Below are positions 1 to 64,000 of a stretch of 64,000 nucleotides of DNA, in pieces. Positions within the stretch are counted from its first letter, which is position 1. Each line of letters starts with the position of its first letter. The stretch is from an uncultured Coriobacteriaceae bacterium. GTDB taxonomy: Bacteria > Actinomycetota > Coriobacteriia > Coriobacteriales > Coriobacteriaceae. Location of the stretch: the NCBI GenBank assembly GCA_944319885.1, contig CALUFC010000001.1, forward strand, positions 1 to 64,000, written 5' to 3'. Below the pieces are notes generated by a model. The model had not been told where the DNA came from. It searched no databases and saw only the letters and a list, made by a program, of their open reading frames with translations. The position numbers and the translations under genes were made by a program.

Positions 1-292
1 CGGCAAGGAGATATATTGCCAGCCCCGGGCCGCCCGCGCAAGGGCGGAGGGGATGTTCACGATTCCTCCACAATTGGCAACTTTTGAGCCGCTTTCACTA
101 CTACATATAGTGTTTGAGATACGTTCATCCACTAGAACCGACCGCCCACCGACAGTGAAAGCCACAGAGGCCCATGTTCGTCTATATCGCAGACGGTTCT
201 CGCCCCGCTGGATCTTCCCTCTCTCTAGATAGACGTTCTATCTATATATAGAGAGTGGCGGCACGTCCGCATGTGCACGTGCATTCGAGCGC
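1..292. other. Non-coding left edge with small inverted repeats
   Basis: I see no credible gene here. A 6-bp GC hairpin (CCGCCC at 30-35, GGGCGG at 42-47) and a palindrome at 226-244 are the visible structures. The stretch is downstream of the minus-strand phosphohexomutase and may hold its terminator, or the control region of a gene beyond the left edge. Confidence 0.5.
226..244. repeat. Inverted repeat TAGATAGA-CGT-TCTATCTA
   Basis: Two perfect 8-bp arms separated by 3 bp, in an AT-rich patch (CTCTC before, TATATA-GAGAG after) that stands out from the GC-rich background. It could be a protein-binding operator or a weak transcript end for the phosphohexomutase gene. Nothing in the window says which. 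Confidence 0.5.
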
Positions 293-1696
293 TTAGATGC
301 CGAGCTCGCACTTCGCAATATCGCAGCCTGCCTCAAGGAGCTCGTCACGCACCTGGACGGTAGGTGCCTCGGCGTACACGCGCACCACCGGCTCAGTGCC
401 CGCAGGGCGCATCAGCAACCACGATTCGTCCTCGAACTCCAGCCTGAGTCCATCCATATGGCTCACCGCCGTGGGCGTCCTGCCTGCTACATGCTGCGGG
501 TTGAGGCCCGGCAGCAGCGTGCGAAACATCTCGATGACCTCGGCCTGCAGGCGCAGGTCGCGCCGACCATAGCTGGTTGTCCCGTAGGTGCTGGTCAGTT
601 CGTCTGAGAGCGTCCCCAGGGATTTGCCCGTCATGGCCATGAGCTCGCAGAGCAACATGGTTACCAAGATGCCGTCGCGCTCGGGGCAGAATGCCGGAAC
701 GCCGATGCCGCCTGCCTCCTCGCCGCCAATCAGCACATCGCCCTTGCGTGATTCCTCAAAGATATGCTTGAACCCCACCGGCTTCACCGTGACGCGGCAG
801 CCCAGATCGCGCGCTACGCGCCGGGTGAGCATCGACGTCGACTGGTTGAGCACGACGCGCCCCGTCATACCCCGGTGCTTCACGAGATACTCGATCAGCA
901 GGGCGATGATGCGATGGGTGCTCACCAGGCGGCCGTGCTCGTCGACGGCCCCCACCCTATCGGCATCGCCGTCGTTCACCAACCCGGCGCTCACACCCGT
1001 TTGCACCACCGCCTGCTCGCATGCATCGATCCACGGTTCCATGCAATCAGGGTGCAGCTCCTCGTATTCGTCGTCTGCCGCGCCGTGAATCTCGACGGTC
1101 TCGATGCCGAGCGAGCCCATGGCGAGCGGCACGTAGCCACGTGCCGAGCCGTACAGCGGATCGTAGAGCACGCGCAGCTTGGCCTGGGCAATAACATCGG
1201 CGTCGACCACCGATGTGCAGAGGTAATCGAAATACGGGGTGACATAGTCCGTGCGCGCGATCGCCCCGCGGCGATCGGTGGGTTCGGGCGCGATGGCATC
1301 CTCGATGGCGCGCACGGCATCGCTCGACAGCGTGCCGCCCTTGGCTGAACGAAGCTTTACGCCCAGGTAGTCGTGGGGATGGTGCGAGCCGGTCACCTGA
1401 AATCCGCCGCAGGCGCGCACGTCGTTCTCCGCCGCCCATGAGAGCGCCGGCGTTGGCACATAGCGATCGCTCACCTTGGCAACCAGGCCATGCGACGCCA
1501 GCACCCTGCCCGCGAGGCATGCGAAGTGCTCTGCGCCGGGACGCGTGTCATATCCTACATAGACGATGGCCCCCGACATCTCATGCGCCCACACACGGCC
1601 CACGGCATCGGCAACGCGTACGAGGTTCTCCTCGCTAAAGTCGCCGTCTACGCGGGCGCGCCAGCCATCGGTTCCAAATCGGATAATCGTTCCCAC
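293..1696 (-). CDS. Phosphohexomutase (phosphoglucomutase/phosphomannomutase family)
   Basis: Alpha-D-phosphohexomutase, 467 aa, that should move phosphate between C6 and C1 of a hexose or amino sugar in the cytoplasm. Visible motifs are FGTDGWR at residues 7-13, the phosphoserine loop as TGSHHP at about 102-107, the metal loop DGDADR at about 243, the sugar-specificity loop GGEEAGG at about 325 and the C-terminal phosphate-binding loop RPAGTEP. The phosphoserine loop departs from the usual TASHNP, but the reactive serine is kept. The start is GTG at 1696 with AGAGGTG upstream, directly before the conserved FGTDGW; there is no room for a longer N-terminus of this family. The exact substrate (Glc, Man or GlcN phosphate) cannot be decided. 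A second, longer phosphohexomutase lies at 29016-30710. Confidence 0.9.
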   Translation of the reverse strand: MGTIIRFGTDGWRARVDGDFSEENLVRVADAVGRVWAHEMSGAIVYVGYDTRPGAEHFACLAGRVLASHGLVAKVSDRYVPTPALSWAAENDVRACGGFQVTGSHHPHDYLGVKLRSAKGGTLSSDAVRAIEDAIAPEPTDRRGAIARTDYVTPYFDYLCTSVVDADVIAQAKLRVLYDPLYGSARGYVPLAMGSLGIETVEIHGAADDEYEELHPDCMEPWIDACEQAVVQTGVSAGLVNDGDADRVGAVDEHGRLVSTHRIIALLIEYLVKHRGMTGRVVLNQSTSMLTRRVARDLGCRVTVKPVGFKHIFEESRKGDVLIGGEEAGGIGVPAFCPERDGILVTMLLCELMAMTGKSLGTLSDELTSTYGTTSYGRRDLRLQAEVIEMFRTLLPGLNPQHVAGRTPTAVSHMDGLRLEFEDESWLLMRPAGTEPVVRVYAEAPTVQVRDELLEAGCDIAKCELGI

Positions 1697-1788
1697 TGCG
1701 AGCTACACCTCTCACGACGCCATCAAAGGTACGTGTGAGATATACCCAGAGGGGGCATGCTTCGTGCGATGAGAGCGCCGTGCGCATC

Positions 1789-2733
1789 TCATCCATAACT
1801 GGTGTAGGCAACCAGCGCATCGGCCAGCGCCGATGTGGTGCGCGCCGTGGTGCCGCAGCAGCCGCCCACGATGCGCGCCCCCGCCCGCAGCCACGCCGCG
1901 CAGGCATCCTCGAAGCGCTCGGGGCACTCGTGCCATACAAGCGAGCCGTCTTCCGCCTTGACCGGTGCGCCCGCGTTCGGCCGCACCATGACGGGCGTCC
2001 GTGCGGCACGCACCATGCGAGGCACCGCGACGGCCGCGGCCTCAAGCGAGCAGCAGTTCACCCCGACGGCCTGCGCCCCATGCTTCTCGGCGTAGAGCAA
2101 TGCGCCCTCGATGGTGAGGCCATCGCCCAGCAGGTTCGCGTCCTCATCGATGGCGAAGCTCGCCAACACGGGCATGCCGTCGGCAGCGTCGCACGCGCCC
2201 TTGATCGCGGGCTCGAAATCGCGAATCGACGTGAAGGTCTCGAGGAGGAGCGCGTCGACGCCGGCGGCCAGCAGCGCATGCGCCTGCGCCCGATAGGCAT
2301 CGCGGGCGGCGCGGAACTCGGGGGAGTCGGACAGGGTCCAATCGATTCCGCACGGGCCCATCGACCCCACAAGCACCTGCGGATGCGCCGCGCGCGCGTT
2401 ATCGACCGCGGCGCGGTTCACCTCGGCCATGGGCGGCATGATCTCATCGCGCTCGAGCGCCGGCTGGCTCGCTTGGAAGGTGTTGGTGAGCAGGATCTGG
2501 GCCCCTGCGGCCTCATACAGCCGATGGATGCGCACCACCGTCTGCGGCTCGGCGAGATTCCAAAACGCCGCGGGCACCTCGCGCGCATCGGCACTGGCCA
2601 CCAGCACGCTCCCCATGGGCCCCTGCATGAGCAGCGGCTCGCGCTCGAGGCGCGCCATGAACTCCGCCGCCCCCGTGCGGTTGTAATACGTCGTGTCGGG
2701 AAGATAGGTTGCCGCGTGCGTCGTCTTGCTCAT
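1789..2733 (-). CDS. Homocysteine S-methyltransferase family protein
   Basis: A 314-aa zinc-dependent methyltransferase of the MmuM/BhmT/MetH-N superfamily, expected to move a methyl group to homocysteine to make methionine, with S-methylmethionine or another small methyl donor. The TIM-barrel signatures are present: QGPMGS near the N-terminus, TNTFQAS at about 83, GSMGPCG, GVNCC at about 222 and the zinc-binding GGCCGTT at about 290. The three zinc-ligand cysteines are therefore intact. There is no cobalamin or folate domain, so it is not a complete MetH. It lies 8 bp after the stop of the DtxR-type regulator on the same strand and is probably co-transcribed with it, which hints at metal-linked control. 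The donor substrate is unknown. Confidence 0.85.
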   Translation of the reverse strand: MSKTTHAATYLPDTTYYNRTGAAEFMARLEREPLLMQGPMGSVLVASADAREVPAAFWNLAEPQTVVRIHRLYEAAGAQILLTNTFQASQPALERDEIMPPMAEVNRAAVDNARAAHPQVLVGSMGPCGIDWTLSDSPEFRAARDAYRAQAHALLAAGVDALLLETFTSIRDFEPAIKGACDAADGMPVLASFAIDEDANLLGDGLTIEGALLYAEKHGAQAVGVNCCSLEAAAVAVPRMVRAARTPVMVRPNAGAPVKAEDGSLVWHECPERFEDACAAWLRAGARIVGGCCGTTARTTSALADALVAYTSYG

Positions 2734-2741
2734 ATTAGCCG

Positions 2742-3167
2742 CTAGTCATCCACGACCACGATGCCCTCGCGCTCGAGGTACGCCGTCCAGCGCTGCATCG
2801 TATCCTCGGAAAGGGCGTGCTCCATCTGGCAGGCCTCGTCGTCGGCGCGCTCAAACGCAACGCCCAACTCTTGGATGAGGAACGTCCGGATGAGCCGGTG
2901 ACGGTACCAGATGGCCTCGCCGATCTCCCTGCCGCGCGCGGTAAGCATCACGCGGCCGTAATGCGACTGCTCAACCAGTCCCTGCCCCTTGAGCACGGAG
3001 ACCGCCTTGTTCACCGACGCCTTGGAAACACCGAGACGGTTGGCGATGTCGACGGAGCGCACGCCGGCCGCCTCGAGCGCCTCCCGCTCGATTCTCACCA
3101 TGCACTCGAGATAGTCCTCGTTTGCCATGGTGAGATGCAGCTCATCCGAACTCGCAGTTGTCTCCAT
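2742..3167 (-). CDS. DtxR/MntR-family metal-dependent transcriptional regulator
   Basis: A 141-aa regulator with an N-terminal winged helix (SVDIANRLGVSKASVNKAVSVLKGQGLVEQ, here split for description: recognition helix around KASVNKAV) and a metal-binding/dimerisation half containing the conserved histidines of YRHRLIRTFL and the QMEHALSEDT segment. It lacks the C-terminal SH3-like domain of IdeR and is of MntR length, so it probably senses manganese or iron. I chose ATG 3167 because AAGGGAAGGG precedes it; a longer frame to 3257 has no domain match. It is divergent from pepT, with 144 bp between starts, and followed by the homocysteine methyltransferase gene. It may regulate itself, its partner or distant metal transport genes; no transporter is adjacent. 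Confidence 0.85.
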   Translation of the reverse strand: METTASSDELHLTMANEDYLECMVRIEREALEAAGVRSVDIANRLGVSKASVNKAVSVLKGQGLVEQSHYGRVMLTARGREIGEAIWYRHRLIRTFLIQELGVAFERADDEACQMEHALSEDTMQRWTAYLEREGIVVVDD

Positions 3168-3311
3168 AGGCCCTTCCCTTCGCGCGCCTCGGGGCCCCGC
3201 CGCGATCCGATTGCGGCACGCCCACCATAGTTCGCCTTGTCTGATTCTACCCCACACCGTCGCGTGCTAGAGTGTGAGCTGTATGCACACACCCGCCACA
3301 AAGGAGAGGCC

Positions 3312-4565
3312 ATGGTAGATCTTCCGCACGCCAACGCATCCGATGTGCTGGAGCGCTTCTGGCGCTATGTCCAGGTTCCCACGCAGTCCTCGGACGAGCA
3401 CTGCGATCAGGTCCCCTCGTCTGACATCCAATTTGACCTTGCACGCCTGCTCGCCGACGAGCTGCGCGAGCTGGGCGCCCACAACGTCCACGTGACCGAG
3501 AACGCCTATGTGTGCGCGCATATCCCCGCAAGTTCAGGGGCCGAGAACCAGCCCAGGCTGGGCCTGATCGCACACATCGATACCACCGAGGTGGTCTCTG
3601 GCTTCGATGTGAAGCCGCATATCGTGCATTACGAAGGCGGCCCGTTGGTGAGCGGCGAGGCGCACGGCGCACCCGTGCAGATCGGGCCCGACAAACTCCC
3701 CGCCCTCAACGACCTGATTGGGCAGGACATCGTTTGCTCGGACGGCACCACGCTGCTCGGCGCCGACGACAAAGCGGGCGTGGCCGAGATCATGTCGCTC
3801 GTGGCGCGCCTCGCCGCGCATCCGGAGCTTCCCCATCCGCCGCTGGGCATCTGCTTCTGTCCCGATGAGGAGATCGGCCACGGTGCCGAGCTGCTCGATC
3901 TCGATGCATTCGGCTGCACCTATGCCTACACGGTCGACGGCGGGGCGCTCGGCGAGATCGAATGGGAATGCTTCAACGCGTGCGAGGCGACCGTGCGCTT
4001 CCAGGGATACTCCATCCATCCCGGCGACGCCAAGGACCGCATGGTCAACGCCGGCAACCTCTTCGCCGCGTTCCACGCGCTGCTGCCCGAGCACATGCGC
4101 CCCGAGCACACGGAAGGATATGACGGATTCATCCATCTCGAAGGCGTCTCGGCAACCTGCGAGCATGCCACCGCGCGCTACATCGTGCGCGACCATGATG
4201 CCGCGCGCTTCGATGCGAAGATCGCCCTCATCGAGCGCGCCGCGGCGTTTGTCAACGCCGAGCAGGGCACCGATTGCGTAAACGTCGAAATCAAGCAGCA
4301 GTACCGCAACATGGCCGAGATCGTGGCCGACCACCCCGAGCTCATCGATACCGCGCAGGACGCCTTCGCCGCCACGGGCGTCGAGCCCCGCGTGCTGCCC
4401 ATTCGCGGCGGCACCGACGGCGCTCAGCTTTCGTTCCGCGGACTCCCCTGCCCCAACCTCTCGACCGGCGGCTATTGCTTCCACGGCGTCAACGAGTTCA
4501 TCCCCGTGCGCTCGCTCGAGAAGATGGTCGACGTGCTGCAGGAGCTTGTTGCGCGCTTCGCATAA
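3312..4565 (+). CDS. pepT: Peptidase T (tripeptidase, M20 family)
   Basis: A 417-aa cytoplasmic zinc aminotripeptidase of the M20B family, of normal PepT length (about 410 aa). Metal-binding signatures are GLIAHIDTTE at about 99-108, LLGADDKAG at about 153 and PDEEIGHGAE at about 187; GGTDGAQLSFRGLPCPNLSTGG near the C-terminus is the family's last active-site block (given here only as the key GGTDG and LSTGG). Start ATG 3312 has AAGGAGAGG just upstream; the earlier in-frame ATG at 3237 lacks a ribosome site and overlaps the control region. It is transcribed away from the DtxR-type gene and convergent with glmS. It would finish peptide degradation after oligopeptide import. Confidence 0.93.
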   Translation: MVDLPHANASDVLERFWRYVQVPTQSSDEHCDQVPSSDIQFDLARLLADELRELGAHNVHVTENAYVCAHIPASSGAENQPRLGLIAHIDTTEVVSGFDVKPHIVHYEGGPLVSGEAHGAPVQIGPDKLPALNDLIGQDIVCSDGTTLLGADDKAGVAEIMSLVARLAAHPELPHPPLGICFCPDEEIGHGAELLDLDAFGCTYAYTVDGGALGEIEWECFNACEATVRFQGYSIHPGDAKDRMVNAGNLFAAFHALLPEHMRPEHTEGYDGFIHLEGVSATCEHATARYIVRDHDAARFDAKIALIERAAAFVNAEQGTDCVNVEIKQQYRNMAEIVADHPELIDTAQDAFAATGVEPRVLPIRGGTDGAQLSFRGLPCPNLSTGGYCFHGVNEFIPVRSLEKMVDVLQELVARFA

Positions 4566-4572
4566 CGGACCG

Positions 4573-4592
4573 CGCCCACCTTGCCGTGGGCG
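4573..4592. terminator. Hairpin between convergent pepT and glmS
   Basis: CGCCCAC (4573-4579) and GTGGGCG (4586-4592) form a 7-bp stem with a 6-nt loop 8 bp after the pepT stop. No T-run follows, so it is either a weak intrinsic terminator or an RNA end stabiliser. Confidence 0.4.
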
Positions 4593-4622
4593 GGAGCGGC
4601 CGCGCCGAACCCGCCTGCGGCG

Positions 4623-6467
<1,845 letters not shown>

Positions 6468-6547
6468 AGCCGCTCCTTGTCTGTCGTGGCACAACAAAGG
6501 CCCGCCATGGGCCGTAGCATCCATGGTACCCCCGGGCATATGCTCTC

Positions 6548-6575
6548 ATATTACCAACTGGTTACCCGTTTTGAA
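6548..6575 (-). promoter_or_regulatory. Candidate glmS promoter
   Basis: Read on the minus strand, TTCAAA (6570-6575) and TAATAT (6548-6553) are separated by 16 bp, about 80 bp upstream of the glmS start. The leader contains a small hairpin, GGCCC (6499-6503) with GGGCC (6509-6513). Confidence 0.4.
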
Positions 6576-6606
6576 TACCAGCAGACTTCCACAGGACGCC
6601 CCCTGC

Positions 6607-6636
6607 TTGTGAATTAAAACGCTTTAACCATATGCT
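6607..6636 (+). promoter_or_regulatory. Candidate promoter with LacI-type operator for the 6685 regulator
   Basis: TTGTGA (6607-6612) and TATGCT (6631-6636) are separated by 18 bp. The near-palindrome TTAAAACGCTTTAA (6614-6627), with the central CG typical of LacI/GalR operators, sits between them. This layout predicts repression of the regulator gene by its own product. Confidence 0.5.
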
Positions 6637-6684
6637 ATGCTGCAACAAGCCCATACACGGCGTGAGATCACCAAGGAGGACGGC

Positions 6685-7773
6685 ATGGCGCGGGTACGCA
6701 TCGGCGATGTGGCGCGCGAGGCGGGCGTCTCGCTCGGCACGGTTTCCAACGCGCTCAACCACCCCGAGAAGGTGCGGCCCGAGACGCGGCGCATCATCGA
6801 CGAGGCCATCGAGCGCTTGGGGTATCTCCCCAATCAAAGCGCCCGCATGCTCGCCGGCGGCCACAGCAACGTGCTGGGCCTGGTCCTGCCCCGGCTCAAC
6901 CATGGTTCGAGCCTGCAGATCGCGAACGGTGCGCTCACCGAGGCGCGGCGCCATGGCTACAACCTCATCATGGCAAACGCGAACGACGATAAAGCGCTCT
7001 CGGCACGCTCGGCGCGCTATCTCATGGGCATGCAGGTCGACGGCATCTTGGTGCAGCCGGTTCCATCGCTGGAGTGGGAACCCGCGGCCACCCATACGGT
7101 GCCCGTGGTCTACCTCGATGTGCGCAGCGGTTCGCCCGGCTCCTATGTTTCGGCCGATAACATGGGGCAGGGTGCGCTGATCGCCCGGCATCTCGTGACG
7201 CACGGCACCGAGCACATCGCGGTAATCGGACGCACGTCGTCCCAGCACATGAAGCTCCGCCTCGCCGGCATCCAAGACGTGCTCTCCGCCCACCCCGACA
7301 TCGAGCTCGAGGTGCTCGACGCCGGCGAATGGAATGTTTCGGGCGACGGCTATAGCCTGGGCGTCAGCCTCATGCAGCGCGCGCCGGGCGAACGCCCCGA
7401 CGCCATCATCGGCCTCACCGATGTCCTGGCGGCGGGTGCCATCGGGGGCGCGCTGTCCACCGGGGCGCGCGTGCCCGACGACCTGCTCGTGGCGGGCTGC
7501 GACGGCAACCCGCTCGCATGGAGCACGCCGGTCGCCCTCACCACCTGCTCCCCCGCAGGATACGAAATCGGGCGCAAGGGCATCCAGCTGCTTCTCGAAC
7601 GCATCGCGGCGTCGGACGCGCAGCCCCGTGAGACACAGGAGCGCCGCGAAGAGGTGGTGCGCCCCTTCTTGCTGCCGCGCGCCAGCACCGGCGCGGTACC
7701 GACGGAGGGCCTCACCACGGTCGAGAACCGCGCGCGCTCGATCCCCGAGTTCAACATGGGCGCGTATCTCTAG
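6685..7773 (+). CDS. LacI/GalR-family transcriptional regulator
   Basis: A 362-aa repressor with the classical N-terminal HTH and hinge (RIGDVAREAGVSLGTVSNAL at residues 5-24, then the ARMLAGG hinge region at about 52). A periplasmic-binding-protein-like effector domain follows from about residue 60 (GLVLPRLNHG, DGILVQPV, VVYLDVRSG, VIGRTSSQH, GLTDVLAAGAIGG). ATG 6685 is preceded by AAGGAGG; the in-frame ATG at 6637 has none. A palindromic operator lies in its promoter, consistent with autoregulation. The C-terminal extension after about residue 320 is longer than usual and ends FNMGAYL. The effector is unknown; no sugar gene is adjacent, and glmS is the divergent neighbour. Confidence 0.9.
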   Translation: MARVRIGDVAREAGVSLGTVSNALNHPEKVRPETRRIIDEAIERLGYLPNQSARMLAGGHSNVLGLVLPRLNHGSSLQIANGALTEARRHGYNLIMANANDDKALSARSARYLMGMQVDGILVQPVPSLEWEPAATHTVPVVYLDVRSGSPGSYVSADNMGQGALIARHLVTHGTEHIAVIGRTSSQHMKLRLAGIQDVLSAHPDIELEVLDAGEWNVSGDGYSLGVSLMQRAPGERPDAIIGLTDVLAAGAIGGALSTGARVPDDLLVAGCDGNPLAWSTPVALTTCSPAGYEIGRKGIQLLLERIAASDAQPRETQERREEVVRPFLLPRASTGAVPTEGLTTVENRARSIPEFNMGAYL

Positions 7774-7809
7774 ACCCCGCACTGCCCCGCGCGCCGCCAA
7801 GCCCCCGGT

Positions 7810-9135
7810 TTAGATATGGCCCTGCTCCTCGGCATCGAATGAGGCGCCTTCGTCGGCGCTGGTTGTATCGAAGGAAGCGCCGAACGCATCGTCCAGGTCG
7901 GTGCCGAGCGGATCGACATCGAGCTCGGTAAGCTCCTCCTCCATGCTGGGATCGAACCGCGCGGCACGCAGGCGGTCCACCTGCGTCACCGACATGACGC
8001 GCGTGTTGGTCATGATGCCGTTGAGCATGACGAAGGGATGCTTGAACGCCGAGAGCAACGCGCGGATGGCAAGCGAGATCAGCCAGATGGCGTACACGCA
8101 CACAAGCACCTGCCAGATGCTCTCGGCACCAACCGCCGCCTCATCGAGACGGTACAGGGTGCTGCCGTACGCAGCCGGGAAGAGCGTGCTCACCCACAGC
8201 GGCGCCAGCAAAAAGCCCCAGAACAGCAAGCCGTAGCGGGCGACGATGGAGCATCCCGAAGCGCGCGAGCCATCGGGGCGCACCACGCGCAGGCGCACCA
8301 CCATGTGGCCGATCGTCTGGCCGCGGGTGATGACCGGAATGAGCATGAAGGTGATGCCCGTGGCGCACATAAGGCCGCCGACGAGCCCAAACCGAGAATC
8401 CGAAAGCTCGGGCATGGCAAGGTGCAGGCCGGCAAACACGCCGGCGGTGGCAACCATATCGAGCGCGAACGCAAGCAAGCGGCGCGAGGCGGTTGTGTGC
8501 GTGGCGCCGCGCAGCGCCGCGAGCTCCTCGACGTCGTCGATATCGGGCAGGAAGCGGCAGAGCGGCACAGCGCACCAAAAGCCCAGCAGCGTGCCTGCTG
8601 TGTTGGTGATGAGATCGTCGACGTCGAGCAGGCGATAGGGATGCTCATACAGGCCGAATAGCCCGCTGAACTGCGACAGCTCGAAAAATCCCGAAAGCAA
8701 CAGCCCAAGCAGCACGGCCTGCCACCAGCGACGCTGGAAGAGATAGCGCAGGTACACGCCGAACGGCAAGGTGAGCAGCACGTTGAACAACGTGGTGTAG
8801 ACGCCGGGATTGCGCAGAAACACGATCCACGACGCCGGCGAGGTCGGGTCGATGCGGCGTGCCGCAGGGAGCAGACTGTCTAAGAAATAGAACGGCTCGA
8901 GCTGCGGGTGCTGCGCCGCCGGAATGAGGATGTCGCGATCGGCAGGCAGCGGCAGGATGACCATGAAATACGCGCAGAGCAGGTAGAAGATGAACGAGAA
9001 GACCAGAAACGTCTTCCACAGCGAGATGCTGCCGAACTTGCGGTACTGGTAGATGGCATAGGGGATGGAGAGCGCGGCGGCAATGAGGGGGAAGAGCAGC
9101 ACCGCCGTATGGACGTTGGAGAGGTACGCGCTCAT
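7810..9135 (-). CDS. VanZ-like and RDD-domain fusion membrane protein
   Basis: A 441-aa polytopic membrane protein. The first half (about residues 1-205) has the VanZ-like pattern: hydrophobic helices, NVLLTLPFGVYLRYLF, the FELSQ motif at about 152 and the DVDDLITNTAGTLLGF segment. The second half (about 215-380) resembles an RDD domain: ASRRLLAFALDMVATAG with the Arg/Asp pair, and RGQTIGHMVVRLRVVRPDG. A long acidic cytoplasmic tail ends in EEQGHI. VanZ proteins are tied to glycopeptide/lipid-tail resistance and RDD proteins to transport, but the role of this fusion is not known. ATG 9135 overlaps the stop of the HAD phosphatase gene (ATGA), so translation is probably coupled. Membrane topology is by eye. 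Confidence 0.8.
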   Translation of the reverse strand: MSAYLSNVHTAVLLFPLIAAALSIPYAIYQYRKFGSISLWKTFLVFSFIFYLLCAYFMVILPLPADRDILIPAAQHPQLEPFYFLDSLLPAARRIDPTSPASWIVFLRNPGVYTTLFNVLLTLPFGVYLRYLFQRRWWQAVLLGLLLSGFFELSQFSGLFGLYEHPYRLLDVDDLITNTAGTLLGFWCAVPLCRFLPDIDDVEELAALRGATHTTASRRLLAFALDMVATAGVFAGLHLAMPELSDSRFGLVGGLMCATGITFMLIPVITRGQTIGHMVVRLRVVRPDGSRASGCSIVARYGLLFWGFLLAPLWVSTLFPAAYGSTLYRLDEAAVGAESIWQVLVCVYAIWLISLAIRALLSAFKHPFVMLNGIMTNTRVMSVTQVDRLRAARFDPSMEEELTELDVDPLGTDLDDAFGASFDTTSADEGASFDAEEQGHI

Positions 9136-9797
9136 GCGCGGACCATGCCCCCGTCCTCGCGCAGGGCCGCCGGCAGCTCGAACAGGCTCTCCAGCACGCG
9201 GTCGCACATGGCGACGAGCTCTTCGGTGGGTGCGAGCACGTCGGGGACCATGTACACGTGCATGCCCGCGGCATGGCCCGCCTTGACGCCGTTGGCAGAA
9301 TCCTCGATGACGGCGCACGTCACGGGATCGAGCTCCAAGCGCTCGGCGGTACGCAGGTAGATGTCGGGGTACGGCTTGCCGCGCTTCATCTCGTCCCCGC
9401 AGGTGATCACCTCGAACAGATCCATGATGCCAAAGCGGTTGAGGTTATAGTCCACCGTTTCGCGCCGCGACGAGGTGGCGAGGGCGATGCGGTAGCCCTC
9501 CTCGTGAAGCGTGCGCAGCGACTCGAGCGCACCGGGCTTGGTCTCGAGATGGTCTTTGGAAAGCTCGAACTGGATATCGCGGTGGAGATCGTATACCTGC
9601 TCGGCAAGCGACCGCGATCCCAGATGCTCGACGAGCATGTCCACAACCGAAGGGCGCGCCCGTCCAATGAACTGCTTCGAGAGATCGCGCGGGACATCCG
9701 TGCCCAGCTGCTCGGCAGCTTCATCCCATGCCCTGAGACCCAGATGCTCGGTATCGACGAGCGTCCCGTCCATGTCGTAAATCACTGCCTTGATCAT
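9132..9797 (-). CDS. HAD-family hydrolase, beta-phosphoglucomutase-like
   Basis: A 221-aa haloacid-dehalogenase superfamily enzyme (subfamily IA). Motif I is DMDGTLVDTE at residues 8-17 with the nucleophile Asp8 and the acid/base Asp10; motif II is ATSSRR at about 106; motif III is KRGKPYPDIY at about 137; motif IV is VIEDSANGVKAG at about 164. This pattern is shared by beta-phosphoglucomutases and by sugar-phosphate phosphatases. The Asp10 acid/base and the cap sequence do not settle which. Start ATG 9797 has AGGAG upstream. It is the first gene of a two-gene unit with the VanZ-RDD protein, with a 4-nt overlap, and is divergent from larE. Confidence 0.85.
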   Translation of the reverse strand: MIKAVIYDMDGTLVDTEHLGLRAWDEAAEQLGTDVPRDLSKQFIGRARPSVVDMLVEHLGSRSLAEQVYDLHRDIQFELSKDHLETKPGALESLRTLHEEGYRIALATSSRRETVDYNLNRFGIMDLFEVITCGDEMKRGKPYPDIYLRTAERLELDPVTCAVIEDSANGVKAGHAAGMHVYMVPDVLAPTEELVAMCDRVLESLFELPAALREDGGMVRA

Positions 9798-9937
9798 TGC
9801 ACGCTCCTAGGCTTCGCGGCTCCTTATCGTCTTCGATATCCCGGCCCTGGCGTGCGCGCGTGTTGTGCGCCCGCTCAGAGCCTTGTAGCATTGTGCCAGA
9901 ACGCTTGCGCACGAGTTGCACAGAAGGAAATCTTTGC

Positions 9938-10816
9938 ATGAATATCGACTCCGCCACCATAACCGCGCTGGATACGGCTATCGAGGGCAAGCTCGAGCGG
10001 CTCTACTCGTGGCTGAAGGCGCACGCAGGGGTTGCCGTTGGGTTTTCCGGCGGGGTCGATAGCACGCTGCTTGCAGCCGCCTGCCTGCGCGCCATCCCCG
10101 ATCGCACGCTGCTTGTGCATCTGACAACGCCGCTTGCCACCGTGCAAGAGGCGGCATCGGTCGAGGCGCTGCGTGCTGCCGGCGAGCTCGCGAGCCTGCC
10201 GATAGCGACGATCCAGCTCGACCCGCTCGCCGATCCCCTGGTTGCGCAGAACGGCTGCGATCGCTGCTATTGGTGCAAGCGGACGGGATTCACGCGCATC
10301 ATCGAGACGGCGCGCGAGCGCGGCTATGCGACCGTGGTAGACGGCAGCAATGCCGACGACGCCGTTGCCACCGATCGCCCCGGCATGCGCGCCTTGGGCG
10401 AGCTAGGCGTGCGTTCCCCCCTTATGGAAACCGGCTGGCATAAGGATGAGGAGCGCCGGGTCTTGCGCGCATGGGGACATGACCTGTGGAATCTTCCGGC
10501 AGGAGCGTGCCTCGCAACCCGCATCCCATGTGGTGAGGTGCTCACGCCCGAAAAGCTTGCAACGGTGCGGGCATGCGAGGCATATCTGCACGAGCTGGGC
10601 GCTCGCCAGGTGCGCGCCCAGCTCGCTGCAGGGACCATGCGCATCGCCGCGGCCCCTGATGACCTCGCGCGCCTCGCCGCGGGCGGCTCCGCCCAGCCCG
10701 ACGCGCCGCTCCGCGATGATGTTCGCCAGACGCTGGAGCACATCGCGCGCTGTCCCGTGTCCCCGCTGCTTGTGCGCTATCAAAGGGGCTCGATGAACGG
10801 CGCAACGGAGAGCTGA
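9938..10816 (+). CDS. larE: LarE-type ATP-dependent sacrificial sulfur transferase
   Basis: A 292-aa PP-loop enzyme matching LarE, which adenylates the cofactor precursor and inserts sulfur when the nickel-pincer cofactor of lactate racemase-type enzymes is made. The PP-loop GFSGGVDSTLLA is at residues 35-46. Cysteines lie at 107, 110 and 113 (CDRCYWCKR) and at 191 and 198 (ACLATRIPCGE). The ACLxxR cysteine corresponds to the sulfur donor in the sacrificial type; other LarE proteins carry an Fe-S cluster instead, and I cannot tell which mechanism applies. ATG 9938 follows AGAAGGA; the longer frame to 9797 overlaps the divergent HAD gene. larB, larC and larA are not in the window. Confidence 0.85.
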   Translation: MNIDSATITALDTAIEGKLERLYSWLKAHAGVAVGFSGGVDSTLLAAACLRAIPDRTLLVHLTTPLATVQEAASVEALRAAGELASLPIATIQLDPLADPLVAQNGCDRCYWCKRTGFTRIIETARERGYATVVDGSNADDAVATDRPGMRALGELGVRSPLMETGWHKDEERRVLRAWGHDLWNLPAGACLATRIPCGEVLTPEKLATVRACEAYLHELGARQVRAQLAAGTMRIAAAPDDLARLAAGGSAQPDAPLRDDVRQTLEHIARCPVSPLLVRYQRGSMNGATES

Positions 10817-10833
10817 GGCGCCCGCACAATAAA

Positions 10834-10862
10834 GGCGGACGGCCCATTGCAGACCGTCCGCC
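10834..10862. terminator. Bidirectional terminator between larE and the EF-G paralogue
   Basis: GGCGGACGG (10834-10842) and CCGTCCGCC (10854-10862) form a perfect 9-bp stem with an 11-nt loop between the two convergent stop codons. It is GC-rich but lacks a clear T-run on either side. Confidence 0.6.
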
Positions 10863-10895
10863 CCATGGCGATGAGATGCTGCGGAGATGCCAGCG

Positions 10896-12965
10896 TTACT
10901 TGTTGCCGGCGGCGCGCGCCTCCTGGTACTCCTTCACCAAGCGCTCCTGCACATCATGCGGAACCTGCTCGTAGCCGGCGGGCTCCATCGTGAAGTCGCC
11001 GGTGCCGCGCGAAAGCGAGCGCAGACGCGTGGCGTAATCGGTCAGCTCGGCGTAGGGCACGGTCGCCGTGACCACCGTCTCGCCGCGGTCGTTGGTGCTC
11101 ATACCGGTCACGCGGCCGCGCGAGGCGCTCACGTCGCCCATCACGGCGCCCGCATAGCTCTCGGGAATGGTCACCGTGATGTTTTCCATGGGCTCGAGCA
11201 CCACCGGGTTTGCCTCGGCGCAGGCCTTCTGAAGGCCGATGCGCGCAGCGGCGCGGAACGCCATCTCGTTGGAGTCGACGGGATGATACGAACCGTCGTA
11301 CACGGCTACGCGGATGCCCGTGAGCGGGAAGCCGGCGATGACACCACCCTTCATGGTCTCTTGGACGCCCTTATCGACCGCGGGGATGAGCGAACGCGGG
11401 ATGTGGCCGCCCACGACCTCGTCCACGAACTCGTAATCGCCGCCATCGGTAAGCGGCTCGACGCGCAGATAGCAGTCGCCAAACTGCCCGGCGCCACCGG
11501 TCTGCTTCTTGTGGCGGCCCTGGGCGCTTGCCACGCGGCGGATGGTCTCGCGATACGGGATCTTGATGGGCACGCTCTTCGCGGTAACCTTCGTGCGCTC
11601 CTCCAAGCGGTTGAGCAGCACCGACACCTGCGCCTCGCCAACGGCGGAGATGATGGTCTGGCCGGTCTCCTCGTCGCGCTCGATCTTCATGGTGGGGTCG
11701 GCATCGCACGCGCGCTCGACGAACGTGTAGAGCTTCTCCTCGTCGCCGCGGTTCTCGGCCTCGATGGCGATGCGGTACTGGCTGTTGGGGAACTGGAAGG
11801 CGGCAGCTTCGACCTTGCCAGACACAGAAAGGGTGTCGCCCGTCTCGGCGGCGATCTTGGTGGTGACGATGATGTCGCCGGCCTCGGCCTTGCCCACCTC
11901 GCTCATCTCGCGACCGCACATCACATAGAGATGCGCCAGGCGCTCGCCCTTGCGCGTGCGCGCGTTCACGAGCTCGATACCGGGCGTAAGCGTACCGGTG
12001 AGCACCTTGAGGAAGGAGATGCGGCCCTGCGAGGGGTCGTTGAGCGTCTTGAACACGAAGGCCACGGGGCGCTCGTCCTCGGAGGAGATCTTCAGCTCGT
12101 CACCATCGACCAGCGGCATCTCGCCGTAATCGGTGGGGCTGGGGAAGTAGGTCACGATGTCGTCCATCACGGAATGAACGCCGAGCTCCTTGTTGCACGA
12201 GCCGGCGAACACCGGCACGAACAGGCGCTGGGCGATGGCCTTGCCCAGCAGGCTCTCGATTTCCTCCTGCGTGAGCGGCTCGCCCTCGAGGTACTTCTCC
12301 ATGAGATCGTCGTCGGCCTCGGCCACGAGCTCGCACAGGGTCTCGCGCGCCTCGTCGGCGGCGGCGCGGTATTCCTCGGGAATATCGAACTCGGTCTGCG
12401 TGGTGCCCTCGCAGTGGCGCGCCTTCATGCGCACGATGTCGATGACGCCCTCGAAGTTCTCGCCCGTGCCCCACGGCAGCGTGACGGCGCCCAGACGCAT
12501 ACCGAAGCGCTCGCGCAGCGTGGCCATAGTGCCGTCGTAGTCGGCATTCTCCTTATCAAACCGGTTGATGAAAACGGCGCGCGCCAAGCGCAGGTCCTCG
12601 GCGGCATACCAAAGCTTCACGGTTGTAGGCTGAGGGCCCTCGGCGGCATCGACCACGAAGAGCGCGGTCTCGCACACGCTCATGGCCGCGTAGGCGTCGC
12701 CGATGAAATCGGGATAGCACGGCGCATCGAGAACGTTGAGCCGCATGCCCTTCCAATCGATGGGGGCAATGGAGGTCGAGATGGAGACACCGCGCTTCAC
12801 TTCTTCGGTGTCGTAGTCGAGTGTGGGCTTGGTGCCCGCATGGCCACCCAAGCGGGTGGTTTTGCCTGAAAGATGCAGCATCGCTTCTGCCAGGGAGGTC
12901 TTTCCTACTCCTCCCTGGCCAACCAAGACGACGTTCCTCACATTGCAGGTTTTGGGAGCACCCAT
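10896..12965 (-). CDS. Elongation factor G-like GTPase (EF-G paralogue)
   Basis: A 689-aa protein with the full EF-G domain order: G domain (about 1-270), EF-Tu-like domain II (about 300-390), and domains III-V (about 400-680). The P-loop GQGGVGKT is at residues 16-23. Switch II reads DAPCYPDF at 80-87 where canonical EF-G has DTPGHVDF, so both the Gly and the catalytic His are replaced; the base-specificity motif is NRFD (134-137) instead of NKMD. It therefore belongs to the EF-G2/FusA2-like paralogues rather than the main translocase. No ribosomal protein or tufA genes are nearby, which supports this. ATG 12965 follows AAGGAGG; the longer frame to 13025 has no homology. The cellular role of such paralogues in this class is not settled. 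Confidence 0.85.
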   Translation of the reverse strand: MGAPKTCNVRNVVLVGQGGVGKTSLAEAMLHLSGKTTRLGGHAGTKPTLDYDTEEVKRGVSISTSIAPIDWKGMRLNVLDAPCYPDFIGDAYAAMSVCETALFVVDAAEGPQPTTVKLWYAAEDLRLARAVFINRFDKENADYDGTMATLRERFGMRLGAVTLPWGTGENFEGVIDIVRMKARHCEGTTQTEFDIPEEYRAAADEARETLCELVAEADDDLMEKYLEGEPLTQEEIESLLGKAIAQRLFVPVFAGSCNKELGVHSVMDDIVTYFPSPTDYGEMPLVDGDELKISSEDERPVAFVFKTLNDPSQGRISFLKVLTGTLTPGIELVNARTRKGERLAHLYVMCGREMSEVGKAEAGDIIVTTKIAAETGDTLSVSGKVEAAAFQFPNSQYRIAIEAENRGDEEKLYTFVERACDADPTMKIERDEETGQTIISAVGEAQVSVLLNRLEERTKVTAKSVPIKIPYRETIRRVASAQGRHKKQTGGAGQFGDCYLRVEPLTDGGDYEFVDEVVGGHIPRSLIPAVDKGVQETMKGGVIAGFPLTGIRVAVYDGSYHPVDSNEMAFRAAARIGLQKACAEANPVVLEPMENITVTIPESYAGAVMGDVSASRGRVTGMSTNDRGETVVTATVPYAELTDYATRLRSLSRGTGDFTMEPAGYEQVPHDVQERLVKEYQEARAAGNK

Positions 12966-13314
12966 AGCTGCCTCCTTTGCGCCCGCGCGCCGCGCTCGGC
13001 GGCGACGGGAATCGTTTGGACGCACCGGGCGCAGGCGCAGCAGCTTGGCATGCCATCGGCAATATGCACGTTGCCGCTGCCTGCGCAGGGCAACAAGGGC
13101 AGTCGGACAGCTCGCTGATGCCGAGTCGCGGGCTGTCCGACGCTACGCAAGTACGGTGGCAGGCTCCCACCGGCTGACGACACATCAAACGTGCGAGACA
13201 CCGGACGCGCTGGCGCGGTCCTTGTCCTATGTGCTGAGCCTACCCCAAGCGACGGCGCGCATACGCATCCTTTCGCCCAATGAACGCGCTGCTGCGGTGA
13301 AGGGCGCTGCGGCG
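12966..13314. other. 349-bp gap upstream of the EF-G paralogue, with a structured segment
   Basis: No gene with a ribosome site is visible. The stretch lies between the stop of the MacB-like gene and the EF-G paralogue start, both on the minus strand. It holds the hairpin at 13102-13141 and a shorter one (GGTG...CACC around 13155-13170). It probably contains the EF-G paralogue promoter and leader, and the end of the ABC transporter transcript. Confidence 0.5.
13102..13141 (-). promoter_or_regulatory. Long hairpin in the putative leader of the EF-G paralogue
   Basis: GTCGGACAG (13102-13110) and CTGTCCGAC (13133-13141) are perfect 9-bp arms. Inside them, CTCG (13111-13114) pairs with CGAG (13122-13125), extending the stem to 13 bp past a 7-nt bulge. 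It begins about 137 nt before the start codon and matches no riboswitch class I can recall. It might instead end the upstream ABC transcript. Confidence 0.4.
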
Positions 13315-15972
13315 CTACTCGGTGCGCAGCGCGGTGACGGGATCCTTCTTGGCCGCCATGCGGCTGGGGGCAAGGCCCGCGACCAGCGACAACACCACCG
13401 ATATCACCACGAGCGCAACGCCCGCGCCCACCGGGACGGCAGCGAGGTTCTCCACACCGGCGACCTGGTAGATGATCATGTTCACGGGGATATCGAGCGC
13501 CATGGTGACAAGGATGCCCAGCACGCCCGAAACAAGCCCGATGATGAACGTCTCGGCGGTGAAGATGCGGCTCACGTCGCGCTTGCTCGCGCCGATGGCG
13601 CGCAGGATGCCGATCTCCTTGGTGCGCTCGAGCACCGAGATGTAGGTGATGATGCCGATCATGATCGAGCTCACCACGAGCGAAATGGCCACGAAGGCGA
13701 TGAGGATATAGGTGAGCGAGTTCACAATATCGGTGACGCTCGACATGAGGGTCCCCACGATATCGGTGTACTGGATCTCGGTACCCGATCCATCGGCGCG
13801 AATGTCCTCGTTGTACGCGTCGATGAGCTCGTCGACGCGCTCCTTGGCCTCAAAATCGTCCGGATAGATGCTGATCGAGGAGGGGCTGTCGAGGTCGCCT
13901 TTGCCCAGGAGCTCCAGATTTCCCTCGTAGGTGGCGTTATCGGTTTGACTCGCCATCCGCGCCGAGAACGCCTCGGCAATCTCGTCGTCTGAGAGGCCCT
14001 CGGCGCGCAGCTCATCGACATACCCTTGCAGCTGCGCCCCCTGGTCTCCCCCCAGCTGTTCGATCATGAGCTCGATGGCATCCATGGTGAGCCCGGTGGC
14101 GCTCTCCTCGAAGGGCAGGCCCGTGAAGATGTCGGTGGTGGGATCGGCCTCTTGCGCCTCAACCGCCGCGCTCGCATCGCCCAACGCGATCACGTGCTCC
14201 ACCAGCTCCGGCGTATAGAGCACCGATCCCCAGTTGGTTGCATCGTTCTCCTCGCTCGGACGAACGATGCCCACCACGTGAAGCTCCTCGGCGCCATCGA
14301 TCACGTCGCTCAGATACGCGTCGTCATCGCTCATATCCGCCCAGGTGCCATCTGCCTGCTCGGCATATTTCGCCGCCTCGGGCACGAGCTTGAAGGTGAG
14401 CCCCATGAGCTCGTCGTAGGTATACGAGACGCCCTCGGTCTTCTCGACGCTGCGGCCGGCGATCACATCGGCCATCATGCCGCGCAGGTCGCTTTGATCG
14501 AGCAGGCCCAGCGCATAGAGCGTGTAATCGGAGATGCGGTCGTTCTCATCGACATAGACCACGACCTCGTCCCAGCGCTCGGGCATGCGCCCGGCAACCA
14601 CATCGTAATCGCGCTTCCACGTGTCGCGCTCGGGCAGCAGCTCGGTGAAGACGTCGTAGCTCGAGCCCATAGAAGAGAGCATCTCGGTTTGCGTCTCACC
14701 CATCGAGATGCCCAGCGCCTCCATGACAGTCTGGGGGTTCACCTGCACCGGACCCTGCGAGGTATCGCTCGCATAGATGTTGATCGGCACGTTATAGGTG
14801 TACTCGATCGCTGAGGTGATGGCGTCGATGTCGTCGGGGTTGCTATCGAGCCATGCCTTAATAGCGGGCATGTCGTTCTCGTTGGCTCCCTCCGATACAC
14901 CCGCCACCATGTCGTTCACGAGATCTTTGGAGGCGATGGTCCCGTCTTCAACCGACTCCGCCGCGGTACTCGCCGCCGAACCCATCATCGAGGTCATCAT
15001 GCTCGCCATATCGACGCTCGTCTCGTTGATGGTGAGCGGGTAGCTGCCCATGGTGGATTGCTCGGTGTCGGCGATGTAGTTCTGCGTGCCGTCGGAAAGC
15101 GACAGGATGAGCGCGATGCCGATGATGCCGATCGAACCGGCGAAGGCCGTGAGGAAGGTGCGCCCCTTCTTGGTCATGAGATTGGTGAACGAGAGCGCCA
15201 GCGCCGAGGCGAAGCTCATCGACCGCTTGCCCTTGCGCGCGTCGGCGACTGCATGCGCCTGGATCTGCTCGGGCGTGAGCGCCTCGCGATCCTGTTCGAC
15301 CGGCCGGGTATCGCTGATGATGAGTCCGTCCGAGATGCGCACGATGCGATCGGAGTACTCCTCGGCGAGCTGCGGATTATGCGTCACCATCACCACAAGG
15401 CGATCGCGGGAGAGCTCCTTCAGGATCTCCATGACCTCGACGGAGGTCTCGGTATCGAGCGCGCCGGTTGGCTCGTCTGCCAAGATGATCTCGGGATCGT
15501 TTACGATGGCGCGCGCGATGGCGACGCGCTGCATCTGGCCGCCCGAAAGCTGATTGGGCTTCTTTTTCAAATGCTCGCCAAGGCCCACGCGCTTGAGCGC
15601 TTCCTCGGCGCAGCGACGGCGCTCGCCCTTGGGCACACCCGAGAGCATGAGCGCCATCTCGACGTTGGCGATGACCGTTTGGTGCGGAATGAGATTGTAG
15701 CTCTGAAACACGAAGCCCACCGAGTGGTTGCGGTAGGTATCCCAATCGCGGTCGAGATAGCTCTTGGTCGATCGCCCGTTGATCACAAGGTCGCCACGCG
15801 TGTACTGGTCGAGCCCGCCGATGATGTTGAGCAGCGTGGTCTTGCCGCAGCCTGATTGGCCTAAGATGCTTACGAATTCCTGGTTGCGAAACGTGACGGA
15901 AATGCCCTTGAGGGCATGGACAACGGAATCGCCCGAAGGATAATCTTTGGTGATGCCTTTAAGCTCCAGCAC
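13315..15972 (-). CDS. MacB-like ABC transporter: ATPase fused to FtsX-type permease
   Basis: An 885-aa fusion. Residues 1-230 are an ABC ATPase of the MacB/LolD type (Walker A LGQSGCGKTT at about 37, signature LSGGQMQR at about 141, Walker B ILADEPTGALD at about 161, H-loop MVTHN). A cytoplasmic linker follows, then one membrane helix (FLTAFAGSIGIIGIALILSL region near residue 285), a large extracytoplasmic domain of about 450 residues, and three C-terminal helices of the FtsX fold (from about 750). Such proteins are mechanotransmission pumps for peptides, lipoproteins or antimicrobials. GTG 15972 is preceded by AAAGAGG and gives an N-terminus beginning directly at the ATPase. It follows the IS3-like HTH gene by 88 bp on the same strand. 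Substrate unknown. Confidence 0.9.
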   Translation of the reverse strand: MLELKGITKDYPSGDSVVHALKGISVTFRNQEFVSILGQSGCGKTTLLNIIGGLDQYTRGDLVINGRSTKSYLDRDWDTYRNHSVGFVFQSYNLIPHQTVIANVEMALMLSGVPKGERRRCAEEALKRVGLGEHLKKKPNQLSGGQMQRVAIARAIVNDPEIILADEPTGALDTETSVEVMEILKELSRDRLVVMVTHNPQLAEEYSDRIVRISDGLIISDTRPVEQDREALTPEQIQAHAVADARKGKRSMSFASALALSFTNLMTKKGRTFLTAFAGSIGIIGIALILSLSDGTQNYIADTEQSTMGSYPLTINETSVDMASMMTSMMGSAASTAAESVEDGTIASKDLVNDMVAGVSEGANENDMPAIKAWLDSNPDDIDAITSAIEYTYNVPINIYASDTSQGPVQVNPQTVMEALGISMGETQTEMLSSMGSSYDVFTELLPERDTWKRDYDVVAGRMPERWDEVVVYVDENDRISDYTLYALGLLDQSDLRGMMADVIAGRSVEKTEGVSYTYDELMGLTFKLVPEAAKYAEQADGTWADMSDDDAYLSDVIDGAEELHVVGIVRPSEENDATNWGSVLYTPELVEHVIALGDASAAVEAQEADPTTDIFTGLPFEESATGLTMDAIELMIEQLGGDQGAQLQGYVDELRAEGLSDDEIAEAFSARMASQTDNATYEGNLELLGKGDLDSPSSISIYPDDFEAKERVDELIDAYNEDIRADGSGTEIQYTDIVGTLMSSVTDIVNSLTYILIAFVAISLVVSSIMIGIITYISVLERTKEIGILRAIGASKRDVSRIFTAETFIIGLVSGVLGILVTMALDIPVNMIIYQVAGVENLAAVPVGAGVALVVISVVLSLVAGLAPSRMAAKKDPVTALRTE

Positions 15973-16060
15973 AGGGTACCTCTTTGCTCGTTATGCGTGC
16001 GGGCGGTATGCCCTGAGCACATGGTACCCAAATCGCCGCGCCGGAAGCCGCGCGGCGCCG

Positions 16061-16567
16061 CTACGCCTCTTCCGCCTGTTTTGCCTGCGTAGAGCGCCAA
16101 TGGTAGTATCCGGCAACGGAAACGCCCAGGGCATGGCACGCCTCGGAGATGGAAAACCCCGCCAGCTCATCGCGCAGGCGCTCGATGAGCGCGAACCGCT
16201 TCGCCTTGCTCACCACGCGGCTGCTCCGCGCCTCGGCCAGCTCCACGAGCTCCTCGAGCACCGCAACCCTCGTCTTCATCAGCTGGTTCTGCTTGGCAAG
16301 ATCGCAGTTCCTGTCGCCCGCGCCCTCGCTGATGTCACGCGGGCGCCAGCGCGCGATGCAGCGCTCGATGCGCTTGTGGCCGATCAGCTCCGGCTCGAGT
16401 CCCGCCTCGCGAAAGATGCGGACGGGCGAATCGCCGCTCAGGTAGCGCTCCATGCACGAATCCCGAAACTCATCGGTGTAGCGGATCATGCCGCCCGAAA
16501 CCCCCGCAACAGCCGGAAGCGATTCCAGATACGCACGCTCCTCATCGGTGAAGTCCCGATGTGCCAT
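16061..16567 (-). CDS. HTH protein resembling an IS3-type transposase fragment
   Basis: A 168-aa protein. The N-terminal half has an HTH of the OrfA type (MIRYTDEFRDSCMERYL, then GDSPVRIFREAGL and an Arg/Trp-rich IARWRPRD). A central leucine-rich helix (LMKTRVAVLEELVELAEA) could be a coiled coil. The C-terminal part (SISEACHALGVSVAGYYHWR) looks like the start of an IS3 OrfB. No DDE catalytic domain follows and no terminal repeats are seen around it. A clean GGGGAGG ribosome site precedes ATG 16567, so the gene looks maintained rather than decayed. It may be a domesticated DNA-binding protein. It sits 88 bp upstream of the MacB-like gene on the same strand and may regulate it; that is inference. 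Confidence 0.65.
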   Translation of the reverse strand: MAHRDFTDEERAYLESLPAVAGVSGGMIRYTDEFRDSCMERYLSGDSPVRIFREAGLEPELIGHKRIERCIARWRPRDISEGAGDRNCDLAKQNQLMKTRVAVLEELVELAEARSSRVVSKAKRFALIERLRDELAGFSISEACHALGVSVAGYYHWRSTQAKQAEEA

Positions 16568-16927
16568 GACGCCTCCCCATACATTCCCAGATTCGATGCT
16601 GCCGTGCCGCTACCTCGCAGCACGGCGGGCAGGCACATGTATTACCCCATTATCTGCGCATTTATGAAAGATTGCGCCATACTCTTCGCCCAAACATGTA
16701 AAAACGCTCACTTGAGCTGTATCGACAAAGGGGGCATTGCTCGCTTTATGTCATGTACGCATGTATGCAGCGTCTCCATCCATCGAGCTTATCGTCCATG
16801 GTCAAGCGAGATATGAAACCGCATGCATAGGGGGTGATTAAGGTATCGATGTCCGCAGATACAACAGCTATCCATAATTTCTTCATATCTTTATAGAGGA
16901 GCGCACCGTCGATATACTTGAAAGATC
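16568..16927. other. 360-bp divergent intergenic region
   Basis: Lies between the minus-strand HTH gene and the plus-strand RNA methyltransferase. It has a 7-bp hairpin (GCCGTGC 16600-16606, GCACGGC 16619-16625) and an AT-richer half from about 16640. An isolated GAGGAG at about 16897 is too far from the RlmD-type start to serve as its ribosome site. I see no open reading frame with a plausible start. Confidence 0.5.
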
Positions 16928-18232
16928 GTGAGCAACATGGAAGTTGGACTACCTATGACACATATGCAGCCCGGCGGGCGTCCCAGTAACACGCAGATGC
17001 GACGAGCGCGCAAGGCTGCGGCGGGCCCCTGCCCCGTTATGCACGCATGCGGCGGCTGTACCTGGATCGGCGTGCCATACAAAAAACAGCTTGCGCGCAA
17101 GCACCGCGCCATGGAGGAGCTTTTTGCCCCTGCCTGCGCGCGCTATGGCTGGGATGTGTCCATCGAGCCCGTACAGGGCATGGGTGGCACGTCGGCGAGC
17201 ACCGGGTCGCTGCCCGCACCGCGCGGGTTTCGCTATAAGGCGGCGACGCCGTTTGCCCCCGGCGCCCATGGCTCCATACGTTGCGGCTTCTACGCGCACG
17301 GCACGCACCGCATCGTCTCGGTTACCGACTGCCCGATCGAGGCCCCGGGAGCACGGCGCATCCTCACGCGTGTCGCCGAGGTGGCACATGCGTGCAAGAT
17401 TCCCGCCTACAACGAAGATGCCCGCACGGGGCTCTTGCGCTACGCGGTGCTGCGCTTGGGATGGCGGTCGAATGAGGGCATGCTCACCGTGGTCACGCGC
17501 AACCGCGATCTGCCACATGCCGAGGAGTTCTTCCACGCGCTCTCCGAGATTGACCCGCGTCTGGTGTCGATCGCCCACAACATCAACGCCCGGGGCGACA
17601 ACGCCATCCTGGGCGCGCAGACGCGCATCGTCGCGGGTGCGCCCTGCATGCGCGATAGCCTGCTTGGCTGCACCTTCGAGATCTCGCCCACGGCGTTCTA
17701 CCAGACCAATCCCGAGCAGACCGAGGTGCTCTATCGCCTCGCCATCGAGGGCATGACGCTCGAAGCGGGTGACACGCTCATCGACGCCTACTGCGGCAGC
17801 GGCACCATCGGCCTTGCGGCAGCGCATGTTGCGGCCACCGCGGGCACCGAGATCACGCTGCTCGGCATCGAACGCAATGCCGCCGGCATAAACGATGCCC
17901 GTCGCAACGCCGCGCTCAACCACCTCGACACGATCGCGCGCTTCGAGGCGGCCGATGCCACCGCGTATCTTGCCCACGCCGCATCGGCCGGGCAACGCGC
18001 CGATATCATCGTCTTGGATCCGCCGCGCGCCGGGTCGACACCGGCGTTTCTGGCGGCAGCCGCACGCATGCAGCCGCGGCGAATCGTCTACATCAGCTGC
18101 AATCCCGTCACGCAGGTGCGCGATCTCGAGCATCTTGCCCGCGCGGGCTACCGCCTCATACGGCTTACGCCGGTGGATATGTTCCCGCATACGGAGCACG
18201 TCGAGACGGTTGCCGTATTCGAGCGCGGGTAA
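16928..18232 (+). CDS. 23S rRNA (uracil-5-)-methyltransferase, RlmD/RumA family
   Basis: A 434-aa SAM-dependent RNA m5U methyltransferase. Cysteines of CPVMHACGGC at about residues 37-46 match the N-terminal Fe-S cluster of RlmD-type enzymes. The SAM-binding motif DAYCGSGTIGLAAA is at about 285, VLDPPRAGS at about 358 and the catalytic-Cys motif YISCNPVTQVRDL at about 385. The family TRAM domain is absent or degenerate at the N-terminus. The start is uncertain: GTG 16928, ATG 16937 and ATG 16955 are all in frame and none has a strong ribosome site. Whether the target is U1939 or U747 of 23S rRNA, or tRNA U54, cannot be read from the sequence. Confidence 0.88.
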   Translation: MSNMEVGLPMTHMQPGGRPSNTQMRRARKAAAGPCPVMHACGGCTWIGVPYKKQLARKHRAMEELFAPACARYGWDVSIEPVQGMGGTSASTGSLPAPRGFRYKAATPFAPGAHGSIRCGFYAHGTHRIVSVTDCPIEAPGARRILTRVAEVAHACKIPAYNEDARTGLLRYAVLRLGWRSNEGMLTVVTRNRDLPHAEEFFHALSEIDPRLVSIAHNINARGDNAILGAQTRIVAGAPCMRDSLLGCTFEISPTAFYQTNPEQTEVLYRLAIEGMTLEAGDTLIDAYCGSGTIGLAAAHVAATAGTEITLLGIERNAAGINDARRNAALNHLDTIARFEAADATAYLAHAASAGQRADIIVLDPPRAGSTPAFLAAAARMQPRRIVYISCNPVTQVRDLEHLARAGYRLIRLTPVDMFPHTEHVETVAVFERG

Positions 18233-18240
18233 CGCCGCCG

Positions 18241-18837
18241 CTATACGCCTGCGACGATGTCGTCCATGTTGAGGCGACGGCCCTCGATGTAGTACACGCG
18301 CTCGCCGGCGCAGCGACGGCAATACACCTTGTCGCCGCGCTCGATACCGCGCCCGTCGTGGATGCGCTCGCCGCACGCGGCGCAGGTCTCGGTCTTGCGG
18401 GGCTTGCCCGGCAAATCGAACTCCCCCAGATCCGGCAGCTCGATTTCGTGCACGTAGAACAACTCATCGTCGCTGAGCTTCGCGAAGAACGCGCGAAGGT
18501 CCTCGCCATGCGGACAGCGCGGTGCATCGGGCCGCTGCGAGATACGGATCGCGCGATCGCTCGCGATATCGTAGAAGCTCGCGGACATGATGCCGTAGTC
18601 GTACCACTTGAGCCGACGCCGACCCAAGTGGCAGTTGGCCACCGAGATCACGGCATCCGCCAGACACCGATCGCATTCAACGAACGCGATGAGATCGCGG
18701 TACGTATCGGGATCATCGATATGGAAATAGGTGAGCGCCAGCCGTGACATGCGCGTGCCGATCACCTGCCCGCCGCACAGATGGCCGTGAAATGCCACAG
18801 CGCGATCGAGATCCTCGTCAAATGTTCGCTTGAGCAC
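18241..18837 (-). CDS. FmdE-like protein with C-terminal zinc ribbon
   Basis: A 198-aa protein. The N-terminal domain resembles formylmethanofuran dehydrogenase subunit E (HGHLCGGQVIGTRM at residues 17-30, VECDRCLADAV at about 53, NCHLGRRRLK at about 69), a cysteine-rich fold often found outside methanogens beside molybdenum or tungsten enzymes. The C-terminus has a four-cysteine zinc ribbon (CAACGE and YCRRCAGERVYY). Start GTG 18837 abuts the TAG of the PHP gene (TAG then GTG) with GAGGAGG upstream, which suggests translational coupling. It is the last gene of the tilS run. Its function here is unknown; in this setting a link to molybdopterin/tungsten enzymes such as the AOR at 39.5 kb is only a guess. 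Confidence 0.8.
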   Translation of the reverse strand: MLKRTFDEDLDRAVAFHGHLCGGQVIGTRMSRLALTYFHIDDPDTYRDLIAFVECDRCLADAVISVANCHLGRRRLKWYDYGIMSASFYDIASDRAIRISQRPDAPRCPHGEDLRAFFAKLSDDELFYVHEIELPDLGEFDLPGKPRKTETCAACGERIHDGRGIERGDKVYCRRCAGERVYYIEGRRLNMDDIVAGV

Positions 18838-19668
18838 CTAGGCCTCCTCGTTGTTCAGCTCGTGCATGTCGCATACGCCGGCTGCCGCCATCGCGTCGAG
18901 CAGGGCGACGCGGCTGCGGTTGGCAATAAGCTCCTCGGGGAAATGAATCTCCTCGAGCATCTGCTCGATGTGGGGATAGCGCCCGATATACATCGCCAGA
19001 TGCGCATCGCTCGAGACGCTCACCTGCACGCCGAGCTCGGCACAGCGCTCGGCAATCGCCGAGCAGGCGCCATGGAACCTGCCGCGCGCATCGACCTCAA
19101 GGCTGTGGTCGTTCAGCTCGATGAGCTTGCCAAGCTCCTTAGCGCGCAGGAGCACCTCATCCATATCGAACGGCACGCCCGAGCGACCCGTGTGCCCCAG
19201 CACGAGCACCTTGCGCTGCTCGAGCGCTCCAACATACATCGCGGTGGTTTGAGCGAGCGAGGCGTCACGGGTGAACGCGCTGTTGTGAACACTCGCCACC
19301 ACGTAGTCGAGCCCCTCGGTCACGCGGTCGTAGAGCGTGCGGTCGTCTCGATAGGCGTTGCCCACGATGGTCACGTTGGCGGCGACATCCTGGCCAAACA
19401 GCTCACCGGAGAGACCGACGATATCGGCCTCGGCGCCGCGAAGCAGCGTCACGCCGTCCCACGTGCGCGGCCAGGCGTGCTGGTTGAGGAAAAACTGGTA
19501 GTTTCGCAGATCGTGACCGGGATAGGTCATGCAGCTGAAGTGATCGGCCGAACCCAAGACCTCGAGCCCCGCGGCGCGCGCCGCGGCGATGTTCTCGGCA
19601 ATGGTCGAATAGGCGTGGCGCGAGTAGAGCGTGTGCGTATGGATATCGCTTGCAATGGTGTATGACAT
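18838..19668 (-). CDS. PHP-domain phosphoesterase (YcdX/histidinol-phosphatase-like)
   Basis: A 276-aa metal-dependent hydrolase of the PHP superfamily. Metal ligands are visible as DIHTHTLYSRHAYST at residues 8-22, GSADHF at about 39, GAEADIV at about 78, ASVHNSAF at about 124, VLGHTG at about 155, LNDHSLE and SSDAHLAMYIG near 220. The pattern is closest to YcdX and the class of PHP phosphatases that act on small phosphate esters; it is shorter than a PolX polymerase and has no His-operon neighbours, so histidinol-phosphatase is not assumed. ATG 19668 has AAAGG upstream. It lies 30 bp after the aminotransferase stop and is coupled to the FmdE-like gene downstream. Confidence 0.85.
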   Translation of the reverse strand: MSYTIASDIHTHTLYSRHAYSTIAENIAAARAAGLEVLGSADHFSCMTYPGHDLRNYQFFLNQHAWPRTWDGVTLLRGAEADIVGLSGELFGQDVAANVTIVGNAYRDDRTLYDRVTEGLDYVVASVHNSAFTRDASLAQTTAMYVGALEQRKVLVLGHTGRSGVPFDMDEVLLRAKELGKLIELNDHSLEVDARGRFHGACSAIAERCAELGVQVSVSSDAHLAMYIGRYPHIEQMLEEIHFPEELIANRSRVALLDAMAAAGVCDMHELNNEEA

Positions 19669-19698
19669 GAAAGCCGCCTTTCAATCTATCCCATCGTG

Positions 19699-20901
19699 TC
19701 AGTATGTCTGGGCGAGCTGCTCCCACGCTGGCAGCGAGCGCTCGATGACGTTCGCATCCACGCAGTAGCCTACGCGCACCCAGCCGGTCACCCCGAAGCT
19801 GTTCGAGGGCACGGGCAGCAGCTCGAAGGCGCGGGCGCGCTCGCAGAATGCCTCCGCATCGTCTTCGAGGGCGCGAACCCATAGATAGAACGCCCCGTCG
19901 GGCTCCACGTAGGTATATCCGAACCGGGTAAGCGCCTGGGTGAGCAGGTTGCGATTGCGCGCGTAGGCCGCGACATCGCTCGGCACGTCGGCGCAGTCTG
20001 CCACCACGCGCTGGAAGAGCGCCGGGGCGCATACATAGCCCAGAGCGCGCGCGGCGCCGGCGACCGCCGCCATCACGCGACGCGCACCCTCGCTTACCTG
20101 CGGCACCAGCACCCAGCCAACGCGCTCCCCGGGCAGCGAGAGCGATTTCGAGTAGGAGTAGCACACCACCGTGTGCTCGTAGATCGCCGGAATCCAGGGC
20201 ACCTCGACGCCGTAGGCGATCTCTCGATAGGGTTCGTCGGAGATAAGGACGATGGGCTGCGGATGCCCCAGCTCGGCGGCGCGGGCGCGATTGGCCTCTT
20301 CAAGCACCGCCGCGAGCTTCTCGAGCACCGCGCGCGGATACACCACACCGGTGGGGTTGTTGGGCGAATCGATGATGATGGCCGCCGTGCGCGGCGTGAT
20401 GGCGCGCCGCACCGCCTCGACATCGATCTGGAAGGTCTCGGGGTGCGCCGGCACCTCGATGCAGGCGGCGCCGGCAACCTCGATCCACACGCGGTATTCA
20501 GGAAAGAACGGCGCGATAACGATCACTTCGTCGCCCGGCGAGGTGACCGCACGGAGCGCGCACGACACCGATGCCGCGGCGCCTACCGTCATGAACACAT
20601 CGGCCGAGGTGTATGTCGTACCGAAGCGCCGGTTAAGCGACGCCGCCACCGCCTCGCGAGCGGCGGGCAGACCGGGCGCCGGCGTGTATCCATGGAGCTC
20701 GGCAGGCGTGAGCTCGGCGAGCGAGCGCTCGATCGATGCTCGCACGGCATCGGGCGCCGGCACGCTCGGGTTGCCCAGGCTGAAGTCGAACACCTTGTCC
20801 GCTCCGATCTGCGCCTTGCGCTCGTTCGCATAGGTGAAGATCTCGCGAATGACCGACGGCTCGACGCCGTAGGCGTACATGGTCTCGTTCAGCATGGGCA
20901 T
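19699..20901 (-). CDS. Pyridoxal-phosphate aminotransferase (class I/II)
   Basis: A 400-aa fold-type I aminotransferase. Signatures are FSLGNPSVPAP at about residue 40, GAAASVSCAL for PLP phosphate binding, SPNNPTGVVYP at about 172, ISDEPYREIAYG at about 223 and the Schiff-base lysine in SYSKSLSLPGERVGW at about 249-263, followed by GWVRVGYC with the substrate-carboxylate Arg near the end. Substrate may be aspartate, alanine or aromatic amino acids and cannot be fixed. ATG 20901 has GAGGGGG upstream; a second in-frame ATG at 20895 is an alternative. It follows ftsH by 14 bp in the same transcription unit. Confidence 0.9.
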   Translation of the reverse strand: MPMLNETMYAYGVEPSVIREIFTYANERKAQIGADKVFDFSLGNPSVPAPDAVRASIERSLAELTPAELHGYTPAPGLPAAREAVAASLNRRFGTTYTSADVFMTVGAAASVSCALRAVTSPGDEVIVIAPFFPEYRVWIEVAGAACIEVPAHPETFQIDVEAVRRAITPRTAAIIIDSPNNPTGVVYPRAVLEKLAAVLEEANRARAAELGHPQPIVLISDEPYREIAYGVEVPWIPAIYEHTVVCYSYSKSLSLPGERVGWVLVPQVSEGARRVMAAVAGAARALGYVCAPALFQRVVADCADVPSDVAAYARNRNLLTQALTRFGYTYVEPDGAFYLWVRALEDDAEAFCERARAFELLPVPSNSFGVTGWVRVGYCVDANVIERSLPAWEQLAQTY

Positions 20902-20915
20902 CCCCCTCGTACGTG

Positions 20916-23192
20916 TTATTCCTCCGCTGCGCTCCGCTCGCTTTCGGAGACAGCCTGCTCGCGGAGCGCCTCGTCCTCGGCGGCGATGGCCGCCTCGGCA
21001 TAGCGGGCGGCATCCTCCTCGAGCTCCTCCTGGGTCATGCGGGGCTTGGCATGCTTGCCGCCCTCCGCCGGTGCCGATCCGCCCGAGGCAGCCGCCTCGC
21101 GCGCGAGGTAGGCGTCCCACTCGTTATCGAGCAGCGCCTCGACGGCATCGCCCTCGACGGTCTCGCGCTCCAAGAGCACGTGCGCCATGAGCTCTAGCTG
21201 ATCGCGGCGCGCCTCGAGGATCGCCTCGGCGCGGCGATGCGCCTCGCGCATGATGCGTTGGACCTCAACGTCGATGCGCCGCGCCGTCTCCTCGGAGTAA
21301 TCCTGGTGATCGGCGTAATCGCGCCCCAGAAACACCTGATGCTGCGCCTCGCCGAAGACCTGCGTGCCCAGCTCCTCGCTCATGCCAAGGCGCGTCACCA
21401 TCTCGCGGGCCATCTTCGTGGCGCGCTCGAGGTCGTTGCTGGCACCGGAGGTGATGTCGTCGCACATGAGCTCCTCGGCCACCCGGCCGCCCAAAAAGAC
21501 AGCGAGCTCGTCGAGCATCTCGTTCTTCGTCTTGAGGAAGTGGTCTTCGGCGGGAAGCTGCAGCGTATAGCCGAGCGCCTGCCCGCGGGAGACGATCGAG
21601 ATCTTGTGCACCGGATCGGAATGCTCGAGGATGTGCCCCACAAGGGCGTGGCCGCTCTCGTGGTAGGCGATGGTGGCGCGCTCCTTCTCGGTCATGACGC
21701 GAGCCTTCTTGGCGGGGCCGGCGATGACGCGCTCCATGGATTCCTCGATCTCGGCCATGGAGATGAGATTCTTCTTGCGACGCGCCGCAAGCAGCGCGGC
21801 TTCGTTCATGAGGTTCATGAGATCGGCGCCCGTGAAGCCCACGGTGAGCTGCGCGAGCTTGTCGAACTTGATGTCGTCGTTGAGCGGCTTGTTCTCGGCA
21901 TGCACCCGAAGAATCGCCTCGCGGCCCTTCACATCGGGACGGTCGACGGTGATCTGGCGATCGAAGCGGCCGGGGCGCAGCAGCGCGGGGTCAAGGATGT
22001 CGGGGCGGTTCGTAGCAGCGATGAGGATGACGCTCTCGTTCTCCTCGAAGCCGTCCATCTCGACGAGCAGCTGGTTCAAGGTCTGCTCGCGCTCGTCATG
22101 GCCGCCGCCCAGGCCGGCGCCGCGCTGGCGGCCGACCGCGTCGATCTCGTCGATGAAGATGATCGAGGGGGCTTGCGCCTTTGCCTCTTTGAAGAGATCG
22201 CGCACGCGGCTTGCGCCAACGCCCACGAACATCTCCACGAAGTCCGAGCCCGAGATGGAGAAGAACGGCACGCCCGCCTCGCCGGCAACGGCTTTGGCCA
22301 AAAGCGTCTTACCGGTGCCCGGAGGGCCCACCAGCAGCACGCCGCGCGGAATCTTCGCCCCCAGCTTGCGATAGCGCTCGGGCGACGCGAGGAAGTCGCG
22401 CACCTCCTCAAGCTCCTCGACAGCCTCGTCGATGCCGGCGACGTCTTTAAACTTCACCTTGGGGCGCGTGGCCTCGCTCATCTTCGCGTTCGTCTTGCCA
22501 AACTGCATGGTCTTGCTGTTGGCACCCATCATCTGGCGCATGAAGTACACCATGAGCGCCAGCAGGACCAGCGTGGGCAGCGCGCTCACGATGAGATTGC
22601 CCCAGAAGTTGGGATCGCTGGTATCGACCACGTACTCGGTATCGGGGTGATCGGCCATGAGCTCGGAAAGCGAATCCGATCCCACGTAGTGCGAGGTAAA
22701 CTGCTCGAGCTTGTCATCATCACCGCGGTCTTTGGCCTTCTTCCAGTACGTGCCGGTTACCGAGCCGTCGACCACCGTATAGGTAAGCGAATCAACCCTG
22801 CCCTGCTTGATGGCGGTCACCATCTCGTTGGTGGCAAGCTCGACAGGCTTGGCGCCACCGCCGAGCGTAGGGCCCATCTGAAAGAACATGTAGGCCAGCA
22901 GCACGCAGGCAAGCAGGAAGTAGAGCCAGTTGGAGCGCGAGGGACCTGGATTGGGGCCACCAGGACGGCGGCTGCCGAGCTTGGCGTCTTCGGGGAACAT
23001 CCGGTCGAAGAGACTCGACTCGCCCTGGTTGTGCTCGCGGTCGCGGCGGGCGCCGTCACCATCCTCGTGGTCTGGGCGCGTGTCCTCCGCGGTGCCCTGG
23101 TGGCCGTCGCGCGGGGCCTTATCGGGCGCATCGCCCTCCGCGAGAAGGGCGATGTCTGACATACGATCGTTGCAAGGGGAACGGAACAACAC
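20916..23192 (-). CDS. ftsH: ATP-dependent zinc metalloprotease FtsH
   Basis: A 758-aa membrane-anchored AAA+ protease that degrades membrane and regulatory proteins. Two membrane helices (about residues 89-105 and 205-225) flank an extracytoplasmic domain. The AAA module has Walker A GPPGTGKT at about 285, Walker B IIFIDEID at about 343 and the second region of homology RPGRFDRQI. The zinc site HESGH is at about 505. The N-terminal 85 residues are unusually long, charged and Gly/Arg/Asp-rich. I start at GTG 23192, which shares one base with the TAG stop of hpt and has GGAGG 10 nt before it. ATG 23162 is possible but has no ribosome site. It is the third gene of tilS-hpt-ftsH. Confidence 0.95.
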
Positions 23193-23740
23193 TATGAGTA
23201 GACCTCCGGTTTAAGAACTCCCACGTAAGGGAGGTTGCGGTAGCGCTCAGCGAAATCGAGGCCGTAGCCCACCACAAAGGCGTCGGGGCAATGCGTGCCC
23301 ACATACTTGGGATTGATGGCAGCCTGCTTGCCCTCGATGTCCTTCCACAAAAACGCTGCCACCTCGAGCGACGCGGGCCCGCGGTTGGACAGGTTCTTCA
23401 TGAGGTACTTGAGCGTGAGGCCGGAATCGAGGATGTCCTCGACGATGAGCACGTCGCGACCCTTGATATCCATGTCGAGGTCCTTGACGATGCGCACGAT
23501 GCCCGAGCTCTTGGCGTTGGCACCGTAGCTCGACACCGCCATGAAGTCGATGGCAAGCGGCACGTCGATGGCGCGCATGAGATCGCCCATGAACACCACG
23601 GCGCCGCGCAGCACGGCGATGAGCACCAGGTCCTTGCCCGCGTAATCGCGCGAGATCTGCTCGCCCATGCGCTTTACGATGGACGCGATCTTCTCCTCGT
23701 CGAACAAGACCTTTTCGATGTCGGGGTGCAGCTCGGACAC
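23192..23740 (-). CDS. hpt: Hypoxanthine phosphoribosyltransferase
   Basis: A 182-aa purine salvage enzyme that makes IMP or GMP from hypoxanthine or guanine and PRPP. The PRPP-binding motif [14 protein letters not shown] is at about residues 96-109, and DFMAVSSYG at about 65 is the flexible loop that closes over the active site; [15 protein letters not shown] near the C-terminus is the purine-contact block. GTG 23740 is chosen because AGGAGG lies 6 nt upstream; the longer GTG at 23755 would translate the ribosome site itself. It lies between tilS (34 bp) and ftsH (1-nt overlap), an order conserved in many Gram-positive bacteria. Confidence 0.94.
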
Positions 23741-23774
23741 GGAAATCCTCCTCACGTTAGGACCTTACGGCAGC

Positions 23775-25352
23775 TTACCCTGCAAGGCGTCCTCCTAACG
23801 CGGCGTCCACAGGGCAGATACGTAATTTTACCAGCACTCTTGTAGCCGACGTGCACTTAAACCGGTCATCGAGGCGAATTCCGCCAACCCACACAACGGC
23901 ACCGGAGGGCGCGGTGCGCACCACGGGAACAAGCCGGCGATCGGCCACGGGAATGCGCTCCTCGCCCAGCAGATCCGAGAGCTTCTTCGAGCGCCCGTGC
24001 ATGCCCAGCGGGCACAGCAGGTCGCCCGGCTGCGGCGCATCGACCCACAGGCGCGCCGAACGCGCCTCGGCGGGCATGCGGGAGGCGTCCTCCTTCAGGC
24101 GCACCAGATCGCGCTCGGCATATCCCAGCGATGCGGCATCTACGAGCACGGTGCTGATGCCGGGGCCATCTGCCTGCGACGCTTCGCGCGCAAGCACCAC
24201 CGGATCGGCGCCCGCCGGGACAACGGCAAGCTCCGCCTCGATCACCGCGCCGGCGGGAAGCGCCATCTTGCCCGGGACCGTGAGCCAGCCGGCAACGAGC
24301 AACTCGCGCGCATCGGCCGTGCGCAGCGTGCAGGTGCCGAACTCCATGCGCGCATCGATACCAGCCGGCAGCGTGAGCGAGCCGGAGCCCGTCGCAACGA
24401 GCCCGAGCACCGCCTCGACATGCCGCATCTCGAGCCGCACCTCGGGATCGAGTTCTTTCACCGCAAGCCGCACCATGCGCCGCGCGATGGCGATTTCGGC
24501 AGCCGCAAGACGAACTGCATCGAGCACCACGAGCCCCTCCTCGCGTCGCCGCGTGCAGGTGCGCAGGGCATTTGCTGCAAGATGCTCCATGAAGGCATCT
24601 TCATCGCACAAGATGTCGCAGGTAGCACCGATTGTTTTGTCGAGGTTGCCGTTGCGCTCGCGGGCGACGGGCGCGATCCGGTGCCGCACGAAATTGCGCA
24701 GGTAGGCGGTGTCCTGGTTGCTCTCGTCCTCGCGCCATGTGTAGCCCGCAACCTCGAGATAGCGGCAGAGCTCATCATGGGTGTATCCGATGAGCGGGCG
24801 CACGATGATGTTGCGCCGCCGCGGAATGCTCGAGAGCCCGGCCAGCCCGGCGCCCTTGATCGCGTTCATGAAGAAGGTCTCCGTGCGATCGCTCGCCGTG
24901 TGCGCCGTGAGGATGCGCGCCGCGGCGCGCGGGCAACCCGCCTCGCGGCAGAGTTCGCGCACATAGCGGCGCGCGGCATGATAGCGCACCTCGCGCGCAG
25001 CCGCCTCGAGGTTCTGCCCCTTGAGATCGCCGAACGCAGCATGCTCCACGCATACCGGCACGCCAAGCCGCTCGCACAGCTGCCGGACGAACGCCTCGTC
25101 GGCATCGGATGCCACCCCGCGCAGATGATGGTTCACATGCAGTACGTGAATGCGCTCGCGCGCGATGCGCGCCGAACCGCGGCCGTCGGCGATATCGAGC
25201 GGCGACGAGCATGCCATGACGAGCAGCGCGGTCGAGTCCGCGCCGCCTGATACCATGAGCACCACAGGCGCCGCGGCGCCCTCGTGCCTCGCGGCACCTG
25301 CCGATGCTGCGGATGGGTGGTGCTGGCTATAATGCTGGGCGACCGTTGGCAT
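23775..25352 (-). CDS. tilS: tRNA(Ile)-lysidine synthase
   Basis: A 525-aa enzyme that modifies C34 of tRNA-Ile(CAU) to lysidine so that it reads AUA. The PP-loop is MVSGGADSTAL at about residues 32-42; HHLRGVASDADEAFVRQLC at about 82-100 and the AHTASDRTETFFMN block at about 155 complete the N-terminal catalytic domain. A substrate-binding region and a C-terminal TilS domain with FKCTSATRVLVK follow. ATG 25352 has AGGAGG upstream; the frame continues to 25769 but that part overlaps the divergent hydrolase gene and has no homology. The first gene of the six-gene run ending with the FmdE-like gene. Confidence 0.93.
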   Translation of the reverse strand: MPTVAQHYSQHHPSAASAGAARHEGAAAPVVLMVSGGADSTALLVMACSSPLDIADGRGSARIARERIHVLHVNHHLRGVASDADEAFVRQLCERLGVPVCVEHAAFGDLKGQNLEAAAREVRYHAARRYVRELCREAGCPRAAARILTAHTASDRTETFFMNAIKGAGLAGLSSIPRRRNIIVRPLIGYTHDELCRYLEVAGYTWREDESNQDTAYLRNFVRHRIAPVARERNGNLDKTIGATCDILCDEDAFMEHLAANALRTCTRRREEGLVVLDAVRLAAAEIAIARRMVRLAVKELDPEVRLEMRHVEAVLGLVATGSGSLTLPAGIDARMEFGTCTLRTADARELLVAGWLTVPGKMALPAGAVIEAELAVVPAGADPVVLAREASQADGPGISTVLVDAASLGYAERDLVRLKEDASRMPAEARSARLWVDAPQPGDLLCPLGMHGRSKKLSDLLGEERIPVADRRLVPVVRTAPSGAVVWVGGIRLDDRFKCTSATRVLVKLRICPVDAALGGRLAG

Positions 25353-25406
25353 CGACAACCTCCTCAAATCTGTAGACATTGTAGTCGTTCGAAAGGACCC
25401 GACACG

Positions 25407-26225
25407 GTGCATCGCACGCTTCATCTTCACATCCTCGGCAGCGGCTCCAAAGGCAACTGCGCGCTCATCGAGGGCCCTGAAGGCCTCATCATGATCGACA
25501 ACGGCTTCTCGCGCCGCGAGATCATCGCGCGCATGCACGAACTCGATCTCGATGAGGGTGACGTGCAGGCGCTCCTGCTCACCCACGAGCATTCGGACCA
25601 CATCAGCGGCGTCACTGTATGGTGTCGGCGCTTTGACGGCGCGCTCTTTGCGAGCCTGGGAACCGCCGATACGAAGAAGTATCTCGCGAGCCTGCCGTTC
25701 ACGCCCTTTACCCCCGGCGCCGCGTTCGATGTCGCCGGAGTGCACGTGGAGACCTTTCCCACCTCGCATGACGTGGTAAATCCCGTGGGCTTCCGCTTCA
25801 CCTGCGCTGGAGATGCCATTGGCTTCGCCACCGACACCGGCGTGCTCACCCCCGGCGCCATGAAGGCGCTACGCGACTGCCGGATCCTCGCACTCGAGAG
25901 CAATCACGACGTCCCCACGTTGCGCACCGGCTCTTACCCGCGTTTCCTGCAAGATCGCATCATCTCGGAGCGCGGTCACCTTTCGAACGCGCAGGCCGCC
26001 GCGGCCGTGCCGAAGCTGGTAACCGAGCGCACCGAACAGCTCATCGCCATGCACATCTCGCAGGAAAACAACCGCCCGAGCCTTGCCGTGCGCGCCCTTG
26101 CAGAAGCACTCGGCGCCACACTCGACAACGAACTCGGCTCGTCCGCCACGCTCGAGCGCGGCGACGGCATCCCGGCGCTGCATATTCGTGCCGCCGGGCA
26201 AAACCGCCCGATCAGCTGCTGGTAG
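25407..26225 (+). CDS. Metallo-beta-lactamase-fold hydrolase, WalJ/YycJ family
   Basis: A 272-aa MBL-fold enzyme. It opens with LGSGSKGNCALIEG at residues 8-21, typical of YycJ/WalJ, and carries the metal motif THEHSDHISG at about 60-69 (HxHxDH), FPTSHDVVNPVGF at about 116, FATDTG at about 138, LESNHD at about 160 and the terminal MHISQENN. WalJ proteins are linked to cell-division/DNA processing and to the WalRK regulon in Firmicutes; walRK are not adjacent here. GTG 25407 has AAAGGA about 10 nt upstream. It is divergent from tilS, with 54 bp between starts, and convergent with hsp20. Confidence 0.88.
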   Translation: MHRTLHLHILGSGSKGNCALIEGPEGLIMIDNGFSRREIIARMHELDLDEGDVQALLLTHEHSDHISGVTVWCRRFDGALFASLGTADTKKYLASLPFTPFTPGAAFDVAGVHVETFPTSHDVVNPVGFRFTCAGDAIGFATDTGVLTPGAMKALRDCRILALESNHDVPTLRTGSYPRFLQDRIISERGHLSNAQAAAAVPKLVTERTEQLIAMHISQENNRPSLAVRALAEALGATLDNELGSSATLERGDGIPALHIRAAGQNRPISCW

Positions 26226-26241
26226 CAGCAAAACAAAGAAA

Positions 26242-26275
26242 GGCGGTGCCCGGGCCCGTAGACCCGAACACCGCC
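26242..26275 (-). terminator. Intrinsic terminator of hsp20
   Basis: GGCGGTG (26242-26248) pairs with CACCGCC (26269-26275), with an inner CGGG/CCCG stem. On the minus strand it is followed by TTTCTTTGTTTT, so it terminates the hsp20 transcript. It may also stop the convergent hydrolase transcript. Confidence 0.75.
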
Positions 26276-26334
26276 GCAACTATGACCTGTTGTCACGCGT
26301 TACAGATGCAGTGCGTTGCTGTATGCGCGCAAGG

Positions 26335-26763
26335 CTAGTCGATCGCAATCTTGGTGACGTTGCTCTTCTCCTGAATCTTAGGCACCGTGACGGTGAGCAC
26401 GCCATCAGCGTAGCGCGCGGAAAGGCCCTCGCTCGCTGCGTCCTTGAGGTAGACGCCGCGGGTTGCGCTGTATGCGCTGAACTCCTTCTGCAGGTAGTTC
26501 TTGTCCTTGTTCTCCTCCTTCTCCTCAACATTCACCGAGATGGAGAGACGGCCCTCGTTGAGCTCGACATCGATGTCGTCCTTGTTGACGCCCGTAAGGT
26601 ACGCCTTGACCTCGTAGCCATCGCCCGTGTCCTCGACATCGATGGGGAACGCCTTGGCAACCGAGTTGTTGGCGAAATCCATCATGTCATCGAACGCGTC
26701 GAACAGGGCGCTGGTGGTGGGACGGAGTCCAAATACAGAACGATACGGAATCATGCTTGCCAT
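26335..26763 (-). CDS. Small heat shock protein, Hsp20/alpha-crystallin family
   Basis: A 142-aa ATP-independent holdase. The alpha-crystallin domain spans about residues 38-125 (FPIDVEDTGDGYEVKAYLTG, then the strand block DIDVELNEGRLSISV and GLSARYADGVLTVTVPK). A short C-terminal tail has the V-T-K-I-A-I-D stretch in place of the usual I-x-I. The N-terminal phenylalanine-rich region (ALFDAFDDMMDFANN) is typical of the family. ATG 26763 has AAAGGAG upstream. The gene has a long upstream region with a 10-bp-arm palindrome that may be a heat-shock operator, and its own terminator. It is monocistronic. Confidence 0.93.
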   Translation of the reverse strand: MASMIPYRSVFGLRPTTSALFDAFDDMMDFANNSVAKAFPIDVEDTGDGYEVKAYLTGVNKDDIDVELNEGRLSISVNVEEKEENKDKNYLQKEFSAYSATRGVYLKDAASEGLSARYADGVLTVTVPKIQEKSNVTKIAID

Positions 26764-27090
26764 ACCTCATCACTCCTTTGTGATTGCCCGGGGCGGCGAA
26801 CTCCGGGACTTCGTTTGACACCTCTGTTATGCCCCGCTCGCGTGTCGTTAAACGGAATAAATCATATTTTTTAAGCGTCACAGTATCATCAAATCTAAGT
26901 TCTCGAGACTTAGATTTATCGCCTTCGAGCTGTTCGTCTGCGAGCCCGCCGTTTGAACCGCCTTGCTGCAGCTCGCGGCACCCCCTATGGGATGCGCATG
27001 GTTGCCTTGCAATTTCATTAACACCTCCGCAGGCCCCCTCACTTCATCGTACAATAGATGCATTCCGGGCAATTCCCAGAGAAGGACGTT
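26764..27090. other. 327-bp divergent control region of hsp20 and the tail-anchored protein gene
   Basis: AT-rich around 26850-26920. On the minus strand, TTGATG (26887-26892) and TATGAT (26861-26866) are 20 bp apart, a candidate hsp20 promoter with a long spacer. On the plus strand, TACAAT (27050-27055) is a possible -10 for the downstream gene, without a good -35. The palindrome at 26891-26917 overlaps the hsp20 -35. Confidence 0.45.
26891..26917. promoter_or_regulatory. 10-bp-arm palindrome upstream of hsp20 (HAIR-like)
   Basis: AAATCTAAGT (26891-26900), a 7-bp centre TCTCGAG, then ACTTAGATTT (26908-26917). The arms are perfect. The AAGT-N7-ACTT core has the same spacing as the HspR operator HAIR (CTTGAGT-N7-ACTCAAG) and shares four of seven arm positions. 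It is a likely repressor site for the small heat shock gene. Confidence 0.55.
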
Positions 27091-27579
27091 ATGGCCGGCA
27101 CCAACAACAGCAACGATTCGCGATATCTGCGCGCACAGGGCGCCGACGCGACACGCGCCCCGCTGCAGGATGTTCCACGTGCGCCGCAAGCGGACGCTCC
27201 GCAGCGCAGTGCCTCGAAAACCCCCTATCAGCATCCGCGGCAGCATGTCGCGCAGGAATCCATGCACGACGGTCAAGACCGCTACGATGCGCCGAACGGT
27301 CGGAAGCACATGGGCGTTGCCACGTCCGACCCGCAATACCTGCCGCGCACACGGCCTGTGCAACCCGCCCATCCACGCAAGCAGTACGCCGAGGGCCCGG
27401 ATGGCAAGCCCCAGCGCGCACCGCTTCATTACGAGCGCTACCTGCAAACGCCGAAGCCCGGCAAGGCGATTTTCACCGCGCGTCAAACGCGGGCACGTCG
27501 CCATGTTGCGCGCATCGTGTTGCTGATCGCCCTGCTCGCCATCATCGCCGCCGTGGTTTGGTTCTTCATTCTGCGGTAA
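27091..27579 (+). CDS. Unknown tail-anchored protein
   Basis: A 162-aa protein I do not recognise. About 130 residues of low-complexity, hydrophilic sequence rich in Pro, Gln, Arg, His and Asp, with recurring RAP/RPVQPAH-type stretches, are followed by a basic TARQTRARRH segment and one C-terminal membrane helix (IVLLIALLAIIAAVVWFFIL at about 142-161). It would be tail-anchored, with the disordered part in the cytoplasm. ATG 27091 has AGAAGGA upstream; an in-frame ATG at 27058 lacks one. Its stop is 25 bp before the cysteine desulfurase start on the same strand, so the two are probably co-transcribed. No function can be stated. Confidence 0.7.
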   Translation: MAGTNNSNDSRYLRAQGADATRAPLQDVPRAPQADAPQRSASKTPYQHPRQHVAQESMHDGQDRYDAPNGRKHMGVATSDPQYLPRTRPVQPAHPRKQYAEGPDGKPQRAPLHYERYLQTPKPGKAIFTARQTRARRHVARIVLLIALLAIIAAVVWFFILR

Positions 27580-27604
27580 GCTCTTCGTGTCGCGAGGAGC
27601 CATC

Positions 27605-28873
27605 ATGAACGAATCTTCACCGCATCGAACAGAAGCAGCGCACGCCGCCGAGACGCCCTATATCTATGCAGACAACGCTGCCACGACGCCGCTTGCGCCC
27701 GCGGCGCTCGACGCCATGATGCCGTATCTCACCTATGCCTACGGCAACCCGAGCGGCATCCATCGCATTTCACAGGAAGCTGCCGATGCGCTGGAAGCGG
27801 CGCGCTCGCGCGTGGCTTCCTGCCTGGGAGCGGCCCTGCCGTGCGAGGTCTATTTCACGAGCGGCGGTTCGGAATCCGATGTCTGGGTGCTCACCGGTGC
27901 TGTGCAGCGGTTTCGCGATTGCTATGGGCCCGACGCCCCAGCGCGCATCATCACGAGCGCCGTCGAGCACCATGCGGTGCTCCATACCTGCGAGGCGCTC
28001 GCGCGAAACGGCGTTGAGGTCACCTACCTGCCCGTCGACGCGCTGTGTCGCGTGCAGCCGGAGGCGCTCGAAAAGACGCTTACCCGGCTGCAGCGATGCA
28101 ACCATGAGCACGGCATCGAAGCTCCTCCCGCTGCGCTCGTATCGATCATGCTCGCCAACAACGAGGTCGGTACGATCCAGCCGGTTTCTCAGCTTGCTCA
28201 GATAGCGCATGCATATGATGTGCCCTTCCATACCGACGCGGTGCAGGCGGTAGGACATATCCCCGTTCATGTGATGGAGCTCGGTGTGGACGCGCTGTCA
28301 CTCTCGGCGCACAAGTTCCATGGTCCTCGCGGTGCGGGCGCGCTCTACCTGCGCGAGGGATTCTCGATTCCACCGCTCATCTTGGGCGGCGCCCAGGAGC
28401 GCGGCATGCGGGCCGGCACCGAAAACGTTGCGGGCGCCGTTGGCATGGCCGCCGCGCTTGAGCATGCATGCGATTGTCAGACGGAGCGCATGGAGCGTGT
28501 GGCACGCCTTCGCGACGAGCTCATCGACCGCATCGTCACTGCGGTTCCCGACGTATATGCAACCGGCGACCCCGACGACGCCCGCCGCCTACCGGGTATT
28601 GCCTCGCTTCTTTGCAAAGATGTTGACGGCGAGCTGCTCGTGGTGCTGCTCGACCGGGCAGGCGTTGCCGCCGCCACGGGTTCGGCCTGTTCCACCGGCG
28701 AAACCGGGCCGTCGCACGTCATCACCTCACTCGGCGTAACCGATCCGCGCTGGGCACGCGGCAGCCTGCGCCTCTCACTTGCCGATGACGTGACCGCCGC
28801 CGATATCGACGCACTCGCCGCGCGCGTTCCCGAGGCCATCCGTCGTGCACGGAGCCTCAGCGCCGCAGTGTAG
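27605..28873 (+). CDS. Cysteine desulfurase (NifS/IscS-like)
   Basis: A 422-aa PLP enzyme that takes sulfur from cysteine for Fe-S clusters or thiolation. YADNAATTPLAP is at about residues 21-32, TSGGSESDV at about 86, SAVEHHAVLHT at about 119, the Schiff-base lysine in SLSAHKFHGPRGAG at about 237-250, and the catalytic cysteine in GSACSTGETGPSHV at about 359-372. The active-site loop is long, as in group I (IscS/NifS) enzymes. Start ATG 27605 has GAGGAG upstream. No iscU follows, but a NifU-like gene lies at 42796-43389, 14 kb away. The sulfur recipient is unknown. Confidence 0.93.
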   Translation: MNESSPHRTEAAHAAETPYIYADNAATTPLAPAALDAMMPYLTYAYGNPSGIHRISQEAADALEAARSRVASCLGAALPCEVYFTSGGSESDVWVLTGAVQRFRDCYGPDAPARIITSAVEHHAVLHTCEALARNGVEVTYLPVDALCRVQPEALEKTLTRLQRCNHEHGIEAPPAALVSIMLANNEVGTIQPVSQLAQIAHAYDVPFHTDAVQAVGHIPVHVMELGVDALSLSAHKFHGPRGAGALYLREGFSIPPLILGGAQERGMRAGTENVAGAVGMAAALEHACDCQTERMERVARLRDELIDRIVTAVPDVYATGDPDDARRLPGIASLLCKDVDGELLVVLLDRAGVAAATGSACSTGETGPSHVITSLGVTDPRWARGSLRLSLADDVTAADIDALAARVPEAIRRARSLSAAV

Positions 28874-28906
28874 CCGATGCAAGGACGCCCTTACTCGCTG
28901 TAACGT

Positions 28907-28937
28907 GTGGCAAGGCAGTCCCTGACTGCCTTGCCAC
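28907..28937 (+). terminator. Strong hairpin after the cysteine desulfurase
   Basis: A perfect 13-bp stem, GTGGCAAGGCAGT (28907-28919) and its complement (28925-28937), with a 5-nt loop. It lies 34 bp after the stop codon. There is no long T-run, but the position fits a transcript end. Confidence 0.6.
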
Positions 28938-28955
28938 CGCACATGACATACCGCA

Positions 28956-28985
28956 GCAGGGCCCCACATTGCTGCGGGGCCCTGC
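28956..28985. terminator. Second hairpin between convergent genes
   Basis: GCAGGGCCCC (28956-28965) and GGGGCCCTGC (28976-28985) form a perfect 10-bp stem. It is closer to the stop of the minus-strand phosphohexomutase and probably ends that transcript. Confidence 0.55.
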
Positions 28986-29015
28986 GTGCACATTGCTATC
29001 TACGAGGTTCGCAAA

Positions 29016-30710
29016 CTACGAAAGCAGCTTGCGGCCGTCCTCCTCGATCTTGTCCATAAGGGCATCGGCCGAGGCGGCGTCCTCGCCCTTGGCGAAGATG
29101 TAAAGCTTGATCTTGGGCTCGGTGCCGGAGGGGCGCACGATTGCCTTGTTGCCACCCTCGAGATCGAACTCGATGACGTTGGCCTTGGGCAGACCGTTTA
29201 CGCCATCCTGATAGTCGAGCACGGCCTCGACCTTGCTGCCAGCGATCTCTGCGGGCGCGGTCTCGCGCAGGCCCGCCATGATACCCGCCATCTTCGCGGC
29301 GCCGTCGGCACCGGGATAGCTGAGCGAGATGGTCTTGTTGTGATAGTAGCCGTACTTCTCGTACAGATCGCTCATGGCCTGGGCGAGGTTCTTGCCCTGC
29401 AGCTTGTAGTACTGCGCCATCTGGCAGATGAGCATGGAGGCGTTCACGGCGTCCTTGTCGCGCACGTGGTCGCCGGAGAGATAGCCGTACGACTCCTCGA
29501 AACCGAAGATGAAGCGATCAACCTGGCCCGCATCGGAAAGCGAGGTAATGATGTCGCCGATGTACTTGAAACCGGTGAGGCAGCGGCGCATCTCGAAGCC
29601 GTACTCGGCAGCGAGCGCATCGACCATGGCGGAGGACACGATCGTGGTCACCGCGACCTTCTCGGTGAGGTCCTCGCCGCGCTCAGCGCGCATCTTGCAG
29701 ATGTAGTCGAGCAGCAGCACGCCCATCTCGTTACCAGTGAGCAGCGTGTAGTCGTCGCCGTCCTTGCAGGCCACGCCCACGCGGTCGGCGTCGGGATCGG
29801 TTGCGAGCAGGAGGTCGGGGTGCACCTGTTCGCACAGGTCGATACCCTTCTGCATGGCCTCGCGGATCTCGGGGTTGGGATACGGGCAGGTGGGGAAGTT
29901 GCCGTCGGGATCCTTCTGCTCGGGCACGATCGTGATGTCGGTGATGCCCACCTTGTTGAGCACGGTGGTCACCGGGATGAGGCCCGTGCCGTTAAGCGGC
30001 GTGTACACGAGCTTGAGCGGGGCCTCGGCAACCTGCTCGGACGTGAGGTTGCTCACCGACTTATCGGCAACGGTGTCGTAGTAACGATCGAGGCAGTCGT
30101 CGCCGATCCACTCGATCTTTCCGGCGGCCAGCGCCTCATCGAAGCCCATCGTCTTGATGCCGTTCCAGGTATCAACACCTGCGATGGCAGCGGAGATGGC
30201 ATCGGCGACCTCGGATGCAATCTGGCAGCCGTCGGGGCCGTAGGCCTTGTAGCCGTTGTACTGCGCCGGGTTGTGCGAGGCGGTGACGCACACGCCGCCG
30301 GAGCACTTCAGGTCGCGAACCGCCCATGAAAGCGTGGGCACCGGTGAGATCTTGGGATACACCTTGGCGACAACGCCGTTGGCGGCGAAGATTGCCGCCG
30401 CGGTCTTAACGAACAGCTCGCCGTTGTTGCGGCTGTCGCGCGCGATGGCAACCGTGGGGTTCTCGAAGTTCTTCACGAGATACTCGGCGAAACCCTGCGT
30501 GGCACGACCAACGGTGTAGATGTTCATGCGGTTGGTGCCGGCACCGAGCGTACCGCGCAGGCCCGCAGTACCAAACTCGAGGTCCTGGAAAAACGCGTCG
30601 GTGATCGCGTCCTCGTCGCCAGCCTCCTTCATCGCCTTGAGCTCGGCCAGAAGGTCTTCGTCTTGAACATTGGCGAGCCATGTATCGAGGAGCTCATGTA
30701 CGTCAGCCAT
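29016..30710 (-). CDS. Phosphoglucomutase/phosphomannomutase, PgcA-type
   Basis: A 564-aa alpha-D-phosphohexomutase of the long PgcA/PMM type, expected to interconvert glucose-1-P and glucose-6-P. The phosphoserine loop is the canonical TASHNPAQYNGYK at about residues 134-146; the metal loop DPDADRVGV is at about 300; the sugar loop GFEESYGYL at about 404; and the phosphate loop RPSGTEPKIKLY near the C-terminus. FGTAGLRG at about 42 matches the family. ATG 30710 has AAAGG upstream. Alone on the minus strand between terminators. It would link galactose catabolism (via glucose-1-P from the Leloir genes at 51.8-54.7 kb) to glycolysis. Confidence 0.92.
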   Translation of the reverse strand: MADVHELLDTWLANVQDEDLLAELKAMKEAGDEDAITDAFFQDLEFGTAGLRGTLGAGTNRMNIYTVGRATQGFAEYLVKNFENPTVAIARDSRNNGELFVKTAAAIFAANGVVAKVYPKISPVPTLSWAVRDLKCSGGVCVTASHNPAQYNGYKAYGPDGCQIASEVADAISAAIAGVDTWNGIKTMGFDEALAAGKIEWIGDDCLDRYYDTVADKSVSNLTSEQVAEAPLKLVYTPLNGTGLIPVTTVLNKVGITDITIVPEQKDPDGNFPTCPYPNPEIREAMQKGIDLCEQVHPDLLLATDPDADRVGVACKDGDDYTLLTGNEMGVLLLDYICKMRAERGEDLTEKVAVTTIVSSAMVDALAAEYGFEMRRCLTGFKYIGDIITSLSDAGQVDRFIFGFEESYGYLSGDHVRDKDAVNASMLICQMAQYYKLQGKNLAQAMSDLYEKYGYYHNKTISLSYPGADGAAKMAGIMAGLRETAPAEIAGSKVEAVLDYQDGVNGLPKANVIEFDLEGGNKAIVRPSGTEPKIKLYIFAKGEDAASADALMDKIEEDGRKLLS

Positions 30711-30979
30711 CTGAGTTGCCTTTCTATCGAACCTGCAGGTCATTGTTGCCGCCGCGCGGCACGAGTATAGGAACGCCGAAGCGTCATGTTATGTGCATCA
30801 TACGGCAAACGGAGGCGCTCGAACGCGACTTACCGGTAAGCGTATGGGAAAGAAGGGTAAGATGCGACGCAACCGTATGGACAAATGCCGTCCGCAGCGC
30901 TCCCCCACGGCGTTAGCGTGCTCGCACCATGCACAACGAGCACATCGGCTCAGGTTTTTTACGAATCCTTCGCAAAAAG

Positions 30980-31171
30980 TGTCATTTAGTTCAGATTCCG
31001 GAGCGCATCTGATGATCCAAAGACTCTTATCGCGTCTTAAGGTGGGAATAAACACCTATTAGTCTATGTATTATTTATTTTTACGACTCAAGACTATGGC
31101 TGAGCCAGCGAATAGGTGCTTCCAAACCCCTATAGAAGCGATAAACGCTCCGGAATCTGAACTAAATGACA
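30980..31171. mobile_element. 192-bp MITE-like element with perfect 26-bp terminal inverted repeats
   Basis: The left end (30980-31005) begins TGTCATTTAGTTCAGATTCC and the right end (31146-31171) is its exact reverse complement over 26 bp. The TG...CA termini fit IS3-family ends. The 140-bp interior is much AT-richer than the flanks and contains nested inverted repeats (TTATCGC 31026-31032 with GCGATAA 31137-31143, and CACCTATT with AATAGGTG). It encodes nothing. No clear target duplication is seen. It is most simply a non-autonomous element mobilised by a transposase elsewhere. Confidence 0.75.
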
Positions 31172-31366
31172 GTAAACTCCTCGCAGCGCAGAAAAACTCG
31201 CTTCGATACCGAGGAGAACGCTATGTTCGTCGCCGCGCCGATCCCCACGAGGGCGAAATTGCGCACGGACCAGCGCCTCACGCACGGCTTGCACCAGGTT
31301 GTAGCAGGTTACTGTAAGGACATAACGGGCCGCACTCGCGGGGAAATCAGGTTGATTGAGAAAAAA

Positions 31367-31388
31367 GGGAATGCCGTTCGACATTCCC
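31367..31388 (-). terminator. Intrinsic terminator of tRNA-Lys
   Basis: GGGAATG (31367-31373) and CATTCCC (31382-31388) form a 7-bp stem; on the minus strand it is followed by TTTTTTC. It lies 12 bp after the tRNA-Lys 3' end. Confidence 0.85.
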
Positions 31389-31400
31389 GCAGGTAAACAA

Positions 31401-31476
31401 TGGTGGGCCGTTAGGGGTTCGAACCCTAGACCTTGGGATTAAAAGTCCCCTGCTCTGCCAGCTGAGCTAACGGCCC
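31401..31476 (-). tRNA. tRNA-Lys(UUU)
   Basis: A 76-nt cloverleaf with acceptor GGGCCGT/ACGGCCC, D-arm with AGCTCAGCTGGCAGAGC, anticodon loop CTTTTAA (anticodon TTT), T-arm GGTTCGAACC and an encoded CCA. A -10 box TACAAT (31486-31491, minus strand) is just upstream. Confidence 0.97.
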
Positions 31477-31644
31477 GTTCGAGCTATTGTAGCAGTTCGT
31501 CGCAATGATGCGTACCTTATAGCCCATTTTGGGAAGAACCTCGTCCCGACCTCGACGCCGACCCGCTGCCCAGCCGGCTATCGCAGACCCGAACAGGAAG
31601 GCACGGCTGCCAAAAGAACCAAAGGTGATACGACGCGGGCAGCG

Positions 31645-32925
31645 CTACTCCCAGCACCACTGACCGTTCGTGAACACGGGGACCTCGGTCCCGTCCGCCA
31701 TGATGCCCATGATGTCGAGATCGTCCGATCCGATCATGAAGTCGACGTGGGTGCTCGACATGTTGACGCCATGCGCGAGCAGCTCCTCGGGCGCCATATC
31801 GGCACCGCCTTCATAGCATTCGGGGAACCCAACACCGAGAGCCAGGTGGCAACTTGCGTTCTCGTCGTACAGCGTATCGTAGAAGAGAATCTCGCTCTCA
31901 CGGATGGGGGTGTTCTTGGAAATGAGCGCGACCTCGCCTAGGCGGCGCGCGCCCTCATCGGTCTCGATGATGCTGCGGAGCGTGTCGAAGCCCACCTGGG
32001 CACCATAGTCAACCACGGAGCCGCCTTCGAATTTGAGCCAGAATCCATCGACCTTGCTACCGTGATGGATAAGCGGCATGGCGGAGTATACGATGCCGTC
32101 GACGCGACGGCAGTCGGGTGAGGTGTAAACCTCTTCGGTGGGGATATTCGGGAAGAACGGATGTCCGTCGGGCGTCTCGCTCTTGCCGCCGGCCCATATA
32201 TGCCGGTCGGTCATGCCCACCACGAAATCGGTGCCGTTCGATGCGGTGTAATGCAAGGCATCGAAATGATGCTCGTTCAAGAACCGCAGGTTCTTATCGA
32301 AGGTGGCGTCATGCAGCTCCCAATCGCTCTCGGGATCCTCGCCGTTCGCGCGAGCGGCCGAAAGGATGGCGCACCAGAGCTGATAGATTGCCACCTCATC
32401 GGGGACGCCGGGATACACGTGCCGCGCCCACGCGGCGACGGGCGCACCGGCGATGCACCACGGATTGAGGTTGAAATCGAGTCCGCGCCTGAAGTCTTTG
32501 CACTGCGTATTGCGCGCCCGCGAAGCAGCTGCCGGCCTTGCCGGGTCGATGCCGCGCAGCGCCTCGGGATCGGAGCCCTCCACAAACAGGAAGCAGGCAC
32601 CCATCTGGGCGAGCGAATCCAGCTGCACGCGTTGCCATTCGGGCGTGGTCTCGAAATAGGATGTGTCCACGTGCTCATAGGTGAGGCGGCCGACCTCGTC
32701 GTCCGACCAGATGACGGTCACATGTCCGGCACCGGCCTCGTAGCCGCAGCGCACCAGCAGGCGCACGAACGCCGCGCTCTCAACCGGAGCGCTCACCACG
32801 AGCTCCTGTCCCGGCTTCACGTTCACGCCCTTTTCAACGATAAGCTTCGCGTAGCGCTCGATCTGAGGCGCAAGCGCACGCATGCCGGCGCGGGCGTCTT
32901 CCACGGTCAATGCCGCTCGAATCAT
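31645..32925 (-). CDS. Aminopeptidase, M29 (thermophilic aminopeptidase) family
   Basis: A 426-aa metallo-aminopeptidase of the AmpS/PepS type, cytoplasmic. The family N-terminus ERYAKLIVEKGVNVKPGQELVV is recognisable at about 20-41 (key residues YAKLIVEKGVNVKPGQ). Metal-site blocks are NIPTEEVYTSPD at about 255-266 (the two catalytic Glu), EGGSVVDYGA, GEVALISKNTPI at about 335, LYDENASCHLALGVG at about 357 and STHVDFMIGSDDLDI near the C-terminus. All are present, so it should be active. ATG 32925 has GAGGGTGAG upstream; an upstream frame to 33003 runs through a terminator hairpin. Works with PepT in peptide degradation. Confidence 0.93.
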   Translation of the reverse strand: MIRAALTVEDARAGMRALAPQIERYAKLIVEKGVNVKPGQELVVSAPVESAAFVRLLVRCGYEAGAGHVTVIWSDDEVGRLTYEHVDTSYFETTPEWQRVQLDSLAQMGACFLFVEGSDPEALRGIDPARPAAASRARNTQCKDFRRGLDFNLNPWCIAGAPVAAWARHVYPGVPDEVAIYQLWCAILSAARANGEDPESDWELHDATFDKNLRFLNEHHFDALHYTASNGTDFVVGMTDRHIWAGGKSETPDGHPFFPNIPTEEVYTSPDCRRVDGIVYSAMPLIHHGSKVDGFWLKFEGGSVVDYGAQVGFDTLRSIIETDEGARRLGEVALISKNTPIRESEILFYDTLYDENASCHLALGVGFPECYEGGADMAPEELLAHGVNMSSTHVDFMIGSDDLDIMGIMADGTEVPVFTNGQWCWE

Positions 32926-32969
32926 ATGCTCACCCTCTTCTGGCTCGCAGATAAGGCCGTTGTCTGCAC

Positions 32970-33003
32970 ATGGAAAGGGCCCCGCGCACGGGGCCCTTTC
33001 CAT
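32970..33003 (-). terminator. 14-bp hairpin after the purC-membrane protein operon
   Basis: ATGGAAAGGGCCCC (32970-32983) and its exact complement (32990-33003) with a 6-nt loop. It lies 43 bp after the stop of the membrane-protein gene and upstream of the aminopeptidase start. It should end the four-gene operon and may leave an attenuation effect on the aminopeptidase gene. Confidence 0.75.
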
Positions 33004-33046
33004 GACAGGCGCAGGTGGCCGAGAACCCCATCTGCGTAATCGCCCG

Positions 33047-33706
33047 CTAATGACGCGAGCGGTTGTTCTTGTACTTCTTTTTCTTTGCCGGCTTAGCGCC
33101 CTCAGTTACCGGGGAGGCAGCCTCCTCGTCCTTCTTGGCATCCTTCTTATCGCGCTTCGCAGCGTCGCGCTCGATGATCTCGACGAGCTTGCGGTCGTTC
33201 ATGCCCTCAGCCTGAGCGCGGTAGTAGTTGCGCAGCGGACGAATCTTCACAAAATCGTACACGAACGCGCCGATGACGAGCGCATACGCAACAACGACGC
33301 CCGCAAGCTGCACGGCAGAGGTCATCTCGCCGGTGGAGTCCGACAGGCCAAACAGCAAAACCCAGATTGCAAGGATCGCGACCATGCCGAGCGCAAGCAG
33401 CACCCAGAAGACTCGACGCAGGCGCTTGTAATCGGGATCGTCCTTCAGCATGATCGACGACACGGAATACAGGCGATCCTCGCGCATGCGCGCTTCGCGC
33501 TTGCGCGCCTTCTTCTCCTCGCGCGAAAGCCCCTCGAGCGACTCCCCGCGCTCCGCCTCGCGGCGGCGCTCTTTAGCAGACGCCGGAACAACGCGCACGG
33601 AACCCGCCGCCGCGCGGGCGGGCTTCGCCGACGCCGCAGATTTGCGCGTCGCACCCGCATACTCACGGTTCTGCGTGCGCTTGTTGGTAGCACTGCGCAT
33701 GCTCAT
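33047..33706 (-). CDS. Unknown two-helix membrane protein with charged tails
   Basis: A 219-aa protein with a long, strongly basic N-terminus (about 95 residues rich in Arg, Lys, Ala, with RREAERGESLEGLSREEKK), two membrane helices (about 101-122 VFWVLLALGMVAILAIWVLL and 133-152 VQLAGVVVAYALVIGAFVYD) and a very basic tail ending KKKKYKNNRSRH. The general plan resembles actinobacterial DUF3043 proteins, but I cannot confirm this. ATG 33706 lies 3 nt after the purC stop with GGAGA upstream, so it is translationally coupled to purC. It ends the RR-HK-purC operon and is followed by a terminator. No function can be assigned. Confidence 0.75.
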   Translation of the reverse strand: MSMRSATNKRTQNREYAGATRKSAASAKPARAAAGSVRVVPASAKERRREAERGESLEGLSREEKKARKREARMREDRLYSVSSIMLKDDPDYKRLRRVFWVLLALGMVAILAIWVLLFGLSDSTGEMTSAVQLAGVVVAYALVIGAFVYDFVKIRPLRNYYRAQAEGMNDRKLVEIIERDAAKRDKKDAKKDEEAASPVTEGAKPAKKKKYKNNRSRH

Positions 33707-33709
33707 GGA

Positions 33710-34594
33710 TTAGTTCTCCTTCATGCTTACGAAATCGGTGCCGGTGATGATCTGATACGCCTCGCGGTACCGTGCAGAGGTACCCTCGACCACCTCGGCC
33801 GGAAGATGCGGCGGCTCGCCGGTCATATCCCAGTTCGCCTTGAGCCAATTGCGGACATACTGCTTGTCGTAGCTCGGCTGGACCTTGCCCTCTTCATAGG
33901 TGTCGGCGGGCCAGAAACGGCTGGAATCGGGGGTCAGGCACTCGTCGATGAGCGAGACCTTGCCGTCGATGATGCCGAATTCGAACTTCGTATCGGCGAT
34001 GATGATGCCGCGGGTCGCCGCGTACTCGGCAGCGGCGGTATAGATCTTGAGCGAGAGGTCGCGGAGCTGCTCGGCGATCTCGGTGCCCACGATATCGGCG
34101 CAGCGCTCAAACGGGATGTTCTCGTCGTGATCGCCGATGGCGGCCTTGGTGGACGGGGTGAAGATGGGCTCGGGCAGCTTCGAAGCCTCGGTAAGCCCGG
34201 CGGGCAACTTGATGCCGCACACGGTGCCGTCCTCGTCGTAGGTCTTCTTGCCCGAACCGGTGAGATACCCGCGCACGATGCACTCGATGGGCAGCGTCTC
34301 GGCGCGGCGCACGAGCATGGCGCGACCAGCAAGGTAATCGCGGTACTCGGCGAACTCGGCCGGGAACTCGTTGACATCGATGGAGACGAGGTGGTTGGGC
34401 ACGATATCGGCGAACTTCTTGAACCAGAACTCGGAGATGCGGTTCAAGACCTCACCCTTGAAGGGAATCTCGTCGGGCAGGATGTAATCGAATGCCGAGA
34501 TGCGATCGGTCGCAACCATGAGCAGGTTGTCGCCTGCTTGGTAGATGTCGCGAACCTTGCCCTGTGAATCGGGACGACGCTCCATAGTTGCCAC
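33710..34594 (-). CDS. purC: Phosphoribosylaminoimidazole-succinocarboxamide synthase
   Basis: A 294-aa SAICAR synthetase of the de novo purine pathway, adding aspartate to CAIR with ATP. GKVRDIYQAGDNLLMVATDR at about 11-30 is the ATP-site block; SIDVNEFP and RAMLVRRAETLPIECIVRGY at about 96-115 and the LIDECLTPDSSRFW block at about 217 are family signatures. I start at GTG 34594 because AAGGAG lies 9 nt before it; ATG 34585 would be 18 nt from that site. It follows the histidine kinase stop by 37 bp on the same strand. No other pur gene is adjacent; purB is at 46.1 kb. Its place in a two-component operon is unusual. Confidence 0.93.
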   Translation of the reverse strand: MATMERRPDSQGKVRDIYQAGDNLLMVATDRISAFDYILPDEIPFKGEVLNRISEFWFKKFADIVPNHLVSIDVNEFPAEFAEYRDYLAGRAMLVRRAETLPIECIVRGYLTGSGKKTYDEDGTVCGIKLPAGLTEASKLPEPIFTPSTKAAIGDHDENIPFERCADIVGTEIAEQLRDLSLKIYTAAAEYAATRGIIIADTKFEFGIIDGKVSLIDECLTPDSSRFWPADTYEEGKVQPSYDKQYVRNWLKANWDMTGEPPHLPAEVVEGTSARYREAYQIITGTDFVSMKEN

Positions 34595-34631
34595 GTGAGT
34601 CAACTCCTTATGCCGTAGCGCTGCAATGAGA

Positions 34632-36233
34632 CTAGTTGTCCATTGTAGATGATGAAACTTCTGGCGTGTGCTCCCGCGGCAGATGAATCGTAAAAGTCGT
34701 ACCCTTTCCAAGTTCCGACTCCACGGCGATATACCCCTGATGCCGCTCGACAATGTGCTTGGTGAGCGAAAGGCCCACGCCCAAGCCGCCCGCCTCGCGC
34801 GCACGGCTCGCGTCGGCACGCCAGAAACGGTTGAAAATGCGCGCCAGGTCGTCTTTCGCGATGCCGATGCCCGTATCCGAGATGGAGATCATGACCTCCT
34901 TGCGGTCGGCGAGCACCGACACCACGACCCAGCCGCCCTCGGGCGTGTAGCGCATCGCGTTGCTCATGATGTTGATAACCACCTGCGTGATCATGTCGGG
35001 ATCGCACGCAACAGTCGACGAACAGCCCTGCGTGTCGTCCACGAACCGCAGCCTGAGATCGCGGTCTTGGAAGAGCTGCTGTTGGCCGGACACGATGCGC
35101 TGCACGAACGGCACCAATTCGACTTCCTCGATATGAAGCGGCGTGGTGTGCGCCTCCATGCGAGACAGGTCGAGCATCTGCTGCACCAGGCGGGCGAGCC
35201 GGCGCGTCTCGGAGGCAACCGTCTCGAGGTGCTCCTCATCGGGCTCCATCACGCCGTCTTGCATGGCCTCGACCGTGGCGAGCATGCCCATGAGCGGGGT
35301 ACGCAGCTCGTGCGCCACGTCGGAGGTAATGCGCTTCTCGTGCTTGAGATCGCGCTCGAGCGAGGTGGTCATTTCGTCGAAGGTCTCGCCGAGCCGATCG
35401 ATCTCGTCGTCGCCCTTCATGCCGGTGCGCGCCGACCAATCGCCGTCGCGGATCTGCTTCGCGGTCGAGGTGATCCGCCGGATGGGGTTGGTGAGCATGC
35501 GCGACACTAAAAAGCCCACGATCACCGACACGCAGATTGCGATGAGCGCAGCGAGCATCATGGCGTTGAAGGTACGATCGCGGAACGTCTGGTCTGCCCG
35601 GCTGAGCAGCACGTCCGAACCGATCACCCACACGCGCACGGTACCCACCTTGGTGCCGTCCGATGTAACGATCTCCTGGGTTACCGACGCCTCGCTGCCC
35701 GTCGGCGCCGTCGAGGTAAGCGCATGCGAGCGCATCGCGCGCGTGGAACTGCCGGCTGCCGTCGAACCCGCCGCCTGGCCCGAACTGGTGCCCTTTGCCT
35801 GGTCGCTGCGATGCGCCTCGGCGGCGGCGCCTGCTGCCGGCCAGGTGTCGTCGTAGATAATGGTGCCGCTGCGATCCATAACCTGCAGGCCGATATCGTC
35901 TTCCAAACTCGACTCGGCAATCTGCGCGATGAACTCGGTGGTCCAGGGCCCGTCCTCCTCATAAGAGAGCGCGAGACGCTGCGCCGTGAACCCGGCCATA
36001 TCCTGGATGTTCGTGCGGGTGTAATCCGTGAACACGCCGCTCCACACCACGGTGACCACGCCCACCAAGATGAGCACGGTCATAAGCGAGGTGAGCGCGA
36101 AGGCGATCGCCATGCGCGAAGCATAGCTCATGCCGCCGCGCGCATCCTTGCGCGGCGTGTTCCAGCTCGCTCGCGAGCTCGTCTCGCCCGCCTGCTTGTG
36201 CTTGCGCCCTATTTCGAGTCGAGCGGGCTGCAT
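34632..36233 (-). CDS. Sensor histidine kinase
   Basis: A 533-aa membrane sensor kinase. Membrane helix 1 is at about residues 41-66 (FALTSLMTVLILVGVVTVVW), an extracytoplasmic sensor domain of about 160 residues contains a Ser/Ala/Thr-rich insertion, and helix 2 is at about 226-246. A HAMP domain follows (LTNPIRRITSTAKQIRDGDW), then HisKA with the phosphoacceptor SDVAHELRTPLMGM at about 305-318, and the ATPase domain (N box NIMSNAMRYTPEGG, G1 ISDTGIGI, G2 GGLGVGLSL). ATG 36233 has GAGGG upstream and lies 3 nt after the response regulator stop. The signal is unknown; similarity in layout to PhoR/WalK-type kinases is general only. Confidence 0.93.
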   Translation of the reverse strand: MQPARLEIGRKHKQAGETSSRASWNTPRKDARGGMSYASRMAIAFALTSLMTVLILVGVVTVVWSGVFTDYTRTNIQDMAGFTAQRLALSYEEDGPWTTEFIAQIAESSLEDDIGLQVMDRSGTIIYDDTWPAAGAAAEAHRSDQAKGTSSGQAAGSTAAGSSTRAMRSHALTSTAPTGSEASVTQEIVTSDGTKVGTVRVWVIGSDVLLSRADQTFRDRTFNAMMLAALIAICVSVIVGFLVSRMLTNPIRRITSTAKQIRDGDWSARTGMKGDDEIDRLGETFDEMTTSLERDLKHEKRITSDVAHELRTPLMGMLATVEAMQDGVMEPDEEHLETVASETRRLARLVQQMLDLSRMEAHTTPLHIEEVELVPFVQRIVSGQQQLFQDRDLRLRFVDDTQGCSSTVACDPDMITQVVINIMSNAMRYTPEGGWVVVSVLADRKEVMISISDTGIGIAKDDLARIFNRFWRADASRAREAGGLGVGLSLTKHIVERHQGYIAVESELGKGTTFTIHLPREHTPEVSSSTMDN

Positions 36234-36236
36234 GCG

Positions 36237-36974
36237 TTATCCCTCGTTTGCTCCCGCGCCCTTGGCGCCATCTGCGGCAGGCGCCTCGAAGCGATAGCCC
36301 ACGCCGTGAACGGTATAGAGCCACTTGGGGTTCTTGGGGTCGTCGCCGAGCTTCGCGCGCAGGTTCTTGACGTGGGAGTCGATGGTGCGCTCGTAGCCCT
36401 CGAAATCGTATCCCAGGACCTTCTCGACAAGCTCCATACGGTTGTACACGCGTCCGGGATGGCGCGCGAGCGTCGCGAGCAGCTTGAACTCAGATGCCGT
36501 AAGATCGACCTGCTTGCCCTCAACGAGAATTTTATGACCGGAGATATCGATGACCAGATCGCCGAAATCGAGCACCTCGACCTGCGACTCCTCGGCGCGC
36601 TGCGCACGGCGGAACATGGCCCGTACGCGAGCCACGAGCTCGCGCGGGGAGAACGGCTTGACGATGTAGTCGTCTGCGCCGAGCTCGAACCCGATGATGC
36701 GGTCCTCGACCTCGCCTTTGGCAGTGAGCATGATGATGGGCACCGCAGAGGTCTTGTCGCGAATGGCGCGGCACACGCGCTCTCCCGAGAGCTTAGGCAG
36801 CATGAGGTCGAGAATCACGAGGTCGAAGTGGTGCTTCTCGAACTCTTCGACCGCCGATTGGCCATCTCCCACGCCCACGACCCAATAGCCCTCGCGATCG
36901 AGGTACGCCGCGACGGCGTCGCGGATTGCCTTCTCATCTTCTACGAGCAGAATGCTTCTTGCGTCTGAAGCCAT
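36237..36974 (-). CDS. OmpR/PhoB-family response regulator
   Basis: A 245-aa regulator. The receiver domain (about residues 5-120) has the acidic pair in LLVEDEKAIRD, the phosphoacceptor in DLVILDLMLP at about 53-62, the conserved Thr in IMLTAKGEV at about 83 and Lys in ADDYIVKPFSPREL at about 103-116. A winged-helix DNA-binding domain (about 140-235) ends with ERTIDSHVKNLRAKLGDDP and YTVHGVGYRFE. ATG 36974 has GAGGAGG upstream. First gene of the operon with the kinase, purC and a membrane protein. Targets unknown. Confidence 0.94.
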   Translation of the reverse strand: MASDARSILLVEDEKAIRDAVAAYLDREGYWVVGVGDGQSAVEEFEKHHFDLVILDLMLPKLSGERVCRAIRDKTSAVPIIMLTAKGEVEDRIIGFELGADDYIVKPFSPRELVARVRAMFRRAQRAEESQVEVLDFGDLVIDISGHKILVEGKQVDLTASEFKLLATLARHPGRVYNRMELVEKVLGYDFEGYERTIDSHVKNLRAKLGDDPKNPKWLYTVHGVGYRFEAPAADGAKGAGANEG

Positions 36975-37137
36975 GGTCGGCCTCCTCATCTACCGCTTGC
37001 AACTCGAATATTGTACCGCATGCAACACATTCATGATGCAGATGGCGGCAGGCGGTCGACGCATGCCGAGTCCGCGCGTCGGCGCCCGCTGTCCCTCATT
37101 ATTCCCAGTTGCCGGAATTTCTTCCAAAGCGCGTTAA

Positions 37138-38385
37138 TTAGATGCTGAAGACGCGCGCCACCACGCTCTCGGGAATACCCTGGTCGTTGCGCACCGTAGC
37201 ATACGAGAGAAAGCGCTCGCTGAGCCCCTCGGTTGCCGGCCACTCGCCAAAATCAAGCGAACGGTCGGGGGCGTGCAGCGTGGCGTAGGTGTGCTCCTCG
37301 AGATCGATGACGAAATTCGACGCCTGCGCCTTCACAAGCAAGCGCGAGCCGTTTCCCACCGCAGCGGCCAGTGGCTCGCGACGCACATAGGTATAGGGGC
37401 CGCCCTCACGCCCTACAAAGGTGCCCATATTGCCCAAGCTGCCCAGGCCGTTATAGCTCGCCTCAATGGAGAAGACGAACGACTCGTTCATATAGTCTGC
37501 CGTGAACGGTGCCACGGTACGCGGCAGCACAAGCTGATCGATTTGCGTATTGTTGCCATCGGTGAGGTCGATGGCGGTCATGCCGTAGTACACGCCTTCG
37601 TCGCCGCGCACGCGCGGGGTGATGGTGAGAATCCCGTTCGATACGCACGGGCTCGTGGCGAAACGTCCGTGCGAGGTCCACAGCTCGGACCCTTCGGTGT
37701 CGCCAAGGGTCCAGAGGTAGCAATGGGAGTCTTCAGACGATGCCTCACCCGTTGCAAGCGGCATCTTTTGCCATATCACGCTTGAGCCCGATACCGTGAA
37801 GCGCGGAGGCTCCCAATCGATATCGCCGGTATCGAGCTGAACAGGGTCGCCATTCAGGCTGCCCGCGGAGAAGGCCTGCCCCATGAGCGCCCACGAACGG
37901 TCTGTATAGTTGATCTCGACCCACGCGTAGACCTCGTCCGAGCACCGCACGTCAAAGAAATCGAAACCGCGTCCCTGCACGGGGGTCTCGAGCAGCGTCA
38001 CCAGGTTGCCGCTCGACAGGCTCAACACCCCCAACGTGTTGATATGCAGCGACGACTCGGGGTTCAGCATCGCCGCCGCCCAAGTGCCGCCGTTATGGAA
38101 CAGGACCGTCCCCAACGGGAGCGTCCAGCTGCCGGACTCCGCAAGCGGGTTGTCGACGTTGGCGTAGTCGCCGTCGAGCACCGAGACGATCTGCGAATCG
38201 TCGGTCACCACCTGGGGCTCGCCCGTTGTCTGCTTCTTCTTGTCGTTGCCGCACGATGTCAGGCTGATCGCGGCGATGCCGGCGCCGATGGCCAGCGCGC
38301 TGCCCGCCGCAAACCGGCGACGCGTGATGCCGCGCCCATCTGTTGGCGCCGCTGCGTGCTGCTTGTCCCGCCTCCGCTTGAACAT
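37138..38385 (-). CDS. Tat-signal lipoprotein of unknown function
   Basis: A 415-aa protein with a twin-arginine signal (GITRRRFAAGSALAIGAG at about residues 19-36) and a lipobox ending in SLTSC at about 46, so it should be exported folded and lipidated. The mature part is rich in beta-type sequence with repeated W, G and D-containing strands (SGSWTLPLG, DIDWEPPRFTV, SYNGLGSLG), suggesting a beta-propeller, but I cannot name a family. A weak ribosome site precedes ATG 38385. It begins 18 bp after the stop of the TSCPD gene on the same strand and may be co-transcribed with it. A binding or structural role at the cell surface is possible; nothing shows catalysis. Confidence 0.75.
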   Translation of the reverse strand: MFKRRRDKQHAAAPTDGRGITRRRFAAGSALAIGAGIAAISLTSCGNDKKKQTTGEPQVVTDDSQIVSVLDGDYANVDNPLAESGSWTLPLGTVLFHNGGTWAAAMLNPESSLHINTLGVLSLSSGNLVTLLETPVQGRGFDFFDVRCSDEVYAWVEINYTDRSWALMGQAFSAGSLNGDPVQLDTGDIDWEPPRFTVSGSSVIWQKMPLATGEASSEDSHCYLWTLGDTEGSELWTSHGRFATSPCVSNGILTITPRVRGDEGVYYGMTAIDLTDGNNTQIDQLVLPRTVAPFTADYMNESFVFSIEASYNGLGSLGNMGTFVGREGGPYTYVRREPLAAAVGNGSRLLVKAQASNFVIDLEEHTYATLHAPDRSLDFGEWPATEGLSERFLSYATVRNDQGIPESVVARVFSI

Positions 38386-38403
38386 GAATGCGCTCTGATG
38401 CCC

Positions 38404-38670
38404 TTACGCCTGCGCCTGTGTGTGGGCCGCCTCAAGCGCGCGGCAGAGCTGATCGGCGCACGAGGTGGGACGGGCACCGCAGGTGTTGCCATCGAGAATC
38501 GAGATTACCTGCTCGACCGGCATGCCTTTCACGAGCTTCGAAATCGCCTTGAGGTTGCCGTTGCAGCCGCCCACAAACGAGCAGCCTTCGATGACCTGGC
38601 CCGCGTCGTCGAGATCGACGTGGATGTTGCGCGAGCAGACCCCGTGCGGCGTGAAATCGATCGAAACCAT
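38404..38670 (-). CDS. TSCPD-domain protein (TIGR03905 type)
   Basis: An 88-aa protein built around a TSCPD domain: TPHGVCSRNIHVDLDD at residues 6-21, FVGGCNGNLKAISKLVKG at about 32-49 and the closing GNTCGARPTSCADQLCRAL. Conserved cysteines (Cys11, Cys36, Cys64, Cys70, Cys75 by eye) could bind a metal. The same domain occurs at the C-terminus of vitamin B12-dependent ribonucleotide reductases, but stand-alone copies have no established role. ATG 38670 has GGGGAGG upstream; an earlier in-frame ATG at 38691 has none. It precedes the Tat lipoprotein gene. Confidence 0.85.
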   Translation of the reverse strand: MVSIDFTPHGVCSRNIHVDLDDAGQVIEGCSFVGGCNGNLKAISKLVKGMPVEQVISILDGNTCGARPTSCADQLCRALEAAHTQAQA

Positions 38671-38779
38671 ATGTCCTCCCCTGCCGCGCATCGGCGCGGC
38701 CGATATGTCACGTTTGCTCTAGCCATTATCCCCGTTTGCACTGCGAACAGCGGGGCGCGCACACGATATACATGTAAAC

Positions 38780-38823
38780 GATGCCCCGGGCGGAGGCGTC
38801 CGCTCGGGGCATCGAGGTCGCTT
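38780..38823 (-). terminator. Terminator of the AOR operon
   Basis: GATGCCCCG (38780-38788) and CGGGGCATC (38815-38823) form the base of a stem of about 16 bp with one wobble; on the minus strand it is followed by GTTTACATG. It lies 29 bp after the cytochrome stop. Confidence 0.7.
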
Positions 38824-38851
38824 GTATAAGCGAGGATGAAGTGAGGTGGTC

Positions 38852-39520
38852 CTACTCGGACGCAGCCTCAAACAGGTCGGGGGTGGTCCAGCCGTCGGGC
38901 ACCGCGCCCTCCTTGCCGTAGCCAAGATCCTGGACGGTCCAGCCCTCGGGCACGCCGCCCTCGCCCTCCCAGGCGCCTACCTGGTGGCAGGTCGCGCAGG
39001 TGAAGACGCTCTGGTCGTGGAAGCGGTGGCAGGAGTTGCACTGCTGCACGCCATGGTAGTCGCTGTGCGGATCGAAGCTGAAGTCGGCCGTGGAGGACTC
39101 AGAAGCGCCCGGCATCACGCCGGCGCCCGCATGGCAGCCGCTCTGCAGGCAGAACTCGTTGGAGTAGGTCTCCTTGGCAAGCGGAGTCTCGTAGCCCCCG
39201 GAGAGCTGAGCCGAGATCTGGCTGCCCATCTGTGCGAGGGTCTGCTCGTGGCAGCCCAGGCAGTCGCCCTCGACAACGCCCTTGTGCGCATAGGCGAGCG
39301 ACTCGGTGTCGTTCATGTAGGAGTTATAGTACTTGCCCATGGTGTTGTGGCACATGGAATCGCAGTACTCGGGCGTGGCGCGCCATGCCCAACCGGCGAC
39401 GCCCAGCACCGTGACAACCACCACGGCGGCAATCACGATGGGGAGGCGCTTCGCCTTCCAATTCTTCTTCTTAGGAGCAGCCTCGGTGGTACCCGTGGTC
39501 TCCTTCTTCTCGTCAGCCAT
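38852..39520 (-). CDS. Membrane-anchored multihaem cytochrome c
   Basis: A 222-aa cytochrome with one N-terminal membrane helix (about residues 26-46, LPIVIAAVVVVTVLGVAGWAW) and a periplasm-like haem domain. Haem-binding motifs are CDSMCH (about 53), CLGCH (about 87), CNSCH (about 161) and CATCH (about 174) plus the unusual CX4CH motif CLQSGCH (about 124). This predicts four to five haems, as in NapC/NrfH-type quinol-linked cytochromes. The acidic C-terminal tail has two related blocks (GVPEGWTVQDLGYG and AVPDGWTTPDLF). ATG 39520 has GAGAGGAG upstream. Last gene of the ferredoxin-AOR-cytochrome operon; it likely passes electrons between the membrane quinone pool and the ferredoxin subunit. 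Confidence 0.88.
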   Translation of the reverse strand: MADEKKETTGTTEAAPKKKNWKAKRLPIVIAAVVVVTVLGVAGWAWRATPEYCDSMCHNTMGKYYNSYMNDTESLAYAHKGVVEGDCLGCHEQTLAQMGSQISAQLSGGYETPLAKETYSNEFCLQSGCHAGAGVMPGASESSTADFSFDPHSDYHGVQQCNSCHRFHDQSVFTCATCHQVGAWEGEGGVPEGWTVQDLGYGKEGAVPDGWTTPDLFEAASE

Positions 39521-39540
39521 TGCTATCTCCTCTCAGGCAA

Positions 39541-41796
39541 CTAGGCAAGCGCCGGGTTGTCGCCGCAGTAGTCGGCAAGGCAGCCAGCGTAGGTGCGGGT
39601 GCGATCGTCGAACGCGGCGCCGCCCTCGGTAAGGAGACCGAGCTCCTCGAGGTCGGAGGCAACGTCGTCGAGGCCGAGGTCCTCAAGGCACTCCTTGGTG
39701 GGGCAGCCCAGCTCCTCATCCCAGCCGAAGCGCTTGTAGAGCATGGTGAGGGCCGTCTGCCAGTCCTCTTTCTCCATCTTGTCGGTGCCGGCGGTGAAGG
39801 GCTCGATGTCCGGATCCTTGGTGAAGGGCCACTCGGTGATGGTGTCGTGGATGTTGCGGAAGTCGTTGCAACCCATGTTGCCATCAGCGTCGGTCATGCC
39901 GCGCGCGGTGTTAGCGCGCTGGAGGGTCATGACGCGCTCGGCGGCCTTGTAGAGGTCGTCGATCGTGATCTCCTGGCCGGTCACCGCGGTGTAGAACTGC
40001 GCCTCGAGGTCGAGGTCGCCGCGGTAGCTGCGCTCCTTGGCGGGCGCCATGGCCATGGGCCACACCCAGTTGCAGAGCGTCAGGCAGTCATGCAGGACGT
40101 CGGTCACGATGGACCACCAGCAGAACTCCGCCTTGTACTCGTTCATCGGCGTGTACTTCTTGGTGTCGTCGATCGCGGAGGCGTCGCCCCACATCTCGGC
40201 GGCCATCTCCTGCTTGAGCTCGAACGGCAGGCCGCAGCCCTGGAAGTTCACCGCGGAGTGAATCATGTCGTCGCGGTTGAAGACCATGTTGTAGAGCGCG
40301 CCCACCTGGCCGAAGCACTCGTGCGCATGGTGCACGGGCCAGCCGCGGTAGTTGATGAGGGTGGAGGCGGTGGTGTCGAACCACTCCATGTGGTTCCACT
40401 CCTTGCACCACACCATCGGGCCATGACCCAGCAGCGAGATGGGCTTGTTCTCGACGTCGTTGGAAGCGATGTCCACCAGGATCTTGATGAAGGAGGTGGG
40501 GTCGCCGTTGTTCATGATGGCGTCGAAGTTGTACTCGGCCATCTGCTCGGCCGGAACGTGCTCGGCGAGGATGCCGTTCGCGTAGGTCCAGGCGATATCG
40601 CGATAGAGCTGCGCGTAGTTGCACCACAGGCCAAGATCATCGACCGTAGCGGAGATGATCTGGTCGTAGAAGACCGCGGTGTCGGTGCTGATGTTGTCCT
40701 CGTTCTTGATGCCCTGCGCCTTCATGATGGGCTGCATGTACGTGGAGAACGGGAAGTTGGGCACGCAGGTGTTGCCCGAGGAAGCGTAGCCGGTGGCCTC
40801 GAGGACGCGCGGATCGCGGATCATCGAGTAACAGCGCACGGGGCAGCCGTGGCAGCCGGCCATCTTGACGGTGTACTTCTCGGCCTCGGGACCCATGTCC
40901 TTGGTGGACTTCATGCAGCGATAGCCCATGGTGTTGGGCTCGAAGGGCTTGGGCTCGCCGGTCTCGATGGGGCCGCCCTCGGCAGCTGCCCAGTAGAGAC
41001 CCTTCTTGGCGGTCCAACGCGAACCGGCGTCGTAGTACTCGGCCCAGGACTGCTGGGTGCTCGGCACGACATGGTTGTTGTTGGAGCCCAGAACCTCGGC
41101 GATCATGTAGTCGGAGAGGTCGGAGACCATCTGAGGATCGGCGACGTTCACGGCCTTGGTGCCCTTGACCACGACGGCCTTGCACTTCTTGGAGCCGAGC
41201 ACAGCACCCAGGCCAGCACCTGCAGAGTGGCTGCGGGTGTTGATGACGCATGCATAGGGAAGCAGGTTCTCGCCGGCAGGACCGATGGCGGCCACGCAGG
41301 CCTCGAGGCCGTGCTTCTGGCAGAGCGCCTCGGTGGTCTCTCGGGTGCCCTTGCCCCACACGGCGGAAGCGTCCTCGATCGAGATCTTATCGTCATCGAT
41401 GAGGATGTAGCACGGGGTCTCGGAAGCGCCCTCGATGATGAGGCCGTCGTGACCCGAGAACTTGAGCTGGGCGCCCAGGTTGCCGCCACAGTGCGCGTCG
41501 ACGATGAGGTAGTCCTTCGAGAAGGTGGACAGCGTCGCCCACGTGGAGCGGCCAGCCAGGGGCACGCCGGAAGCGGTGAGCGGGCCCACGGCGAGAACGG
41601 CCTTGTTCTCGGGAGCATCCCACGCGGTGCCAGCGGGCACCTCGTCGTACATGATCTTGTTGGCGAAGCCCATGCCGCCGATGTAGTCCTTCTGCATGGC
41701 CTCGTCGGACTCGACCGTGATCTCGCCGGTCGAGAGGTTGACACGGGCGATCTGGCCCATCCAACCGTAAGAACCGAAAGTGGCAGTATCAGCCAT
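39541..41796 (-). CDS. Aldehyde:ferredoxin oxidoreductase-family enzyme (YdhV-like)
   Basis: A 751-aa enzyme of the AOR family, which carries a tungsten or molybdenum bis-pterin and one [4Fe-4S] cluster. The N-terminal domain (YGWMGQIARVNLSTGEIT at about 10-27, then YIGGMGFANKIMYDE) and the pterin-binding block VGPLTASGVPLAGRS at about 71 are typical. The cluster ligands are CHGCPVRC at about residues 303-310 with a later Cys in the DCLTLCNW region at about 575. It is longer than archaeal AOR (about 605 aa). No signal peptide is present. ATG 41796 has AAGGAG upstream. Flanking ferredoxin and cytochrome genes point to a respiratory complex like E. coli YdhV with YdhY; the substrate is unknown. 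Confidence 0.9.
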   Translation of the reverse strand: MADTATFGSYGWMGQIARVNLSTGEITVESDEAMQKDYIGGMGFANKIMYDEVPAGTAWDAPENKAVLAVGPLTASGVPLAGRSTWATLSTFSKDYLIVDAHCGGNLGAQLKFSGHDGLIIEGASETPCYILIDDDKISIEDASAVWGKGTRETTEALCQKHGLEACVAAIGPAGENLLPYACVINTRSHSAGAGLGAVLGSKKCKAVVVKGTKAVNVADPQMVSDLSDYMIAEVLGSNNNHVVPSTQQSWAEYYDAGSRWTAKKGLYWAAAEGGPIETGEPKPFEPNTMGYRCMKSTKDMGPEAEKYTVKMAGCHGCPVRCYSMIRDPRVLEATGYASSGNTCVPNFPFSTYMQPIMKAQGIKNEDNISTDTAVFYDQIISATVDDLGLWCNYAQLYRDIAWTYANGILAEHVPAEQMAEYNFDAIMNNGDPTSFIKILVDIASNDVENKPISLLGHGPMVWCKEWNHMEWFDTTASTLINYRGWPVHHAHECFGQVGALYNMVFNRDDMIHSAVNFQGCGLPFELKQEMAAEMWGDASAIDDTKKYTPMNEYKAEFCWWSIVTDVLHDCLTLCNWVWPMAMAPAKERSYRGDLDLEAQFYTAVTGQEITIDDLYKAAERVMTLQRANTARGMTDADGNMGCNDFRNIHDTITEWPFTKDPDIEPFTAGTDKMEKEDWQTALTMLYKRFGWDEELGCPTKECLEDLGLDDVASDLEELGLLTEGGAAFDDRTRTYAGCLADYCGDNPALA

Positions 41797-41813
41797 TTAA
41801 GTTACTCCTTACC

Positions 41814-42536
41814 TTACGCGACGTGGCCGCCGCCGACGAAGTCCTGCGTCTCGCTCACCAGCGGGAACGTGGTCTCGAAGCGCGTCGGGCCGGAGGAATG
41901 GTTGACATCCTCCCACTCGATGAGCTCGATGGCTCCGTTGGGGCACTGCTCGACGCAACGACCGCAGGCAACGCACTTCGAGGACTTGCCGGTCACGGTG
42001 TTCACCACGGGCATGTTCCACGGGCACGCAGACACGCAGTTGCCGCAGCCGACGCACTTCTCGGCATCGACCACGCGCACGCCGTTGTCGTTGGTGTAGA
42101 TGGCACCGTGCGGGCATGCGGTCTGGCAGAGCGCCGTCTTGCACATGTGGCACGTGCGAACCTGCCACTCCTGCGAGTAGTAAGTGCCGTCGGCCGTGTC
42201 GAGGCCAGCACCGAAGTTGAAGCCGTCGCGCACGTGAATGCGGGCGGCAGCGGGCTGGGACACGCCGTCGTTGGTGAGCGTGCAGCTCATCTCGCAACGC
42301 TGGCAACCCGTGCAGCGGGCACGGTTCACCTTGAGCACGTGCGTGGGGCACGCATAGTAGTCAACCGCTCCGTTCGAGCTCGTCGGCGCTGCCGCCGCCG
42401 GCTCCGGGAGCAGGCCGAGAGCCACCATGCTCGCCACGAACGCCCCCGACACCTTCACAAACCCGCGACGGGTAAAGAAGGAGTTGAGGCGATCCGCGCC
42501 GGAGCCCACCTGCTCCAAGGCGGTGTTCTCTTTCAT
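41814..42536 (-). CDS. Tat-exported ferredoxin with four [4Fe-4S] clusters
   Basis: A 240-aa electron-transfer subunit. A twin-arginine signal (FFTRRGFVKVSGAFVASMVA at residues 20-39) ends near AAAAP. Cysteine groups CTGCQRCEMSC, CHMCKTALCQTACP, CVGCGNCVSACP and CVACGRCVEQCP give ligands for four cubane clusters, as in the DmsB/YdhY/NrfC type. ATG 42536 has GGGGAGGGA upstream, and an upstream leader hairpin (GGCGGTC 42560-42566, GACCGCC 42571-42577). It begins the operon with the AOR and the cytochrome, and probably carries the signal-less AOR subunit across the membrane by hitchhiking; this is inference. Confidence 0.92.
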   Translation of the reverse strand: MKENTALEQVGSGADRLNSFFTRRGFVKVSGAFVASMVALGLLPEPAAAAPTSSNGAVDYYACPTHVLKVNRARCTGCQRCEMSCTLTNDGVSQPAAARIHVRDGFNFGAGLDTADGTYYSQEWQVRTCHMCKTALCQTACPHGAIYTNDNGVRVVDAEKCVGCGNCVSACPWNMPVVNTVTGKSSKCVACGRCVEQCPNGAIELIEWEDVNHSSGPTRFETTFPLVSETQDFVGGGHVA

Positions 42537-42559
42537 AGTTCCCTCCCCTTACATCGTAC

Positions 42560-42577
42560 GGCGGTCCCGTGACCGCC
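42560..42577 (-). promoter_or_regulatory. Hairpin in the leader of the AOR operon
   Basis: GGCGGTC and GACCGCC form a 7-bp stem with a 4-nt loop about 24-41 nt before the ferredoxin start codon. It leaves the ribosome site free. Confidence 0.4.
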
Positions 42578-42632
42578 GCTTACTTGGTACGACAACTGCG
42601 CGGGCGATTCGCGCAATCTGCCGAGTACCATT

Positions 42633-42721
42633 GTCACCTTTTTTATTCCTGACACCTCACCTGCTTCTGGGTAATTTCTTCATACATGCCGCTACCTGCG
42701 AACATGCTTGTCACCTGTTTT
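42633..42721 (-). promoter_or_regulatory. Three direct repeats of an AGGTGA-type motif upstream of the AOR operon
   Basis: Read on the minus strand (direction of transcription): AAAACAGGTGAC (42710-42721), GAAGCAGGTGAG (42656-42667) and AAAAAAGGTGAC (42633-42644). All have the same orientation. The candidate -10 GACAAT (minus strand) overlaps the last copy, and the second covers the place where a -35 would be; no good -35 is seen, as in an activator-dependent promoter. The first copy is identical to a site upstream of the LuxR-type regulator. Confidence 0.5.
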
Positions 42722-42795
42722 GGGGTACCCACGTGTACGCGGCGTTTTGAGACGCGCGAGCGCCGCAAAACGAATGCGGAATCCATAACCCCGCA

Positions 42796-43389
42796 CTAAC
42801 CCTCAAGCTCGCCGCGCTCCTTGAGCTCCTGCTCCACGCGATCATCGCGCAGCGAGCAGTTCTCGGTGATCATGCACGGGACGCTGAGCTTCTGGCAGGG
42901 CAGAAACGCATCGAGATCGGCAATGGAGAAGCCCTTCTGCTTGAGGCAGTAGTTACCCACCAACGCGCGAATGGCCTCGAGTCCGAAGATATAGGTGTAC
43001 GCACGGCTCTCGGGCAGCTCGCCGGTAAGCGCGGTGATATCCTCGCGGGTGATATCGAGCGCCTCGGTGATGGTCTTGCCGCGCAGCAGCGTGGCGATTG
43101 CCGTAGCGCATGCGATGGCGGCAAGGCACCCATGGCTTCGGAAACCGACCTCGACGAAGCGATCATCCGCTGCATCGACAACCGCAAAGAGCTGCATCTG
43201 CACCGTGCCGCGCTTCTCCTTGCCCACGCTGCAGAAGGCGTTGGCGCCATCGGGCACTCCGCCGTTCACGGCGTCGGCAATGAGGTCGATCGCCTGCTTG
43301 GGATATTCCGAGATGGGCGCATCGCGCTCGATCTGGTACATGTCGGGCGTCCGCAGAAACGGCGCGTCCTCGGTAAGGTGTCTGGGCAT
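42796..43389 (-). CDS. NifU-like (IscU-fold) protein
   Basis: A 197-aa protein with a NifU/IscU N-terminal-like core: GFRSHGCLAAIACATAIATLLRG at about residues 83-105 (conserved GCLAAIA), then KTITEALDITREDITALTGELPESR. IscU proteins have three conserved cysteines for assembling a cluster; here the first two positions (Cys52 and Cys89) and a later CLKQKG/CQK region supply candidates, plus a C-terminal tail with CMITENC. It may build or deliver Fe-S clusters for the neighbouring multi-cluster enzyme. Family members also mature selenium- or xanthine-type enzymes. ATG 43389 has AAGGAG upstream. It lies 34 bp after the preceding gene on the same strand. Confidence 0.75.
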   Translation of the reverse strand: MPRHLTEDAPFLRTPDMYQIERDAPISEYPKQAIDLIADAVNGGVPDGANAFCSVGKEKRGTVQMQLFAVVDAADDRFVEVGFRSHGCLAAIACATAIATLLRGKTITEALDITREDITALTGELPESRAYTYIFGLEAIRALVGNYCLKQKGFSIADLDAFLPCQKLSVPCMITENCSLRDDRVEQELKERGELEG

Positions 43390-43423
43390 AGCTGCTCCTT
43401 CTTCGCGATTCGGGTCAGGTGGC

Positions 43424-44203
43424 TTATGGGTTCATGCCCCGCTCGATACCGTACCACTGCGCCAGCGAGGCCGCCTGCGCCTCGCTGAGATACAGGTCGG
43501 AGTAGAAGTACGGCGTGCCGAACGAGGTTGCGGTCTGCTTGATGTCGCCAAACGAGCCGCTCGCGACAACTTCCTCGAACACCTTGCGCGTCTTGGAGCG
43601 CGACCAGAGATACGGCGGGTTCATGAACGTATCGATTTCAACCGGCCGCGGATAGGTGCTCGATTCTGTGCGCACCACATCAACGAAGGTAGCCATGTCG
43701 TTATCCTCGGCGGTGAGATACAGCGCGCGGGCGAAACTGTGCGAGAGCAGGGCCACCGAGTATAGGTAGATGCCTTTCTTGCCAAACATGAACGCGATGT
43801 CGTGCACATCGAGGTCGGGCAGCTCGTCGGTGTCGCCCAGCTCGACGCCCTCGAGTTCGACCTCAAGGGGTTTCGGGGCAGCCACACGCCCCATCACGGG
43901 CTTCGCCTCAGCATGCTCGTGATCTTGGATGTAGGTCATGAGCTGCTCGGTGAACGTCTTGGCATCCATGCCCTCCGGCGCAAACGCGCGCTTCTTCCAC
44001 CGCGCCGTCGTGGTGAGCTTGCCCTCATAGGAGCGCTGACGCACATCGGTCAGCGCCGCATCGGCCGCACGGATGAACGCGTTGCGCGCCTGTATTGCCG
44101 CGAGCTCCTCTTCGGTTGGCGCGGCGTCCGCGCCCCCATCGCTCGCCGGCGTGGCACCGGCATCAACCTCGTCGTGCGCATGCTGGGCGTCTGTATCTTG
44201 CAT
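43424..44203 (-). CDS. Unknown accessory protein of the AOR cluster (possibly YdhW-like)
   Basis: A 259-aa soluble protein with no signal or membrane helix. The N-terminal 35 residues are acidic and low-complexity; the rest is alpha-helical in appearance, with a possible LARWKKRAF-type basic patch (TTARWKKRAF at about 65) and a conserved-looking C-terminal region (HDIAFMFGKKGIYLYSV at about 135, FMNPPYLWSRSKTRKVFEEV at about 195, TPYFYSDLYLSEAQ). Position beside an AOR-family gene recalls E. coli ydhW in the ydhYVWXUT operon, or an assembly chaperone, but I could not test either. ATG 44203 has GAGGGGGAG upstream. First gene of the minus-strand unit with the NifU-like gene; divergent from the LuxR-type regulator. 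Confidence 0.6.
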   Translation of the reverse strand: MQDTDAQHAHDEVDAGATPASDGGADAAPTEEELAAIQARNAFIRAADAALTDVRQRSYEGKLTTTARWKKRAFAPEGMDAKTFTEQLMTYIQDHEHAEAKPVMGRVAAPKPLEVELEGVELGDTDELPDLDVHDIAFMFGKKGIYLYSVALLSHSFARALYLTAEDNDMATFVDVVRTESSTYPRPVEIDTFMNPPYLWSRSKTRKVFEEVVASGSFGDIKQTATSFGTPYFYSDLYLSEAQAASLAQWYGIERGMNP

Positions 44204-44261
44204 CGCTCCCCCTCGCGGTCTACCTCCTTGCGAAACCTAGTGTAGTACAAGGTATACTTCT

Positions 44262-44294
44262 ATTCACCTTATGCAGTAACCTAAAACAGGTGAC
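44262..44294. promoter_or_regulatory. Shared regulatory site between the accessory gene and the LuxR-type regulator
   Basis: AAAACAGGTGAC at 44283-44294 is identical over 12 bp to the site at 42710-42721. A second, opposite AAGGTGAAT-type half-site lies at 44262-44270. On the minus strand, TTACTG (44274-44279) and TATACC (about 44251-44256) form a candidate promoter for the accessory gene, with the motif just upstream of its -35. On the plus strand, TATACT (44253-44258) is a candidate -10 for the regulator. Confidence 0.5.
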
Positions 44295-44328
44295 CCGCAT
44301 CCATCTCGACATTCGAGGAGATAACGGC

Positions 44329-45936
44329 ATGGCAGAAGAAGCTCGCGATAACGCGCCGGGCATGCGCTCGCTCGTCCCGCCGGTGCTCGGGCTCGCGCTC
44401 TCCTCTGCCTGTCTGAGCCTCACGCTGTTCAATGGCCATCGCGGCGGTGCCTCGCCCTCGCTCGACTTCATTCCCATGGTGCTCAGCTGTGCGATCATCG
44501 TCCTGCTCGGCGCCCGCGCCCTGCGCGCAGAGCGTCTTCCCAAGCCGCGCGTGGCGCTCCTCACGTTTCTCTCGATCCATGTTGCCGGCATCGCCGCACT
44601 CGTACTCATGCTCATCGGCATCATGGGGGCGCAGCCGCCCGGCATCATCTTCTCGCTGCTCGAGGGCATCGTTGCCGCCGGCAATGCGTCGCTTGCATGC
44701 TTCTGGCTTCGCAAGCTCCGCGGAACAGCGGCGCGCGAGGTCGCTCTCGTAGCGCTCTGCGCGGCAGCATGCTCGGAAATCGCCGTCTTTGTCTTCGGCT
44801 GGACGGACACCGCGGCCTACGGCGCCGCCTTTGTGTTTGCGTTTATTCAATTCGCCGCCGTGAAGGGGTCACGCGCCATGCAGGTGCCCAGCGACTTTTA
44901 CCCTGCCGCCTCGGAAGCGTACTTTGGAACGGGCGAGATGCGCTTCTCGAGCCGCGGGTACCTCGCCGCCGCCGCGCTCGGCATCTGCTTCATGGCGGTG
45001 CCGCTCGGCCTGGGCATCGCCGTGCCCCTCGGTGAAGACCCCGCTACCAGCGCGCCGTTCATCAACTTCGCCGAGCGCTGCCTGACGCTGATCATCGTCG
45101 TCGCGCTTGCCGGTCTCGGCATACGCCGCGTGCAAAAGACAACCGGACACGCGCTCACCACCTTGGTGTGGCTCGTCATGGAGCTGCTCGTTTCATGCGC
45201 CATGATCTTGATCGCCATCGGTGGCGGCGGCGCGCTCGCCGGCCGTGCGGCCACACTCGCCACCTCGCTCATTTTGCAGGCATTCGCCTGGTATCTCTCG
45301 GTTGCGTTTGTAAGCTTTGGAACCCGCGATCCGTATTTCTACACGGCAGTGGTCTGGGTGGCACTCTGCCTGCTCGAGGCGGCGGGCGGCGCGTTCGGCA
45401 TAGCGCTTGCGGCGATTGCCCCCCATAACACCGCGCTCCTGGTAGCCATCATGGGCTTTTGCGTGCTCGCCAGCGCCCAGGTGGTGTTCACGCAGCTGCT
45501 ACGCGACCCATCGCGCCAGGCGGGCGCTGTGGCATATGGAAACGTGAACACGGGAGCCGTGCGCACGGAGAAGGCAGGCAGCGCAGCTGAGCCCGCCAGC
45601 ACTCCGAGCGAACAGGAACGTAGCGCGGAAAAGGACGCCCTGCCGCTCATGAGCATGATGGGCGTGCCACCGGAGGGACAAAGCAGCCTTCCCAGCGGCG
45701 CCGCCAACGTACACATTGCCACCTCGGTCATCGCGCTGGGCCAGCAGTTCGGCCTTACCGGGCGCGAGATCGAGGTGCTCACGCTCTACGCCCTCGGGCA
45801 CACGCAGGCGCGCGTGAGCGAAGAGCTCCAGCTCTCGCAAAACACGGTGCACACGCACATCAAGCGCATCTATGACAAGACCAATCTCCATTCGCGCCAG
45901 GAGATTCTCGACTATCTCGCCGAATACGGCGCCTGA
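44329..45936 (+). CDS. Membrane LuxR-type transcriptional regulator
   Basis: A 535-aa protein. The first 400 residues form about 12 hydrophobic helices (for example LVPPVLGLALSSACLSLTLF, ALLTFLSIHVAGIAALVLML and LLVAIMGFCVLASAQVVF), a linker of about 70 residues is low-complexity, and the C-terminus is a LuxR/GerE HTH (LTGREIEVLTLYALGHTQ, then LQLSQNTVHTHIKRIYDKTN at about 498-517). This N-terminal membrane plus C-terminal LuxR plan is abundant in Coriobacteriia, often beside respiratory oxidoreductases. ATG 44329 has GAGGAG upstream. It is divergent from the accessory gene and shares a motif with the AOR operon promoter, so it is the likely local regulator. The membrane part may sense a small molecule. 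Confidence 0.88.
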   Translation: MAEEARDNAPGMRSLVPPVLGLALSSACLSLTLFNGHRGGASPSLDFIPMVLSCAIIVLLGARALRAERLPKPRVALLTFLSIHVAGIAALVLMLIGIMGAQPPGIIFSLLEGIVAAGNASLACFWLRKLRGTAAREVALVALCAAACSEIAVFVFGWTDTAAYGAAFVFAFIQFAAVKGSRAMQVPSDFYPAASEAYFGTGEMRFSSRGYLAAAALGICFMAVPLGLGIAVPLGEDPATSAPFINFAERCLTLIIVVALAGLGIRRVQKTTGHALTTLVWLVMELLVSCAMILIAIGGGGALAGRAATLATSLILQAFAWYLSVAFVSFGTRDPYFYTAVVWVALCLLEAAGGAFGIALAAIAPHNTALLVAIMGFCVLASAQVVFTQLLRDPSRQAGAVAYGNVNTGAVRTEKAGSAAEPASTPSEQERSAEKDALPLMSMMGVPPEGQSSLPSGAANVHIATSVIALGQQFGLTGREIEVLTLYALGHTQARVSEELQLSQNTVHTHIKRIYDKTNLHSRQEILDYLAEYGA

Positions 45937-46010
45937 CCGAACGCAGAGCCTCGAATAGACGCCCCGCGGCGCCGCTTCCCACCCGTCTCGCTCCACACCA
46001 CACGCCGTTT

Positions 46011-46069
46011 TATGCCGAATTGACCTCTAAGAGCCTCAAAACGAGGTCCTTAGAGGTCAATTCGGCATA
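46011..46069. repeat. Perfect 21-bp inverted repeat between convergent genes
   Basis: 46011-46031 (beginning TATGCCGAATTGACC) and 46049-46069 are exact complements; the 17-nt loop contains a nested CCTC/GAGG stem. It lies 74 bp after the LuxR-type stop and 71 bp after the purB stop. It may be a bidirectional terminator, although no T-run is present, or a palindromic repeat family. Confidence 0.7.
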
Positions 46070-46140
46070 TTCTACGGTTGGGCGCCGCCGCTCCGCGCAG
46101 CAAGCGGGCGCAGAACGGCGGCGGGACGGCGCGGGATGCC

Positions 46141-47487
46141 CTACGCGAAGTCGAGCTCCTCCAAGCGATCGAAAACGCGATCGATGCGCGTGAGGAAATC
46201 CCACGGATCGAAGATCTTGTCGAGCTCCTCGGCGCTCACCGTGCAGCGCGGGTCGGCTTCGAGCTTCTCGCGGAACGTGGTACCGGCCTGGCACTGCTGC
46301 ACCTCGCGCCAGGTGGCCATGGCGTTCTCCTGCACGATGGCGTAGGCCTCCTCGCGCGTGATGCCCGTCTCCACGAGAGCGAGCAGCACCTTGGACGAGA
46401 AGATGAGGCCGCGCGTCTTGTTGAGGTTGGCCTTCATCTGCTCGGGATAGAGGATGAGGCCATCGACCACGCGAATGAGACATTGGAACATATGGTCGAG
46501 CGCGATGAAGCTGTCGGCCTGCGCCACGCGCTCGGCGGAGCTGTGGGAGATGTCGCGCTCGTGCCACAGCGCCACGTTGTCGAAGGCGACCTGCGCGTTG
46601 GCCTTGACCACGCGGGAGAGGCCGCAGACCTTCTCCATGGTGATGGGGTTGCGCTTGTGCGGCATAGCGCTCGAACCCTTTTGCCCCTTCTTGAAGGGCT
46701 CCTCGGCCTCGAGCGTATCGGTCTTCTGGAGGTTGCGAATCTCGGTCGCGATGCGCTCGCAGGTAGCGGCCGTCGTGGCAAGCACACCGGCGAGATAGGC
46801 GTGGTGGTCGCGGGAGATAACCTGCGTGGACAGCGGATCGTGCACAAGCCCCAGGTGCTCGCAGACGTACTCCTCCACCTCGGGATCGATGGAGCTGTAG
46901 GTGCCCACCGCGCCCGAGATGGCACCGAAGGCAACGTTGGCGCGTGCATCGATCATGCGGTCGAGATCGCGCTTGAGCTCCCACGCCCAGCTGCCAAACT
47001 TCATACCGAACGTCATGGGCTCGGCATGGATGCCGTGCGTGCGACCGGCGCAAAGCGTCTCGCGCTCCTCGAACGCGCGGCGCTTGCAGATGGCGCCGAG
47101 CCTGCGCACATCCTCGATGATGAGATCGCAGGCCTGCACGAGCTGGTAGCAGAGCGCTGTATCACCCAGGTCGGAGCTCGTCATACCAAAGTGAACCCAG
47201 CGACTGGGCTTGGGCTCGCCTGCAGGCACCTCGGCATCGATATATTCGCCCATGTTGGTAAGGAAGGCGATGACATCGTGGTTGGTGACGGCCTCGATGG
47301 CGTCGACCTCATCCTTGTTGAACGCGGCGTGCTCGCGAATCCAAGCCGCCTCCTCGCGCGTGATGCCGATCTTGCCCAGCTCTGCCTGCGCCTCGCACGC
47401 GAGCACCTCGATCTCCTGCCAGATGGCGTACTTGTTTTCCAGCGAGAAGATATGCCCCATCTCAGGACGGGTGTAGCGATCGATCAT
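46141..47487 (-). CDS. purB: Adenylosuccinate lyase
   Basis: A 448-aa homotetrameric lyase that cleaves SAICAR and adenylosuccinate in purine biosynthesis. The fumarase/aspartase superfamily motif KGSSAMPHKRNPITMEKVCG is at about residues 268-287. RYTRPEMGHIFS at 4-15, TSSDLGDTALCYQL at about 105, GRTHGIHAEPMTFG at about 147 and RDHHAYLAGVLA are the other substrate-site blocks. Length is normal (about 430-475 aa). ATG 47487 has AAAGGAG upstream. It is convergent with the LuxR-type gene and follows the DUF4013 gene by 118 bp on the same strand. Confidence 0.95.
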   Translation of the reverse strand: MIDRYTRPEMGHIFSLENKYAIWQEIEVLACEAQAELGKIGITREEAAWIREHAAFNKDEVDAIEAVTNHDVIAFLTNMGEYIDAEVPAGEPKPSRWVHFGMTSSDLGDTALCYQLVQACDLIIEDVRRLGAICKRRAFEERETLCAGRTHGIHAEPMTFGMKFGSWAWELKRDLDRMIDARANVAFGAISGAVGTYSSIDPEVEEYVCEHLGLVHDPLSTQVISRDHHAYLAGVLATTAATCERIATEIRNLQKTDTLEAEEPFKKGQKGSSAMPHKRNPITMEKVCGLSRVVKANAQVAFDNVALWHERDISHSSAERVAQADSFIALDHMFQCLIRVVDGLILYPEQMKANLNKTRGLIFSSKVLLALVETGITREEAYAIVQENAMATWREVQQCQAGTTFREKLEADPRCTVSAEELDKIFDPWDFLTRIDRVFDRLEELDFA

Positions 47488-47605
47488 GCGCGGCTCCTTT
47501 GTTCAAACGCATCGACAGGTACATGGAAGCAGCATGGTGTCGCCGAGCACACGGCACGCCATCCCGCTCGGGCCGTCGGCACTACGCATGAAGCTGCCGC
47601 AGCCT

Positions 47606-48544
47606 CTACCTATTGTACGGGTTCGGACCCTCCTCCGACGGCGAGGAAGCGGCCTCCTTCACAGGGACACCGTCGGGCAGCGGATCGGCCGAGACGCCCC
47701 AGTGCCCCACCTCGAATCGGCAGAACCACTGGCCGGTCGCATTCATGGCAACGAGCTGCATGGCGATGGACACGACACCGTAGAAGAAGAGCACCGCGAC
47801 CACGAGCACCACGATGAGCGCGATGGGGCCGATACCCATCGAGAGCGCCCGCGCAAGCAGATACTCACCGGAGATATAGCCGAGCACATGGGGGTCGCCC
47901 ATGAAGAACGCGAGCACACCGCCCGCCACCGCTGCGCCGAGCAGCACGAACATCAGCGCGGAATAGACGAATCCCACTAGTCCGCCCACAAGCGACACGA
48001 ACAGCATCTTGCAAAACCCGCCCGGGTCGCGCGCGACCATCTGGCAGACCCGATCAAGACGCCATCCCGCCGCAAAGCTGTCGTAGAGCGTGGTACGCAT
48101 CACCGCCGCCATCGCGAACCCGTTGATAACCAGCGCGATCATGGCATCGACAAGGCCCGCACGCAGGCCGTCACCCAGATCGACCGGCAGGCTCACGCCG
48201 GCGCTATGGAACGCAATGTAGACGGGCAGCATCGAGGAAACGATGACGTCGCGAAACACGAGGCCCAAGATGAGCGCGAGCGCGAGCATCATGCTCATGA
48301 ACACGAGAAACGCCCGGCCGCCTGTTGCCAGCACCTTACCGTAATCGACACCGTGCTGCTTCGGCGCCGCATCGATACCCCACGCGGTGAGTCGCGCCCA
48401 TTCGAAACCGTAGCCAAACACCACGATCTGGCCCAAGATGGGAATCCATCCCACCAGCGCAAGCACGCAGAGGGGCTTGAGCCAGCCCTTGTCGCGCGTG
48501 AGCATCTTCCAAGACGAGGTGAAACCAAGCTGTCGCGATAGCAT
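47606..48544 (-). CDS. DUF4013-like multi-helix membrane protein
   Basis: A 312-aa membrane protein with at least six hydrophobic helices, among them LKPLCVLALVGWIPILGQIVVFGY at about 22-45 (note the WIPILGQIVVFGY motif typical of DUF4013), FLVFMSMMLALALILGLVF and IALIVVLVVAVLFFYGVVSIA near 240. The soluble C-terminus (VGHWGVSADPLPDGVPVKEAASS) is Pro/Ser/Glu-rich. DUF4013 proteins have no known function and are common in actinobacteria and archaea. ATG 48544 has GGAAGGA upstream; the frame extends to 48586 without a ribosome site. It lies upstream of purB on the same strand. Confidence 0.8.
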   Translation of the reverse strand: MLSRQLGFTSSWKMLTRDKGWLKPLCVLALVGWIPILGQIVVFGYGFEWARLTAWGIDAAPKQHGVDYGKVLATGGRAFLVFMSMMLALALILGLVFRDVIVSSMLPVYIAFHSAGVSLPVDLGDGLRAGLVDAMIALVINGFAMAAVMRTTLYDSFAAGWRLDRVCQMVARDPGGFCKMLFVSLVGGLVGFVYSALMFVLLGAAVAGGVLAFFMGDPHVLGYISGEYLLARALSMGIGPIALIVVLVVAVLFFYGVVSIAMQLVAMNATGQWFCRFEVGHWGVSADPLPDGVPVKEAASSPSEEGPNPYNR

Positions 48545-48729
48545 GAACGTCCTTCCACTGCGCGTGTGTGCCGCAGGCTGCAACATGAGGCACTATGAGT
48601 GTACGTTCAGCGCTGGGCCAGCGAGGTCGAAACATGCGAAATAAGCGGATCGTTCGCTCGAAATAAGTGCATATTAAGCACTTTGCGCAGCGTCAAAGCC
48701 CCTGGGGGCGAAAACACAAAAAATCGTGG

Positions 48730-48757
48730 TTGCACCCTGCGCGATATACGGTACAAT
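48730..48757 (+). promoter_or_regulatory. Promoter of the tRNA-Ser pair
   Basis: TTGCAC (48730-48735) and TACAAT (48752-48757) are 16 bp apart, 18 bp before the first tRNA. No gene is seen between 48545 and this point. Confidence 0.75.
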
Positions 48758-48774
48758 TTCCTGTGCTTATTTTT

Positions 48775-48865
48775 GGAGAGTTGTCCGAGTGGCCGAAGGA
48801 GCACGATTGGAAATCGTGTAGGCGCCAAAAGCGTCTCCAGGGTTCAAATCCCTGACTCTCCGCCA
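48775..48865 (+). tRNA. tRNA-Ser(GGA)
   Basis: A 91-nt class II tRNA with acceptor GGAGAGT/ACTCTCC, anticodon loop TTGGAAA (anticodon GGA), a long variable arm (TGTAGGCGCCAAAAGCGTCT region), T-arm GGTTCAAATCC and encoded GCCA end. The first of two tandem serine tRNAs. Confidence 0.97.
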
Positions 48866-48916
48866 GTGCACTTCACGCGGTGCGCAGCGCTCGTTGCGCA
48901 CCGTTTCACCCCATGC

Positions 48917-49009
48917 GGAGGGGTGGCAGAGTGGTTGAATGCGGCGGTCTCGAAAACCGTTTATCCGGTGTCCCCGGGTACGAGGGTTCGAATCCCTCCT
49001 CCTCCGCCA
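48917..49009 (+). tRNA. tRNA-Ser(CGA)
   Basis: A 93-nt class II tRNA with acceptor GGAGGGG/CTCCTCC (one G-U pair), anticodon loop CTCGAAA (anticodon CGA), a long variable arm around GTGTCCCCGGGTAC, T-arm GGTTCGAATCC and encoded GCCA. It starts 51 bp after tRNA-Ser(GGA) and shares its transcript. Confidence 0.97.
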
Positions 49010-49022
49010 GCAGATAGATGAG

Positions 49023-49050
49023 CCCGGTTCCTGCAGGAGCCGGGTTTTTT
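49023..49050 (+). terminator. Intrinsic terminator of the tRNA-Ser pair
   Basis: A 9-bp stem (49023-49031 with 49036-49044, one T-G pair), loop TGCA, followed by six T (49045-49050). It is a classical terminator 13 bp after the second tRNA. Confidence 0.93.
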
Positions 49051-49195
49051 CATAGGGGCGCGCATCTTCGCTGCAACTTGGGGTTACGTAGCACTTTTCC
49101 ATACCAACATGGACCTTGTCGATAGATACTGGACTATGGATGGTTGTGTCTTTCGCGCACCATGCGGCGCATGGCGTGCGGGACGGGAGATGGGC

Positions 49196-51154
49196 ATGCT
49201 CGAGGATTACCGCAAAGCACGCAAGCTCGGACTCAAGCAGATTCAGCGCGACGTTGCCGCGGGCAACTACCCCTACCCGCCCGCGCTCGACGACATCCTG
49301 AAAGGCCAGGGCTATCAGGGCGAGATTCCCATGGGCTTGGCGGAAATCGATATCGCGCTCATCGCGGGCACCAAGACGCGCGGCAGGCAGAACACCTTCT
49401 CGCGCGAGTTTATGCCCCTGCCGGAATCGAGCTCCGAGTTCGCAAGCAAATGGAGCGACCTCATTGACTCGCAGCGCGTCGAGGGCCTGCATGAACCCAT
49501 CATCGTCTATGAGTTCATGCAGCGCTTCTACGTGCAGGAAGGCAACAAGCGCGTCTCGGTGATGCGCTTTCTCAAGATGCCCACGATCCTCGCGAAGATC
49601 ACCCGTGTTGTGCCCATGCCGTCCGGCACAAAATCCTTCCGAATCTACCAGGAGTTCACGCAGTTCTACAACGCCGCGCCCATCTACGGCATCGTGTTCT
49701 CGGAAGAGGGCTCCTACGCCAAGCTCGCCGCGCTCGTGGACAAGCCGCTCAATACCCCGTGGCCGGAAGAGGACGTGCGCGACCTGCGCAGTGTATTCGA
49801 TTCGTTCAACGCGGCGTTCACCGAACGCGGCGGCAACCGCCTGGGACTCACCGCAGGCGACGCCTTCCTCATCTTCCTCAAGATCTATCAGTATTCGAAG
49901 ATCGTTCATGCGACGCCCGACGAGATCGCAGGGCATGTCGCGCGCGTGTGGAACGAGTTTGTTGTCTCGCGCGACGGAGGCAAGGTTGCCTACCTCGAGC
50001 ACCCCAGCCCCTCCAAACCGAAGATCATCCCCGAGCTCAAAAGCGTCTACAAAGACGTGCTGCGCGCCAAGCCGTTCCGCGCCGCCTTCATCTACGAATT
50101 CGGACCGCTCACCTCGGGTTGGACGGCGCTCCACGAACGCGGCCGAACGAAGCTGGAGCAGAAGCTCGGCGCGACGATCAGCACCCGCGCATTTCTCGAT
50201 TGCATCGATGACGACGACTTCGACCTCGCCGTCGAGGAGGCAGCGCATTGGAAGGCAGACCTGGTGGTGACGGTCTCTCCAACGCAGATGCGCCAAGCGA
50301 TGCGCGGGGCGGTCGCACACCCCGAGATCTCCTTCATCAACTGCTCGGTCAGTCTCTCGCACAGCGCGGTGCGCACCTTCTCCGGCCGCCTGTACGAGGC
50401 GAAGTTCTTGCTCGGCGCGCTGGCGGCGAGCATGACCGACAACCACAAGATCGGCTATGTAGCCGACACGCCGGTCTTTGGCAGCGTATCCGAGATCAAC
50501 GCCTTTGCGATCGGTGCCGCCATGATCGACCCGCACGCCATCATCTACCTCAAGTGGTTCACCGCGAAAGACTACGATTGGAAGCGTGAGTTGGCCGAAG
50601 AGGATGTGCGCATCGTCTCGGGGCGCGACTACCATGATCCCCTATTCCCGAACGAGGCATGGGGCTTGTATCGCATCGAGCACGATGGAACGACCACCCA
50701 CCTCGCTGAGCCCGTTTGGAAATGGGGGCGCTATTACGAGCTCATCGTGCAGTCCATACGCAACGACACCTGGAATCGCGAACGCGATATCATGGGCGAC
50801 CAGGCGCTCAACTACTGGTGGGGCATGTCGGCCGGGATTCTCGACGTCAACCTCTCGGCATCGCTGCCTTTTGGCCAGCGCCGGCTCGTGGAGATCATCC
50901 GGCAATCGATGCTCACCGGACGCACCGAGCCGTTTGTCGGGGACCTGATCGATCAGGACGGCACCGTGCAGCACACCGGAGAGGGCCGTCTTTCCAGCGA
51001 GGAGATCGTGCGGATGCGCTGGCTCAACGCGAATGTGATTGGTCGCTTGCCCGAGCAGCGCGAGCTTTCGCAAGACGGCCTCGAACAGGTCGAGGTGAGC
51101 GGTCTCATCCCACTCGACCCCACCACGCTACCGCATCGCGGGACCGCCTCATGA
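49196..51154 (+). CDS. BMP-family binding protein with N-terminal ParB/Srx-like domain, no signal peptide
   Basis: A 652-aa protein with two visible parts. Residues about 45-140 match the ParB/sulfiredoxin-like fold: GLAEIDIALIAGTKTRGR at 48-65, FASKW at 82-86, EPIIVYEFMQRFYVQEGNKR at 100-119, where the EGNKRVSV motif recalls the nucleotide-binding GERR/EGNRR loop. From about 330 (PFRAAFIYEFGPLTSGWTAL) it resembles a basic membrane protein (BMP/Med-type) substrate-binding domain, with ISFINCSVSL at about 380 and KIGYVADTPVFG at about 418. There is no signal peptide or lipobox, so it is probably cytoplasmic. ATG 49196 has GGGAGA upstream; ATG 49190 and 49109 are alternatives. It overlaps the phosphoesterase gene by ATGA. 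Ligand unknown, perhaps a nucleoside. Confidence 0.75.
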   Translation: MLEDYRKARKLGLKQIQRDVAAGNYPYPPALDDILKGQGYQGEIPMGLAEIDIALIAGTKTRGRQNTFSREFMPLPESSSEFASKWSDLIDSQRVEGLHEPIIVYEFMQRFYVQEGNKRVSVMRFLKMPTILAKITRVVPMPSGTKSFRIYQEFTQFYNAAPIYGIVFSEEGSYAKLAALVDKPLNTPWPEEDVRDLRSVFDSFNAAFTERGGNRLGLTAGDAFLIFLKIYQYSKIVHATPDEIAGHVARVWNEFVVSRDGGKVAYLEHPSPSKPKIIPELKSVYKDVLRAKPFRAAFIYEFGPLTSGWTALHERGRTKLEQKLGATISTRAFLDCIDDDDFDLAVEEAAHWKADLVVTVSPTQMRQAMRGAVAHPEISFINCSVSLSHSAVRTFSGRLYEAKFLLGALAASMTDNHKIGYVADTPVFGSVSEINAFAIGAAMIDPHAIIYLKWFTAKDYDWKRELAEEDVRIVSGRDYHDPLFPNEAWGLYRIEHDGTTTHLAEPVWKWGRYYELIVQSIRNDTWNRERDIMGDQALNYWWGMSAGILDVNLSASLPFGQRRLVEIIRQSMLTGRTEPFVGDLIDQDGTVQHTGEGRLSSEEIVRMRWLNANVIGRLPEQRELSQDGLEQVEVSGLIPLDPTTLPHRGTAS

Positions 51155-51798
51155 GAATCCTCGCCATCGCAGACACCGAAGAGAAGTGGCTCACCACCCA
51201 TTACGACCGCAAGCGCATGGCGGGCGTCGATCTCATCATCTCGTGCGGCGACCTTCCGGCGCGCTACCTCGAGCACATCGTGACGCTTGCCAACGTACCG
51301 CTTGTCTACGTGCCCGGCAACCACGACGCCGCCTATCGGGAACATGCGCCGCAGGGCTGCATCTCCCTCGAAGAGCACATCGTAGATTTCCACGGCCTGC
51401 GCATCTTAGGGCTGGGCGGATCGATTCGCTACAACCAGACGGTCTACGGATTCACCGAGCAGGAGATGCGCTGGCGCGTGGTCAAGATGACGCTGGCGGC
51501 GCAGGCAGCGGGCGGCATCGATCTCGTTGTCACCCATGCACCCCTGCGCGGATACGGCGACCTGGACGACCTGCCCCACCAGGGATTCGAGTCGCTCAAC
51601 ACGTTGGTTGAGCGGCTGCATCCGCGCTATCTGCTGCACGGGCATGTTCACCCCGAATACGGCCGTCTCACCCGCGTGCGCGAGCATCCTGCCGGCACCA
51701 CGCTCATCAACGCGTGCGGCTGGCAGATGCTCGACATCGACGAGTCGACGCTGCCCGATCGCTCGCGCTCCTCATTCTGGCGTGTGGAGCACATCTAG
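51151..51798 (+). CDS. Calcineurin-like metallophosphoesterase
   Basis: A 215-aa dinuclear metal phosphoesterase. Motifs are the shortened first block ADTEEKW at residues 7-13 (normally DxH; here Asp8 followed by TE), SCGDLPARYLE at about 31-41, VYVPGNHDAAY at about 51-61, VVTHAPLRGYGDLDD at about 128 and LHGHVHPEYG at about 165. The N-terminal DxH motif is altered, as in some bacterial subfamilies, while the GNHD and GHVH motifs are intact. ATG 51151 overlaps the stop of the ParB-BMP gene (ATGA), so the two are translationally coupled and probably act together. Substrate unknown. Confidence 0.85.
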   Translation: MRILAIADTEEKWLTTHYDRKRMAGVDLIISCGDLPARYLEHIVTLANVPLVYVPGNHDAAYREHAPQGCISLEEHIVDFHGLRILGLGGSIRYNQTVYGFTEQEMRWRVVKMTLAAQAAGGIDLVVTHAPLRGYGDLDDLPHQGFESLNTLVERLHPRYLLHGHVHPEYGRLTRVREHPAGTTLINACGWQMLDIDESTLPDRSRSSFWRVEHI

Positions 51799-51818
51799 CG
51801 ACCGGGCGCGCCTCAACC

Positions 51819-53060
51819 TTACAGGCAAACAGCTCCTACCTGGCGGATATTGGTGAGGTAGATGTTCTCGGCACCCACATACGGGGTCATGTACGCAATA
51901 TAGTCGTCCGTGTGCTCATGCGGCACCACGCACATGATGACGCCGGCGAAGCCGCCGCCGTGCAGGCGGCACACGCCTGCACCGATACGGCGCAGGAAGA
52001 TCTCGGTGAGCGCAAGCGCCACGGGAATGGACTGCTCGGTGGGATCGGCGGGTACGTAGGCATTCTGCAGCCACTTCCACGACGAGTTGCCCGACGCCTC
52101 AATCATCTCGAGCACGCGCGCCTTGTCGCCGGCATGGAGCGCCCGCACGGCCTCTTCAACGCGGCCGCACTCCTCGAAGTAGTGGAGCGCGCGCAGGACC
52201 GCGCGGTCTGAACCCACGCGCTCGCGTAGCTCGGGCAGCGCGTCGAGCACCGCTTGCTCGGTCGTCTGGCAGAGGTTCTCCACACCGAGCAGCTTTGCCA
52301 CGGCATGCATCTCATCGGGCACCGAGGAGTATTCGGCGGAAAGGTCGGCGTGTCCCTTGCCGGTGTTCACAATCACCAGGTCGCAGCCGAGCGCATCGAA
52401 CCCAAAATCGACCTGCTCGTAGTTCACGCCCTCCGAGAAGTCGAGCATGATGGTGCCGCCCGCCGCGCAGGCCATCTGGTCCATGAGGCCGGACGCCTTC
52501 TTCCAGTAGATGTTCTCGGCATACTGCCCGATGCGCGCATAGTCGGCAACCGTCACCTCGTCGTTGTTGAAGAGGTGGTTGATCATGCTGCACACGAGCA
52601 TCTCGAACGACGCGGACGAGCTGACACCCGCGGACGGAATGACCTCGGATGACGCCATGGCGTTGAAGCCACCCACAGCAAAGCCGCGCTCGCGGAACGC
52701 GCGCGCCATGCCCGCCACGAGCGAGGTGCTGCCCTGGCACAACGGAGCTTCTTCGAGCTTATCGAGATCGACCACGATGGGATCGTCGTACCCCTCGCTC
52801 ACGATCTCGATGATGCTCGTGCCGTTGGCCGCCGCGGCGCCCACGCTATCCATGGTGATGCTCGCTGCAAGAATCTTGCCGCCGTTGTGGTCGGTATGGT
52901 TGCCAATGATCTCGGTGCGGCCGGGCGCCGAGAAAAACTCGAGCTCGGCATCGCCGAAGCGCGCCTGGTAGCGCTCAGCGAGCACCTCGAGACGCTGCTT
53001 GGCAGCCTCGGCCGCCTCGCCGTAGACCTCATGGAGTCGCTCCTGGGTTGGAAACGCCAT
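51819..53060 (-). CDS. galK: Galactokinase
   Basis: A 413-aa GHMP kinase that phosphorylates galactose at C1, first committed step of the Leloir pathway. The galactokinase signature is APGRTEIIGNHTDHNGGKIL at about residues 45-64, with NHTDHNGG where most have EHTDYNGG. The GHMP ATP loop is SEVIPSAGVSSSASFEMLV at about 138-156, catalytic Asp is in SGLMDQMACAAGG at about 189-201, and RLHGGGFAGVIMCVV near the C-terminus is motif 3. ATG 53060 has GAAGGGAG upstream. It follows galT by 50 bp and forms a two-gene operon under the LacI-type operators. The stop lies 20 bp from the convergent phosphoesterase gene. Confidence 0.93.
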   Translation of the reverse strand: MAFPTQERLHEVYGEAAEAAKQRLEVLAERYQARFGDAELEFFSAPGRTEIIGNHTDHNGGKILAASITMDSVGAAAANGTSIIEIVSEGYDDPIVVDLDKLEEAPLCQGSTSLVAGMARAFRERGFAVGGFNAMASSEVIPSAGVSSSASFEMLVCSMINHLFNNDEVTVADYARIGQYAENIYWKKASGLMDQMACAAGGTIMLDFSEGVNYEQVDFGFDALGCDLVIVNTGKGHADLSAEYSSVPDEMHAVAKLLGVENLCQTTEQAVLDALPELRERVGSDRAVLRALHYFEECGRVEEAVRALHAGDKARVLEMIEASGNSSWKWLQNAYVPADPTEQSIPVALALTEIFLRRIGAGVCRLHGGGFAGVIMCVVPHEHTDDYIAYMTPYVGAENIYLTNIRQVGAVCL

Positions 53061-53110
53061 CGTTATCTCCCTTCTTGCGCCATACGGCGCGAATCATTAC
53101 CTGATATCCG

Positions 53111-54691
53111 CTAGCAGACGCCCTGGACGAAGCGCATGAACGCACGCGACCCGTCTTCGGTATCGGCGAAGACCGCGCACTGCTCGAGCACACGCGCGAA
53201 CACCGCTCCGATCTCTTGCTCGATGATGCCATCGAGCGCGCGAACGCCTTCCTCGTCGAGCGATGCCACCGCCTGCGGCGCATATGCAGGATGCCGTTCG
53301 ATCACCTCGGCCGCCCACGGCGCATGCGCGGCGATGGCGGGGATCTGCGCCGGGTCCTCGCCCGCCAGGATGGCCCGCTTGAGCTCGTTCATCTCGCCCA
53401 GCAAGCGCGCCGGTAGCACCGCGAGGCCCATGACCTCGATGAGGCCGATGTTCTCCTTCTTGATGTGATGCAGCTCTTGGTGCGGATGGAAGATCCCCAA
53501 GGGGAACTCGTCGGTGGTGCGGTTGTTGCGCAGCACCAAATCGAGCTCGAAGAGGCTGTCGCGGCGACGGGCGATGGGCGTGATGGTGTTGTGGGGCGTA
53601 TCGCCCGTATAGGCAAGGACGTCCACCGAGGAGTCGCTGTAGGCGCGCCACGCACGCAGGATTATGTCGGCGAGCTCGATGAGCCGCTCGGGATCCGCGG
53701 CGTCGAGCCTGATGACCGACATGGGCCAGTCGACGATGCCCGCCTTCACGTCCTCGAACCCGGAGAACGCGAGCTCCTGGCGCAGGCCCGCGCGCGCCAT
53801 GGCAAACGTGTAGCGACCGCCCTGATAGTGCTCGTGCGTGAGGATCGAGCCGCCCACAATGGGTAGGTCGGCGTTCGAGCCCACGGTGTAGTGCGGGAAC
53901 ATCTCCACGAACTGGAGCAGGCGCTCGAACGTGGTCCGGTTGATCTTCATGGGCACATGCTGCTCGGACAGCACGATGCAATGCTCGTTGTAATACACAT
54001 AGGGGCTGTACTGCAGGTACCACCGCTCGCCTGCCAGCGTGAGCGGTATGAGACGGATGGTTTGACGCGCCGGATGATCGAGCCTGCCCGCATACCCGAT
54101 GTTCTGGTAGCACAGCTGGCAGCGCGGATAGGGCTCGGCGCCCTCCTTGCGCTCGAGCGCGGCAGCGATGGCCTTGGGATCTTTCTCGGGCTTCGAGAGA
54201 TTGATCGTGATGTCGAGATTGCCGTAGCGCGTGGGCGTCACCCATTTACGGTCGCGCGCGATGCGGTACGTGCGGATGTAATCGGAGTCGCGTGCGATGC
54301 GGTACAGATAGTCCGTTGCCTTCTCGGGCGACTCCTCGTACCGCCTCCAGAACCCGCGGACCACATGGCTGGGACGCGGCGTGAGCACACCCATGAGCCG
54401 CGTGTCGAGCAGGTCGCGGCTTGCAATGCCTCCATCGATAACCCCGCGTGCCACCGCATCGTCGAGCAAGCCCGCCAGGATCTTCTCGAGATCAGGGTGC
54501 TCGCTCGCGCGGACGGCACGACGCACCTCCTCGACGGGCACAAACAACCCATCGGGCTCGTAGTGCAGCGCATCGAACAGCTGGTTCACGGCGAATGTGA
54601 TGTCATCCTCCGCGATGAGCCCGCGCCTGAGCGCGTACGCGACCAGCTCGGACGCGCCTCGCTCAACCGCACCGATATGAGAATCTGCCAT
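53111..54691 (-). CDS. galT: UDP-glucose-hexose-1-phosphate uridylyltransferase, class II
   Basis: A 526-aa class II GalT that swaps galactose-1-P with UDP-glucose to give UDP-galactose and glucose-1-P. It is much longer than class I GalT (about 350 aa). CQLCYQNIGYAGR at about residues 195-207, LTHEHYQGGRYTFAMA at about 286-301 and the histidine-rich FHPHQELHHIKKENIGLIEV block at about 403-422 are the recognisable signatures. ATG 54691 has GGGAGGGAG upstream; an in-frame ATG at 54721 is less likely. It is the first gene of galT-galK and divergent from the LacI-type regulator. galE is not in the window. Confidence 0.93.
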   Translation of the reverse strand: MADSHIGAVERGASELVAYALRRGLIAEDDITFAVNQLFDALHYEPDGLFVPVEEVRRAVRASEHPDLEKILAGLLDDAVARGVIDGGIASRDLLDTRLMGVLTPRPSHVVRGFWRRYEESPEKATDYLYRIARDSDYIRTYRIARDRKWVTPTRYGNLDITINLSKPEKDPKAIAAALERKEGAEPYPRCQLCYQNIGYAGRLDHPARQTIRLIPLTLAGERWYLQYSPYVYYNEHCIVLSEQHVPMKINRTTFERLLQFVEMFPHYTVGSNADLPIVGGSILTHEHYQGGRYTFAMARAGLRQELAFSGFEDVKAGIVDWPMSVIRLDAADPERLIELADIILRAWRAYSDSSVDVLAYTGDTPHNTITPIARRRDSLFELDLVLRNNRTTDEFPLGIFHPHQELHHIKKENIGLIEVMGLAVLPARLLGEMNELKRAILAGEDPAQIPAIAAHAPWAAEVIERHPAYAPQAVASLDEEGVRALDGIIEQEIGAVFARVLEQCAVFADTEDGSRAFMRFVQGVC

Positions 54692-54912
54692 GATGCGCTC
54701 CCTCCCAGATACACCGGTCATGATGGCGGGAGCTTGCCCCCTCCAATCACGTTATCTTAATCCATCGTATGAGCCTTTGATGAGCTCTGGTGGGCATCTT
54801 CCCCATCTTCCGGGACGCTGCGGTTTTCGGTCGGCGAACGGTCGATTTTCCGAGTCCAGCGGTACTTGCATTCTTCCATGTTTACGTGCTGTTTTATCCC
54901 ATATCGCCACTA

Positions 54913-54930
54913 TTTGGAAACGATTCCAAA
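54913..54930. promoter_or_regulatory. LacI-type operator 1
   Basis: TTTGGAAACGATTCCAAA: arms TTTGGAA/TTCCAAA around ACGA, close to the TGGAAACGTTTCCA pattern of the second site. It overlaps the candidate galT promoter. Confidence 0.7.
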
Positions 54931-54970
54931 ATTGTCGCTTCCATGCGCCTGCAAATGGAGTACACTCACG

Positions 54971-54984
54971 TGGAAACGTTTCCA
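54971..54984. promoter_or_regulatory. LacI-type operator 2 (perfect palindrome)
   Basis: TGGAAACGTTTCCA is a perfect 14-bp palindrome with the central CG of LacI/GalR operators. It lies 97 bp before the regulator start and 56 bp, centre to centre, from operator 1; the spacing allows a DNA loop and autoregulation. Confidence 0.75.
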
Positions 54985-55080
54985 TATCGTTCGGAATGTC
55001 GGGCATCATCGGTCGCTCGCAAAGGACGATGGTGCGGACATTGATCCTTTGTTATGGCTCCACGTGAAACGAGGTGGCAT

Positions 55081-56085
55081 ATGAACATTCGAGATATCGC
55101 CGCGAAGGCCGGCTACGGCGTAGGCACGGTCTCGCGCGTGATCAACGACCAGCCGAACGTGAGCGAGCAGGCCCGTGCGCGCATCCTCACCGTCATGGAG
55201 GAATGCGGGTACGAGCCGAACAGCAACGCCCGCTATCTCAAAATGCAGTCGCAAACACCCGTGGCGGCGTTCGTCATGGGCGTCGGCAACCGCCTGTTCG
55301 GCGACATCCTCGGGCCGCTGCAAACAACCCTTGCCGAGGCAAACGAAGACCTCGTTGTCACCTACCTCGACGATGATGCAGACGAGGTCCGCGCGGCGAT
55401 TGCATACCAGAACGCCCGCCATCCCAAGGGCATGCTGTTTCTGGGCGGCGAGCCGCGCTACTTCGCGGAGGCATTCCACGAGATCGAGGTGCCCAGCGTG
55501 CTGGTAACCGGCTCGGCAGCCGATCTTGGCTTCGAACGGCTCTCGAGCGTCACTATCGACAACGAGGCCGCGGCACGATGCCTCTGCGAGCACCTGCTGG
55601 AGCACGGCCACCGCCGCATCGGCATCATCGGCGGCAGCAAAACGGGCAACCAGACAAGCACGCTGCGCCTAGCCGGCGCGGTCGCGGCCATTCGCGCACG
55701 GGGCATCTCCTTCGATATCGCGCGCGATTACGAGCCGTGCGACTTCCATGAGGCCGGCGGGTACGAAGCAGCTCAACGCCTGCTTGATCGCAACGGCGAT
55801 CTCACCGCCATCTTCGCCCTGGGCGACGTCATCGCCTTCGGTGCGCTGCGCGCCATCGTCGACCGCGGCCTGCGCGTTCCCCGCGACATCTCGCTTGCCG
55901 GATTCGATGACACCTCGTTTTCCCAGTATGCCGTTCCGCGCATCACGACCATCAGACAAAACGCCGAGCAGCTTGGTCGTGCGGCCGCACGCATCCTGCT
56001 CGCCAACATGCACGACGGCGCCCCGGCAGCGCACGAGGTCGGCCCCTTTGAGCTCATCGAGCGCGAGAGCGTTCGTGCGCTGTGA
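55081..56085 (+). CDS. LacI/GalR-family regulator of galactoside genes
   Basis: A 334-aa repressor. HTH NIRDIAAKAGYGVGTVSRVI is at residues 2-21, the hinge region (NSNARYLKMQSQ) at about 48-59, and the effector domain runs from about 60 (VAAFVMGVGN, RRIGIIGGSKTGNQ at about 179, AIFALGDVIAFGALRAI at about 243, LAGFDDTSFSQYAVPRITTI at about 271). ATG 55081 has GAGGTGG upstream; an earlier ATG at 55054 has none. It is divergent from galT-galK, with two palindromic operators between them, and is followed 33 bp later by the GH13 gene. It probably represses both sides in the absence of a galactoside or glucoside inducer. Confidence 0.9.
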   Translation: MNIRDIAAKAGYGVGTVSRVINDQPNVSEQARARILTVMEECGYEPNSNARYLKMQSQTPVAAFVMGVGNRLFGDILGPLQTTLAEANEDLVVTYLDDDADEVRAAIAYQNARHPKGMLFLGGEPRYFAEAFHEIEVPSVLVTGSAADLGFERLSSVTIDNEAAARCLCEHLLEHGHRRIGIIGGSKTGNQTSTLRLAGAVAAIRARGISFDIARDYEPCDFHEAGGYEAAQRLLDRNGDLTAIFALGDVIAFGALRAIVDRGLRVPRDISLAGFDDTSFSQYAVPRITTIRQNAEQLGRAAARILLANMHDGAPAAHEVGPFELIERESVRAL

Positions 56086-56118
56086 AGCAGACGCAACAAC
56101 AAAGAAAGGAGCAACAAC

Positions 56119-57801
56119 ATGAACATGCATGAGGATTGGTGGAAGCAGGCGGTGGTGTACCAGGTGTACCCGCGCAGCTTTCGCGACAGCAACGGCGACG
56201 GCATCGGCGACATCAAGGGCATTACCGAGCGCATGGGATATCTCAGTGCGCTGGGCATCGACGCCATCTGGCTCTCGCCGTTCTACCCCTCCCCGCTCGT
56301 CGACGGCGGATACGATGTGGCAGACTATCGCGATGTCGATCCGCGCCTGGGCACGCTTGCCGATCTCGATGAGATGATCGCGGCCGCTCACGCCGCCGAT
56401 ATCAAGGTGGTCGTCGATATCGTTCCCAACCACACCTCGACCGAACACGAATGGTTCCGCGCGGCCCTCGCCGCTGCACCCGGCTCGCCCGAGCGTGCGC
56501 GCTACATCTTCCGCCACGGCCGTGGCGAGCATGGCGAGCTGCCCCCTAACGGCTGGAAGTCAACCTTTGGCGGCCCCGCCTGGGAGCCGGTGGGCGATGG
56601 CGAGTGGTATCTGCATCTTTTTGCCGTTGAGCAAGCCGACCTCAACTGGAAGAACCCCGAGGTTCACGAGGATTTCAAGCGTACCTTACGCTTCTGGGCC
56701 GATCGCGGTGTCGACGGATTCCGTGTGGACGTTGCCCACGCGCTCGCCAAAGATCTCGAGAGCCGTCCGCTCGAGGATTGGCCCGATGAGCCCGAGCAAG
56801 GCGTGATCGACGGCGAGAACCCGCTCTGGGATCGCCCTGAGGTACATGAGATCTATCGTGAGTGGCGCGAGGTCTTCAACGAGTACACGCCGGCGCGTTT
56901 CGCGGTGGCCGAGGCCTGGGTGCACCCCGATCATCAGTGGATGTACGCCTCGCCCGATGAGCTGGGCCAGGTGTTCAACTTCGAGTTCTCCAAGATGGAC
57001 TGGTTTGCCGACCGTTTCCGCCTTGCCATTGAAGAGGGACTCGCCTCGGCGGCGCGCTCGCATTCGACGACCACGTGGGTGCTTTCCAACCACGATCTGC
57101 CCCGCCATCCCACGCGCTTCGCGCTGCCGCAGGTCCCCTCCCGCGTACACCACCAGCTGGTAAACGACTGGCTCCTGCGCGACGGCACGACCTATATCGA
57201 GGACCGCGAGCTCGGCACGCGCCGGGCGCGGGCGGCGCTGCTCATGGAGCTGGCGCTGCCAGGATCGGTTTATCTGTACCAAGGCGAGGAGCTGGGGCTC
57301 TTCGAGGTGGCCGACATCCCGTGGGACGCCCTGGAAGATCCCCAGGCCCAGATGACGGCGCACGGCGATGCGCTGAAGGGCCGCGACGGCTGCCGCGTGC
57401 CGCTGCCCTGGACGGCAGACGACGCAACCGGAGCCTTCGGCTTTTCCATCCCGGCCGAGCATGCGGCGCCGCATCTGCCCCAACCGGCATGGTTCCAAGG
57501 CTTCGCCGCCGACGCGGAGGAGCGCGATGACGCCTCGATGCTCAGCTTCTACCGCCGCGCCCTCGCCCTGCGCAGCCAGCTCATCGCAGCGACGGGCTCA
57601 ACCGAGCTCACGTGGGCACCCGACAACGGCGGCGAGGTGATTGCCTACGAGCGCCCGCTCGCCGACGGCCGCACGCTCACCAGCATCACGAACTTCGGCG
57701 CCGCTCCGGTGAGCCTGCCCGAAGGCGAGGTGCTACTCGCCTCGACACCGCTTGCAGACGATACCTTACCGCAGGACGCCTCGGTCTGGATTGCCCGGTA
57801 G
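56119..57801 (+). CDS. GH13 alpha-glucosidase (oligo-1,6-glucosidase/alpha-glucosidase type)
   Basis: A 560-aa cytoplasmic glycoside hydrolase of family 13. Conserved regions are DIVPNHTS at about residues 99-106, GVDGFRVDVAHALAKD at about 196-211 (nucleophile Asp204), FAVAEAW at about 257 (acid/base Glu), and SNHDLPRH at about 317 (transition-state Asp). The N-terminal WWKQAVVYQVYPRSFRDSNG block is typical of the oligo-1,6-glucosidase/maltase subfamilies. Small C-terminal beta domain from about 485. ATG 56119 has AAAGGAG upstream. It follows the LacI-type regulator on the same strand and is convergent with the GH36 gene. Substrate may be maltose, isomaltose or sucrose. Confidence 0.9.
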   Translation: MNMHEDWWKQAVVYQVYPRSFRDSNGDGIGDIKGITERMGYLSALGIDAIWLSPFYPSPLVDGGYDVADYRDVDPRLGTLADLDEMIAAAHAADIKVVVDIVPNHTSTEHEWFRAALAAAPGSPERARYIFRHGRGEHGELPPNGWKSTFGGPAWEPVGDGEWYLHLFAVEQADLNWKNPEVHEDFKRTLRFWADRGVDGFRVDVAHALAKDLESRPLEDWPDEPEQGVIDGENPLWDRPEVHEIYREWREVFNEYTPARFAVAEAWVHPDHQWMYASPDELGQVFNFEFSKMDWFADRFRLAIEEGLASAARSHSTTTWVLSNHDLPRHPTRFALPQVPSRVHHQLVNDWLLRDGTTYIEDRELGTRRARAALLMELALPGSVYLYQGEELGLFEVADIPWDALEDPQAQMTAHGDALKGRDGCRVPLPWTADDATGAFGFSIPAEHAAPHLPQPAWFQGFAADAEERDDASMLSFYRRALALRSQLIAATGSTELTWAPDNGGEVIAYERPLADGRTLTSITNFGAAPVSLPEGEVLLASTPLADDTLPQDASVWIAR

Positions 57802-57822
57802 GGAGTCTTTTCTAACGTCAAA

Positions 57823-57889
57823 GGGCCCGCCAGGCATCTTGCAAAAACGCTCCACGAAGTGCGCGTCTCTGCGGATACCAGGCGGGCCC
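57823..57889. terminator. Long-loop inverted repeat between convergent glycosidase genes
   Basis: GGGCCCGCC (57823-57831) and GGCGGGCCC (57881-57889) form a 9-bp GC stem enclosing 49 nt. It is placed between the GH13 and GH36 stop codons and probably acts on both transcripts. A T-stretch (CTTTTCT at about 57807) lies before it on the plus strand. Confidence 0.5.
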
Positions 57890-57908
57890 ATCTTGTGCTT
57901 CGAGCGTC

Positions 57909-60104
57909 TTATGCGTCGATGCGCACGAAGTGGTACATGCGGCTCATGTAGGGCGCGCTACCCACCGGCAGCGGGATGCCCATATCCATGATGGCATCGG
58001 CTGCATAGACGGTATCGGAGTACTCCTCGCGATAGAGCGCGCCGCGCGTAAGGCCGCGGGGCACCACGTAGTTGGCGACGCCGTAGCCCTCGACGTTCAA
58101 GACCACCGCGCTCACCAGCGCCTCCGAGCCATCCTCTGCCACGTAGCCCCACGCCGCGATCGCATCTTCAAGCGGCGACGTGAGACGGTAGTACAGCCCC
58201 TCGCGCACGAGATGCTCGATCTCGTGATACCGCTTGACCTGGCCCTTGATGATCTCGCAGGCGCGCTCGGGCAGCTCGATCAGGTCGAGCTCGTAGCCAA
58301 AGCCGCCGCCGGCCATCGCAACGGTACCGCGGCACGAAAGCGGCACCTCGCGCCCGTTGATCTCGTTGGGGCAGGCGGAAACGTGGGCACCCATCGACGA
58401 ACAGGGATACCCGAACGACGTTCCATACTGGATGGTCATACGGTCGTGCGCGTCGGTGTTGTCGCTCGTCCAGATCTGCGGCGTGTAATAGAGCATACCG
58501 GCGTCAAAACGCCCACCGCCGGCCGAGCAGCCCTCGATAAGCAAATTGGGATAGCGCTGGATGATACGCTCCAGCAGGTCATAGAGACCCAGCACATAAT
58601 CGTAGAGCACGCGGCCCTGATCCTCGGCGAGGCGGGAATACACGTCCACGATGCTGCGGTTATAGTCCCACTTCAGATACTCGATGTTCGCCTGGTCGAG
58701 AATGCCGCACAGCTGCTCGAACAGGTTGTCGCGCACATCGGGGCGCGACATGTCGAGCACGAGCTGGTCGCGTCCGAGCACCGGGTCTTTGCCGGGAATG
58801 GACAGCGCCCAGTCGGGGTGCGCGCGGTACAGATCGCTGTCCTCGCTCACCATCTCGGGCTCCACCCAGATGCCAAACTTGAGCCCCGCAGCGTTCACGT
58901 AGTCGACCAGCTGCTTGAGCGGGCCGCCCAGCTTCTGCTCGTTGACGGTCCAATCGCCGAGGGCGCGCAGGTCGTCTTTGCGCTCGCCGAACCAGCCGTC
59001 GTCCATCACGAGCATCTCGATGCCCAGCTCGGCAGCTTTGTCTGCCAAGCGTGCAAGGCTATCGCCGTCGAAATCGAAGTAAGCCGCCTCCCAGCTGTTG
59101 ATGAGGATGGGACGCGGACGGTCGCGCCACGGGCCGCGGCACACGTGCTTGCGAATGCAGCGGTGCAGGTTGTGCGAGATACGCTCCAGGCCCGCGTTGG
59201 AATAGGTGAGGATCACCTCGGGCGCAATGAGCTGCTCGCCGGGCTTGAGCGGATACGAGAACTGCTCGTCGGTGAGGCCCATCTGCATGCGCACCTGATC
59301 GAACTGGTCCATCTCGATCTCGGCCAAAAATCCGCCGCTGTACATGAAGCTCATCGACCATGCACGGCCGGAGGTCTCGGTGGCGTTGCGATCGCACATG
59401 ATCATGAGCGGATTGTATTGGTTGGACGACATGCCGCGGCGGCTGCCCACCGAGAGCGAACCATGGCCCACATGGCGACGAGATGGACGGCGCTCCATCG
59501 CATGGCGGCCGCAGAACGTGATGGCGTCGAAATCGCCGTGCACCATGTCGAGGCAGGCGGTCTGCGCGCGCTTGACCACGATCTTCTCGGTGCCCGCGTT
59601 CTTGATGATTGCCGCGCGGGTGATGATGTCGAGCTTGGGCAGCACGCCGTAAAGCAGCTCGACTTCGAGGCCCAGGCGCTTGTCGGCAAGCGTGATGGAG
59701 AGCGTCTGCGCACCGTCGTCCTCAGAATCCGAGTACACGGCGGGCAGGCCCTCGAGCGCGTATTTGCCATCGCGAATCTCGTGCTTCACATAGCGCAGGT
59801 CGCACCCGAAGGTGCCGTTGGCATCGCGCACCACCAGCAGCGGGCTGCGCATGTCGCCGCCGCCCTGGAACGCGTACTCCTGGGGCAGCACGTCGAGCGA
59901 ATAGGTACGGTCCTGCACGTCATGCGGGCTAGCGCACATGCCGCTGCGATCGGCATAGGTCACCAGGTAGCGCAAGTCGCCTTCGGTGCGCGCACCATAG
60001 TACAGATGGAGCAAATAGCCGTGCTCGTCTGCCACCATTTGATACGTACTGTTCTGCGTGTGGATAGTGAAAATGCCGCTCTCGGCGTCGTACGCAAGAG
60101 GCAT
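57909..60104 (-). CDS. GH36 alpha-galactosidase
   Basis: A 731-aa family 36 alpha-galactosidase that releases galactose from raffinose-family sugars and melibiose. The beta-supersandwich N-terminal domain (about 1-320) is followed by a TIM barrel: WEAAYFDFD at about 344, MLVMDDGWFGERKDDLRALG at about 370, FGIWVEPEMVSEDSDLY at about 410, the nucleophile in YLKWDYNRSI at about 471, EGCSAGGGRFD at about 516 and the acid/base in TSDNTDAHDRM at about 535-545. Length is normal for GH36 (about 730). ATG 60104 has GGGAGAG upstream; ATG 60122 and a frame to 60209 are less likely. No signal peptide, so substrate must be imported, probably by the adjacent transporter. Confidence 0.93.
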   Translation of the reverse strand: MPLAYDAESGIFTIHTQNSTYQMVADEHGYLLHLYYGARTEGDLRYLVTYADRSGMCASPHDVQDRTYSLDVLPQEYAFQGGGDMRSPLLVVRDANGTFGCDLRYVKHEIRDGKYALEGLPAVYSDSEDDGAQTLSITLADKRLGLEVELLYGVLPKLDIITRAAIIKNAGTEKIVVKRAQTACLDMVHGDFDAITFCGRHAMERRPSRRHVGHGSLSVGSRRGMSSNQYNPLMIMCDRNATETSGRAWSMSFMYSGGFLAEIEMDQFDQVRMQMGLTDEQFSYPLKPGEQLIAPEVILTYSNAGLERISHNLHRCIRKHVCRGPWRDRPRPILINSWEAAYFDFDGDSLARLADKAAELGIEMLVMDDGWFGERKDDLRALGDWTVNEQKLGGPLKQLVDYVNAAGLKFGIWVEPEMVSEDSDLYRAHPDWALSIPGKDPVLGRDQLVLDMSRPDVRDNLFEQLCGILDQANIEYLKWDYNRSIVDVYSRLAEDQGRVLYDYVLGLYDLLERIIQRYPNLLIEGCSAGGGRFDAGMLYYTPQIWTSDNTDAHDRMTIQYGTSFGYPCSSMGAHVSACPNEINGREVPLSCRGTVAMAGGGFGYELDLIELPERACEIIKGQVKRYHEIEHLVREGLYYRLTSPLEDAIAAWGYVAEDGSEALVSAVVLNVEGYGVANYVVPRGLTRGALYREEYSDTVYAADAIMDMGIPLPVGSAPYMSRMYHFVRIDA

Positions 60105-60156
60105 GGGAGCTCTCCCTATCATGATCGGGTGTGGTAGATATAGGGTTGAAACGCAA

Positions 60157-60188
60157 CCCTGCTCGAACCCGGGAAGGCTCGAGCAGGG
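60157..60188 (-). terminator. Terminator after the sugar ABC permease genes
   Basis: CCCTGCTCGA (60157-60166) and TCGAGCAGGG (60179-60188) form a 10-bp stem 41 bp after the permease stop on the minus strand. A second small stem AGGGTT/AACCCT (60142-60160) adjoins it. Followed on the minus strand by TTGCGTTTC. Confidence 0.6.
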
Positions 60189-60229
60189 AAAGAATAGCAC
60201 GTCGCGCAAAACGTATATGTGGCGTTTTG

Positions 60230-61075
60230 CTACTTCACAGCACCATTAGTAACGCCGCCGATAATCTGCTTCTGAGCCACGATGTAGAAGAGGATCATCG
60301 GGAGCATCGCGAGCAGGTACGAGGCGAATGCCAGGTTGTAGTTCGTGGAGAACGCCGTCTGGAAGTTCATCTGCGCGAGCGGCAGGGTGTTCACGCCCTG
60401 GCCACCCATGATGACGAGCGGGGTCATGACGTCGTTCCACACGGCCAGACCGGTGATAACGGCAACGGTCGCATGCATGGGCTTCATGAGCGGGAAGATG
60501 ACCTTCCAGTACGTCGTCCAGGTGCTCGCACCGTCAACGCGGGCGGCCTCTTCGAGCGCGATGGGGACGTTCCGCAGGTAGCCGGTGTAGAGCATCATGT
60601 TCATGGGCATGTAGAAGACCACGTACAGGATCATGACGCCCACCATGTTATCGAGGTGCATCACGGCGGTCTGCTTGACGAGCGGCATCATGAGGATCGC
60701 GAACGGCACGTACATACCGGCGATGATGAAGTAGTACGACCACTTGAAGATGCGCTTGTGGTCCATGTTGCGCCCGATGGCATACGCCGCGAGGCTATGG
60801 ACGAGCACCGACACCACGACGGCCACCACGGTGATGATGAGCGAGTTCATGAACGAGTGGAAGAAGTCGGTAACCTGAATCGCTTCGATGAAGTTATCGA
60901 GGCTCCACGTGCTGGGCAGCGACAGGATGCCCGCAATGTCGTTCGTCATCTCGCTGGGATCCTTGAAGGCGATGACGACCGCCATATACAGCGGGAAGAT
61001 GATGGTGATAAGACCGATGATGAGAAGAATGGTCACAGGCCAGTTGACCCGCTCCTTGACTTTTTCCTTAGCCAT
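60230..61075 (-). CDS. Carbohydrate ABC transporter permease (MalG/inner-membrane type)
   Basis: A 281-aa permease of the CUT1 type with six hydrophobic helices, beginning VTILLIIGLITIIFPLYMAVV at about 14-34. The EAA loop that contacts the ATPase is EEAARVDGASTWTTYWKVIF at about 189-208, and the C-terminus ends in LPMILFYIVAQKQIIGGVTNGAVK, typical of MalG-like partners. ATG 61075 shares one base with the TAA of the upstream permease gene (TAATG), so the two are coupled. The third gene of the operon after the binding protein and first permease. It probably imports alpha-galactosides or other oligosaccharides. Confidence 0.93.
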   Translation of the reverse strand: MAKEKVKERVNWPVTILLIIGLITIIFPLYMAVVIAFKDPSEMTNDIAGILSLPSTWSLDNFIEAIQVTDFFHSFMNSLIITVVAVVVSVLVHSLAAYAIGRNMDHKRIFKWSYYFIIAGMYVPFAILMMPLVKQTAVMHLDNMVGVMILYVVFYMPMNMMLYTGYLRNVPIALEEAARVDGASTWTTYWKVIFPLMKPMHATVAVITGLAVWNDVMTPLVIMGGQGVNTLPLAQMNFQTAFSTNYNLAFASYLLAMLPMILFYIVAQKQIIGGVTNGAVK

Positions 61076-61941
61076 TAGAGCTGCTCCTCCTTACTGTTCA
61101 AGAACTTGGTCTGCAGGATGGAGACGACGGCGATGAGGATGAAGAAGATCACCGCGTTGGCGCATTGATAGCCAAACTGGCCGCCGGACAGGCCGTTGTT
61201 GTAGATGAGGTAGGAAATCGACTCGGTGGACTGCGCCGGACCGCCGCTCGTCATAGCGATGATCTGATCGAAGACCATGAGCATGTCCTTCATCACGAGC
61301 ACCATGTTCGTGGTGACCGAAGGCATGATGAGCGGGAAGGTGATGTAGCGGAACTTGTCCCAGCCCACGGCGCCGTCGAGGGAACCGGCCTCATAGACGT
61401 CCTCGGGCACCGAGGAGAGACCGGTGATGTAGATGATGGTGGTCTGGGCGCATGCCTGCCACACAACCACGATCACGATTGCCACCCATGCCCATTCCGT
61501 GCTGGCGAGAATGGACTCGGTACCGGTGATCGCCGGCACGATATAGGTGAAGAAGTAGCTGAACACGTAGCCAACGACCAGACCGCCCAGGATGCGGGGC
61601 ACAAAGTAGATGCCACGCAGGGCGCTCTTGAACTTGATCTTGCTCGACAGGCCGATGGCGAGCATGAGCGAGATGATGTTGGTGGCGAGCGTTGCCACCA
61701 CGGCCACCTTGAACGTGAACAGATAGGAATTCAGGACGCGGGCGTCGCTGAACAGGTCAAGGTAGTTCTGGATGCCAATGATGTTGAAGGCACCATATCC
61801 CTTGGAGTCGGTGAAGCTGTAGAAGAATCCCGTGAGAAGCGGGAACGTGTTGAATGCGCAGAAAAGCACAAGGACGGGGATCAGGATCGCTATGAAGGTC
61901 TTATTGCGACCCGATCCGACCTTGGTTGCCGTGCTTGCCAT
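61075..61941 (-). CDS. Carbohydrate ABC transporter permease (MalF/UgpA type)
   Basis: A 288-aa permease of the CUT1 type, six helices (first FIAILIPVLVLFCAFNTFPL at about 16-35). The EAA loop is EDVYEAGSLDGAVGWDKFRY at about 179-198. No long periplasmic domain as in enteric MalF, so of the short UgpA/MsmF kind. ATG 61941 has AGGAGG-type sequence upstream (GGAAGCGAT). It follows the binding-protein gene by 12 bp and overlaps the next permease gene by one base. Pairs with it to form the channel. Confidence 0.93.
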   Translation of the reverse strand: MASTATKVGSGRNKTFIAILIPVLVLFCAFNTFPLLTGFFYSFTDSKGYGAFNIIGIQNYLDLFSDARVLNSYLFTFKVAVVATLATNIISLMLAIGLSSKIKFKSALRGIYFVPRILGGLVVGYVFSYFFTYIVPAITGTESILASTEWAWVAIVIVVVWQACAQTTIIYITGLSSVPEDVYEAGSLDGAVGWDKFRYITFPLIMPSVTTNMVLVMKDMLMVFDQIIAMTSGGPAQSTESISYLIYNNGLSGGQFGYQCANAVIFFILIAVVSILQTKFLNSKEEQL

Positions 61942-61953
61942 ATCGCTTCCTCC

Positions 61954-63237
61954 TTACTGCTGGCTCTCGTAGTCCTGAACCTTGCGGATGACGCTACGGT
62001 TGTAACGCTGCCAATCGGTGTCCCATTTCTCCAGGAACGCGTCGATATCGCCCGAGAGCAGCATCGTCTGGATCTGGGCGTCGCAGGCCATGGAGGACTG
62101 ATAGGAGTGATCGAGGTAGTCGAGCACCTTGCCCTCGTCAAGGAACGGCTGGATGTCGTCGTACAGCGGGTCGAGCGTGTAATCGCCCTCGGTGCAAGGA
62201 ATAGCGCGCTGGTCGTCGATGTAGGTCTGGACGTTGGCCTCCTCGTTCAAGAAGGCGATGACCTCGTACACGGCGTCCTTGTGCTGGCAGCTCTCGGCTA
62301 CGCACCACTGCAGGTCGATGCCCGAGACCACGATGCGGTCGTCGGGGTTGTCGGCCGACGGCATGGCGAAGAGGCCGATGTTCATCTCGGGGTTGACCGA
62401 AAGGATCTGGGGCACGGCGAACGAGCCGCAGGGGAACATGGCGCTCTGGCCGCGCGCGAACGCGGTGCAGGCGTCGTTGTAGCTGTACGCGAAGGGGCCG
62501 TCCTCGGCGTAATCGAGCAGCTGGAGCATGCGCTCGGCGGGCTCGCGATAGTAGTCCGAGAACTTGGCCTTGCCGGCATTCACCTGACGAGCAAGATCGC
62601 TCGGCACCATGTTGATGGTGATGGAGTTCCACGGAGACAGAATCGTCCAGGTGTCGAGATAGCCAAGGTAGATGGGCAGGACCTCGCCCTCGGCCTTGAT
62701 CTCCTCGAAGAGCGCGATCATATCGTCCCAGGTCTCGGGGATCGCCCAGCCCTTCTGCTCGAACATGTCCTTGTTGTAGAGCATGCCGGCGGCATTTGCC
62801 ACATAGGGAACGCCGTAAATGCCGTCCATGGGCACATAGGTAACGCTCTTCAAGATGTCCTGGTACGCCGGGGCCACCTTGTTGATGGTCTCGCAGTCCG
62901 AGACATCGGCCAGGATGCTGGAATCGACGAAGCTGGCGTAGTCGGCGTCGCCACCGATGCCGATAACGTCGGGATAATCCTCGCGAACGAAGCGCGTCTT
63001 CATGATGGTGACGGCGTCCGCGGGGCTCGTGATGTTGAGGTAGATGTCATCGTGCGTGGAGTTGAACTCGTCCATGAGCTGCTCGAAGATGCTCACGGCT
63101 TCCTGCTTGTAGGAAACGATCTCCACTTCGATCTTGCCGTCGCTGCGCTCGGTGGCGCAACCGCTGAACAAGAGCCCCGCCGCACCGGCGGCGCCGAGCC
63201 CCAGGAGCGAGCGGCGCGTGATAGGCTTGTTGAGCAT
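61954..63237 (-). CDS. Carbohydrate ABC transporter substrate-binding lipoprotein with Tat-like signal
   Basis: A 427-aa cluster B binding protein (family 1 extracellular solute-binding). The signal carries a twin-arginine-like TRRSLLGLGAAGAAGLLFSGC at about residues 7-27, with a lipobox Cys at 27, so export by Tat and lipidation are likely. The mature protein has the family features (IFEQLMDEFNSTHDDIYLN at about 50, YPDVIGIGGDADY at about 88, YGVPYVANAAGMLYNKDMFE at about 140, AMFPCGSFAVPQ at about 264). ATG 63237 has GGAGG upstream. First gene of the transporter operon after the ATPase gene. The ligand is inferred from context to be a galactoside or glucoside. Confidence 0.92.
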   Translation of the reverse strand: MLNKPITRRSLLGLGAAGAAGLLFSGCATERSDGKIEVEIVSYKQEAVSIFEQLMDEFNSTHDDIYLNITSPADAVTIMKTRFVREDYPDVIGIGGDADYASFVDSSILADVSDCETINKVAPAYQDILKSVTYVPMDGIYGVPYVANAAGMLYNKDMFEQKGWAIPETWDDMIALFEEIKAEGEVLPIYLGYLDTWTILSPWNSITINMVPSDLARQVNAGKAKFSDYYREPAERMLQLLDYAEDGPFAYSYNDACTAFARGQSAMFPCGSFAVPQILSVNPEMNIGLFAMPSADNPDDRIVVSGIDLQWCVAESCQHKDAVYEVIAFLNEEANVQTYIDDQRAIPCTEGDYTLDPLYDDIQPFLDEGKVLDYLDHSYQSSMACDAQIQTMLLSGDIDAFLEKWDTDWQRYNRSVIRKVQDYESQQ

Positions 63238-63258
63238 GCTTTGCCCTCCTCCTGATAG

Positions 63259-64000
63259 TTAGTGAACGATGGCGAGCTCGGTGTCCTTGTCGAACACGTG
63301 CAGCTTGTCGACGTCGAAGGCGACCTTGATCTTGTCGCCGGTGCGCACCGGGTTGGTGGCGGAGATGTGCGCGGAGATCTGGCCGCCGTCCACGTCGCCG
63401 TAGATCATGGCCTCGGAGCCCAGCAGCTCGTACACCGTGACCACGGCGTCGATCTTCTCGCTGAGCGTCTTGCCCTCGGCGTACTCGTGCTCCTCGACCA
63501 CGTCCTCCGGGCGGATGCCGGCGATGACGACCTTGCCCTTGTAGGGCTTGAGCGCAGCGGCCTTGGAATCGGGCACGGTGATGGTGTTCTTGCCGAAGGT
63601 AAGGGTGATCTTGCCCGCGCTCTCGCCCACCATCGCGTCGATGAAGTTCATCTGCGGGGAGCCGATGAAGCCGGCCACGAACAGGTTGCAGGGCTCGCCA
63701 TAGAGCTTGGAGGGCGTATCGACCTGCTGCATGACGCCGTCCTTCATGACGACGATGCGGGTACCGAGCGTCATGGCCTCGGTCTGGTCGTGCGTGACGT
63801 AGATGATCGTGGCGCCCAGGCGATCATGCAGCTTGGAGATCTCGGCACGCATCTGAACGCGGAGCTTGGCGTCGAGGTTGGAGAGCGGCTCGTCCATGAG
63901 GAAGACCTTGGGCTGACGGGCGATGGCGCGACCCATAGCGACGCGCTGGCGCTGACCGCCGGAGAGCGCGGAGGGCTTGCGATCGAGCAGCTTCTCGAGG
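63259..64000 (-). CDS. ABC transporter ATPase, MsmX/UgpC family (5' end beyond the window)
   Basis: Only the C-terminal part of about 246 codons lies in the window; the frame stays open to the right edge. Visible are the signature LSGGQRQRVAMGRAIARQP, Walker B VFLMDEPLSNLDAKLR, the H-loop IYVTHDQTEAM and the C-terminal TOBE/MalK-like regulatory domain (RIVVMKDGVMQQVDTP, FIGSPQMNF, GIRPEDVVEE and a tail ending AIVH). The Walker A motif is off the edge. Family members energise several CUT1 sugar importers. It lies 21 bp before the binding-protein gene and is probably the first gene of the operon, or a shared ATPase. Partial because of the window edge, not a decayed gene. Confidence 0.93.
   Translation of the reverse strand, partial: LEKLLDRKPSALSGGQRQRVAMGRAIARQPKVFLMDEPLSNLDAKLRVQMRAEISKLHDRLGATIIYVTHDQTEAMTLGTRIVVMKDGVMQQVDTPSKLYGEPCNLFVAGFIGSPQMNFIDAMVGESAGKITLTFGKNTITVPDSKAAALKPYKGKVVIAGIRPEDVVEEHEYAEGKTLSEKIDAVVTVYELLGSEAMIYGDVDGGQISAHISATNPVRTGDKIKVAFDVDKLHVFDKDTELAIVH

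Follow-up and report, generated by a model that had tools for sequence, protein, structure and literature searches.

A conserved 17-bp dyad as the probable operator of a membrane LuxR-type regulator at a YdhV-type oxidoreductase cluster in Coriobacteriaceae

Results

Organization of the locus

The window (the whole 64-kb stretch of DNA that was analyzed) contains a gene cluster built around a YdhV-type aldehyde ferredoxin oxidoreductase (AOR) homologue of the class V WOR type (39541..41796, minus strand; NF007354, 958.7 bits against a cut-off of 868). On the same strand are encoded a ydhW-like gene, called the accessory gene in an earlier sequence-only reading of this DNA (43424..44203; NF007411, E = 3.3e-31, below the family cut-off); a NifU_N-domain protein (42796..43389; PF01592); a ydhY-like Tat-type ferredoxin (41814..42536; NF007382, E = 7e-51, below the family cut-off); and a Cgr1/NrfH-like multihaem cytochrome c (38852..39520). 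A gap of 259 bp separates the NifU_N gene from the ydhY-like gene. Divergent from ydhW lies the gene for a LuxR-type regulator (44329..45936, plus strand), with a C-terminal LuxR/GerE HTH at residues 476–529 (PF00196, E = 1.9e-13) and 11 hydropathy peaks within residues 15–387, which suggests about 11–12 TM helices. An Rfam search of positions 38500–46500 gave only two sub-threshold matches, which we judged to be chance.

The repeated motif and its underlying unit

The sequence-only reading had reported a 12-mer, AAAACAGGTGAC, repeated in the two control regions of this cluster, and both exact copies were found, at 42710–42721 (minus strand) and 44283–44294 (plus strand), 1.6 kb apart. A pattern search of the whole genome (2.02 Mb in 29 contigs) returned the exact word at these two places only; the motif is not scattered, and the exact word is confined to the two control regions. 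The two weaker copies described earlier were likewise recovered, one at 42633–42644 (minus strand) with one mismatch, and one at 42656–42667, which reads GAAGCAGGTGAG on the minus strand and has three mismatches to the 12-mer. Elsewhere in the genome there are only three more one-mismatch copies, and about 3 kb of sequence to each side of them contained no dyad with up to one mismatch. Judged from the window alone the signal is modest, with four matches at up to two mismatches where shuffles averaged 1.44; four of 100 shuffles reached four matches.

Comparison of intergenic sequences shows that the true unit is a 17-bp dyad (inverted repeat), the 12-mer being its spacer plus its right half. 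In the window the dyad has the form T[A/C][A/C]CC(T)-N5-AGGTGA, and across relatives T[C/A][A/C]CCT-N5-AGG[T/G][G/T]A, with TCACCTgttttAGGTGA, TCACCTcaaacAGGTGA and TACCCTcttgcAGGGTA as examples among the latter. The left halves of the window dyads are less regular (TACCCC, TACCCA and TAACCT), which explains why only the right half had been noticed earlier. The dyad itself, the paired-site layout and the probable autoregulation had been missed. The pattern TMMCCNNNNNNAGGTGA, in which the right half is fixed, matches the genome exactly three times, at 42657–42673, 42711–42727 and 44277–44293, and has no match in the whole genome when read backwards. Since about four matches would be expected by chance (an estimate from base composition), the telling point is not their number but the location of all three in the two control regions.

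The ydhY promoter

Two of the dyads lie upstream of ydhY. Reckoned from a predicted transcription start near 42623, candidate operator dyad 1 (TACCCC-AAAAC-AGGTGA; 42711..42727, minus strand) is centered at about −96, and candidate operator dyad 2 (TACCCA-GAAGC-AGGTGA; 42657..42673, minus strand) at about −42. Dyad 1 is conserved in 25 of the 26 syntenic clusters, and dyad 2 is found in 20 of 20 non-redundant dyad-pair promoters. In these 20 promoters the distance between the dyads is 54 bp (n = 10), 55 bp (n = 6), 56 bp (n = 2), 57 bp (n = 1) or 67 bp (n = 1). A putative −10 of ydhY, GACAAT (42630..42635, minus strand), holds its position after dyad 2 as [GC]A[CGT]AAT: the −10-like hexamer follows dyad 2 at 21 bp (22 bp in three genomes) and is missing there in one promoter. 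A further conserved element, an AAAT block, directly precedes dyad 2. Across the aligned promoters there is no conserved −35.

In the sequence-only reading, one copy was placed over the position of the −35, which itself was said to look poor. This holds for the copy at 42657–42673; the copy at 42633 overlaps the −10 and consists of the half-site AGGTGA only (42634..42639, minus strand). This third copy is restricted to some members of the window's genus, was rejected as a dyad, and may be partly coincidental. The arrangement at ydhY, with dyad 2 at −42, a conserved −10 and no −35, has the appearance of a class II activator-dependent promoter.

The ydhY leader (42537–42625, minus strand) has a feature of its own: immediately ahead of the ribosome site it folds into two hairpins in most of the genomes examined, whether or not luxR is present. 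A consensus fold of the whole leader alignment retains the first hairpin only, and no Rfam match was obtained.

The ydhW/luxR control region

The third candidate operator dyad, TAACCT-AAAAC-AGGTGA on the plus strand (44277..44293), is located between ydhW and luxR. A dyad occupies this region in 22 of the 26 syntenic clusters and is degraded beyond two mismatches in four. The region also contains a divergent core, AGTGTAGTACAAGGTATACT (plus strand, 44239..44258), which is near-invariant in 22 of the 26 clusters; in the ydhW direction the core, AGTATACCTTGTACTACACT, comes after the dyad, again in 22 of 26 and not in all the dyad-bearing genomes, and four genomes of another genus carry a different core. 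We interpret the core as a pair of −10 elements that face each other, with TACACT serving ydhW (minus strand) and TATACT serving luxR (plus strand); the predicted transcription starts are near 44232 for ydhW and near 44265 for luxR.

In most relatives, 5 bp separate the end of the dyad from the core (13 bp from TTGTA), which would center the dyad near −40 of ydhW and over the luxR start. Only in the window and its closest relative is the dyad displaced, by 12–13 bp farther from the core, and a single half-site AGGTGA (44264..44269, minus strand) is left behind at the position that the dyad's right half holds in relatives. The earlier placement of the 44283 copy just upstream of a candidate −35 of ydhW needs qualification in this respect: in the window the dyad lies 13 bp farther from the ydhW core promoter than in most relatives, which have it at the −35 position itself. 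This arrangement can plausibly be read as activation of ydhW together with autoregulation of luxR.

Conservation and co-occurrence with luxR

We compared 67 Coriobacteriaceae genomes, in which luxR was identified by protein search. The gene is present in 26 of them, in every case divergent from ydhW-nifU and syntenic with it. Alignment of the orthologous promoters, a comparison that the sequence-only reading had proposed, places a dyad pair in front of ydhY in 25 of the 26 luxR genomes; dinucleotide shuffles of the same ydhY promoters gave no dyad pair in 40 rounds. Mean information content is approximately 1.6–1.7 bits in the half-sites versus 0.3–0.45 outside them.

The dyads are specific to the cluster and co-occur with the regulator. 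Using the strict pattern TMMCCTNNNNNAGGKKA, and taking "near" as within 6 kb of luxR or ydhY, we counted 100 dyads per Mb near these genes versus 0.24 per Mb in the remainder of those genomes. At least one strict dyad is present in 22 of the 26 luxR genomes versus 12 of the 41 others (p = 1e-5). Four genomes of another genus have the ydhY-AOR-cytochrome operon away from luxR, as an unlinked target, and in these both dyads are kept at the usual place upstream of ydhY.

Among these LuxR proteins the HTH is 79–93% identical versus 34–44% for the TM domain, the closest relative excepted (HTH 100% and TM domain 89%). A conserved HTH together with a divergent TM domain agrees with a DNA site that stays fixed while the sensor changes. 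Divergence of the TM sensor to 34–44%, while the enzyme (75–97%) and the HTH hold, is also an observation in its own right, of unusually fast sensor evolution.

In Gordonibacter and Berryella, whose LuxR proteins are about 30% identical, one-mismatch dyads of the same geometry stand before the AOR gene, and in Gordonibacter one stands before luxR as well. The Eggerthellaceae near-dyads lie at 9802, 9850 and 14155 in genome L083 and at 9825 and 9873 in L082; the pair at the AOR gene is 48 bp apart. We also tried the 6-5-6 inverted-repeat geometry as a general feature by a crude test upstream of 40 paralogous Eggerthellaceae LuxR genes, which gave 25 perfect repeats versus about 20 in shuffled sequence, and in which longer spacers rose more than the 5-bp spacer. 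As the 6-5-6 geometry was not enriched at these 40 genes, the test gives no evidence that it is general, and the candidate was rejected.

Clusters without luxR

Four genomes have the ydhW-nifU-ydhY-AOR-cytochrome cluster but no luxR orthologue anywhere: L070, which is C. stercoris, L075, which is C. intestinalis, and the MAGs L072 and L078. In these the dyad is absent in front of ydhY. Another perfect inverted repeat, ATTATTCT-N6-AGAATAAT, is located upstream of ydhY instead (L070 9098-9119; L072 4390-4411; L075 9098-9119; L078 9092-9113), and the −10 region and the leader are the same as in the luxR-bearing promoters. Regulator and operator have apparently been exchanged together in these relatives, which would make them a natural example of such a joint exchange.

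Discussion

Proposed regulation

Taken together, we consider it very probable that the motif belongs to the operator of the divergent membrane LuxR, which would activate both operons and autoregulate its own gene. A dimer of the C-terminal HTH would bind the 17-bp dyad, T[A/C][A/C]CC(T)-N5-(A)GG[T/G][G/T]A; the two dyads upstream of ydhY, 54 bp or about five helical turns apart, would activate the ydhY-AOR-cytochrome operon; and the dyad between ydhW and luxR would activate ydhW-nifU. Because this third dyad overlies the predicted luxR start region, LuxR probably autoregulates luxR. The earlier proposal that the divergent LuxR-type protein binds as an activator gains support from the comparison, in which the dyads track luxR and follow the unlinked AOR operon.

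We evaluated whether the dyads could instead be bound by another, unlinked regulator that controls the cluster, for example one that senses Mo/W, redox state or anaerobiosis. Global regulators control many operons for Mo/W enzymes, the E. coli ydh genes turn up in the FNR and NarL literature, and binding by LuxR is here deduced from comparative analysis. However, the four genomes that have the cluster and no luxR anywhere also lack the dyads, one dyad is within the promoter region of luxR itself, and the density of dyads at the cluster is about 400 times that in the rest of the same genomes, unlike what a global regulator would give; we regard an unlinked regulator as improbable.

It is also unlikely that LuxR binds the dyads mainly as a repressor and that a ligand relieves repression. 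Although repression of luxR is plausible, as the dyad of the divergent region overlies the putative luxR start, the ydhY dyad at −42, followed by a conserved −10 and lacking a conserved −35, is the layout of an activator-dependent promoter, and the relatives that have been tested are activators (PMC9734109). Finally, a chance repeat without function has a negligible probability: a two-copy match in one 64-kb window is weak alone, but the exact 12-mer is found nowhere else in the genome, and conservation of the dyad pair in 25 of 26 relatives versus none in shuffles already contradicts chance.

For activation by the divergent membrane LuxR we lean on the analogy with DadR, HcdR and CadR, and by the same analogy the signal sensed by the TM domain is presumably a small molecule, which may be the substrate of the AOR. 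Being short and readable from sequence, the dyad lends itself to regulon prediction and to the building of reporters. A dyad-driven reporter combined with the window LuxR could reveal the inducer, and with it, possibly, the substrate of YdhV and class V WOR.

Comparison with known systems

The membrane LuxR regulators of Coriobacteriia, of which there are dozens, are linked to the metabolism of drugs, diet and hormones. By its HTH, its TM helices and its location next to Mo-/flavin-enzyme genes, the window LuxR fits the 10–12-TM LuxR family of Coriobacteriia, to which DadR, HcdR and CadR belong. DadR, HcdR and CadR of E. lenta are catechol dehydroxylase regulators and genetically proven activators of adjacent Mo enzymes (Dong et al. 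2022, PMC9734109), and the result obtained there with FLAG-DadR suggests autoregulation.

The site resembles that of NarL/NarP, whose heptamer is TACYYMT (PMC4886647), in that the half-site TACCC of the window is similar to TACYY, as expected for a NarL/LuxR-type HTH. It differs in being a dyad of 6-5-6 geometry (or, equivalently, 7-3-7) whose halves read TCACCT or TACCCT, and in having a regulator without a receiver domain. TACYYMT heptamers do not occur in the dyads: the halves, spaced by 5 bp, are of the form TCACCT or TACCCN and lack the final T.

With respect to the enzyme, the cluster shares homologues of YdhV, YdhY and YdhW, the three on which the comparison was made, with the E. coli ydhYVWXUT operon and class V WOR (PMC13328260), and adds a linked NifU-domain protein, a Cgr1-like cytochrome and the membrane LuxR regulator. 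Class V WOR, including YdhV, has no known physiological role (PMC13328260).

In the literature searched, including the accessible part of PMC9734109, we found no published operator for the 10–12-TM LuxR family. With about even confidence, we suggest that the dyads represent the first operator and promoter architecture defined for this large membrane LuxR family of gut Coriobacteriia, with paired dyads at fixed spacing and a site that is kept as the sensor diverges, and that the sensor responds to the substrate of class V WOR (YdhV). The window LuxR is like DadR, HcdR and CadR in its polytopic N-terminal membrane domain, its C-terminal LuxR HTH and its position beside a Mo-enzyme operon, here a YdhV-type AOR cluster that is syntenic in relatives; it differs from them in that it would control a YdhV-type AOR in Coriobacteriaceae, through an operator defined by comparison.
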